DNA from: an uncultured Synechococcaceae cyanobacterium
Lineage (GTDB): Bacteria > Cyanobacteriota > Cyanobacteriia > PCC-6307 > Cyanobiaceae
Assembly (NCBI GenBank): GCA_902634405.1
Contig: CACPJY010000002.1
Coordinates: 62,001-126,000 of the forward strand
Reading direction: 5' to 3'
Length of the DNA stretch: 64,000 nucleotides
Shown here: one piece after another, positions 1 to 64,000 of the stretch
How positions within the stretch are numbered: the stretch's first letter is position 1
How the letters are laid out: each line of letters starts with the position of its first letter
Made by a program: the position numbers and the translations under genes
The notes under the pieces: generated by a model
What the model saw: only the letters and a program-made list of their open reading frames with translations
What the model was told of the DNA's origin: nothing
Database searches by the model: none

Positions 1-293
1 GCTATTTAGGTTAAGCCAATTCAGTATCCCTTTTAATAGTTCAACTTAACATCCTTGTCCATTTTAACCTGCTTACTTCAATTAAAACCTTCATTCTCAT
101 AGTACTTTTACTCTTCCTTTTTTTTAATTCTCACTTTAGTTTCCTATTTATTAGTTGACTGAGCTGTTTTCCGCTGTTCAATCCTTTACTTTTGAATGTA
201 TCGATTAACTTGCAATTTTATTTTTTGAACTTATTATCTACCTGGATACGCTTTAAACAGCATCCCTTTATCTTTATCTTTAATTTTTTTCTA

Positions 294-611
294 ATGGCTT
301 TGTATACGTGGCTTAGCACCACGCCAAGAACGCCTCTTCTTAGTACCTTTTCTGCTGTCTTTGACGAACTTGGCCTGGTGGTTCTTCAAGATGCTTCAGG
401 AGAGCAGCAGCTCTATGCAGAAGAATCCCTAGGGAGAGGGCTTCCCCACTCTTCGAAAGTTAATGTTCTTGTTTCATGGACATCCGCATCTCGCTCCGAA
501 TGTCAGATTGAGGTAAGAAGTTCAGAGCCAATGTTAAAGAAGGGAACCAGGTGTGAGCAGATAGCAAATGCTTTACGAGATGTTGCTCCAGTTAGTGTTT
601 CTGTAAAATAA
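294..611 (+). CDS. hypothetical protein (internal ATG preferred over 192)
   Basis: ORF track; conserved-looking C-terminal part starts at MALYTW; N-terminal extension is low complexity. Confidence 0.45.
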   Translation: MALYTWLSTTPRTPLLSTFSAVFDELGLVVLQDASGEQQLYAEESLGRGLPHSSKVNVLVSWTSASRSECQIEVRSSEPMLKKGTRCEQIANALRDVAPVSVSVK

Positions 612-699
612 TATTTTTGTATATAAAAAAATTACTCTCTTGTGTATTTGAGATGGATTAGAATTTGCAAATTATTAGAATCCCATAATTTTATTTAAA

Positions 700-1377
700 T
701 TGATGAAATCTTCTGTAGATCAGAAAATTATTCGAAAAGCTCTATTGTCTGCAGCTAGGAAAATGAATGATTCTGGAATTAACCAGGGCACATCAGGAAA
801 CCTCTCTGTTCGAATATCTGGTGGAATGTTAATCACCCCCAGTTCTGTTCCCTACAAGGATATGGTTGAGGATGATTTGATAGCATTAGATTTTAGTGGA
901 AAATTACTTAAAACTTATACTGGTGGAAAGTTACTAAAACCCTCTTCAGAATGGCAACTCCATGCTGATATTTTATCTAATAGGGCCGACGTAGATGTTG
1001 TTTTGCACTGTCATTCAATATATGCAACCGCGTTAGCTTGTCACAAGAGATCTATCCCTAGCTTTCACTATATGATTGCTGTTGCCGGTGGTGATGATAT
1101 TAAATGTGCTAATTATGCAACATTTGGAACATCTGAGCTTTCTAGAAATGCTGTTAAAGCTCTTAAAGGGCGCAAGGCATGCTTGTTAGAACATCATGGT
1201 CAAGTTTCATTAGGGAAAACTCCAATTGATGCTTTAAATCTTGCTATAGAAGTTGAGACCCTTGCACACATATATTTAGTGTCTTGTCAATTAGGTTGTC
1301 CACCAGAGTTAGGCTCTGTTGAGATGCAAAATGTTTTATCTAAATTCACACTATTGAATTATAAAAAAGATAATTGA
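700..1377 (+). CDS. class II aldolase/adducin family protein (fuculose-phosphate aldolase-like)
   Basis: NQGTSGNLSVRI, SSEWQLHADI, VLHCHSIYATALA, LLEHHGQV motifs. Confidence 0.85.
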   Translation: MMKSSVDQKIIRKALLSAARKMNDSGINQGTSGNLSVRISGGMLITPSSVPYKDMVEDDLIALDFSGKLLKTYTGGKLLKPSSEWQLHADILSNRADVDVVLHCHSIYATALACHKRSIPSFHYMIAVAGGDDIKCANYATFGTSELSRNAVKALKGRKACLLEHHGQVSLGKTPIDALNLAIEVETLAHIYLVSCQLGCPPELGSVEMQNVLSKFTLLNYKKDN

Positions 1378-1414
1378 GCTAAATATAAGGACAATAAATT
1401 GCTTATTTCTTATC

Positions 1415-2551
1415 CTAGCCCATTGCTTTTGCTCCTTTAATAGTAGTAAGACTTTCTGATTTTGAGTCCCATAATATGTAATCAAAACAATTTGGAATGT
1501 CTCCTAAACCTAAAACCTTAACTTCATTTAGGAGGTCTATATTTTTGTAATGACACTCTCTTAATTTGTAGTTAGGAATTCTTTCACAAAGATGATGAAT
1601 GCTATGAAAGGAGATATCTGCAAAAAACCAATTCAACCATCTAGGTATATCAAGATTACTGCTTCCTTCTACAGCAGCTTTCACATAGTTCCAGTTATTG
1701 CTGCCATGAGCATATGAATTATTGAAGTTATGTTGAACAAAGAATACACATATAAAGATTGCAGCTGATATAGTCATGACAATACTGTATGAACTCCAGA
1801 AAACTCCTGTACCTAACCACTTACTCATTAATAACCAACTTAGGATAACGAGAAAGTTGTTAGCGGTTAGGTCCAAAAATTCACCAGAAGTATACCAATA
1901 ATTTGATTTGTGTGATTTTATTCTCTCCACAATCCCTCGACTTTTCTCTACTGTTTTACTCTCTTCATTCTCAATCATATTTTTAATAAATAGATATATA
2001 AATTCAATTATACCTGCAGCTAAAGTTAATCTTGGCTTTATTATCAGGTAAAAGAATCCTCCTGGGAACAGCATTAATGGGTGTCGACTAATTGCATATA
2101 TTTTTTTATTTAGACTAGGAAGAGACTCGTAATCTTCAAGTGTTAATAATGCACTGGGACCGCGGTACTTGTCCCAATTGCCATTGTGTTTATGGTGAAA
2201 TGCATGACCTCTTGACCAGGGATGTTGAGGTATTGCGTTAAGCACACCTAGTAGAAATCCAACAGACTTATTTAGTGACGATGTTTTGAACAACGAGTTA
2301 TGACCACAGTCATGCATTAATGAGAATGTTCTTGAGGATAGAAGTATTAAAAAGAAAATTATAGGTCCAAGCTCTAAGGATTTAATTAAGGCCGAAGATG
2401 AAGTTCTGTTTACCCAATCTATTAAAAACCATAAGAACCCAACTGGAATAATAGTAGAGATTATTTGCCAGGTTGCCCTAGCGTCACTTCTACCTAGGTA
2501 GGGTGCTATGACGAAGTCTGATCTTCGTATTTCTTTTTTATTTGTCTTCAC
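1415..2551 (-). CDS. fatty acid desaturase family protein
   Basis: His boxes HDCGH, HAFHH, HSIHH with hydrophobic segments. Confidence 0.85.
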   Translation of the reverse strand: MKTNKKEIRRSDFVIAPYLGRSDARATWQIISTIIPVGFLWFLIDWVNRTSSSALIKSLELGPIIFFLILLSSRTFSLMHDCGHNSLFKTSSLNKSVGFLLGVLNAIPQHPWSRGHAFHHKHNGNWDKYRGPSALLTLEDYESLPSLNKKIYAISRHPLMLFPGGFFYLIIKPRLTLAAGIIEFIYLFIKNMIENEESKTVEKSRGIVERIKSHKSNYWYTSGEFLDLTANNFLVILSWLLMSKWLGTGVFWSSYSIVMTISAAIFICVFFVQHNFNNSYAHGSNNWNYVKAAVEGSSNLDIPRWLNWFFADISFHSIHHLCERIPNYKLRECHYKNIDLLNEVKVLGLGDIPNCFDYILWDSKSESLTTIKGAKAMG

Positions 2552-2646
2552 ATTGATTTTGCTATTTGGCTTTATGACATGAGTCTATCTTCTTTCACCT
2601 GTTGAAGTTATTCCTTTTGGCTAAATGAAGTGAAGTTGAGTTTCGA

Positions 2647-2892
2647 TTATAGGACTTGAATAACTTCGCTGACTTCTGGAATGGACTCGATCAGTTTTCT
2701 TTCTATTCCCATTTTGAGAGTCATAGTGCTACTTGGGCAGCTCCCACAGGCTCCTTGAAGACGGACTTTGACAACCGGACCATCAATTTCTACAACTTCT
2801 ACATTCCCTCCATCAGCCAGGAGAAACGGCCGAAGTTCATCTAGAACTTTCTCGACATTCTCCGTTGTCAGGGCCATTGTTTCGGTGCTCAT
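2647..2892 (-). CDS. NifU-like C-terminal domain (Fe-S scaffold) protein
   Basis: [45 protein letters not shown] with CxxC. Confidence 0.92.
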
Positions 2893-2983
2893 AAGTTTTT
2901 AATGTGTGTTCTTATCCGTATACCCTAGAGAATTAACTCACAATTTGACCAATTAGGTTTGTCATTATTGGGGTTTTACTGTT

Positions 2984-4450
2984 TTGTATTCAGAATATGA
3001 CGCTGTCCTTATAGGCGCAGGCATTATGAGTGGCACCTTGGCCACTTTGCTTCAAGCTCTTAATGAAGAGGTGAATATTCTCGTGGTTGAACGATTAGAA
3101 ACAACAGGTCTAGAGAGCAGTGCTTCAGAAAACAACGCAGGTACTGGCCATGCCGCTAATTGTGAGTTGAATTACACGCCATGGCTGGGAGATGGGAAGG
3201 TATCTATTTCAAAGGCTCTAGCAATTAATCATTCGTTTGAGAGGAGTTTGGAATTCTGGTCTTCTTTAACCTCTCAAGGAATTCTTAATCCGCAATCCTT
3301 TCTTCATTCATTGCCTCATATCAGCTTGGTTAGAGGAGATTCTCATATTGCCTTTCTTAAACAGCGTTATGAACAGTTGTCTGAAATTCCTGCCTTTTCA
3401 GGAATGAGATGGTCTATGGACCGTAAAGAACTTTTTGATTGGATGCCTTTGGTTTTAGAGGGCCGAGATCTATCAGAATCTATAGCCGCTACTCGTGTTG
3501 AGAGAGGCACTGACATTGATTTTGGTTCTCTTACTGAGGGCTATTTTCAATCACTTAAAAGAAAAGACTCTTTTCAAACAAGCTTCCTTACCGAAGTTGT
3601 TGACCTTCGTAGAAAGCACAAATCAGGTTGGGAAATCGATTTGAAGGGACCTGATTTCACTAGGTCAGTCACTACTCCTTTTGTTTTTATTGGAGCAGGA
3701 GGGGGTGCTCTCCCATTGCTGCAGAAATCACAGATTCCAGAAGGCTATGGTTACGCTGGTTTTCCTGTAAGTGGGCAGTGGCTAGTTTGCTCTGACAAAG
3801 AGTTATCTAAAAGGCACCATGCCAAGGTTTATGGGAAGGCTAAACTGGGCTCTCCACCAATGTCCCTTCCTCATTTAGATACGCGTTGGATTAGAGGGGA
3901 AAGATCACTGCTTTTTGGTCCTTTCGCAGGTTTTAGTAGTAAGTTCTTAAAGAATGGATCTTACTTTGACCTTTTTCGTTCAATTAGTACTAATAACATC
4001 AATTCAATATTCAATGTAGGCTTAGAGAATCTTGATTTAGTTACGTATTTATTGAAACAAATTCTACAAAATCAAGAAGATAAAATGAAAGATTTGTACG
4101 AATTTTTCCCTAAAGCAAACTCTAAAGAGTGGCAAGTTAAGACAGCTGGTCAACGTGTTCAAATAATTAAAGAAGGAGCTTTAAAGATGGGTACAGAGGT
4201 TGTCACCGCTAAGGATGGCTCATTAGCAGCATTGCTGGGCGCTTCACCAGGTGCAAGTACTGCTGTATCAATAATGCTAGAGGTGTTGGAGAAGTGTTGG
4301 CCCGATCAATTCTTTAGTAATAGCTGGCAAGAGAGGCTTTCCAGCCTATTCCCTAGTTTTGGTAAGGACTTGAACTTGGATAGTGATTTATTGCAAAGGA
4401 CACGGGACCGGTCGAATGCTTGCTTAGGCTTGCTAGTGGAAAACGAATGA
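2984..4450 (+). CDS. mqo: malate:quinone oxidoreductase
   Basis: DAVLIGAGIMSGTLATLL FAD motif; NNAGTGHAANCELNYTP; C-terminal LLGASPGAST. Confidence 0.93.
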   Translation: MYSEYDAVLIGAGIMSGTLATLLQALNEEVNILVVERLETTGLESSASENNAGTGHAANCELNYTPWLGDGKVSISKALAINHSFERSLEFWSSLTSQGILNPQSFLHSLPHISLVRGDSHIAFLKQRYEQLSEIPAFSGMRWSMDRKELFDWMPLVLEGRDLSESIAATRVERGTDIDFGSLTEGYFQSLKRKDSFQTSFLTEVVDLRRKHKSGWEIDLKGPDFTRSVTTPFVFIGAGGGALPLLQKSQIPEGYGYAGFPVSGQWLVCSDKELSKRHHAKVYGKAKLGSPPMSLPHLDTRWIRGERSLLFGPFAGFSSKFLKNGSYFDLFRSISTNNINSIFNVGLENLDLVTYLLKQILQNQEDKMKDLYEFFPKANSKEWQVKTAGQRVQIIKEGALKMGTEVVTAKDGSLAALLGASPGASTAVSIMLEVLEKCWPDQFFSNSWQERLSSLFPSFGKDLNLDSDLLQRTRDRSNACLGLLVENE

Positions 4451-4527
4451 TGTTTTGTCATAGTGTCTGAGAGTTTTAATATCTAATTGATGAATCTGAA
4501 GTACTTGAGCTTGGAATTAAGTTTCTT

Positions 4528-6336
4528 ATGACTGATGTTCCCGTAACCCGCTTGAGGAATTTTTGCATTATTGCTCATATTGACCATGGCAAGTCCACTC
4601 TTGCTGACAGGCTTCTTCAGGACACAGGAACTGTTGCTGGTCGGGATATGCAGGAACAGTTCTTGGACAATATGGATTTAGAAAGGGAACGCGGAATAAC
4701 TATTAAGCTTCAGGCCGCTCGTATGAATTACAAATCTAAGGAAGGGGAGGAGTATGTTTTGAATTTAATCGACACCCCAGGTCATGTAGATTTTTCTTAT
4801 GAGGTCAGTCGATCTTTGCAAGCATGTGAAGGTGCTCTTTTGGTTGTTGATGCAAGTCAGGGGGTGGAAGCTCAAACTTTAGCGAATGTGTATCTTGCTT
4901 TAGAAAATGATTTGGAAATAATTCCAGTACTTAATAAAATTGACTTACCTGGCTCAGATCCAGAGAGAATTAAAAAAGAGATTGAGTCAATAATAGGCTT
5001 GGACACCTCTAAAGCAATATCTTGCTCGGCAAAGACTGGCCTTGGCATCCCCGATATTTTACAGGCTGTTGTTGACCGTATTCCGTCTCCCAAAGATTTA
5101 ATTAAAGAGCCAACAAAGGCACTTATTTTTGACTCTTACTATGATCCATATAGAGGTGTTGTTGTTTATTTTAGAGTTGTAACTGGACGAATAGGAATTA
5201 AGGATAAAGTATTACTTATGGCAAGTAAGAAAAGTTATGAGCTTGACGAGATCGGTGTTATGGCTCCTAATCAAATTAAGGTCGATGAATTGCATGCTGG
5301 AGAGGTTGGATATTTGGCAGCTTCAATTAAATCAGTTGCAGATGCAAGAGTCGGTGACACAATCACACTATTAAATAGGCAAGCTCAGGAACCTTTGCCA
5401 GGTTATACAGAGGCAAAGCCTATGGTCTTTTGTGGTTTATTTCCTACTGATGCTGATCAATATCCAGACCTGAGAGAAGCACTTCAAAAACTTCAGCTTT
5501 CAGATGCAGCATTGAAGTATGAGCCTGAAACAAGTAGCGCAATGGGGTTTGGGTTTCGATGTGGATTTTTAGGTTTATTGCATATGGAAATTGTTCAGGA
5601 GAGGTTGGAAAGAGAATATGATTTAGATTTAATAGTCACTGCTCCTTCGGTTATATATAAGATTAATTTGATTAATGGAGAAACATTAATGGTTGATAAC
5701 CCTGCGACATTACCGGACCCTCAGTCTCGTGAGTCTATAGAAGAACCATATGTTCGCTTGGAAATTTATGCACCAAATGAATATAACGGCACACTCATGG
5801 GTCTTTGTCAGGAGCGGAGGGGTGATTTTTTGGATATGAAATATATTACTCAAGAAAGAGTTACTCTTATATATGAACTTCCACTTGCAGAGGTTGTAAC
5901 TGACTTCTTTGATCAAATGAAAAGTAGAACAAAAGGTTATGCCTCTATGGAATACCACATAATTGGCTATAGAAAAAATGATTTAGTAAGGTTAGATGTA
6001 CTTATAAATTATGAGAAAGCTGATCCATTGACAACAATTGTACATAAAGAAAAAGCCTATGGAATTGGTAAAGCTTTGGTGGAAAAATTAAAGGAATTAA
6101 TTCCAAGGCAACAATTCAAAATACCATTGCAAGCCTCTATAGGTAGTAGGATTATTGCAAGTGAAAGTATTAGTGCTATGCGTAAAGATGTATTGGCTAA
6201 GTGTTATGGAGGAGATATATCAAGGAAAAAGAAACTTTTAAAGAAGCAGGCAAAGGGTAAGAAAAGAATGAAAGCAATGGGTAAGGTTGATGTCCCTCAA
6301 GATGCTTTCATGGCAGTTTTGAAGCTTAATCAGTAG
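4528..6336 (+). CDS. lepA: elongation factor 4 (LepA)
   Basis: [20 protein letters not shown]; full length 602 aa; C-terminal [16 protein letters not shown]. Confidence 0.98.
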
Positions 6337-6377
6337 AAAGCTTGCCTGTTTTATTGTTCCATCGTACTAATCTCTTT

Positions 6378-6560
6378 TCAAGATTTTAATTCCTTGTTGG
6401 AGTAGTTTGTATTTGTTATATTAATTATAGAATTAAGGTAAGCGGTTTCTTTATTGTCAGCTGACTTTTTCAAAGTAGTCCATACAAGAGCTGAGATGAT
6501 TAACACTCCTAGAGTGATTGTCAGTTCCCCTACTGTGAGACCGGTGTTTTGTGAGTTCAT
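6378..6560 (-). CDS. small membrane protein with type IV prepilin-like N-terminus
   Basis: From internal Met: MNSQNTGLTVGELTITLGVLIISALVW resembles the G|xTxxEL prepilin signal. Confidence 0.5.
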   Translation of the reverse strand: MNSQNTGLTVGELTITLGVLIISALVWTTLKKSADNKETAYLNSIINITNTNYSNKELKS

Positions 6561-6645
6561 TTTTCGTTTTGTGTGCCAGATCGAATATTCGGATCGGCTA
6601 ATCATTTTTATCCTATAGGCTTACTTTTGTATTTGTCACTAACTG

Positions 6646-7518
6646 TTGATTTTTTTATCTTTGGATAACTTGAATAGATCTAGGCCTCTTTCCTATCAAA
6701 TGGCAAGTTGGGGTTTGATTATTTTGCTGGCCTATCTGATTATTGCCTTGATAACGCCTTTTCTTGTTTCCCTAGATTTCTTACCTGACCCAAATTTAGG
6801 TATTGATAATAATATATATGAGCCACCTTCGTTAAAGCATTTGTGCGGTACAGATCGTCTTGGTAGAGACGTATGCGTACGCACTCTACAGGCTTCAAGC
6901 GTGGCTCTCCAGGTGGTTTTTTTGGCAATAATCTTTGCACTACTTGTTGGAGTCCCTTTAGGGATTTCTAGTGGATATTTAGGAGGTTTTGTAGATAGAT
7001 TATTGGTTCTTGTCATGGATACAATTTACACTTTGCCAGTACTTTTAATTTCTGTAGTCCTTGCCTTCTTGATAGGTAGAGGTATAATTAATGCAGCTAT
7101 TGCTCTATGTGTCGTTTATATTCCTCAGTATTTTCGTGTTGTGCGTAATCAGACTGTTCAAGTTAAATCTGAGCCGTATGTTGATGCTGCCAGATCTATA
7201 GGAGCAGGATCATTTTGGATTATGAGAAGATATCTAGTGAGAAATGTAATCACTTCTATACCTGTTTTAGTTTCTTTGAATGCTGCTGATGCTGTTTTAG
7301 TTCTAGGAGGCCTTGGTTTCCTAGGTTTAGGTCTCCCAGAAACAATACCTGAATGGGGTAGCGATTTGAATATGGCTTTAACAGCTGTCCCAACAGGGAT
7401 TTGGTGGACAGCTCTTTATCCAGGCCTTGCTATGTTTGGTTTAGTACTTGGACTTTCGTTCCTCGGAGAAGGCCTGGAGGTTTGGCTTAGTGGTAACAGT
7501 GACCGCTCAATTAGATAA
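6646..7518 (+). CDS. ABC transporter permease, DppC/OppC-like
   Basis: LCGTDRLGRDVCVRTL near N-terminus; EAA-like loop DAARSIGAGSFWIMRRYLVRN; GFLGLGLPETIPEWG. Confidence 0.9.
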   Translation: MIFLSLDNLNRSRPLSYQMASWGLIILLAYLIIALITPFLVSLDFLPDPNLGIDNNIYEPPSLKHLCGTDRLGRDVCVRTLQASSVALQVVFLAIIFALLVGVPLGISSGYLGGFVDRLLVLVMDTIYTLPVLLISVVLAFLIGRGIINAAIALCVVYIPQYFRVVRNQTVQVKSEPYVDAARSIGAGSFWIMRRYLVRNVITSIPVLVSLNAADAVLVLGGLGFLGLGLPETIPEWGSDLNMALTAVPTGIWWTALYPGLAMFGLVLGLSFLGEGLEVWLSGNSDRSIR

Positions 7519-7561
7519 GAGATATTAGTACCAGGAAATATATTTATTTTTCAACTACTGA

Positions 7562-8251
7562 TTAGTATTTAAGTTTAATATTTCTTGGTAGGTCCTCCAA
7601 TATTTCACCTTTCTCATCTATCTCTGGATAACTTTTTCCTTTTTGATTGCACCATTGAGCTATTTCAGGGTATGTCCACTCGAAAAGGCGTTCTTTATAT
7701 AGATTTGGATCAAGGCCTTCTCCTGATATTGGAATGATCCCCTTACGTTGTCGCTGACTTAGTGCTTCAAAGAGAAGTATTGCAGTGGCTACAGATACAT
7801 TTAAAGATTGAACCATTCCGCGCATCGGTATGAAAATAGATTCATCCACCATGCTTATAGCTATATCACTGAGACCCCATTTTTCTGTACCTATAACAAA
7901 TGCAGTAGGCTTAGTAAAGTCACAATGTCTGAAATCTTTAGAGGTTTTAGATAAATTTGTTCCATATATATAGAAACCTTTCTGCTTAAGATTTCTTATT
8001 GCTTCATTGATATTTTTATGATCGTTTAATTTAACCCATTTTTGGCTACCTTGCGCAGTACTGTTAAATGTTCTCGTTTTATCTTCTTTTTGAATGGCAT
8101 TTGCTTCAAGTACTCCTACAGCATCACATGTGCGTAGAATTGCTGAAAGATTGTGGGGTTTATCAACATTCTCAAGTAATACAGTCAGGTCAGCCATTCT
8201 GCAGTCAAGAATGGATTTAAGTCTTTCAAATCTTCTAGGTAATACTGGCAT
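7562..8251 (-). CDS. trmH: TrmH-family tRNA (guanosine-2'-O-)-methyltransferase
   Basis: LENVDKPHNLSAILRTCDAVGV; FVIGTEKWGLS; IPMRGMVQSLNVSVATAI. Confidence 0.92.
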   Translation of the reverse strand: MPVLPRRFERLKSILDCRMADLTVLLENVDKPHNLSAILRTCDAVGVLEANAIQKEDKTRTFNSTAQGSQKWVKLNDHKNINEAIRNLKQKGFYIYGTNLSKTSKDFRHCDFTKPTAFVIGTEKWGLSDIAISMVDESIFIPMRGMVQSLNVSVATAILLFEALSQRQRKGIIPISGEGLDPNLYKERLFEWTYPEIAQWCNQKGKSYPEIDEKGEILEDLPRNIKLKY

Positions 8252-8627
8252 GAGAGCTATTGGGTCATTTTATGAAAGGGCTTTAAAGGCAGTTTCTTTA
8301 ATTCTATTTGGGAACTTGGCACCTTATGCTCAGATTGCAGATTTAACAGGCGAATACGTATCTGAAAGGAAAGTCGGCTGTGCCTTAAGCCGGCTGATAC
8401 TTTCATTAAACGCTCCATGGCATCATGTATTCATTGCTAAAGGACTTGTCTCTAGATTTGTTAGTTGTGTAGGCTCTGATTCGATGCAAAGAGACTTATT
8501 GATTTCAGAAGGGATTGAAGTTGATTCTGGCTTTAGATTGACGTTTCATAAGTATCTTTGCTTTCACCCTTATACTATCCAAACTCCTTTTATTTGCATA
8601 ACAATTTCCTTTATCTGTTATAAATAA
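8250..8627 (+). CDS. MGMT-fold alkyltransferase-like (ATL) protein
   Basis: Internal start MRAIGSFYERALKAVSLILFGNLAPYAQIADL...NAPWHHVFIAKG...QRDLLISEGIEVDSGFRL; catalytic PCHR motif reads PWHH, no active-site Cys. Confidence 0.75.
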   Translation: MRAIGSFYERALKAVSLILFGNLAPYAQIADLTGEYVSERKVGCALSRLILSLNAPWHHVFIAKGLVSRFVSCVGSDSMQRDLLISEGIEVDSGFRLTFHKYLCFHPYTIQTPFICITISFICYK

Positions 8628-8632
8628 GAGTC

Positions 8633-9985
8633 GTGAATCTTACTAATCTTTATACGGTACACAAGCTAGGTAATCTTTCTAATATTCTGCTAGTAAGAAT
8701 CGTAGTATTAGAGGTTTTAAAGGCTGTAGAATCAGGAGCATTTTCAGAGGATGCTTTAGAAAGAAATTGTTTAAAATATTCTCTATGCAATAAGGATCGA
8801 GCCTTTGCCAAAGAAATATCATATGGGGTCATTAGAAAGAAGTATTGGCTAGATGGATGGATTGATTATTTGGGGAAATTACCTTCAAAGAAGCAACCTC
8901 CTCTTATCCGCTTGATCCTTCACTTGGGCCTTTATCAAATATTTTGTATGAATAGTGTTCCTTTACCTACTGTAGTTAATACATCAGTTGAGTTAACAAA
9001 AGTAATTAAGTTAGGTCAATTGAGTGCAGTTGTGAATGGCATCTTGCGAGCATCGATTCGGGCGAGAGATGCAGGCAAAACGTTCCCATTGCCTAATGTC
9101 CTTGAACAACGTTTGTCAATGGAATATTCTTTGCCTGTTTGGTTGATAGAAAAATTGATTTTCTGGTGTGGGATTGATGGGGCCCAGAGATTTGCTATTG
9201 CTTCCAATAAAACTCCTTCTATAGACTTAAGGGTTAATCGACTTAGGGCTAGGCCTGAGAATGTACAGAAAGCTTTGAATGATGCGGGATTAAGTAGTTC
9301 GTTAATTGAGGATTGCCCTAACGGACTTTCTGTATCATCGGGTTTTGGAGATATTCGTAATTGGCCAGGATATAAAGAGGGATTTTGGTGTGTTCAAGAT
9401 AGATCCTCACAGTGGGTTTCTACACTTTTGGAACCACAGCCAGGAGAACAAGTCCTTGATGCTTGTTCAGCTCCAGGAGGTAAAAGCACTCATATCGCTG
9501 AGCTTATGAACAATCAAGGTTCTCTTTTAGCTGTTGATTTATCGAAAAATCGACTACAGAGAGTAACCGAAAATGCAGATCGCTTAGGTATTAATTGTTT
9601 AAGAACGATTGCTACCGATGCTACAAAACTTGTCTCTAGAAAAGATTTACATAATTATTTTAATCGCATCTTGATCGATGCACCTTGCTCGGGTTTAGGT
9701 ACTTTAGCTAGACATCCTGATGCACGATGGAGGATGAATCCAAAGCAAATCAACCAATTAATTTTATTACAAGAAAAATTGCTTGAGAGCTTACTGCCTC
9801 TTCTTCATCCTAGAGGCCGTCTTGTGTATTCTACTTGTACTATTCATTTTGACGAGAATATAAATCAAATTGACAAATTTCTTTCTAGGCATTCACAATT
9901 GAAACTGATTAGCCAGGAGCAGCGGTGGCCAGATCCTGAAAAACCTGGAGATGGTTTTTTTGCAGCTGTTTTAGAAGTTAATTGA
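8633..9985 (+). CDS. rsmB: 16S rRNA (cytosine-967-C5)-methyltransferase
   Basis: NusB-like N-terminus; VLDACSAPGGKSTHIAEL; LIDAPCSGLGTLARHPDARW; LVYSTCTIHFDEN. Confidence 0.95.
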   Translation: MNLTNLYTVHKLGNLSNILLVRIVVLEVLKAVESGAFSEDALERNCLKYSLCNKDRAFAKEISYGVIRKKYWLDGWIDYLGKLPSKKQPPLIRLILHLGLYQIFCMNSVPLPTVVNTSVELTKVIKLGQLSAVVNGILRASIRARDAGKTFPLPNVLEQRLSMEYSLPVWLIEKLIFWCGIDGAQRFAIASNKTPSIDLRVNRLRARPENVQKALNDAGLSSSLIEDCPNGLSVSSGFGDIRNWPGYKEGFWCVQDRSSQWVSTLLEPQPGEQVLDACSAPGGKSTHIAELMNNQGSLLAVDLSKNRLQRVTENADRLGINCLRTIATDATKLVSRKDLHNYFNRILIDAPCSGLGTLARHPDARWRMNPKQINQLILLQEKLLESLLPLLHPRGRLVYSTCTIHFDENINQIDKFLSRHSQLKLISQEQRWPDPEKPGDGFFAAVLEVN

Positions 9986-10041
9986 AAATATATTTACATA
10001 ACACTAAAAAATCTAAGGAAATGTGAAAGTAATTAATATAT

Positions 10042-11949
10042 TCAATTTACTGTATTCTCTTTAGTTGGTTGCCTTATAGGATTTTTAAGTTGTATTAGTA
10101 TCTGTTTTGGTTCTTGTTTGAATTCTTTTCTTTTTTTTAAAATAGGTTTTTTAGGGAAGTTGATTGATTTGAATTCTTTTTGTATTTCTCTCATGAACTG
10201 TTTCCAAGCCCATGCTGCTTCACCACTTCCACCTTTTGTTTCAGTATTGTTGTCGTGCCCAAACCATATTCCAGTGGTTAATTGCGGAATTGAGCCTATA
10301 AACCACAAATCTCTACTGCCTTCAGAAGTACCAGTTTTCCCAGCAACTTGCCTATTCTCTAATATTGCGGCTATACCTGTGCCGCTATTTACTACTTGTT
10401 GAAGCATCCAGTTAAGTGTGTCTGCAGTATTTTGATCTAAGGCTTTTCTTCCTTTGTTTCCATTTTTTACGTGGCTCCACAGAATCGAATTGTCAGGACC
10501 TCGTATTTCTTCAAAAGGACTGGGTTTGATATATACCCCTCTATTTGCCACAGCTGAATAAGCATTTGTCATGTCAAGCAAGGTTTGTTCATAAGCTCCA
10601 ATCGCTAGGGGATAGTATTTCCCAAGAGGGACTTTATTACCTATACCCAAATCATTTGCTATTTGAATTACAGCCTCAAAGCCAACTTCATCTATAAGTT
10701 TTACTGCCACAGTGTTTAGTGAATTAGTGAAAGCATCTGACAGCGATACTTTCCCCATGTATTTATTCCCAAAGTTATTCGGGCAATATCCTTTCCAACA
10801 GGTTGGATTATCTAAAATTTCATTTTCGGGAATGAATCCTTCTTTTAGTGCTGCTGCATATGGGAAAAGCTTGAATGTTGAGCCTGGTGATCTAAGAGCT
10901 TGAGTTGCTCTGTTGAATTGAGTGTTTTTGAAATCTTTTCCACCGACCATTACTCTTACAAGACCGGTGTTTGGTTGTATTGAAACAAGGGACCCTTCAG
11001 TATTCCCAGGGGTGTATTTTTGTATTATTTTTTGGGCTTTTATTTGCCAGTCTAAATTTAGACTTGTTTTTATTTTCAATCCACCAACTTCAAGTTCTTC
11101 TTTCGTAAGAACTTCTGGCAATTTTCTTGTCACCCAGTCTGTAAAAAAAGGTGCAGGGCTATTGAAATACTTTGGGATGGCAGGTTTTAAATTCACAGAA
11201 CTTCCTTGAGCAAAAGAGGCTTGACTCTCAGTAATAAAGCCAGCTAGGTACATCTTTTGGAGGACGACTGCTCTACGTTTAATTGCTAGATCGATGTTGA
11301 CCAATGGAGAATATAATGAAGGTGCAGGTGGTAATCCTGCAATTAGAGCTGCCTCAGGCAGTGTTAATTGATTAGGCTTTTTTGAGAAGTAAACCCAAGA
11401 AGCATCGGCTATTCCATAGGCTCCTGAACCAAGGTATACATTGTTCAGATACTGCTCAAGTATTTCCTTTTTGCTTAGTTGTCTTTCTAATTTATATGAC
11501 AGTAGAGCTTCTTTAGCTTTTCTAATTAAGTTTCGCTCTTGGTTTAGAAAAATTATTCGCGCTAGTTGTTGAGTGATAGTGCTTCCACCTTGGTTGATAG
11601 ATGCATCTCTTAAATTAGAAATAATTGCTCTACAAATACCCCAAATGTCAACTCCTTTGTGGTAATAGAACCTTCGGTCTTCTGCAGCAATAAAAGCTTT
11701 TTGGATTATTTGAGGTATTTCTTCAAAACTTACCTTTTCACGTGTAGCAGGACCAACTTTCTGAATTATTTTACCATCAGTCGATAAGATTGAAAGAGTA
11801 CCACTACGTCTATATCTTGCAATATTCTTAGAATCTGGGAGCAATGAGTCTATTGCTTGACTAACAAATTTTTCGCTTAATGCAGCTGTAGCGCCAAGGC
11901 CTGATGCTAAGAAAATTAGAAGAAGCCATTGACCTCTACTTCTGCTCAC
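10042..11949 (-). CDS. class A penicillin-binding protein
   Basis: Transglycosylase AAEDRRFYYHKGVD, QGGSTITQQLAR; transpeptidase SPGSTFK, SLN, KTGTS. Confidence 0.93.
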   Translation of the reverse strand: MSRSRGQWLLLIFLASGLGATAALSEKFVSQAIDSLLPDSKNIARYRRSGTLSILSTDGKIIQKVGPATREKVSFEEIPQIIQKAFIAAEDRRFYYHKGVDIWGICRAIISNLRDASINQGGSTITQQLARIIFLNQERNLIRKAKEALLSYKLERQLSKKEILEQYLNNVYLGSGAYGIADASWVYFSKKPNQLTLPEAALIAGLPPAPSLYSPLVNIDLAIKRRAVVLQKMYLAGFITESQASFAQGSSVNLKPAIPKYFNSPAPFFTDWVTRKLPEVLTKEELEVGGLKIKTSLNLDWQIKAQKIIQKYTPGNTEGSLVSIQPNTGLVRVMVGGKDFKNTQFNRATQALRSPGSTFKLFPYAAALKEGFIPENEILDNPTCWKGYCPNNFGNKYMGKVSLSDAFTNSLNTVAVKLIDEVGFEAVIQIANDLGIGNKVPLGKYYPLAIGAYEQTLLDMTNAYSAVANRGVYIKPSPFEEIRGPDNSILWSHVKNGNKGRKALDQNTADTLNWMLQQVVNSGTGIAAILENRQVAGKTGTSEGSRDLWFIGSIPQLTTGIWFGHDNNTETKGGSGEAAWAWKQFMREIQKEFKSINFPKKPILKKRKEFKQEPKQILIQLKNPIRQPTKENTVN

Positions 11950-12899
11950 AATGTTTGAATCAGGGAACTATGGCCAATCGCAATAGCAGTTACTAGCATC
12001 CCTAAAATTAAAAAAGGTTGAGCGCTAGCTTGATATCTAACGTCAAACTCTAATGGATCTCTAAGAAGCCAGATATCTTGGAATGTTATTTGGGGGATTA
12101 TGAGTAAAGTTAATACTACAGCAGCAAACTTTTGTCCAATTAAGATTAAAACAATTACCATTGATATTTGAAAGAAGTCAATCATTCCAGCACTTATCCA
12201 ACTTGCTTTCTTTATGCCAAACTCGACTGGAAGAGAATTAAGACCTAATTTCTTATCGCCCTCTACACTTTTAAAATCGTTTATTATTGCTATCCCAAGG
12301 CCAGAAAGACTATATGCCAAAGTTAAAAGGGTTGTTGTAAAAGTTAGATGGCCAAAAAGTGCTTGGCCTGCCCACCAAGGAAGGGCTATATAGCTAGCTC
12401 CGAGTGCATAGTTGCCTATCCAGCCATTTTGCTTGAGTTTTAGAGGTGGTGCTGAATAAATAAAACTTACAAAAGAACCTCCCAATGCAAGGAAAAACAG
12501 GACTGGTGTTTTGTGACCTGCCCATAAATCAAGACCATATGCAGTAAGAAGTCCTCCTAGTAGAAGTACCCAAATTTGAATTAAAACTTGTGATAAGGGG
12601 ATTGCTCCTGAAGGGATAGGTCTATATGGTTCGTTAATTGCGTCTATATCTCGATCGTAATAGTCATTAATGGTTTGAGTGTACCCAGTAAGCAAAGGTC
12701 CGCTCATGACCATGCATGCGGCGGCTGCTAGAACGTCTTGCAATCGCCATTGATAATTGCCACTTGCTGCTGCTCCACATACAACCCCCCAAAGAAGAGG
12801 AATCCATGTGACTGGCTTCATTAGCTGCAAGCGCAACTTCCAGATGTTTTTAGTTCCCGAAGCATCTTTGATGCCTAGGAGCTGCCGTGCATCACTCAT
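11946..12899 (-). CDS. chlG: chlorophyll synthase
   Basis: UbiA-family; NDYYDRDIDAINEPYRPIPSGAI; NDFKSVEGDKKLGLNSLPV; overlaps the PBP start by 4 nt. Confidence 0.95.
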   Translation of the reverse strand: MSDARQLLGIKDASGTKNIWKLRLQLMKPVTWIPLLWGVVCGAAASGNYQWRLQDVLAAAACMVMSGPLLTGYTQTINDYYDRDIDAINEPYRPIPSGAIPLSQVLIQIWVLLLGGLLTAYGLDLWAGHKTPVLFFLALGGSFVSFIYSAPPLKLKQNGWIGNYALGASYIALPWWAGQALFGHLTFTTTLLTLAYSLSGLGIAIINDFKSVEGDKKLGLNSLPVEFGIKKASWISAGMIDFFQISMVIVLILIGQKFAAVVLTLLIIPQITFQDIWLLRDPLEFDVRYQASAQPFLILGMLVTAIAIGHSSLIQTL

Positions 12900-12909
12900 T
12901 AGTTAGGCC

Positions 12910-13143
12910 TTAGGCGCGAACTATTTCACTGCCGAAGAACCAGCTGGTTTTTCCATCGCTGAGTTCTAAGACAACACCGATGTCACCACCATCTGTCATC
13001 TTGTAGTCAACGATGGTTCCTCTTGAATTTTGTTCCAGGAGTTCTTTTAGAGCACCTGGAATGCGGTCACGGACTTGTTCAAGGTCAACTCTGACCTTTG
13101 AACCAATTTTAAAAGCTGTGGCAGCCTGGGACATGGCCTGCAA
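12910..13143 (-). CDS. conserved cyanobacterial small protein (DUF2862-like)
   Basis: FKIGSKVRVDLEQVRDRIPGALKELL...GTIVDYKMTDGGDIGVVLELSDG. Confidence 0.7.
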   Translation of the reverse strand: MQAMSQAATAFKIGSKVRVDLEQVRDRIPGALKELLEQNSRGTIVDYKMTDGGDIGVVLELSDGKTSWFFGSEIVRA

Positions 13144-13196
13144 GGCTTGATAGGTGGCGCAACCCTAACAGCCACTAGTTCATTTCATCTAACTCA

Positions 13197-13997
13197 ATGG
13201 TCGCTCTTCGTTTAATTCCTTGTCTTGATGTGGCAAACGGTCGAGTCGTTAAAGGTGTCAATTTTGTTGATCTAAGGGATGCTGGGGACCCTGTTGAACT
13301 GGCTTGTCTTTACAGTCAGGCAGGAGCTGACGAGTTGGTATTTCTTGATATTGCTGCAACAAATGAAGGAAGAAAGACTCTCCTTGATTTAGTTCGACGC
13401 ACTGCAAAGTCTGTAACGATTCCTTTTACTGTTGGTGGTGGTATTTCTTCAATAGACGCTATTACCGATCTTTTGAGGGCAGGAGCTGATAAGGTCAGCT
13501 TAAATTCTTCTGCTGTTCGTGAGCCAGAATTAGTATCCAATGGTGCTTCTCGATTTGGTAGTCAGTGCATAGTTGTAGCTATTGATGCCAAGAGAAGGGA
13601 TGGTACAAATCGTGGTTGGGATGTTTTTGTAAAAGGGGGTCGAGAAAATACAGGTTTAGATGTTTTGGACTGGGCAAAACGCGTGAATAAGTTGGGTGCA
13701 GGGGAAATCTTGCTTACATCAATGGATGGAGATGGAACACAGGCTGGTTACGATATAGAACTAACTCGAGCCGTGTCAGATGCTGTATCAGTTCCAGTAA
13801 TTGCTTCTGGCGGAGCTGGTTGTATAGAACATATTGCAGAAGTATTTATAAAAGGGAAAGCTTCGGCTGCTCTTTTAGCTTCTTTATTGCATGATCAGGT
13901 TTTGACTGTTGAGCAGATAAAAACTGATTTAATTAGTAGAAAACTTCCAATTAGACCAATTGAAAGAATAGACCTTAATAAACTTGGTACTAGTTAA
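13197..13997 (+). CDS. hisF: imidazole glycerol phosphate synthase subunit HisF
   Basis: [32 protein letters not shown]. Confidence 0.98.
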
Positions 13998-14183
13998 TAC
14001 TCATTGGTTTGTCCAAAAAAAGTATAATTTATAGAAAAATAAATATTTTTGGTATATACATATTTATATAAAAACTTATCTTTTGCTCTAATTCTATTAT
14101 TAAGTTTATTTCTAATTACTTATGAGTCATAGGCTTATCTAATTTAGTCTATTGAAGAAATCGTCACTTCAACTGATCTCAAT

Positions 14184-14885
14184 TTGGAACCAGGAAACCC
14201 TAAGGCTGTTAAAGAATTGTTCAATGCTATAGCTCCCAGCTATGACAGGTTAAATGACTTATTTAGTTTTGGATTGCATAGGTTGTGGAAGCGTCAATTG
14301 ATTGCATCTCTTACCCCTTCTCCTGGGGAGCATTGGGTTGATCTTTGTTGTGGGACTGGAGACCTTGCATTGCTTTTGTCCAAGGAGGTCGGTCCTAGTG
14401 GGAGTGTTTTAGGACTGGACTGTTCAGGTCAATCCTTGGTATTAGCTCAAAAACGTTCTTTGAAAATGCCGTGGCTTAATTTGAAATGGATAGAAGCAGA
14501 TCTTTTTGATAATGGACTTCCTTCAAACAGTTTTGAGGGGGTGGCAATGGCTTATGGCCTAAGGAATTTGCATGACCCTTTTGAAGGCCTTGTAGAGATT
14601 AGGCGGCTCTTAAAGCCTGGAGCAAGGGCAGGTGTTTTAGATTTCCAATCAGGACAGGAATCAAAATTTGGAAATAGATTTCAGACCTTTTACTTGCGTC
14701 AATTTGTAGTTCCACTTGCTTCAAAACTGGGTTTTAAGGATCATTACGCATACATAGAAAAAAGCTTGAAACTTTTTCCGAATGGACCTTCTCTGGTGAA
14801 AATGTCGATTGAAGCTGGCTTCTCTTCAGCTAGCTATCACCCATTTGCTTTTGGACAAATGGGAACCTTGCTATTACATGCGTAA
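14184..14885 (+). CDS. ubiE/menG: demethylmenaquinone / 2-phytyl-1,4-naphthoquinone methyltransferase
   Basis: FNAIAPSYDRLNDLFSFGLHRLWKR; CCGTGDLALLLS; GLRNLHDP. Confidence 0.92.
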   Translation: MEPGNPKAVKELFNAIAPSYDRLNDLFSFGLHRLWKRQLIASLTPSPGEHWVDLCCGTGDLALLLSKEVGPSGSVLGLDCSGQSLVLAQKRSLKMPWLNLKWIEADLFDNGLPSNSFEGVAMAYGLRNLHDPFEGLVEIRRLLKPGARAGVLDFQSGQESKFGNRFQTFYLRQFVVPLASKLGFKDHYAYIEKSLKLFPNGPSLVKMSIEAGFSSASYHPFAFGQMGTLLLHA

Positions 14886-14957
14886 TAGCTAACCAGTAGA
14901 AAGACTCATGCGGTAAAGCAATGAGATCAGTTATGAAGAAAATATTAAGAGGAGGCT

Positions 14958-15311
14958 TTGATGGCTTTCCCTATCCCCTCTCTACTAAGTTCAATTCATG
15001 AACTACTCTATGAAGTTCAATGGCTGGAAGGCTTGATTTTAGTTAGCGAGGGTAGAAAGGCTTCTTTTATTTCAATTTCTCAGCTAGACCCCTTATTCGA
15101 AAGGCTTAGAGCACATCCAAAGGGATCAATAGTTGCAGAAAAACTTTGTTTATCCCTTTATGAGACATATGAGGATGGTGCAGCAAAGCCAGTACTTGTT
15201 TTGCAAGGTAATGGAGGCTTTTGGTTAGGCGTTATTGGTATTGGAAAACAACACTATGAGAATATCTACAATATTGCACATTTGAACAGATGCCTTGAAC
15301 TTTCCATTTAG
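14958..15311 (+). CDS. conserved hypothetical protein
   Basis: Complete ORF after purine-rich upstream sequence (aagaggag). Confidence 0.6.
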   Translation: MMAFPIPSLLSSIHELLYEVQWLEGLILVSEGRKASFISISQLDPLFERLRAHPKGSIVAEKLCLSLYETYEDGAAKPVLVLQGNGGFWLGVIGIGKQHYENIYNIAHLNRCLELSI

Positions 15312-15506
15312 ATCATTCAACCATTTAAAGTTTTTACATAAAGCCATAAAAACTAAAATTTAGTACAATTTAAAGTCTAATTTTTTGCAAAAAATTATCT
15401 GGATAATGAGATGTCAAGATTATATTAATCTACACATTAAATAAAATATAAATTTTCTATACTCTATGGTGTAGAATAGAAAGTCGAGAAAACACAAAAC
15501 TCAAAG

Positions 15507-16502
15507 TTGCTTATCACTCGAACCCCTTTCAGGATATCTTTTTATGGGGGTGGTCTAGATTATCCATCGTGGTATAAGAATAATCAATCAATTGTTTTAT
15601 GTGGAGGCTTGGATTACTATTGTTATCAAACTGTCCGAAATTTCCCCCCCTTCTTTGAAAATAAATATAGAGCTGCATATTCAAAAATAGAACTTGTCAA
15701 TGAAATAAATGATATTCAACATCCCGCAATTAGAGAAGCTGTAAGGACCTATAGTAGAGGTAAACCTGTTGAAGTTTCTCATATTGGTGATCTTCCCGCA
15801 AGAAGCGGAATTGGAAGTTCATCTGCATTTACTGTAGGACTGATTCTTTCTTTGAACGCTCTTAATGGTGATTATATAGGCTGCAATCAGTTGGCCCAGG
15901 AGGCTATTAGACTCGAACAAGATGTAATGAAAGAAAAAGTAGGTTTTCAAGATCAGTGCGCATCATCATTTGGAGGATTAGTGCTTATCAAAGCCAATAA
16001 TGAATCAATAAGCCCTAAAAGGTTTATTGTATCTAGGGAATACAAAGAACACATCTCTAGTTCATTATTAATGGGATTTAATGGGCTAAGTAGATATTCA
16101 TCCATTAGTTCTAATAGAACTATTAAGAGTATAGAGACTGGTTTCCACAAAAGTCTTTTAGAAGATCTTTATCAATTGTCAATAAGTGGAGTTGAGGCAT
16201 TCTCTAAACAACTAGATATTGATAAACATGCTGAAATTACTAAAAAAAGTAGGGATATAAAGATGCGACTAAATGGAGACATAAAGGATATAAATACATT
16301 AGAACTTATTGAGACTAGTGAAAAAGCGGGATCTCTTTGTACTCGATTCATGGGAGCTGGGGGAGGGGGGTTCTTTGTATGCTGGGCACCTCAATCAAAT
16401 CACCAGAAAATAATAGACTCTCTACCTACTATTAAAACTTGGGTTAAAGTAAGATTTAGCACAACTGGCAGTCAAGTTATTTTTGCAGACCAGACTTTAT
16501 AA
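15507..16502 (+). CDS. GHMP-family sugar kinase (D-glycero-D-manno-heptose 7-phosphate kinase-like)
   Basis: RTPFRISFYGGGLDYPSW; DLPARSGIGSSSAFTVGLI; FMGAGGGGFF; TTG start. Confidence 0.88.
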   Translation: MLITRTPFRISFYGGGLDYPSWYKNNQSIVLCGGLDYYCYQTVRNFPPFFENKYRAAYSKIELVNEINDIQHPAIREAVRTYSRGKPVEVSHIGDLPARSGIGSSSAFTVGLILSLNALNGDYIGCNQLAQEAIRLEQDVMKEKVGFQDQCASSFGGLVLIKANNESISPKRFIVSREYKEHISSSLLMGFNGLSRYSSISSNRTIKSIETGFHKSLLEDLYQLSISGVEAFSKQLDIDKHAEITKKSRDIKMRLNGDIKDINTLELIETSEKAGSLCTRFMGAGGGGFFVCWAPQSNHQKIIDSLPTIKTWVKVRFSTTGSQVIFADQTL

Positions 16503-16699
16503 AGTTATATTGTTTGGAAAATAATCAGAAATTGTCTTCAAAAATTAATCTTAAAACTGATCGCATCACTTGTGAAGGACCTCTTTCCCAAGAGTAACGA
16601 TCTATGTATACTTTTTGAATCGAAATATCATGAGATTGAGAGAATGGCTTTGATTTTTCAAATCTTGGTTTATAATTAAATTACTTAACCCTATTTATA

Positions 16700-16903
16700 A
16701 TGGCGCCAACTGCGAGTGAAAAAAAGGAAGAGGTTAAAAAACACCTAAAGAAACTTCGTCGCGATTTACGTACCATGCATACTGCTGTCACTGAAAACCA
16801 AACATTGCCTGACCCTGAAGTCGTGAAAACTGTAATGAGTCAAATGGAGGAGCTCCTTGAGTACTTGGAACCGAAGAGTTCCCGCAAGTCCAAAAAGAAA
16901 TAA
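16700..16903 (+). CDS. small lysine-rich conserved hypothetical protein
   Basis: Complete ORF, coding-like composition. Confidence 0.6.
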   Translation: MAPTASEKKEEVKKHLKKLRRDLRTMHTAVTENQTLPDPEVVKTVMSQMEELLEYLEPKSSRKSKKK

Positions 16904-16963
16904 AAGAATTATCTGTAATCTTTAAGAAATTTCATTTATCCATTATTAACTATCTTATCGAAT

Positions 16964-16996
16964 TGATTTATCAAAATTGTAAATTTTGATAAATCA
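16964..16996. terminator. perfect hairpin, 15-bp arms with 3-nt loop
   Basis: tgatttatcaaaatt gta aattttgataaatca; intergenic. Confidence 0.6.
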
Positions 16997-17106
16997 CAAC
17001 CACTAGTAATTATTTTCTTTATATGGGTAAAATATATTTCAGTAAACCTTACTATTTGCCTTCTTAAGGATATTCCAATTAATCATATCTCTTCTCTTAT
17101 AGTGAA

Positions 17107-18000
17107 ATGACCCATTTATATACGCAAGAGAGATTTAAGCAAATATCTGCTGTTGTTGTTTGGTATAAACCCGAGCAAAGTTATATAAGAAATTTGAAAT
17201 CCTATTCTAAATTTTTAGGACATACTTGGGTTATTGATAACTCGGTTTTAGATCATTCAAAATGGGTCGATCATTTGGATTCAGTTAGTTATATTTCTCT
17301 AAAAGGGAATTATGGGATAGCTCATGCTATCAATAGGGGATGTTCTCAGGCAATAGACAAAGGTTATAAATTTATTCTAACAATGGATCAGGACAGTTCA
17401 TTTAAGGATCATTCAATAACAAAGCATATTAAAGATGCATTGATCCTTTTTCGTGACCCTTTAGTTACAATTGTCGCTCCTATATTTGATACCAGCTGTA
17501 ACCCCATTGACACTATGCCTTTTCAGGCTTCAGCCGCTATTTCCTCTGGAAACCTTCTTAGATTATCGGCTTGGAATTTTCTAGGTGGTTTAGAAACTAA
17601 ATTCTTTATGGATCAGATAGATCATGAGTTTTGTATGCGGATTCAGCAGAGTAATTTTAAAATTTTTATTAATCCCTCAGTCTATATGGAACATAAGATT
17701 GGAAACCCAATTACTAAACGAATTTTAGGTAAGGAATTTACCTCTACAAATCATTATTGGGGCCAGAGATACTATTTTATGAGGAATTCTCTTTATATAA
17801 GATCAAAATATCCTAAACATTCAAAAGCATTATATCTATATATAAAAGATATTCTAATATTGATTTTGACAATCATTCTCCTTGAAAAAGATATTTTTAG
17901 AAAGCTCTTAGCTATTTTTCTTGGTGTCTTTGATTTTATATTTAATAGATTTGGTTCACTTCAAGATAATCATCCTATCTTCTTCAAGAATGCCAAATAG
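17107..18000 (+). CDS. glycosyltransferase family 2 (rhamnosyltransferase-like)
   Basis: VVVWYKPEQSYIRNL; GNYGIAHAINRGCSQA; LTMDQDSSF; FFMDQIDHEFCMR. Confidence 0.85.
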   Translation: MTHLYTQERFKQISAVVVWYKPEQSYIRNLKSYSKFLGHTWVIDNSVLDHSKWVDHLDSVSYISLKGNYGIAHAINRGCSQAIDKGYKFILTMDQDSSFKDHSITKHIKDALILFRDPLVTIVAPIFDTSCNPIDTMPFQASAAISSGNLLRLSAWNFLGGLETKFFMDQIDHEFCMRIQQSNFKIFINPSVYMEHKIGNPITKRILGKEFTSTNHYWGQRYYFMRNSLYIRSKYPKHSKALYLYIKDILILILTIILLEKDIFRKLLAIFLGVFDFIFNRFGSLQDNHPIFFKNAK

Positions 18001-18997
18001 TCTTATGCCTTTATACTCTAACGCTTTAAATCAGGGAATTTCAGTTGCAATATGTACATATAATGGTCAAAACTATATTAACGAACAATTATTAAGTATC
18101 TCAAAGCAATCAATTTTACCAGATGAAGTTATTATTTGTGATGATGCCTCTACAGATCAAACTGTTCAAACAATTAATAGGTTCATTGACTCATCTAATT
18201 TAAATATTAAATTATTTACTAATCCTTTTAATATTGGCTATACCAGCAACTTTGAAAGATGCTTGAATTACTGTTCTTATGATTATATTTTTCTTTCAGA
18301 TCAAGATGATGTTTGGGATTCCAATAAGATTGAAGCAATTATTCCTTTCTTTCAGACAAATAAGAACATTTTAGGCGTTACTCATGATGGTCGTCTTGTC
18401 GATGAAAAGCTAAAATGGTCTGGAATGACGAAAAATTGTCAAATCAGAGATGGTTATGGACCTAATATAAAGTGTATCACTGGTGCTTTGAGTTGTATAA
18501 GAAAGGACGCTTTGAAATTTATATTGCCAATTCCTGTAAATATTAGAGGCCATGACATATGGATGAACTATATTTTCGAATACCTGCCTAACCTTTGGAT
18601 CTTTAGTGATTCAATTCTCCAAGATCTTAGAAGGCACCCGGACAATACATCTCAATGGGTTGTAAATTCATTTTCTAAAATAGGTTTTTTTGATGTGTTT
18701 AAAGATCAAATTCAAACACAGCCCTCTGTCGACTACCAAGACAGGCTAACTATGAATCATCAATTTAAAATTAGGCTTAGTAATATTACTTTGAATGAGT
18801 TAGATCCCTTCTCACCCGATTTTTCAGATATTATCAGAAAAGTTAATTTAGAACATAACGCTATTATCTTAAGGCAATCTTTAGTTAATGATAATTCGAA
18901 GCCATCTCGTATTCTTAAAGCCTTTAAGTTGTATTTAAGTGGAGGTTACTCTTTTTTTAATGGTTACAAGAGTCTTGCTAGGGATTTATTTAGATAA
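17990..18997 (+). CDS. glycosyltransferase family 2
   Basis: ISVAICTYNGQNYINEQLLSISKQSILPDEVIICDDASTDQT; FLSDQDDVW; start set to internal ATG overlapping the upstream stop. Confidence 0.88.
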   Translation: MPNSLMPLYSNALNQGISVAICTYNGQNYINEQLLSISKQSILPDEVIICDDASTDQTVQTINRFIDSSNLNIKLFTNPFNIGYTSNFERCLNYCSYDYIFLSDQDDVWDSNKIEAIIPFFQTNKNILGVTHDGRLVDEKLKWSGMTKNCQIRDGYGPNIKCITGALSCIRKDALKFILPIPVNIRGHDIWMNYIFEYLPNLWIFSDSILQDLRRHPDNTSQWVVNSFSKIGFFDVFKDQIQTQPSVDYQDRLTMNHQFKIRLSNITLNELDPFSPDFSDIIRKVNLEHNAIILRQSLVNDNSKPSRILKAFKLYLSGGYSFFNGYKSLARDLFR

Positions 18998-19365
18998 ATA
19001 TCTAAAATTTCAATTGCCCAACCTAATCCAATTCCAGTATTTTACTTACTTTTTTCATCTTATTCTATTGATTTGGAACAAGCTTACATTAGCTTCCTCT
19101 TCAATTAGGATCTACACTTCTCCATTGTTCTTTTCAGAGTTAACCATTTTTTCTTGATTTCATTACGCAATTAATACCACTATTGTTATTAGTTCCTATC
19201 AATCCAATGATCTTTCTTTCTTCTAACAATTTTAGTATCACATCTACACTCCCTAATGCTTATCATGCCGAATTTGAATATCCATTTAATAGTCAATTCC
19301 TAGACACTATTTTTTAGTCTTCAGATCTAAATGATATAATTATTACCTATCAAGTTCGTCATGAA

Positions 19366-20304
19366 ATGATTATCACACAAGAAAATAAAATAGAGCTATT
19401 TTCTCAGGGCTGGACTATTGTAAAAATGAGATTCACCAGAAAGGATCTTCATCGTTATAAGTCAGCCTTGTTAGCCCTTAGAGACAAGGCTTTACATACT
19501 AATTACCCCCTTAGAAGATGTTACTTTCCACATGTTTCCTCAGATAATATCGCTGCTATCGAATCACCTTTCAATCATCTTATTCTGAATGATGAGGTTA
19601 AGGAGTTCTTTCAAAGACTGGAACTTGGTCAAACTATAAGAACACTATTGGGTTGGGATGATGTATACCTACAACTTGCAAGACTTTTTACTATGAAAAA
19701 CTATAAATATCGAGGTAATTGGCATTTTGATTTTTCAAACTGGGATGGCAATCTAGTCCAAATTTCTTCAATTCAGGTTGCTGTATATCTACAAGATCAA
19801 GATGGATTCAGAATTATTAAACCACCATTAGATATTTCAAGTATCGAACAAAATTCTTTATCTAAGCTCCCAAGCAATCGGGATTTAATTTTTAAACTAC
19901 CACCTGACTTTTATTCAGAGATTCGGGGAGAAGAAGGTTCTGTTTTATTCTTTGCACCTGGTTTACTCCACCAGGGAAATTCTAATATTGATAGACTTGA
20001 TTTTCACTTTAGGTTCTCTAATAACTTAGGAAAAGATAACAATTTACAATATAAGAGTCCCGTTGACTCCTTTGTAGATTTTCAAATGCCAGATTATTAT
20101 TGTGAGGAATTTGATATTAATCATGATACTTATAGTCCACGAGATATTAAACCCTCTAATTATATTAAATTTAAAAATACATTAAATTACTATACAGCAT
20201 TTGCAAATATAACATATTTTCTAAAATATTTAGCTAGAAATAAAAATAGTTCTTTAGAACCTTGGAAGGTAGATATCTTTGCGAACACTATATTTCAACA
20301 TTAA
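19366..20304 (+). CDS. phytanoyl-CoA dioxygenase-like Fe(II)/2OG oxygenase
   Basis: NWHFDFSNWDG; GSVLFFAPGLLHQGNSN; overall layout. Confidence 0.6.
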   Translation: MIITQENKIELFSQGWTIVKMRFTRKDLHRYKSALLALRDKALHTNYPLRRCYFPHVSSDNIAAIESPFNHLILNDEVKEFFQRLELGQTIRTLLGWDDVYLQLARLFTMKNYKYRGNWHFDFSNWDGNLVQISSIQVAVYLQDQDGFRIIKPPLDISSIEQNSLSKLPSNRDLIFKLPPDFYSEIRGEEGSVLFFAPGLLHQGNSNIDRLDFHFRFSNNLGKDNNLQYKSPVDSFVDFQMPDYYCEEFDINHDTYSPRDIKPSNYIKFKNTLNYYTAFANITYFLKYLARNKNSSLEPWKVDIFANTIFQH

Positions 20305-20620
20305 ATACCATTTCTATCGCTTATGTAAGCCTTTAATGCAATATACTTATATTCTTTATATGCATTCACTCTATTAATAACCAAATGATCAATAGTAAGT
20401 CATTCCTATCGCTGATTTTAATCCCCCCGATCTTCATACTCTCGTACTCCTTCATCTACTTCATTTCTCAAGATACTATCCACATTTTTTTTCTGAATAC
20501 CTGAATGGCATATTTATCAATAATGTGGTATTCATATTTCCTCCCACCAACGGATTCGTGTTTATCTTAGTATAGACTACATTCTTAGAACCATTTCTTT
20601 CTATAGGATCGCGAGAGACG

Positions 20621-20827
20621 ATGATTGATCCATATACACTTGAGCAGTGCAAGAATCATAAGGATCTTAGACAGATTAAAATTAAGAACTTGGAACACGC
20701 TATAGAACAGTCAGAAGCTATCATTTCAGAATCTAAAATTAATAGTGATTCTTTGTCCTTCTTGAGAAGGAAGGTCGCTGACTCAAGACAAGATCTAGAA
20801 GTGCTTTATTTGATGGATGATCAGTAA
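20621..20827 (+). CDS. small hypothetical protein, coiled-coil-like
   Basis: ORF track, heptad-like composition. Confidence 0.45.
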   Translation: MIDPYTLEQCKNHKDLRQIKIKNLEHAIEQSEAIISESKINSDSLSFLRRKVADSRQDLEVLYLMDDQ

Positions 20828-21055
20828 AAAAAGTGACCTTTCATTAAACTTCGTCAGTCAGATGATAAGTATAACAACAAACTTAAGTCCCCAACTTTTA
20901 GAAAATGGTCCGAATTACGTAAATTATGTCCCATTAGATATTTAGGAAATACAAATATCTCTCTCTTAATAATGATGATTTTGATATGTGCTTTTACAAT
21001 GTATAAGACCCTGCTACAAATGCTTTACTAGTCACTTCAATAGGATGCTTTAAGT

Positions 21056-21211
21056 ATGAATTTGGATGCTGCTCGCGCACACTGCAAAGAACAGAACTGG
21101 AATTGGACGTTGGATTTGATAGACAAATTCGAGAAGGAGATGCAAGAGCTCACAGAAGAGAACGTGAAACTCAAGCGTCAATTAGTCCTTCGCTCTAAGC
21201 TAAGCAATTAA
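21056..21211 (+). CDS. 51-aa small protein not in ORF track
   Basis: Hand translation: MNLDAARAHCKEQNWNWTLDLIDKFEKEMQELTEENVKLKRQLVLRSKLSN*; coiled-coil-like. Confidence 0.55.
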   Translation: MNLDAARAHCKEQNWNWTLDLIDKFEKEMQELTEENVKLKRQLVLRSKLSN

Positions 21212-21485
21212 TGCTAGTCATGATAATTAGCAAAAAGCTTTAACTTAGGTTCTTAAACTAAGATCAAATCAAAGACTTGGCCTATCCTCCGAAGTCAAAT
21301 AAACCTTCTATTTCAGTTTCTTTTTCGACCCATCAAAAAGTCTCACGGAGGAGTAAAACAAAATAAGGACATTCCTAAACTAGGTTTTTCTCGATGAGTG
21401 CTACTCGGTATGATCACTTTTTTGTTTAAGCAGAATTCGAAGAATTCAGTTATCTTTAGTAAGAAATTTAACCATTAATTGAACA

Positions 21486-21803
21486 ATGCTACGCAAGCAA
21501 GAAAAAAATGCAATCACACGAGGAGTCCTACTGGGCTTTGGCTGGGGATGGGGGTTAGATAGGTTTTATGAGGGAGATAAGAAAGGAGGAACTTTATCAA
21601 TCATTGGATGGGCGATCATTTTTACAAGTTTCTTCTATCTAAAATGTTCTGGCATTCAATACGTAGATGGAATCAAGGATTATTCTAACTACAGTCCTAA
21701 TCCATTAATTATTCTCCCCATGATAGCTGGATTATATGGAGCGTATTTGATTATTAGAAAGGCATTTAGATTGGCAAAACAATTTGAAACTGCTGAAGAT
21801 TAA
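21486..21803 (+). CDS. TM2-like small membrane protein
   Basis: GVLLGFGWGWGLDRFYEGDKKGG plus hydrophobic segments. Confidence 0.6.
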   Translation: MLRKQEKNAITRGVLLGFGWGWGLDRFYEGDKKGGTLSIIGWAIIFTSFFYLKCSGIQYVDGIKDYSNYSPNPLIILPMIAGLYGAYLIIRKAFRLAKQFETAED

Positions 21804-21847
21804 TAATCAAATTTAAATTAAAGCGCAACACTTGTTAGAACATTTTA

Positions 21848-22261
21848 ATGAGCCTCAATCTTCTTAAACATATCTCTCTAATCTTTATGGTTTTTCTATT
21901 TATTTTCTCTCCGCTAAAGACAGAAGCCGTCTCACATCATTGGGTTGCAGTTCCAATGAGTCAATATGGAGAGCAGTTATGGGATAAGGACAGTGTTCAG
22001 AAAAACCAGGATGGAACTATGCGAGTTTTTAGTAAATTTATACCTAAAAGCGATACTGAAATAACTCAAGACATCCTTTACACAATGGATATCAATTGTT
22101 CAGAGAATTCATTTAGAGATTTTGCAGTAGGAGCAAAGGAATTTAATCAATTCAAGAACAAGGATTTAGAATGGAAAGATCCCAATGGAGATAAACTAAT
22201 TCTGGGTGTTATCGAACAAGTTTGTACTTTGAGTGAAGATAACGAATCTGCTCTGGAATAA
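21848..22261 (+). CDS. exported protein, surface-adhesin E-like
   Basis: Signal peptide; HHWVAVPMSQYGEQLWDKDSVQKNQDGTMRVFSKFIPK. Confidence 0.6.
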   Translation: MSLNLLKHISLIFMVFLFIFSPLKTEAVSHHWVAVPMSQYGEQLWDKDSVQKNQDGTMRVFSKFIPKSDTEITQDILYTMDINCSENSFRDFAVGAKEFNQFKNKDLEWKDPNGDKLILGVIEQVCTLSEDNESALE

Positions 22262-22407
22262 CTAATTAATTAAACTGGGTAGGACTTGTTTGTCCTGCTT
22301 CGGAGCATAGACATAAAAACCGATCTGAACTCGACGTGTGAAATTCAGATTCAGTTGATTTTTTGCCTCTAATCACGCCTTGAGACGCCAACAGAAAAAG
22401 TCTGGAG

Positions 22408-22421
22408 CGGAGAGGGTGGGA
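22408..22421 (+). repeat. distal att core repeat
   Basis: cggagagggtggga, identical to the tRNA-Ser 3' end at 32430-32443. Confidence 0.85.
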
Positions 22422-22474
22422 AACTCCCTAAATTAACTCAAAGCTAGTAATAGCTAGGTTCTTGACGCCTTGTT

Positions 22475-22493
22475 TGTACCACCCTTTGTACCA
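22475..22493 (+). promoter_or_regulatory. putative integrase arm-type site pair (left)
   Basis: tgtaccaccctttgtacca; 15/19 match to 32357-32375, 53 bp from att core. Confidence 0.6.
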
Positions 22494-22573
22494 CTAGTTA
22501 TATGCTGATTTTTAGTAGGAATAGCTTTAAGAAGCAAGATGCAATATAAATATTTTCTGGTTGATCCTTTTCT

Positions 22574-23623
22574 TTATAATCCAGTACCTCTTCCTTTGTG
22601 AAGGTATTCAATAACTATTTGGTGAAATTTATCTCTAATTATTCCCTCCTTTGAGCAACCTTCCAGCAATATTTGTTGTAATTCACGAGCCACAATACGT
22701 TTATCTTCTTTGCTTATCTTTTGAAGATCAGATTGCAATAGTCGATGCACAAGTATTGCAGCATATAAATCTTGAACCATCAAGGAGGACAAAGAATCAT
22801 TATCTTTTTCACTCAAATTATCTAGCTTAGATTTGGCATCCCTTAGTTTTAAACGTGAATCTAATGCTAATTTTTCTCTATATTTAGTATCCCCTGTTAC
22901 AAGGTTTCCTTTAAATGTCTCTTCAATATTTAAATCAATTTCAGGTCGATTTGTTCCCGTACATTCAGAACAAGTTACTGTCATTGCATTATAAGTATTG
23001 TATGGATCCTTATCAATAAAATTCAATATTTTTCCGCATTCCTTACAATGAGTCGGATCAGAGTTTACAAGAATTTCTTCTACTAATAACTCCAAGTTGA
23101 TGTTAACTGTACTATGATCATCATGCAATAAACTCGCGAAAACCAATGCACCCAGACACCCTAAGTTTAAGACCGATAATATAAGCAAAGGAAAGATTAA
23201 AATTAGCAAGGTAAGACTAGGTGGACTTATTTCCTTCATTGCTAAATATGCAGCAACTGCATTCCCTAAAATAAAATTGTAGTGAATCCCAAAAAATACA
23301 ATTATCAATCTTCTAAATAACTTATTTATGCCGATACTATTCAAATAAGCCCGCACCTTTTTGTATCCTACCGTTATACTTGTTGTGAAATATATGATAG
23401 TAAGTATAGGCAATAATGACTGGAAGAAATTTGGATTGGAGCCCATACCAAAGTATGAGTGGTCAAGCATATAATTAGGAGAAAGATTTAATTCACTTAG
23501 AATATTTATATCAAAGTAAGTAAACTCTATTAAAAGAATAAAAGCGAGACTAGCCCAAGAAAATATCTTGATAAAAATTTCTGGATTATCTTTGCTTAAA
23601 CTATCGAATTGCATTCCTTTCAC
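22574..23623 (-). CDS. polytopic membrane protein with zinc ribbon
   Basis: Several TM segments then CKECGKILNF...VTCSECTG. Confidence 0.7.
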   Translation of the reverse strand: MKGMQFDSLSKDNPEIFIKIFSWASLAFILLIEFTYFDINILSELNLSPNYMLDHSYFGMGSNPNFFQSLLPILTIIYFTTSITVGYKKVRAYLNSIGINKLFRRLIIVFFGIHYNFILGNAVAAYLAMKEISPPSLTLLILIFPLLILSVLNLGCLGALVFASLLHDDHSTVNINLELLVEEILVNSDPTHCKECGKILNFIDKDPYNTYNAMTVTCSECTGTNRPEIDLNIEETFKGNLVTGDTKYREKLALDSRLKLRDAKSKLDNLSEKDNDSLSSLMVQDLYAAILVHRLLQSDLQKISKEDKRIVARELQQILLEGCSKEGIIRDKFHQIVIEYLHKGRGTGL

Positions 23624-23985
23624 TTCTTTCTAAGGTATTGATTATCCTTTATTTGTTTTAACCGCTCCTCCCATAGCGTTAATTCTTCAGCCAACTTCGC
23701 TAAGCCACTTCCAGTCTTCCAAATTCTTTGTCCGCACTTAGAACATTTCCAAGTCGGGTCATCTGATCCTGTGCAACAGCCACCAATGCTTGTTTTTCCA
23801 GCTTCTATTGAGGCATCTAATGCTGGGCTGAAATCGGGCAACCCATAAAGAATCTTGGCGACGGGAGAATGCCCACACTTAGGGCACTCCTTAGGGTGTT
23901 GAGAAGCTTCAATTCGTTCCTGTTTAAAGCGAATCCACGCAGACCTCTGATCATAGAATCCTTTTTGACCTGGCTTAAAAGTCAT
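23620..23985 (-). CDS. zinc-ribbon protein
   Basis: Internal start MTFKPGQKGFYDQ; CPKCGHSPV...WKCSKCGQRIW; overlaps the next gene by 4 nt. Confidence 0.7.
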   Translation of the reverse strand: MTFKPGQKGFYDQRSAWIRFKQERIEASQHPKECPKCGHSPVAKILYGLPDFSPALDASIEAGKTSIGGCCTGSDDPTWKCSKCGQRIWKTGSGLAKLAEELTLWEERLKQIKDNQYLRKK

Positions 23986-24160
23986 CGATATAGCGTCTCC
24001 CGTTCGTTTCTCTAGCAAATCTAGAGTGTCTCCAGGCCCTTGCTTCTCCTTTACATACGTCGACATCAAATTGGTATTGACTGGTAAACGTGCAGGTGTC
24101 TTTTGCCTGAACAGGTGCAGTAAGTCCAAGTAATAACGGTGCAAGTAATAGGCGTTTCAT
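23975..24160 (-). CDS. short exported protein with FDVDVC motif
   Basis: MKRLLLAPLLLGLTAPVQAKDTCTFTSQYQFDVDVCKGEARAW; signal peptide; overlaps upstream gene by 4 nt. Confidence 0.6.
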   Translation of the reverse strand: MKRLLLAPLLLGLTAPVQAKDTCTFTSQYQFDVDVCKGEARAWRHSRFARETNGRRYIDDF

Positions 24161-24510
24161 TCACAGCCACTTCTTAATAGGCAAGCCTTCTTTACTGTCT
24201 TTGTACAGATATTCACGTCAAACCATTCCATTGTTGAAGCAACTCTTGGCATATCTTCCACAGCTTTGATCCTGAGATTGCATTTGTTCTCTTCTCGATA
24301 GACCCAATACCAAGGGTATTTATATATCGGAGAGTTCGTTAGTCGTCTAACAAGATCCTCGCCAAAAACATTGTTGACAAGTCTTACTGCTACTTCCTCT
24401 GACTCTCCACACTCAGCAGAATCCCAACAAGTCATTTTATATCGAGTAGGCGGCTCAGCGTAAGCACCTGGAATTGAAAAGAAGAACAAAGCTAGTAAGA
24501 AGTAGCGCAT
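24157..24510 (-). CDS. exported Cys-rich protein, C-x24-C family
   Basis: MRYFLLALFFFSIPGAYA signal; CNLRIKAVEDMPRVASTMEWFDVNIC. Confidence 0.65.
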   Translation of the reverse strand: MRYFLLALFFFSIPGAYAEPPTRYKMTCWDSAECGESEEVAVRLVNNVFGEDLVRRLTNSPIYKYPWYWVYREENKCNLRIKAVEDMPRVASTMEWFDVNICTKTVKKACLLRSGCE

Positions 24511-25127
24511 TAGATTTCCTTCGCGCGTCTTTGGCATACATCAACCTCGAAATATGCATCTTGATATTTATGGGAGGAGAGGTCTCTTACGGCTTTTAAT
24601 TCCATCTTGCAATTATCTGTATATCGAAAAAGTTTAAAGAAAGGATCTTTACCTGAGAAGTTTCTCCAACTATCAAACTTTTTCTTATACCTTCTTTTGA
24701 CAATTTCCACTGCTTGATTTACTGCTTTTAGTTTTTCATCTTCTTCTATCGCCTTTGTGCTCCAAGGATGATTTTCATTGCACGGGCCACCTTCGAAACG
24801 ACTGCCTCCACAAATATCAAAGCTCCATGGTGACTTCTTAGGATCACCCTCATACAAAAGAATGTTTTCAATAGATCCAGAAAGTATTGGTTCTTTTCTC
24901 TGTTTATTTTTTTTGTAATCCCAAGGAATATATCCAAACTGAAAACCTCTCTTAGTCCTCCAGTGACTACCAGACATAGCCCCACCGCAAGTTTCAACAA
25001 TCTTGTCTACAAAGCATTTCTCCCCTTTGCAAATCTGCATATAGCCTTCGCTATCTCCGCAATCTGCTTTCGCTGGTGACGGAATAAATACAAGGAGTGC
25101 TGTTAGGAAGAAGAAGCGCCGCATCAT
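24510..25127 (-). CDS. exported Cys-rich protein, C-x24-C family
   Basis: MMRRFFFLTALLVFIPSPAKA signal; CKMELKAVRDLSSHKYQDAYFEVDVC. Confidence 0.65.
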   Translation of the reverse strand: MMRRFFFLTALLVFIPSPAKADCGDSEGYMQICKGEKCFVDKIVETCGGAMSGSHWRTKRGFQFGYIPWDYKKNKQRKEPILSGSIENILLYEGDPKKSPWSFDICGGSRFEGGPCNENHPWSTKAIEEDEKLKAVNQAVEIVKRRYKKKFDSWRNFSGKDPFFKLFRYTDNCKMELKAVRDLSSHKYQDAYFEVDVCQRRAKEI

Positions 25128-25576
25128 TATTCTTTCGATCTATCCCAAATACAAATAAAGGCTCCGTTGCTTAAAAGGTACTTGGTTTCCCCTCCAGTAC
25201 TACCTATACGACAAGCAGCCTCTCTTCCTTCGGAGAGTTTTTTATAAGTACCTTTCCATATCTCTTTTCCGTTTGATCTGATCGTGGCCTCATGGAATAG
25301 AGGGCGATTATCTGCTCCTCTAATAACTCCATCCATTGACTCATCAGCACGACTATCGTTCGTCAGAAAGGTAAATTCTGTACCTGATCTAATGGGATTC
25401 ACCGAAAACCATTGCTGACCCATATTGAAATGAGCGTTTAAGAGGCAAACATCGCTCAATTGGGGCTTTTCTTTAGAGAGTTTGTAGTCACATCCATAAA
25501 CCATCGGTCCTGAATTGCTTGACGCAATTACAGGCGAAGCGGCGACTAGAGCTGAAAGCAGTAAACGTCGCAGCAT
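25127..25576 (-). CDS. exported hypothetical protein
   Basis: Start reassigned to MLRRLLLSALVAASPVIAS (signal peptide). Confidence 0.6.
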   Translation of the reverse strand: MLRRLLLSALVAASPVIASSNSGPMVYGCDYKLSKEKPQLSDVCLLNAHFNMGQQWFSVNPIRSGTEFTFLTNDSRADESMDGVIRGADNRPLFHEATIRSNGKEIWKGTYKKLSEGREAACRIGSTGGETKYLLSNGAFICIWDRSKE

Positions 25577-25699
25577 TATCAAGAAATCACTTGGTCCTTT
25601 TTCAAAGGATATTGCGATGGCTGGCATAAGCCAGAAATTCAAGGCAAGTTGATAGTCCCCCAAGAAGCCTGCTCAAGAAAATCAGGTCTAATAAAAACC

Positions 25700-26044
25700 A
25701 TGTGTATCCGCCGGGAAGGAGTGCTACAACTGGAAAATCACTTCAAGACACTTGATGATCAAGAGCTTCGCCAATTAGCTTGGGTTTATATGAGAAGACA
25801 AAGAACCACAGCCGATCAGCATATACGAGACATTATTGGTGGCGAAATACTTCACAGACGCAATGAGAAAGTGTCGAAACTCAATAGAGACCTTTGGTTG
25901 TCTACACGTCGGGGGAAAGTAGTAGAAGCTATTAAGCGTCGTCTTGTCCGCTGGGGGGTTTGGAGGGGAATTCTCTATTCAAGGGAAGAGAATTCATCCA
26001 ACCTTTTCTTTTCTCTAGTCAGAGCCTTTTTTACAGAATCATGA
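25700..26044 (+). CDS. hypothetical protein
   Basis: ORF 25649 trimmed to ATG (MCIRREGVLQLENH). Confidence 0.45.
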   Translation: MCIRREGVLQLENHFKTLDDQELRQLAWVYMRRQRTTADQHIRDIIGGEILHRRNEKVSKLNRDLWLSTRRGKVVEAIKRRLVRWGVWRGILYSREENSSNLFFSLVRAFFTES

Positions 26045-26070
26045 GGGAAAACGGTGGTATTTATGCATCA

Positions 26071-26098
26071 GATCTAGGAAGCATATTGCTCCTAGATC
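26071..26098. terminator. hairpin gatctagga...tcctagatc
   Basis: 9-bp perfect stem extendable with one bulge, in the gap between 26044 and 26134. Confidence 0.45.
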
Positions 26099-26133
26099 GA
26101 GAACGCATTAAAAAGAAATCCACCTAAGGCGAT

Positions 26134-26889
26134 ATGAGTAATCCTTTCTTCGACATCATTCGAGCTGGCAATAAAGAGTTTGAAAATGACAACTATGAAG
26201 AAGCACTCAAGCTTTTCCAAACTGCTATAGAGCTTGAACCAGATTCTTACTGGGGATATTTATTTAGAGGTCAGGTTCAACACGCACAAGGAAACTATTC
26301 TGAGGCAATTAACGATTACACGCAATCAATTAAATACAAACCAGATAATTCATCAAGCTACAGTTTTCGTTCTCATTCGAATTTTCAATTAAATAGATAT
26401 GAAGATGCGATAAATGATCTTAATCAGGCAATAGAGATAGAGCCATTAGATCATTATTTTGGTCGAGCTGGGTTTATTAGAGATAAAATGGGAGACCATC
26501 AGGCTGCAATGGATAATTACAATAAGGCCATTGAAATCAACCCAGATTCTCCAATTCACTTTAGTAATCGAGGTTGCTTAAAAAGCGAAATTGGAGATGA
26601 TGCAGGTGCTATAAAAGATCACCTAAAGGCCATTGAAATAGATCCTACTTACTCAGAGGCATATCACAGCATAGGCTCTAAAAAATATGATATGGGTGAT
26701 TTCAATTCTGCTATTGATTGGTATGAAAAATGTGTAACTATCGATCAAAATAGAGGTAATACTTTTTATTTACTGGGGCGCTCATATTGGAATTTAGGAA
26801 GGGAAAAAGAAGCTATAAATAACTTTAAAATGGCTAGTTCATTAGGAGATGAAAAAGCTATTAATTTATTGCAGGAATATGCTAAATAA
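26134..26889 (+). CDS. TPR-repeat protein
   Basis: Repeated TPR units (YxEAINDYTQSIKYKPDN, YEDAINDLNQAIEIEPLD, HQAAMDNYNKAIEINPDS). Confidence 0.85.
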   Translation: MSNPFFDIIRAGNKEFENDNYEEALKLFQTAIELEPDSYWGYLFRGQVQHAQGNYSEAINDYTQSIKYKPDNSSSYSFRSHSNFQLNRYEDAINDLNQAIEIEPLDHYFGRAGFIRDKMGDHQAAMDNYNKAIEINPDSPIHFSNRGCLKSEIGDDAGAIKDHLKAIEIDPTYSEAYHSIGSKKYDMGDFNSAIDWYEKCVTIDQNRGNTFYLLGRSYWNLGREKEAINNFKMASSLGDEKAINLLQEYAK

Positions 26890-27505
26890 GCTTTATAGAT
26901 TAATTCATAGGCTGAGGTTTAGATACCCATGGAGGGATGGAATAGGAGGTTGGGAGTTATCTATGCACTATGACCTGCTGGATCCAGATGATCCAGATTA
27001 TGATGTTCCTCCATACATAAATGTTTGGGAACATAAGGATGGACGTAAAGCCCAAGAAGGACCAGGCTTTTGCTCTGATCCAGATCTGGCTTGGTTCCTT
27101 CTTGAGCAGAAAAAAAATGAACAACTTCAGAGAAGCATTAGCAGAGTGACCGATAAAATTTGTTTTTCTCTAATTGCTTCACAGTGGCTTCTATTGATCA
27201 TTCAAGGAAGCATGAGTATTCCAAATAGTGGTGCTTGGTTTCTTTTTTCTCTCATTGGATACGCTTTAGTCTTTTTAGGTTTAATAGGCTCAGTTGGCTA
27301 TCTTATTAGAATTTTTGCTCCGAGACCTAGAGAAATCAATCAAGTTAAATTCTTCATAAGGTCTGTTCTTGCAATTACTTCTGGTTATTTGCTAATCAAC
27401 ATAGGCAAATTTGATACCTTATATTTAGGCTTTTATGAAATAGAGATCTTTTGGTTTGGAATATATATGGGATTGATAAATGTTGCTATCAAAGATTTAA
27501 TCTGA
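26879..27505 (+). CDS. membrane protein, hypothetical
   Basis: ATG overlaps the TPR gene 3' end; C-terminal hydrophobic segments. Confidence 0.55.
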   Translation: MLNKLYRLIHRLRFRYPWRDGIGGWELSMHYDLLDPDDPDYDVPPYINVWEHKDGRKAQEGPGFCSDPDLAWFLLEQKKNEQLQRSISRVTDKICFSLIASQWLLLIIQGSMSIPNSGAWFLFSLIGYALVFLGLIGSVGYLIRIFAPRPREINQVKFFIRSVLAITSGYLLINIGKFDTLYLGFYEIEIFWFGIYMGLINVAIKDLI

Positions 27506-27532
27506 TTAAACAAAAACTGACTTTAAAAACTC

Positions 27533-28675
27533 TTATCTCCAATCGCTAAATAAATCCAAATTCTCATTCTCTAATAATCCTAAAGTAAGCTTACAAGGAC
27601 CTCCAAGTTGATTGTTTAGTAAGGAATTAGCCTCCTTGCATCCAGCCTGGCCAAAGAGGGTAAGACTGCTAATAGTTTTTTTCGCATCTAATTCACTCCC
27701 CATAAGCTTTTCGAGAGTCATTTCTGGATTATCTAGTTGCTCTTCAATTATTTTCACAACGTCTCTATATCTAGAACCTATAACAGCCGCTGAATAATAA
27801 TCTTTTGCTTCTTGTAAATTCTTAATGCCATATAGCTTGGACTTTCTTGAGTTCCCAAGATAGCTTAGTTGGGGCAATATATACCAAATCCAATGACCAC
27901 ACTTACGTCCTGATTTAAGTTCTTTAATTGCCCTTTTAAAAGTATCTGGATCTCCTTTTTGCTGGGCACCAAATAAAACCTTATATTTTGCACTTCCAAA
28001 TGAAATCGTCTCAGTCCTTCGAAACATTTTTCGATCCTTTTCGATCTTATTCTGTTCGATCTTATCCCAATAATTTTTCATTAGCCAATATCCATCATCT
28101 GAAAAAAGAATAAACATTATTCCTAAAGTTAAAAAGAATGCAATCCATCCATAATTGAGACACATATATATATATGTGATGACCAAGACTAAGCTTGTGA
28201 GAAATATAAATAAGTCAGAGAATATATCCATAAGTCTATATCTAATTCTGTCCAGAGCTTCTTTCTTTTTGGAAGAACGCCTGACTTTTTTCCCATTGTA
28301 AGTTAATGCATCTTCTAGATGATTTCTCAATAAGTTCCTCGTTCTTCTCCTTGAAATCTCTATATCGACAGGCAAATGATTAATATGCTTAACTCCTTCT
28401 TTTGATACAGACACCTCTACAAGGCCTTCTTTCTCCGTAAGAATATGTTTACCTGTTTCTAAACTATTCCAATCAATACCAAGGTTTTTATATGCTTTTT
28501 TGACTATTAAAAACTGATGGACCTCAGATATCTGCCTCCGATTCAATATATCCTCATCTAAAAGATTTACATAGCGATTATCTAATTCATCTATATCAAA
28601 AATTTCTCCATACCTCTCCTGAAAGACTTCTCGTAGCCTTTCCTTGTTAAACACAATGAGCTCTTTTCGATCCAT
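27533..28675 (-). CDS. membrane protein with C-terminal DUF1810 (Rv1873-like) domain
   Basis: Central TM region; FKRAIKELKSGRKCGHWIWYILPQLSYLGNSRKSKLYGIKNLQEAKDYYSA...SSLTLF. Confidence 0.7.
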   Translation of the reverse strand: MDRKELIVFNKERLREVFQERYGEIFDIDELDNRYVNLLDEDILNRRQISEVHQFLIVKKAYKNLGIDWNSLETGKHILTEKEGLVEVSVSKEGVKHINHLPVDIEISRRRTRNLLRNHLEDALTYNGKKVRRSSKKKEALDRIRYRLMDIFSDLFIFLTSLVLVITYIYMCLNYGWIAFFLTLGIMFILFSDDGYWLMKNYWDKIEQNKIEKDRKMFRRTETISFGSAKYKVLFGAQQKGDPDTFKRAIKELKSGRKCGHWIWYILPQLSYLGNSRKSKLYGIKNLQEAKDYYSAAVIGSRYRDVVKIIEEQLDNPEMTLEKLMGSELDAKKTISSLTLFGQAGCKEANSLLNNQLGGPCKLTLGLLENENLDLFSDWR

Positions 28676-28975
28676 ATTTGTTTTTTAGATTGATTTCAAA
28701 GGATTGTGAAAGCCTTGGATGGACCTAAATTAAGTGCAAAAGAGCGTTCACCGAATCAAACATAACTATTTTTACTTTGGATTTACAAGGTCGTCTTCAT
28801 ATAGATAAACCAAAGGGAATCCCCCCTTGGCCTTATGTCTCCTCTACATACAGTAAAAGATTTATTTTTATTTTTATTTTTAAACAAATATTAGAACATT
28901 ATTCATTGATTTATACGTACATATATGCGAGAATAGTTATCAGTAGACACTCAACTCTCAATCGACTAAGTATTA

Positions 28976-29161
28976 ATGAAGACCATCCCTACTGCTAAAA
29001 GACGTTGGAACTCTGCAGTTACTTATCAAACATTTGACCGCATTGAAGACTTCACATTTAAGCATAAGATTCAACTTCAAGAACTTGCTGAAAATCTCTT
29101 CAGTCAGTTACCTGATGAACTTCTAGAACAGTATGCCTTGAGAGAGAAGACTATCCCCTAA
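28976..29161 (+). CDS. small protein upstream of helicase, possible regulator
   Basis: 61 aa, same strand as the helicase, 57 nt upstream. Confidence 0.45.
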   Translation: MKTIPTAKRRWNSAVTYQTFDRIEDFTFKHKIQLQELAENLFSQLPDELLEQYALREKTIP

Positions 29162-29218
29162 CAAAACAAAACCCCTGACTAGATAGCCAAGGGTTGTTGT
29201 TACTACTTTTATAATTCT

Positions 29219-30559
29219 ATGACTACTAATCTCTTATTGCAAGAGAGTCATTTTCGTGTATCTAGCACAGGTTCTCTTGTCCTGAATATTGATGATCAAC
29301 GTATCTTAGATCTGGGTTATGCCAAGATCTCAAACATTAGAAGTACAGATCTCATATACGTTCTTGAAGCTCTTCAAGCATCTGAAACCTTCCGTTGGGA
29401 CAAAGCTAAAAGAAGAGTTCTTTGGGGAGATCAGCTTCTAACAGAGGCTGATATGGAAGTACTTCATTTGCGACTTTCTAAAGAACACGGAATTAACTTC
29501 CCTCCTAAGCAAACACGCTTAGCCATTGAGGCAATGGCCCTGAAGAACAGCTTTGATTCCTTTGAAGAGAAGCTTCTGGAGATTGAACACTTAGTTGAAC
29601 CGATCCCTATCAATAACCTCAGTACTCGTTACTTCAAAACTAAAAAGCCTATCTATGACAAGTACCTTGAACTTTGGCTTGTTAATTGGGTCAAACGTCA
29701 ATTAGAGCCTGGTTGCTACAACCGCACAATGCTTGTGGTTCAAGGTCCTCAAAACATCGGCAAGGATCAGTTCGTCAAGATCCTGGCGGGAGACAACAAC
29801 AGCACTTCAGTTGGTTGCACTGCCAACTTCAAAGACAAAGATCTTTTAACAACCTTCAACAGCAAGAGTGTTCTCCTTTTTGAAGAGCTAGAGCAAACCA
29901 CTGGAAGGGTGGTCGAAGGAGCTCTGAAATCTTTCCTCTCAGAAACCAGTGATAGTTACGTGATGAAGTACAAGAGTCACGCAGAGGACTATCCCCGTCG
30001 TTGTAGCTATTGGGGTTCTTGTAATAAGCAGGAATTCCTTACTGATCTAACTGGCAATACAAGGTTCCACGTCATACCAGTTGAAGTTGACTCAAAGAGA
30101 GGTCAGGCAATAGACCTAGAACAACTCAAGAAAGAAAGAGAAGCAATCATTTCAGGAGCAATAAAGCTTTATAGGAAACACAAAGAAGGTTTTTATTCAC
30201 TTGAACTCACTCAAGATGAACGCAGTCAATCTGAAGATCTAAACGCTAATTATCTAGAGGTCTCTCAATACGAAGAGCCCTTGGCAGAACTACTAGAAGG
30301 TCGTACCGCTGTATGTATGGACGAGATTCGTGAATGCATTGATCTCACTCTTGGCTATATCGATAAACGAATGGAGAAGGAAATCAAGAAAGCCATGGGA
30401 GCACTTGGATTTAAAGCTCTTCCTTCTCCTAGAAAGGTTCGATGGGCTGGAGGGGACAAGTCTGTGAGGCCATGGATTCGAAATAATGGGCCCCAACCTG
30501 ACTACCTTGAGATAGCCGACTATTACCAACCGAAGCAGAGAGGTGAAAGAGATTTTTAA
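29219..30559 (+). CDS. VapE/VirE-family (SF3-like) helicase/replication protein
   Basis: VVQGPQNIGKDQFVKILAG; VLLFEELEQT; SCNKQEFLTDLTGNTRFHVIPVE. Confidence 0.85.
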   Translation: MTTNLLLQESHFRVSSTGSLVLNIDDQRILDLGYAKISNIRSTDLIYVLEALQASETFRWDKAKRRVLWGDQLLTEADMEVLHLRLSKEHGINFPPKQTRLAIEAMALKNSFDSFEEKLLEIEHLVEPIPINNLSTRYFKTKKPIYDKYLELWLVNWVKRQLEPGCYNRTMLVVQGPQNIGKDQFVKILAGDNNSTSVGCTANFKDKDLLTTFNSKSVLLFEELEQTTGRVVEGALKSFLSETSDSYVMKYKSHAEDYPRRCSYWGSCNKQEFLTDLTGNTRFHVIPVEVDSKRGQAIDLEQLKKEREAIISGAIKLYRKHKEGFYSLELTQDERSQSEDLNANYLEVSQYEEPLAELLEGRTAVCMDEIRECIDLTLGYIDKRMEKEIKKAMGALGFKALPSPRKVRWAGGDKSVRPWIRNNGPQPDYLEIADYYQPKQRGERDF

Positions 30560-30616
30560 GAGGCTTTAGTGATTGACGGCTCTTTTAGATAAGGCTTAGG
30601 CGCAGCCTTCTACAGG

Positions 30617-30714
30617 AAACTACAAAAACACTACCTAATTCAAAAAACTACCTCTTAACTACATCTCGACTACTCGACTTTCGATGCACCAGAAGGTGAC
30701 TACAGAAACTACAA
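30617..30714. repeat. iteron-like cluster of seven (n)actac motifs
   Basis: actac at 30619, 30630, 30647, 30658, 30669, 30699, 30708 (spacings 11,17,11,11,30,9). Confidence 0.65.
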
Positions 30715-30821
30715 CTTTTTAGAGAAACTCTTTTAGGAATAAGAGTATAAAGAACCTTCTAAATAGCTTCTATATAATTCTATGTAGTCGTTTTATTTAT
30801 ATATACGACCAAGGCCACAAC

Positions 30822-32351
30822 CTAGTGATCAATTAAAAGGAAATCTATTGTAGATACAATTTCATTGAGTCTCTCAATCTTAAAACCTTGGCCATACATA
30901 TTACTTACTTCTTGATTACTATGACCTCGAATAGAATCCATAATTGATTGATCTAATCCAGGGATCTTTCCAAAATGATCCCGTAAAACATCTGCGTGAT
31001 AGTGCCTTGCTGAGTAAAGAACAACCGTTAAATCTTTGATCTGCAACTCTCCCCTAAGAACTGTTTTACTCCACCTTTCAGACCACTTGGAGCTTACTTT
31101 CCCATATTTGTCTTCTCTAAGATCTTTGAAAACCCTCTCTCCTAGTGAAGCCTCTCTTACAAAAGCCTCTAAACCAAGTTCAATTAAACACTTAGGGATA
31201 GGGACATCTCTAAGGCTATTTTCTGTTTTAGGAGCGGCTTTATTAATGTCATTGATTTGCAAATACAACTTACCGTTCTGATCTTTTTTGAAATCACCTC
31301 CCAACAAAGAAGCTGCTTCCTCATTCCTTACACCAGTGGCAATCATCAGCAAAGGAATCCATTTGTCAGCAGGGCTTTTGCCTTCTTCTAAGCAATTGCG
31401 AACTATTTGTTTTACTTCTTCTGAAGTGAATGGACGTCTATCAGATGCTTTGCTTCGTTTAATAGTGAGATTTTGATTATTAAAAGGGTTATGCCAGTTC
31501 TCAATTAAGCCATCTTTCTTAACACTATTAGTTATCGACTGAAGATGGACAATCTTGTTCTTGATTGTTCGAGGTTTTAGTCCTTTGTGAGATTTGTGTC
31601 TCATCCACTCTTTGACATCTTTTCTAGTAATACTCCTCAAACTTGAGAGTTTTGTATCTGCCAACCACTGTTTAGCAGTGCTCTTAAATGTGTCCCGAGT
31701 TTTTAAGTTCTTCTTATCTCTTGACCAGTACTCCCAAGCTTTAAGCAAATCAAGGTCAGATTCTTGTCCTCTTGAATACGGATCTTCTGGATCTGTAAGA
31801 CCCTGAGCTCTGGATTCAAGCGTTTTTATTGCTCTTTCAAACGCTTTCTCAAACCGATAAGAAAGCTCAGAGATATCAATCTTTTCTTTATGCAATTTTG
31901 TCTCTTCTTCGGCGATAGCATCAAACCTTTCTTCTATGTAAGTTCGCACTCCATTTCCATTGTCACTACAAGGAAGTCCATACGCTTCTAGAACATCTCC
32001 AGCCTTGAAATGCCTACCGTCATAAGAGTCTTCGAACTCCTGCAAAAGCCTTCTATAAAACTTCCCTGTTATTACATTGAGTTGGTTAGGTGTTACCTCA
32101 GCTGATGAAATTTGGGGTGATAGTTTTACACCCTCTTTTGCTGCATTAATTATTGCTCTGAATTTGTCTTCTATTGGGGGGCCGAGAAGTTTCGCTCTAT
32201 TCAAATCTTTCGTTCCAAGAGATTTTTTTAGCTCTGTCTTTCCAATAACCGACCTCAAAGATTTAGGAACAGCAATCCTTACTCCATAAGTTCCTGCCCG
32301 TTGATACAAAGCCAATCGACGAAATCGATAATTTGCACTGATGATAGACAA
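30822..32351 (-). CDS. tyrosine recombinase / phage-type integrase
   Basis: TGVRNEEAASL; YSARHYHADVLR; IRGHSNQEVSNMYG (R..HxxR..H..Y); N-terminal SAM-like domain; TTG start. Confidence 0.93.
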   Translation of the reverse strand: MSIISANYRFRRLALYQRAGTYGVRIAVPKSLRSVIGKTELKKSLGTKDLNRAKLLGPPIEDKFRAIINAAKEGVKLSPQISSAEVTPNQLNVITGKFYRRLLQEFEDSYDGRHFKAGDVLEAYGLPCSDNGNGVRTYIEERFDAIAEEETKLHKEKIDISELSYRFEKAFERAIKTLESRAQGLTDPEDPYSRGQESDLDLLKAWEYWSRDKKNLKTRDTFKSTAKQWLADTKLSSLRSITRKDVKEWMRHKSHKGLKPRTIKNKIVHLQSITNSVKKDGLIENWHNPFNNQNLTIKRSKASDRRPFTSEEVKQIVRNCLEEGKSPADKWIPLLMIATGVRNEEAASLLGGDFKKDQNGKLYLQINDINKAAPKTENSLRDVPIPKCLIELGLEAFVREASLGERVFKDLREDKYGKVSSKWSERWSKTVLRGELQIKDLTVVLYSARHYHADVLRDHFGKIPGLDQSIMDSIRGHSNQEVSNMYGQGFKIERLNEIVSTIDFLLIDH

Positions 32352-32356
32352 AAAAA

Positions 32357-32375
32357 TGTACCTGGTTTTGTACCA
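32357..32375 (+). promoter_or_regulatory. putative integrase arm-type site pair (right)
   Basis: tgtacctggttttgtacca directly upstream of int, 54 bp from the att core. Confidence 0.6.
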
Positions 32376-32429
32376 AGCACGTCAAAAACTTTAGCTATAG
32401 CTTAGATCCCTTGCAGGAGAGCAGTTAAA

Positions 32430-32514
32430 CGGAGAGGGTGGGATTCGAACCCACGGACGGTTTCCCGTCAAACGATTTCGAGTCGTTCGCTTTCGACCAC
32501 TCAGCCACCTCTCC
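32430..32514 (-). tRNA. tRNA-Ser (CGA)
   Basis: GGAGAGGTGGCCGAGTGGTCGAAAGCGAACGACTCGAAATCGTTTGACGGG...GGGTTCGAATCCCACCCTCTCCG; class II with variable arm; anticodon CGA. Confidence 0.97.
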
Positions 32515-32654
32515 AAGGTTGATTAATTCTAGGTCTTTGCTTATCTCTTAAATGAGAGCCCATTTAAAAGTTGTCGTGATTATTTTAAAAGTTTTTTTCT
32601 GAAATAGATAGCTTCTAAAACTCTTCTTCTGTATAATATCATATTTATAATTTA

Positions 32655-34622
32655 ATGTCTCCTAGAAATAAAAAATCGAAGGGATTTGCGAGCCCAAACA
32701 TAAGGCCCAAAAAGATTATTGATATAGATTTATTGAATATTCATAAGTACGAAATATCAGCCCAGAAGCACATGGCAAATAACAATCTTGATTCAGCAGA
32801 AAGGATTTATATAAGTTTAATTAAAGAAGGAGTTTTTTCGCTATCAATCTTTCAAAATTTAGCAGAGGTATTCTTTCAAAAAGGAGATAATAATAATAGC
32901 CTTAAATATTTTCTAAAAGCATCAACTCTAGCACCCAATTCATTAAAAATTTTAAACCGTTTGTCTTTACTTTATCAACGTATTGACAAGGATGATGAGG
33001 CAAAGACTATTTATAAAAAGATAATTAACTTATATCCTGAAGAAATCAATGCTCAAATTAATTTAGGACTGATTTATCACAAATTAGGAGATTTGGAGCT
33101 TGCCATTCAGAGCTATAGATTGGCATTAGACATTTCTAATGACTCCGCAATAGCACATTCTAATATCGCAATAGCTTTTAATCATTTAGATCGAGTTAAT
33201 GAAGCTATTAAACATTTTAAACTGTCCATAGAAATTGAACCTAATAACTTATTGACATATATTAATTTGGCTGATCTATTCCATAAGAATCACAATTACT
33301 CCGAAGCTATTTTTTACTTTTTCGCAGCCTTGAAAATTTCACCTGACAATTTTGAGGTCTATTTTGCTTTGGGAAATGTTTATCATGACGATAAACAGCT
33401 TGTTCGATCGATTTTTTGCTACAAGAAAGCTCTTCGATATCAACGTGATCACTTTTCATCTATTCTTAATCTGGGTTTAGCTATCCATGAACTAGGACGC
33501 CCAAAGCTTGCAAGGCTCTATTATTTAAAAGCTCTATCTTTAAGGCCTAATCACCCTAAAGCTTTGAATAATCTTGGTCTTGCAAATTATCATTTAGGTG
33601 ATTTTGAAGTGGCCAAAAGCTATTACCTTCTGTCTCTTAGGGAAACTCCATATTTTCCAGAAGCTAAAACTAATCTAGGCATATTACAGCTCACTCAAGG
33701 TGATTATTCTGATGGGCTCACAAATTATAACTACAGGTTCGAGACTACAAACTACGCTGCTAATCTCATTTTTCAACCTGATAATAATAAACTATGTAAA
33801 AGGCTTTCTGAATCAAGGGAGCTACAACTTATATCTGAACAAGGGTTGGGAGATACTATACAATTTTTACGCTATGGAATAGCTCTAAGGGATTTAGGAT
33901 ATCAAGTTTCTATCTGCTTAGATCCCAAACTTTTGGGATTAGTTAAATATTCTGGTATTTTTTCTAAAGTATTTACACCAGAAACTGTTGTTGAAGAAAA
34001 ATCATCTAATTGGCTGCCTTTACTTACTTTACCTAAATTACTTGGAGTTGAACCAGGAAAGGTTTTAATTGATCAACCATATTTAAGATCTAACCCTCAT
34101 ATTGTATCTAAATGGAAAAAAAAGCTTACTTCAAACTCTCTCCCTATTATAGGTATAAATTGGCAAGGTAATAGATCTGCAGAAACTTTCAACCTTGTAG
34201 GTCGATCTATACCTCTACATTTCCTTTCATTCCTTTCTGGTTTTCAAGGCTTTAATTTAGTCTCACTTCAAAAGGGTTTTGGTTCAGATCAACTGATAAA
34301 TTGTTCCTTTAAGGAACAATTTATACCTAACCAGCATCTAGTTGACCTTGTACAAGACTTTGAGGAAACAGCGGCAATTTTTAGTTGTTGTGATCTAGTT
34401 ATTACTACAGATACCTGTGCTGCACATTTGTCGGGGTCTCTTGGAAGACCAACATGGTTGATTTTAAATAAAACCCCCGATTGGAGATGGGGTTTAGAAG
34501 GTGATAAATCTTTCTGGTACCCTTCAATTCGTATTTTTAGACAGATCTATAATAATGATTGGACTCACCCTCTTCAATTAATGTCAGACCAACTAGCTAA
34601 ATTTTTATCACAATGGAATTAG
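32655..34622 (+). CDS. TPR protein with C-terminal glycosyltransferase-9-like region
   Basis: Multiple TPRs; QGLGDTIQFLRY; GINWQGN; DLVITTDTCAAHLSGSLGRPTWLIL. Confidence 0.85.
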   Translation: MSPRNKKSKGFASPNIRPKKIIDIDLLNIHKYEISAQKHMANNNLDSAERIYISLIKEGVFSLSIFQNLAEVFFQKGDNNNSLKYFLKASTLAPNSLKILNRLSLLYQRIDKDDEAKTIYKKIINLYPEEINAQINLGLIYHKLGDLELAIQSYRLALDISNDSAIAHSNIAIAFNHLDRVNEAIKHFKLSIEIEPNNLLTYINLADLFHKNHNYSEAIFYFFAALKISPDNFEVYFALGNVYHDDKQLVRSIFCYKKALRYQRDHFSSILNLGLAIHELGRPKLARLYYLKALSLRPNHPKALNNLGLANYHLGDFEVAKSYYLLSLRETPYFPEAKTNLGILQLTQGDYSDGLTNYNYRFETTNYAANLIFQPDNNKLCKRLSESRELQLISEQGLGDTIQFLRYGIALRDLGYQVSICLDPKLLGLVKYSGIFSKVFTPETVVEEKSSNWLPLLTLPKLLGVEPGKVLIDQPYLRSNPHIVSKWKKKLTSNSLPIIGINWQGNRSAETFNLVGRSIPLHFLSFLSGFQGFNLVSLQKGFGSDQLINCSFKEQFIPNQHLVDLVQDFEETAAIFSCCDLVITTDTCAAHLSGSLGRPTWLILNKTPDWRWGLEGDKSFWYPSIRIFRQIYNNDWTHPLQLMSDQLAKFLSQWN

Positions 34623-35002
34623 TCTATGCACCAATCTCTATTGGTGAACTTATTGATAAGATTACGATCTTGAATATCAAAATCTCAAAGTTGCCAGCCC
34701 ATTCCTCAGAGAATGTAAATGTAGAGATTACCTTCCTTACAAAAATACTTGAAGAATCTGGTATTCAAATCGACCCGGATTTATTAGATCAATTGCAATC
34801 TATTAATTCTAAGTTATGGCAGATTGAGGACCAGATTAGACGAAAAGAAGCGGCCTTAGACTTTGGATCTGAATTTGTAGATCTTGCAAGGCATGTATAT
34901 TTATTTAATGACAAGAGATCTGAAATTAAGAGGCAAATAAATTTACAAACAGATTCTAAGATCGTTGAGGAAAAGTCTTATCCAAATTATTTAAATTATT
35001 AG
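34613..35002 (+). CDS. DUF6165-like protein
   Basis: ISIGELIDKITILNIKISKL; LWQIEDQIRRKEAALDFG. Confidence 0.7.
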   Translation: MELVYAPISIGELIDKITILNIKISKLPAHSSENVNVEITFLTKILEESGIQIDPDLLDQLQSINSKLWQIEDQIRRKEAALDFGSEFVDLARHVYLFNDKRSEIKRQINLQTDSKIVEEKSYPNYLNY

Positions 35003-35021
35003 GCCATTTGTTCTTTTGATA

Positions 35022-36050
35022 TTACTGCCAACCAGATTCAGACATTAATTTAATTGCGGAACTATTTGCGTCCCCTAATTGTTTAGTAGTTACCCCATCC
35101 GGTTTAAACTCACCAAAGCTTTTTACCTCTTTTGATTCTCCGTAGCCTTTCAGAGGGTGCTCAAATGTTGGCCCAGCTAGACCTTTACTACCATTAGGTG
35201 AGGCTAAATATTCTAGTAGTTTTATGGCTTCCTTTTTGTTTTTCGCGTACTTAGCAATTCCCCCAGCGCTTACATTTACATGGGCAGGATTAGGAGTAAT
35301 TACTTGTATTTTTCTTGCTAAATCTCTATCCTTTTCCCCATTTACTCCAGCCAACATTCTTGCAACGTAGTAGTGATTTACTATCCCAACACCGCACTGC
35401 CCTTGTGCAACAGCTCTTATTAGAGAAATATCACCTCCAAAATATGGTTGAGTTACGTTTGAATTCATTCCTTTTAGCCAACTTTTGGTTCTGCTCTTAC
35501 CGTATTGAACTAGTTGATTGGCAACAAGTGACTGATTGTAGACATTATTTCTTTTCCTTAAACAAACTTGACCCTTATATTCACTCTTTGAAAGATCACT
35601 ATAAGTTCTAATATTATTTGAACTAATGACCTCTGGGTTTGCAATAATTACTCTTACTCTGCGTGTTAGTCCATACCATCTATATTTTGGGTCTCTGTAT
35701 TCTTCTGGTACCTCTTTAATAAGCTTATTTGATCTATAAGGTTGTAATAATCCAGATTTTGCTGCATTGCTTATTCTTGCAGCATCAACAAGAAGGATCA
35801 GGTCAGCATTAGAATTTTTACCTTCTCTTTTTAATCTTTCAATAAGAGATATTCCTGTTGATTCAATCAATCGCACCCTAATACCTGTTTCTTTATTGAA
35901 TTTTTTGTATACTTGCCTATCTGTATTGTAATGTCTTCCAGAATAGACGCGTACTTCTCTCGAAGATGGATTGACATCATTTCCAATCAATGACGCCAGG
36001 GATAGGATTGAGGAGTAAACCGCAATTTTTATAAATTTAATTTTGGCCAT
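35022..36050 (-). CDS. Fe(III) ABC transporter substrate-binding protein (IdiA/FutA-like)
   Basis: VRVYSGRHYNTDRQVYKKFNKETGIRVRLIE; GLTRRVRVIIANP. Confidence 0.9.
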   Translation of the reverse strand: MAKIKFIKIAVYSSILSLASLIGNDVNPSSREVRVYSGRHYNTDRQVYKKFNKETGIRVRLIESTGISLIERLKREGKNSNADLILLVDAARISNAAKSGLLQPYRSNKLIKEVPEEYRDPKYRWYGLTRRVRVIIANPEVISSNNIRTYSDLSKSEYKGQVCLRKRNNVYNQSLVANQLVQYGKSRTKSWLKGMNSNVTQPYFGGDISLIRAVAQGQCGVGIVNHYYVARMLAGVNGEKDRDLARKIQVITPNPAHVNVSAGGIAKYAKNKKEAIKLLEYLASPNGSKGLAGPTFEHPLKGYGESKEVKSFGEFKPDGVTTKQLGDANSSAIKLMSESGWQ

Positions 36051-36198
36051 GAATGTCGAATGATTTATTTTCTAAAATCACACTATTCCTAATTTTAAAG
36101 CTGAGGCGATTCATTTTCTACTAGTCCTTGTAGCAATTGTTATACTCGCTTCCTATGGTTTTTGGTCTACTTTCACTCACTTGGGTTGTCTTACTTAA

Positions 36199-36864
36199 AT
36201 GGATTCTTTGATTCATAGGCTTCTAGACTCGGATACTGCAGAGGAATTAAGAACCTTGGTAAGAGGGAATCTCGACTCTTGGAATGATGGCAAGCGATCT
36301 GCTGGCACTCACGCAGCACCCTTGAAAAATAATTATCAACTAGATAGAGATTCTTTAGAATCACGAAAAGCTGCAGCAATAGTTGTTGAATCAATTAAGT
36401 CAGATTCCCTTGTCAAAAGCTTTGTTTTACCTAGAAGTATTCACGGGGTTATGTTCACGAAATCCTTGACTGGACAAGGGTATGGAATTCATGTAGATAA
36501 TGCTTATATGAGCACGGGAAGAAGTGATATCTCATTTACTCTTTTTCTTAGTAAACCTCAAGACTATGAAGGTGGTGAGTTATCAATTCAATCATTAAAC
36601 GATAATTCTAACTACAAGCTTCAACCTGGTGAAGCTATTTTTTATCCAAGTACATATCTTCACTCAGTAAGACCCGTAACAGCTGGTGAGAGATTAGTTT
36701 CTGTTGGCTGGATACACAGTTATATCTCATGTAACGAGGACAGAAATCTTTTGTTTAATTTAGATGCAGCCTCAAAGGGGTTACTCGCAAAGCATGGTAG
36801 ATCTCCCGAATTGGATTTAATATTTCAATCCTACGCAAATCTTCTTAGGCGCTTTGGTGATTAA
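36199..36864 (+). CDS. PKHD-type 2OG-Fe(II) dioxygenase (PiuC-like)
   Basis: YGIHVDNAYM; TLFLSKPQDYEGGELSI; GEAIFYPSTYLHSVRPVTAGERLVSVGW. Confidence 0.9.
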   Translation: MDSLIHRLLDSDTAEELRTLVRGNLDSWNDGKRSAGTHAAPLKNNYQLDRDSLESRKAAAIVVESIKSDSLVKSFVLPRSIHGVMFTKSLTGQGYGIHVDNAYMSTGRSDISFTLFLSKPQDYEGGELSIQSLNDNSNYKLQPGEAIFYPSTYLHSVRPVTAGERLVSVGWIHSYISCNEDRNLLFNLDAASKGLLAKHGRSPELDLIFQSYANLLRRFGD

Positions 36865-36944
36865 TTTGATATGCTTTGATGTATCTTTAATCACTGCTCG
36901 CTTTGCTTATAAAGGCGAGAATAAAATCATTTCATATTAGTACT

Positions 36945-37190
36945 ATGTTCAAATATAGTCCTGTAGCCATATTCATGGCCGCCTCAGCTTTGCTTTCAGT
37001 AGCTAATGTTAATTCTGATTTGGTAAAAGCTGATGATAATACTAATCGAGAAGGTGGTCTTAAGGAGTGGACTACCGATGATGCTTTAGATGCTGATAGT
37101 AAGCTCGATGAAGATGCTAAGAAGGCAGCTAAAAAGGCTAAAGAATCTAATTTCTGTGTACCAATAGGAGAGGGAGAGAATTGCTGGTAG
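36945..37190 (+). CDS. small exported hypothetical protein
   Basis: Signal-peptide-like MFKYSPVAIFMAASALLSVA. Confidence 0.5.
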   Translation: MFKYSPVAIFMAASALLSVANVNSDLVKADDNTNREGGLKEWTTDDALDADSKLDEDAKKAAKKAKESNFCVPIGEGENCW

Positions 37191-37281
37191 GCAACAATCT
37201 CCAATTTATCTTTTAATTGATTTATTCTAATAATTAGCTTTTTGTTTCAGAGATCTTAATTTCAAAAAATAATCAGTTTAA

Positions 37282-37332
37282 AACAAAAGAAGTGGGGGAG
37301 ATTAATTACTAATCTCCCCCACTTCTTTTGTT
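37282..37332. terminator. bidirectional terminator hairpin, 23-bp perfect stem with 5-nt loop
   Basis: aacaaaagaagtgggggagatta attac taatctcccccacttcttttgtt between convergent genes. Confidence 0.9.
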
Positions 37333-37359
37333 CAAATCCTTACGGTTATTTCGTATGAA

Positions 37360-58380: not shown

Positions 58381-59372
58381 TATTTATTTTTACTATTGTA
58401 CGAATCAAGCCATTTTATCAATACCTCTTTTGTCATCCATGATTTATTTGTGTTGCTTGCGTAGCAAAAACCCTCTTCTACGGGTTTCCCTTGTTTGATT
58501 CGTTCTTGATCCTTAAAAAGGTTGTGAATTGCTGGGAGTATCTTGTAGTAACTTTTGTATTCATATGTGTATATAGCATCTTCGGAGCAAATCATTTGCT
58601 CATGTACTTTTTCTCCGGCTCTTATGCCTATAATTTGATGTTCTGCGTTAGGTGATATTGCTGTAGCAATATCACAGATGTTCATTGAAGGAATTTTTTT
58701 CACGTATATTTCTCCCCCTTGCATATCTTCAACTGCTTCCCAAACTAGGTCGACACCTTGTTCAAGAGTAATCATAAACCTGGTCATTCTTGGGTCAGTA
58801 ATTGTAAGTTTACCACTTGGAGCTTGGCTTAAAAAGAATGGGATTACTGATCCTCTGGACCCCATCACATTCCCATACCTTACTACTGAAAAAATAGTAC
58901 TTTCTTTATTGATTACTGAATTTGCTGCTACAAATAATTTATCAGATGCTAATTTTGTTGCACCATATAAATTTATTGGATTACATGCCTTGTCTGTAGA
59001 AAGAGCAACTACCTTTTTTACGTTTTGGTCTATGCAGGCCTCTATTAGGTTTGTAGCGCCGTAAATATTTGTCTTGATACACTCAATTGGATTATATTCT
59101 GCAGTAGGAACTATTTTTGTTGCTGCAGCATGAATCACGTAATCGACTCCAGTCAATGACCTCCTCAGCCTATCTCTATCTCTTACATCACCTATTATAA
59201 ATTTAACCCTTTGATCTGAATTATATTTTTGAGCCATTTCCCATTGCTTCATCTCATCTCTCGAGTAAACAATCAGTGACTTAGGAGAATATCTTTCGAG
59301 AGTTTTTGGTATAAATGTATTCCCAAATGAGCCAGTGCCCCCGGTGATTAAGATCGTGGAGTCCTTCTGCAC
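58380..59372 (-). CDS. pseB: UDP-GlcNAc 4,6-dehydratase (inverting), PseB (FlmA)-like
   Basis: LITGGTGSFGNTFIPKTLE; VYSRDEMKQWEMAQKY; ALSTDKACNPINLYGATKLASDKL. Confidence 0.93.
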   Translation of the reverse strand: MQKDSTILITGGTGSFGNTFIPKTLERYSPKSLIVYSRDEMKQWEMAQKYNSDQRVKFIIGDVRDRDRLRRSLTGVDYVIHAAATKIVPTAEYNPIECIKTNIYGATNLIEACIDQNVKKVVALSTDKACNPINLYGATKLASDKLFVAANSVINKESTIFSVVRYGNVMGSRGSVIPFFLSQAPSGKLTITDPRMTRFMITLEQGVDLVWEAVEDMQGGEIYVKKIPSMNICDIATAISPNAEHQIIGIRAGEKVHEQMICSEDAIYTYEYKSYYKILPAIHNLFKDQERIKQGKPVEEGFCYASNTNKSWMTKEVLIKWLDSYNSKNK

Positions 59373-59377
59373 TAAAC

Positions 59378-59626
59378 CTATCTCCTTTGACTTTCACTTT
59401 TTGGTAGACATATAGTCCTTATACCACCATTTTGAGCAATGCTTGCTAATGACCAACTTATCCCAATTGCTGAGGTGGCCATAATTATTATGCATGTGGT
59501 TTTAAAAATTTGGAGTAGGTCTCTACCATGCCTGCTTGCTAATGTATCGATCTCTGTATCTAACAGGTAGTTTGCTAGGAGTATTAACTTCTGTTTGGCC
59601 TTGTTTTTTAACTTTGTTTTTTCCAT
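59378..59626 (-). CDS. small hypothetical membrane protein
   Basis: Single hydrophobic segment; complete ORF. Confidence 0.4.
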   Translation of the reverse strand: MEKTKLKNKAKQKLILLANYLLDTEIDTLASRHGRDLLQIFKTTCIIIMATSAIGISWSLASIAQNGGIRTICLPKSESQRR

Positions 59627-59777
59627 GGATTATTTACTCCTTGAGTTGCTTAGTAATGTTAGATTTGTTATGGGTCATTCTTTCATGCTTAGTTAGGTGC
59701 CATTAATCTTACCATCTATCCTACAATAGGAAAACAATCAGTCTCACTCTGATTACGATAATCTTTTCCTTATAATT

Positions 59778-60821
59778 ATGCCTATATCTCCTTATCCATC
59801 TCAAAGCACAGATATTTCAGACAATTCATCTTCAATAAAAGTATCTCTAATTATTGGTTGTATATATCCTGATCTGGGTCGGTGTAAGTATCTCCTCACC
59901 AACTTAGGCTCAAATTTGAACCATATCGATGAAATAATATGTGTCATCTCTGGCCTTGATGATGATTCTCCTAAATTATTTGCACAAGATCTGGAAGCAC
60001 TATCTTCTGTTCAATTAACTGTAAAGAACTTTTCCAAAACTCTATTTCCTGGCGCAGCTAGAAATCATGGTATTACTTATTCCAACGGAAAATATTTAGC
60101 TTTTCTCGACGTTAGTACCATACCTCCTGATAATTGGCTTTTTGAGTCTTTAGTGTTGATCAAAAAATATCAAACTGATGCAATATTTGGCCGCACCATA
60201 TACTCAGGAAAAACTGTTTTTGAAAGGTCATTTATTGCTTCTACTTATGGTTTTAATCCTCTCTATACTTTGCCTGGTTCTATAGTAACCTCTTCATTTT
60301 TAGCTAAGACTGGTTTTTTTATACCTTCAGTAAGGGCCGGAGAAGATGCTGAGTGGATGGATAGATCTCTTCATTTTAATAAGAAGATCAAGGTACCTGA
60401 TGTACCTCCTCTTATATATATTAATTTACGAGATAAAAACTTAATTCAACTTCTTAAGAAATGGTATAGAAACTATAGAGCCTCTTCTCTCGATATCCTT
60501 TTGTATGAACATCAGCGTTATCTCTACATAGGCTTTGTTGCTCTTGTTGTATTTGGTATTGCCTTTTTCTGGAATTGGCAAGTTGCAGGATGGAATCAGG
60601 ATACTTATTTGTATATACCACATGCAACTAAAATTGCATTATCTAGTATAATTTCTATGTATATTATTTTTAGAAATATTGTATTACCTATCCGAAAGGG
60701 CCTACGTTTGAATCGAGAGCACCCTTTGACACTCTTATATGTACTCCTGATTAGTTTTTTGATAGATCTTATTAAATTTTCTGCCTATATAAACTCTACA
60801 GTAAGGCGTATTATTCGATAA
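59778..60821 (+). CDS. glycosyltransferase family 2
   Basis: FPGAARNHGITYSNGKYLAFLDVSTIPP; C-terminal TM segments. Confidence 0.85.
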   Translation: MPISPYPSQSTDISDNSSSIKVSLIIGCIYPDLGRCKYLLTNLGSNLNHIDEIICVISGLDDDSPKLFAQDLEALSSVQLTVKNFSKTLFPGAARNHGITYSNGKYLAFLDVSTIPPDNWLFESLVLIKKYQTDAIFGRTIYSGKTVFERSFIASTYGFNPLYTLPGSIVTSSFLAKTGFFIPSVRAGEDAEWMDRSLHFNKKIKVPDVPPLIYINLRDKNLIQLLKKWYRNYRASSLDILLYEHQRYLYIGFVALVVFGIAFFWNWQVAGWNQDTYLYIPHATKIALSSIISMYIIFRNIVLPIRKGLRLNREHPLTLLYVLLISFLIDLIKFSAYINSTVRRIIR

Positions 60822-60987
60822 TTTTACGATCTATTTCTATAAGCAAAGTTGTTTTAGCTATTCGGTTTGATTTTTCTCGAGTTTATCTTATGTGCTTTAT
60901 CATTTTTCTTGTCGTTGTATTATAGATTCTCGAGTGGGCTCACATTTTGAACTTCCTCTTTATTTTCTAGAAATTTAAGTTTTAATT

Positions 60988-62205
60988 ATGGCCAATTTGG
61001 CCCACGAAGTGCTTCCAGAATCTATAGGGATCGTCCACGATTGGTTCTCCCCCAATTCAATTGGAGGAGCTGAGCAGGTCGTCCAGACAATTGTGAAAGA
61101 TCTTGAGTCCAAAGGTCATTCCATTAATTTATCTGCGTTAGTTGATGGAGAAACTCACCTTAAGGAGAGTTGGCTTTCTGGACGAATTGTAAAGACTAGC
61201 TTCATTCAAAAACTTCCCTGGGGTGTCAAGCATGTTCAGAAGTATCTCCCACTTTTGCCTATTGCAATTGAGCAATTAGATGTATCTGATAGTTCCCTAG
61301 TTATTAGTAGTAGTCACCTTGTTGCTAAGGGAGTAATCACCTCTCCTTACCAATTGCACGTTAGTTATGTACATACTCCAGTTAGGTATGCTTGGGATCA
61401 AATGCATGTATACCTTGAGAAGTCTTTACTAGCAAAGAGTATTTTAGGACCGCTAATAAGGGCAAATTTACATTATCTTCGTCAATGGGATCAGTTGACT
61501 GGAGCAAGAGTTGATAGGTTAATAGCTAATTCCCGATTCACCGCTAGACGTATTTCTTCTTACTGGGGACGTCAAGCAGATGTTATTCACCCTCCAGTGC
61601 AAGTAGATAGTTTTGTTTGGGATAAACCTAGAGATGATTTTTATTTGTGCGTTTGTAGATTAGTACCTTATAAACGTGTAGATCTTTTGATCAGAGCATT
61701 CAATCTTCTTAAATTACCTCTTGTTGTCGTTGGTGATGGATCAGAAATTAATACGTTGAAGAAGCTTGCAGGCCCAACAATTCAATTGTTAGGCAGAACC
61801 AGTCAGCATGATGTTCAAGATCTTATGAGTAGGTGTAAAGCTTTTGTTTACGCAGGAATAGAAGATTTTGGTATTGCTCCGGTTGAAGCTATGGCATCAG
61901 GAGCACCTGTGATTGGCTTTAGGGGAGGAGGTTTACTTGATACTGTACGTTGCGCTGCTAGTGGTCATACATCCCCTACAGGTGTATTTTTTCATGAGCA
62001 ATCAGTTAAATCTATTTTTGATTGTATTAATTGGTTTGAAGACCGAAAGCTTTGGCGCGATTTGTCAGTTGAGACTATCCGCAAATGGTCAGAGGTGTTT
62101 CGACCAGAGGCATTTTCTAGAAGATTTAACTCATATTTGACATCTGCTTGGAAAGATCATCAAAACTCTTGTAATGTTGGGCCATGTAACTTTTTTGACT
62201 TATAG
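60988..62205 (+). CDS. glycosyltransferase family 4
   Basis: HDWFSPNSIGGAEQVVQTI; CRLVPYKRVDLLIRAF; EDFGIAPVEAMASGAPVIGFRGGG. Confidence 0.92.
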   Translation: MANLAHEVLPESIGIVHDWFSPNSIGGAEQVVQTIVKDLESKGHSINLSALVDGETHLKESWLSGRIVKTSFIQKLPWGVKHVQKYLPLLPIAIEQLDVSDSSLVISSSHLVAKGVITSPYQLHVSYVHTPVRYAWDQMHVYLEKSLLAKSILGPLIRANLHYLRQWDQLTGARVDRLIANSRFTARRISSYWGRQADVIHPPVQVDSFVWDKPRDDFYLCVCRLVPYKRVDLLIRAFNLLKLPLVVVGDGSEINTLKKLAGPTIQLLGRTSQHDVQDLMSRCKAFVYAGIEDFGIAPVEAMASGAPVIGFRGGGLLDTVRCAASGHTSPTGVFFHEQSVKSIFDCINWFEDRKLWRDLSVETIRKWSEVFRPEAFSRRFNSYLTSAWKDHQNSCNVGPCNFFDL

Positions 62206-62303
62206 ATCCTAATGCTTTGTTTTCTTCACCAAAGTGATTGTTTTGCTTATCCTTTTTCTACCAACATTTTTCCCATTTAATCCATAGCTAAGGAGATTAA
62301 AAT

Positions 62304-63008
62304 ATGATTATTACTCCTCAGGATCTTGACGAACTTAATTTTTCTCGATCATCATCTTCTGCTAATTTGCTAATAAGACAGCAAAGTCGATTTGGTAGAT
62401 CAATTAAACGGTGTGGAGATGTCTTTTTAGCCTTGTCAATGCTTACATTTGGTTTTCCTCTTTTTCTGCTAATTGCTCTACTTGTAAAATTTAGTTCCCC
62501 AGGCCCTGTTTTTTATATTCAGAAACGTGTTGGACGAGAGTATCGATATTTTGGGTGTATCAAATTTAGGACTATGAGGTTAGATGCAGAAAAGACTTTG
62601 ACCAAAGTTCTGGCTAATTCTCCTTCGATGAGGAAAGAGTTTGAAAGGGATTTCAAAATAAAAGATGACCCAAGGATAACATCAATTGGACGTTTTTTAC
62701 GAAGATCTAGCCTCGATGAATTACCTCAATTCCTAAATGTTTTAAAAGGAGAAATGAGTGTTGTTGGCCCAAGACCAATTGTTGAAAAAGAATTAGATAG
62801 ATATGGTAAATTCATGGATGAAGTAGCTTCTGTAAGGCCAGGATTAACAGGACTATGGCAAGTCAGTGGACGAAATAATCTTAGTTATAGAAAAAGAGTT
62901 TTACTTGATTTAGCTTATGCAAGAGGGCGTTCATTCCTATTAGACCTTGCTATAATTTTGCGTACCTTTGGAGTTCTTTTGTTCCCAATGGATAGAGGTG
63001 CTTATTAG
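62304..63008 (+). CDS. undecaprenyl-phosphate sugar phosphotransferase (WcaJ/RfbP-type)
   Basis: RCGDVFLALSMLTFGFPLFLLIALLVKFSSPGPVFYIQKRVGR; FRTMR; RRSSLDELPQFLNVLKGEMSVVGPRP. Confidence 0.95.
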   Translation: MIITPQDLDELNFSRSSSSANLLIRQQSRFGRSIKRCGDVFLALSMLTFGFPLFLLIALLVKFSSPGPVFYIQKRVGREYRYFGCIKFRTMRLDAEKTLTKVLANSPSMRKEFERDFKIKDDPRITSIGRFLRRSSLDELPQFLNVLKGEMSVVGPRPIVEKELDRYGKFMDEVASVRPGLTGLWQVSGRNNLSYRKRVLLDLAYARGRSFLLDLAIILRTFGVLLFPMDRGAY

Positions 63009-63940
63009 TTTATTATTAGCATTAAGACAATTGAAAATATCGCAGCTATTATTGACCATAATATTTGAAGCTTAAAGCTAATAAGAAATAATCTTTTTAT
63101 ATTATTTTCACTTGCATTTGGTGAATGAGCAGCAATTATATGCTTATCTTTTCTCTGGTTTTGGTAATAATATACACCCCCCATTCTTATATCAGCACAA
63201 TGAGCAAAGATCGCTTCGGAAAGACCTGCATTTGGTGATTCATATTTTGAACCTTCCCTCAACGTTTTTTTTATTATGAAAAACCATTTTTTGAATGGTT
63301 GAGAAACTATTGGCAGGGTTATAACAACCAATCTGCAGGGTATCCATACCATTATGTCATCAAAAACAGCGCTAGCTGTTCCCAGCCAACGAAGCTTTCC
63401 TTGTCGGTAACCAAGCATTGAATCAAGAGTGCTTGAAGCCTTGAAAATCCATGCAAAGGCCAAAGGCCCAGGCAGTGAGGTGTTAAATAACCATAAGGTT
63501 GAGCCTACTAACATCCAAAAAAGTGGTGCGAAAATCCCATCTACAGAATTTTCACTTGCACTTTCAGCGGCAGCTCTAAGAATTGAGCCTTTATCTAATT
63601 GAGAAACGTCTCTTCCAACAATTCTTTGAAGTTTTTTGCGAGCAATGATTAGATTTGATACGGTCTCATTGTTGTCAAGGGTTGTTATAATCCCTTCAAC
63701 TTCTTTGCGGAGCGATCTTGCTGCTAGTGCACTTGTTAGCGCAATTAAAAGAATCCCATAGCTAATAATTTGAGGAAGAAAAGAGTCCATTAATACAATT
63801 CTTTCTATAATCCAGCCGCAAAAACCACTGGCTAAAATAACTGTTGTACTAATAAGTAAACCCCCTACCCTAAGCAGAAATCTATTTTCTTTTGATAGGA
63901 ACTCTACTGGCCGTCGTAGAACATTTATAGCTTTTCCCAT
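63005..63940 (-). CDS. cobD/cbiB: adenosylcobinamide-phosphate synthase
   Basis: ESASENSVDGIFAPLFWMLVGS; FKASSTLDSMLGYR; SPNAGLSEAIFA. Confidence 0.93.
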   Translation of the reverse strand: MGKAINVLRRPVEFLSKENRFLLRVGGLLISTTVILASGFCGWIIERIVLMDSFLPQIISYGILLIALTSALAARSLRKEVEGIITTLDNNETVSNLIIARKKLQRIVGRDVSQLDKGSILRAAAESASENSVDGIFAPLFWMLVGSTLWLFNTSLPGPLAFAWIFKASSTLDSMLGYRQGKLRWLGTASAVFDDIMVWIPCRLVVITLPIVSQPFKKWFFIIKKTLREGSKYESPNAGLSEAIFAHCADIRMGGVYYYQNQRKDKHIIAAHSPNASENNIKRLFLISFKLQILWSIIAAIFSIVLMLIIN

Positions 63941-64000
63941 TACAACTACTGGATGGATTATCCAGTGAGGGTCCCCAACTAGTAAGTCTAGGACTAACGA

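Follow-up and report, generated by a model that had tools for sequence, protein, structure and literature searches.

The window, a 64 kb stretch of DNA, carries a 10 kb Prochlorococcus-like element, delimited by the repeats described below, that encodes a tyrosine integrase and a VapE-type primase. The left att core, CGGAGAGGGTGGGA (22408–22421, plus strand), is a duplicated tRNA-Ser 3' end. The right core (32430–32443, plus strand) is within the 3' end of tRNA-Ser(CGA) (32429–32515, minus strand), which is the integration target. Even with up to one mismatch allowed, the core CGGAGAGGGTG(GGA) is found in the window only at 22408 and 32430. The integrase gene, int, is on the minus strand (30822–32351) with a TTG start at 32351, and an N-terminal DUF6538 domain covers residues 14–70 of its product. 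The gene for the VapE-like primase/helicase (29219–30559, plus strand; 89% identical in genome G177) adjoins an ORF of 61 aa (28976–29161, plus strand) that is 89–90% conserved in G177. This ORF gave no family match and no excisionase match and is a candidate for an accessory or regulatory protein. To the left of the left core, the sequence at 22380–22408 is similar to the right end found in a different class of element (ACGCC..GACGCC); the window element was therefore probably inserted beside an older one.

The integrase is rare. A protein about 78% identical to it is found in G177 (Prochlorococcus AG-436-C13) and fragments are found in G128 (AG-404-B19) and G209. A search of viral contigs gave no match to it and its only two phage matches are weak. 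Structure prediction from two sequences gave a pLDDT of 33. Read by eye, box II of the integrase (30822–32351) is YSARHY, as it is in the G177 integrase, with Tyr in place of the His of many tyrosine recombinases. Our literature search returned no paper naming DUF6538 and no arm site described for DUF6538 integrases.

Inside the two cores lie the copies of a paired motif, TGTACCN5TTGTACCA, that has exactly two matches in the window and none in 100 dinucleotide shuffles. The left copy, TGTACCACCCTTTGTACCA (22475–22493, plus strand), contains two TGTACCA units 12 bp apart, at +67 and +79 from the core start. The right copy, TGTACCTGGTTTTGTACCA (32357–32375, plus strand), contains two TGTACC units, also 12 bp apart, at –73 and –61. 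The original prediction gave a 15/19 match between the copies with paired units 12 bp apart, and gaps of 53 bp to the left core (22422–22474) and 54 bp to the right core (32376–32429). These values are exact and both copies are on the same strand. It also described the copies as symmetric around the core of a circular attP, which holds for their spacing but not for their orientation, because the copies are direct and not mirror images. When every offset up to about 110 bp from either end was allowed, a left–right match this good occurred in 3.7% of shuffles for the window element and in 0.3% and 0.7% for the two other complete elements. The strength of the arm motif thus comes from relatives and not from the window alone.

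To find such relatives we scanned 400 genomes of the family for the exact motif. This gave nine matches, seven of which are at a CGGAGAGGGTG core, face the element end, and lie at the same distance from the core. The remaining two, in G170 and G379, have no core there and were taken as chance. In 4/4 cases the left arm begins 67 bp past the core start. The right arm begins 73 bp before it in 5/5, with a single change in one unit in each of G370 and G128. Leaving the left gap free between 40 and 70 bp (31 values) still placed all four matches at the same spacing. The motif is present at two left ends and one right end in G177, at both ends in G370, and at right ends in G209 and G128. The sample of close relatives is small, consisting of three complete elements and another three ends found singly. 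The original prediction had proposed looking for the paired motif inside the att cores of related elements and had named its absence as the outcome that would count against it. Instead, the motif occurs at the same distance in all four of these genomes and is conserved with the cognate integrase. Mean pairwise identity within the left arm is 97%; it falls to 43% immediately past the arm and is 30% on the outer side of the core. For the right arm it is 89%, with 51% beyond the arm. Conservation is fairly high between arm and core as well (83% and 77%). The G370 element (L042 10174–12485) is only 2.3 kb long and has both arms, two prepilin-like ORFs as cargo, and no int, indicating that the ends persist without int.

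Similar arms also accompany more distant integrases at a different tRNA. Integrases 25–30% identical to the window integrase are located at tRNA-Ala(CGC) in four genomes (G285, G107, G291, and G243). Just upstream of int these elements have TGCACCCA units that are 12 bp apart, with an 11/12 mix in G243. Across the whole genome, paired TGCACCCA occurs in G285 and G107 only at both ends of elements of 12.6–12.9 kb, and in G291 only at one left end and one right end on two contigs; in G243 the pair is at the right end only. The left units are at +88, +100, and sometimes +112, and the right units at about –100, –88, and –76, from the core TGGAGAATAGGGG. A VapE homologue, 25–31% identical to that of the window, is present in the tRNA-Ala elements (checked in G285 and G107). 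Pfam gave no DUF6538 in the tRNA-Ala integrases, whose N-terminal similarity is weak (E about 0.4–5) and in which box II reads HSSRH or HSCRH. The recurrence of 12-bp paired arms with this integrase lineage at two tRNA targets indicates that the arm follows the integrase and not the tRNA.

These comparisons bear on whether the likeness of the arms is due to chance, or to shared ancestry without function. The shuffle result for the window element on its own and the conservation between arm and core would fit such an explanation. We nonetheless regard it as extremely improbable, because arm positions are identical in six loci, their placement is end-specific, and a different sequence at another tRNA has the same 12-bp period. 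The paired motifs are very probably arm-type sites bound by the tyrosine integrase that the element itself encodes. This reading, made in the original prediction and well supported by sequence comparison, is based on matching motifs that are equidistant from both ends and recur at the ends of close and distant related elements. As is expected of arm sites, these are short repeats inside the element that flank the att core on both sides.

It is unlikely that the paired units are instead the sites of a recombination directionality factor (Xis). Xis sites are usually confined to one arm, and the units here are equally spaced on either side of the core. The element does encode a small conserved protein, the 61-aa ORF, but this has no excisionase match. 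Xis-type proteins recognise direct repeats arranged in tandem at a distance of about one helix turn (PMC7498355), but the period here is 12 bp and not 10–11 bp in both lineages, apart from the mixed tRNA-Ala end, and its occurrence on either side of the core speaks against Xis sites.

The right copy was also predicted to be immediately upstream of int, and the int frame does open 5 bp away at the TTG. The A7 tract at 32350–32356 (plus strand) is U7 in RNA made in the int direction, and 7–8 A are present in 5/5 right ends. We rejected the right copy as coding sequence; the length of the adjacent T-run varies between 7 and 8 bases among relatives, and this difference alters the frame, which places the copy upstream of int. 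A new observation here is that the right arm, on the minus strand and in the int direction, forms a terminator-like hairpin followed by the U-run (U7–8 in relatives). A terminator scan of the region found one where 0.3 were expected, and MFE z-scores of the hairpin ranged from –0.8 to –3.2 in five right ends. The arm sits between tRNA-Ser and int, which are both on the minus strand and 77 bp apart, and no sigma-70-like promoter was recognised between them. Autoregulation through att-overlapping promoters is known for many integrase genes linked to tRNAs (PMC2951348). Such data could mean that the right copy serves mainly as a transcription terminator or an int operator between tRNA-Ser and int, with the left copy incidental. 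We consider this very unlikely. The left copy is more conserved than the right, yet it has neither a U-run nor a gene to terminate; the right end with its arm copy is kept in G370 where there is no int; and a U-run is missing from the right arms of the tRNA-Ala elements. The right copy may have a further role besides that of an arm site. Its hairpin may block read-through from the tRNA or serve autoregulation. The original prediction suggested autoregulation from the place of the copy next to the int start; this is plausible, but the idea that the integrase represses its own gene is weakly supported.

Between each arm and its core there is a second pair of sites, in inverted orientation. The reverse complement of the left inner site (22449–22467, minus strand), CGTCAAGAACCTAGCTATT, matches the right inner site, CGTCAAAAACTTTAGCTAT (32380–32398, plus strand), around an axis near core position 5. 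The pair is CGTCAA-AAC-TAGCTAT in the window; in both G177 and G370 it is CA(T/C)CAA-AACCTAGTTAT. Each C/T or G/A difference is found at both ends of the same element, so the ends co-vary. The inverted match gave p values of 0.27, 0.007, and 0.017 for the three elements; these are individually modest, so this inverted repeat, a new feature, is suggestive only. Only weak matches to such a repeat were seen in the tRNA-Ala class.

If the paired motifs are integrase arm sites, the order in the excised circle would be right arm, inner site, core, inner site, left arm, with the arms at about ±70 bp and the inner sites at about ±42 bp from the core. In the likely model, the DUF6538 N-terminal domain would hold the paired TGTACCA units with the catalytic domain on the core, and an accessory protein would occupy the inner inverted sites and either bend the DNA or determine direction. 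Pattern searches of viral contigs for the excised attP, or for either end, did not find them. Among the 128 matches listed for the exact motif in viral contigs, none had a core at an arm-like position and almost all are chance.

The tRNA-Ser core is also used by other elements. A contig of G177 (C1:86214–113641; L224, L041) has nine tandem att cores in 27 kb, with up to eight elements stacked. One stretch of it (L041 4128–8282) has the left end of the window-element class and the right end of another class. We examined other-class ends from L041, L044, and L222–L227 (G177, G209, G108, G134, G010, G172, and G051). These ends at the same core have 10-bp-phased direct repeats, the sequence of which differs with each class. 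Lag-10 identity was 0.395 in 12 strictly non-redundant left ends versus 0.27 in windows drawn at random from these loci, with 0 of 2000 reaching the higher value. Some short elements have similar units at both ends (GAACAGGT, GGCAC, or GGAC). At L044 9511–10022, about 0.5 kb separates two cores; GGCAC repeats mark either end of this interval, for which the ORF list has no long entry. The hotspot also harbours two integrases of other types.

The sequences of these ends suggest that several private arm codes share a single core. At slightly less than an even chance, we propose that the tRNA-Ser(CGA) hotspot hosts many element classes that share one crossover core and each have their own arm code (12-bp TGTACCA pairs, or 10-bp-phased GAACAGGT, GGCAC, or GGAC). 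The code would decide which integrase moves which element, including integrase-less cassettes of 0.5–2.3 kb, so that arrays of up to eight could be built and remodelled in trans. This suggests how picocyanobacterial genomic islands gather many cassettes at one tRNA, each separately mobilisable. The arm motif provides a signature for finding both ends of an element, including cassettes that have lost their integrase. As what is very probably a known kind of site in a new integrase lineage (DUF6538), it also makes a concrete binding experiment possible.

The tycheposons of Prochlorococcus were reportedly defined by Hackl et al. in 2023. As far as they are described in PMC10872708, these are tyrosine-recombinase elements with cargo at picocyanobacterial tRNA genes that are linked to island remodelling. 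The window element is likewise a tyrosine-recombinase element at a tRNA gene among Prochlorococcus relatives, a likeness drawn from that description only. In KplE1, the intS control region overlaps the att site as it does here (PMC2951348); autoregulation is proven there, whereas the window element has the 77 bp tRNA–int gap with no recognised promoter. The anatomy of the window element matches the arm-type sites of AB-domain tyrosine integrases in the account of lambda-type integrases in PMC8138268, which are alike in having core-distal arm sites and an extra N-terminal integrase domain; that account, as consulted here, does not place DUF6538 among them. The attP sites of mycobacteriophages L5, Giles, CrimD, and Pixie have paired or triplet short arm-type repeats that flank the core beside int; these repeats are direct in L5, Giles, and most of Pixie, and related phages with the same core can differ in their arms (PMC3203893). 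With paired arm sites that flank cores at tRNA-type targets, they closely resemble the anatomy proposed for the window element. By contrast, the integrase lineage and the repeat are different here, the 12-bp period is found in two lineages, and the inner inverted repeat co-varies between the ends.

Follow-up and report, generated by a model that had tools for sequence, protein, structure and literature searches.

In SaPI origins, iterons lie on both sides of AT-rich DNA. SaPI Rep is a self-loading helicase whose C-terminal domain recognizes iterons that directly follow the rep gene; SCCmec Cch2 likewise uses its C-terminal domain to bind iterons, of the 5-nt word AAGTG, located right after its gene (both PMC7581432). 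The PLE satellites of V. cholerae have a RepA–iteron origin in a noncoding region (PMC7145576). We analyzed a 64-kb stretch of DNA (hereafter, the window), part of a 1.56-Mb draft assembly most closely related, among named genomes, to Prochlorococcus single cells, and identified a short-repeat array next to a VapE-like helicase gene. Judged from its sequence, the region at 30619–30812 is very probably the replication origin (ori) of an integrated element.

Hackl et al. are said to have described, in 2023, tycheposons with integrase clades of their own and seven tRNA sites. A second-hand account presents those of Prochlorococcus as tRNA-anchored elements with a tyrosine recombinase and cargo (PMC10872708). 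The array studied here belongs to an element (window 22408–32442) integrated into a single-cell genome of the Prochlorococcus family. The element's length, ~10.0 kb, follows from the exact repetition of the last 13 bp of a tRNA gene, CCCACCCTCTCCG, at 22408 (Table 1). The integrase gene reads away from the tRNA-Ser(CGA). The element also carries a cargo gene (27533–28675) with a hydrophobic middle, a C-terminal DUF1810 domain and no PADLOC match, and a series of short ORFs (23620–25663), several of which start with signal-peptide-like hydrophobic stretches and none of which, among those tested, matched a family. Searches of the scanned element proteins with Pfam, PHROGs and PADLOC gave no phage-inducible, packaging or interference genes, which is weak evidence. 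In another cell, AG-404-B19, the tRNA-Ser(CGA) site (L018, 3332–6430) contains a truncated version of the window's integrase and several more CACCCTCTCCG half-sites (3550, 6420), as if elements had stacked and were decaying at one tRNA; the window genes at 21416–22246 are found again in the same locus at 7273–8259.

Table 1. Features of the integrated element and its repeat region (window coordinates)
Feature	Position	Strand	Remarks
Second exact CCCACCCTCTCCG copy, proposed far end of element	22408..22420	-	
61-aa ORF just upstream of helicase	28976..29161	+	kept in L017
VapE-like (SF3-class) helicase, 446 aa, proposed initiator	29219..30559	+	PF05272 E=3e-43; 7pds profile match
Iteron array, seven direct ACTAC	30619..30712	+	fuller consensus in clade (T)GACTACC; five of seven kept in L017
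AT-rich tract, candidate unwinding element between/around direct and inverted iterons	30713..30812	.	25% GC
Single inverted iteron (GTAGT on +, ACTAC on -)	30784..30788	-	far side of AT-rich DNA; kept in L017
Integrase, tyrosine-recombinase type, N-terminal DUF6538	30822..32351	-	PF20172 E=1e-13, phrog_1 integrase
att core CCCACCCTCTCCG at tRNA 3' end, 13 bp	32430..32442	-	
tRNA-Ser(CGA), integration site	32429..32515	-	

The first-pass annotation had listed seven copies of ACTAC on one strand, several of them at 11-bp spacing. All positions were exact: the copies start at 30619, 30630, 30647, 30658, 30669, 30699 and 30708, with start-to-start spacings of 11, 17, 11, 11, 30 and 9. An eighth copy, inverted and absent from that list, lies at 30784 within the AT-rich stretch. 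Among all pentamers of at least three letters, the ACTAC array forms the densest cluster in the 64-kb window. As a null model, we used 200 dinucleotide-preserving shuffles of the whole window in 2-kb blocks; there, the densest such pentamer reached 4 to 6 copies per 95 bp and never 7, while ACTAC itself never exceeded 3, so that none of the 200 shuffles matched the observed cluster density. A loose three-repeat pattern has one occurrence in the whole genome of the window's cell.

The AT-rich stretch noted earlier at 30760–30810 is real, with a GC content of 23.5%. Because 6.4% of the 51-bp windows here have an equally low GC content, the tract proves nothing alone and is supporting rather than striking. 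The array had been placed directly after the VapE-like helicase, and it indeed begins 60 bp past the stop codon. The integrase gene is convergent with that of the helicase, and the array region is therefore flanked by two 3′ ends, at 30559 (helicase) and 30822 (integrase). Within this region, single-strand DNA folding indicated no structure (z = –0.1), the Rfam search matched no family, and the terminator search found none.

The closest relative of the element was found in Prochlorococcus AG-436-C13 (L017), with amino acid identities of 78% for the integrase and 89% for the helicase. The direct iterons retained there have unchanged spacings (11, 11, 30, 9), the inverted iteron is found at 6585, and the TATATATAAATAA stretch of the AT-rich tract is identical. 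Counted from the end of the integrase up to and including the array, the iteron bases are identical at 30 of 30 positions, compared with 94 of the 147 remaining positions (Fisher p = 7e-6); for the array by itself, the corresponding figures are 25 of 25 and 24 of 41 (p = 6e-5). A 396-aa ORF with no Pfam match (L017 6750–7940), seen in this locus only, separates the array from the helicase by 1.3 kb and leaves it adjoining the 3′ end of the integrase, and direct adjacency to the helicase is therefore not required.

To find more distant relatives, we scanned 400 genomes of the family with the helicase and, separately, with the three-repeat pattern, and both scans converged on contig 10 of genome G347 (L104). 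This contig encodes a 782-aa helicase, 39% identical to that of the window and ending at L104:6326, past which come six direct copies of GACTACC, ~100 bp of DNA whose core is A/T-rich, and finally inverted copies. An 820-aa helicase in genome G113 (L105), 45% identical to the window's and containing a PriCT_2 primase-type domain, has the iteron word GGCTACC/GGTAGCC flanking AT-rich DNA on both sides. Other matches to the three-repeat pattern were rejected: those in G139 and G174 were arrays within porin-like coding sequence, that in G011 lay within a tRNA-synthetase-like gene, and that in G403 was beside unrelated genes. Scans of viral contigs with the helicase and integrase gave no relatives, and phage records contained distant VapE relatives only, about 25% identical.

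The four helicases (window, L017, L104 and L105) form a clade with support of 100. Each has an ACTAC or GCTAC array on its 3′ side in constant orientation, with the relatives at 89, 45 and 39% amino acid identity, and the layout is common to all four loci: iterons, a pair of iterons with 8–9-bp spacing that borders the AT-rich gap, the AT-rich DNA and, 75–104 bp on, inverted iteron(s), of which there are one in the window and several in L104 and L105. A search for relatives with the same helicase but lacking the array thus found the array kept in every clade member, down to 39% identity, in a sample of four members, two of which are 89% identical to each other.

Outside the clade, about 30 other VapE-type helicases (roughly 25–36% identity) had no comparable ACTAC or GCTAC array, with 0 to 4 scattered sites per 630 bp. 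We then applied a motif-free test to 56 VapE loci, calling clusters of short repeats not more than 380 bp from the stop codon at p <= 0.01 for at least one word length. Significant arrays were found at 18 of the 56 loci, versus 0 of 54 control regions lying 500–900 bp past the helicase stop and 0 of 23 at the 3′ ends of DUF6538 integrases; about half of the scanned VapE loci had no significant array. At eleven further loci (including L094, L002 and L131), left out of this count, repeat clusters are confined to the 3′ part of a long helicase frame, whose stop comes 370–950 nt after the helicase alignment ends; such clusters could be iterons or origins in coding DNA, or protein repeats. The window's own array reached only p = 0.03, since the test admits any word in a 400-bp stretch, and its strength rests on the clade comparison and the shuffle test. 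Where close relatives exist, the repeat words track the helicase tree, with AACTCA in three tree members (four loci) and AGGTTGA in two, and several of the non-ACTAC arrays also include inverted sets around a T/A-rich tract.

The window helicase gives a profile match (E = 5e-22) to 7pds, a solved structure named "similar to D. nodosus vapE." The C-terminal ~90 amino acids of the window helicase are conserved across the four-member clade and, by analogy with the known initiators, are the proposed iteron-reading part. Comparison of the C-terminal profile with the PDB gave chance matches only, and an AlphaFold2 model of the helicase built from two sequences was unusable (pLDDT 36). The N-terminal extension of the G113 and G347 helicases is missing from those of the window and L017, so that priming would there come from elsewhere. 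In all four clade helicases, the Walker-A lysine is followed by D rather than S/T (GPQNIGKD, GAQNIGKD, GKQYIGKD), whereas many others in the set have GKS or GKT, and all four terminate in Asp-Phe.

The first-pass annotation had read the array and the AT-rich tract as a candidate origin and named excisionase or integrase accessory sites as the alternative. The array could indeed consist of accessory (arm-type) sites for the integrase or an excision factor, as its place in L017, beside the integrase and apart from the helicase, would suggest. Yet it is 1.6 kb from the att core in the window, and the arrays of two distant relatives follow the helicase well away from the integrase, which disfavors this alternative: in L104, the helicase lies between array and integrase, with about 2.5 kb separating these two, and in L105 they are kept apart by about 1.6 kb and an ORF resembling a serine recombinase. 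With no repeat array at any of the 23 integrase 3′ ends either, we consider accessory sites unlikely. An operator, bound by the helicase or another protein of the element to control transcription, is a quite improbable alternative: short repeated binding words are generally known from operators too, but the position after the helicase recurs in relatives, and with convergent 3′ ends and no promoter or terminator excess between them, there is little to regulate.

Elements of this kind may be packaged by a helper phage, and tycheposons are listed among proposed satellites (PMC11389934), which would fit a region serving a phage satellite as its packaging or concatemer site. Among the element proteins tested, however, none was recognized as a packaging or capsid protein, and the array is linked to the helicase rather than to packaging genes, making such a site very improbable. 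Finally, the repeats could be due to chance or be leftover low-complexity intergenic DNA in an AT-rich genome; this is scarcely credible given the shuffle results and the base-level conservation of repeats among diverged spacers. The origin interpretation is thus supported by a cluster far beyond chance, by conservation at the base level and by linkage to a helicase clade, and it is very probable because distant helicase relatives keep both the words and the layout while other helicases often have their own words at this place.

On the model of the known initiators, the ACTAC iterons would be recognized and bound by the VapE-like helicase of the element, probably through its C-terminal domain. 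Loaded at both flanks of the AT-rich tract, the helicase would melt the tract and then unwind the DNA in the outward direction. The element itself would be excised as a circle, which a host or helper polymerase would then copy. We see an even chance that, more generally, many of the elements integrated in marine picocyanobacterial genomes are true replicons whose initiator–iteron pairs can be swapped, each VapE-helicase lineage having a private repeat word and its origin at the 3′ end of the gene. If so, sequence would predict which elements replicate and which compete for one initiator. The question bears on the mobility of tRNA-anchored islands in the most abundant phototrophs of the sea. 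With a locatable origin and a named initiator, replication of the excised element is directly testable by a read-depth peak, a binding assay or a mini-replicon, and the wider pattern of arrays after helicases provides a rule for locating origins in other such islands.

Among the described systems, tycheposons, as known from the second-hand description, resemble the window's element in their Prochlorococcus-type host and in being tRNA-anchored with a tyrosine recombinase and cargo. PLE likewise has a satellite iteron origin in a noncoding region, but its initiator is of the RepA_N type without helicase activity and its iterons are longer. As in the window, the SCCmec iterons are 5 nt long and closely follow the helicase gene, although Cch2 belongs to a different helicase family (D5/Primase_Cterm type) and SCCmec has three iterons in place of seven plus one. 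Among the papers searched, none contained both "VapE" and "iteron," which is weak evidence of novelty. From SaPIs, the window differs in its iteron word, in its picocyanobacterial host with no phage induction known and in that no primase gene was recognized beside the helicase. It is like them in having a VapE-related helicase, by the PF05272 and 7pds matches; in having several short iterons right behind the helicase gene, though displaced by 1.3 kb in L017; and in iterons on both sides of AT-rich DNA, with one copy only on the far side. By this analogy, the region would work like the helicase–iteron origins of SaPI and SCC, a kind of origin already known.
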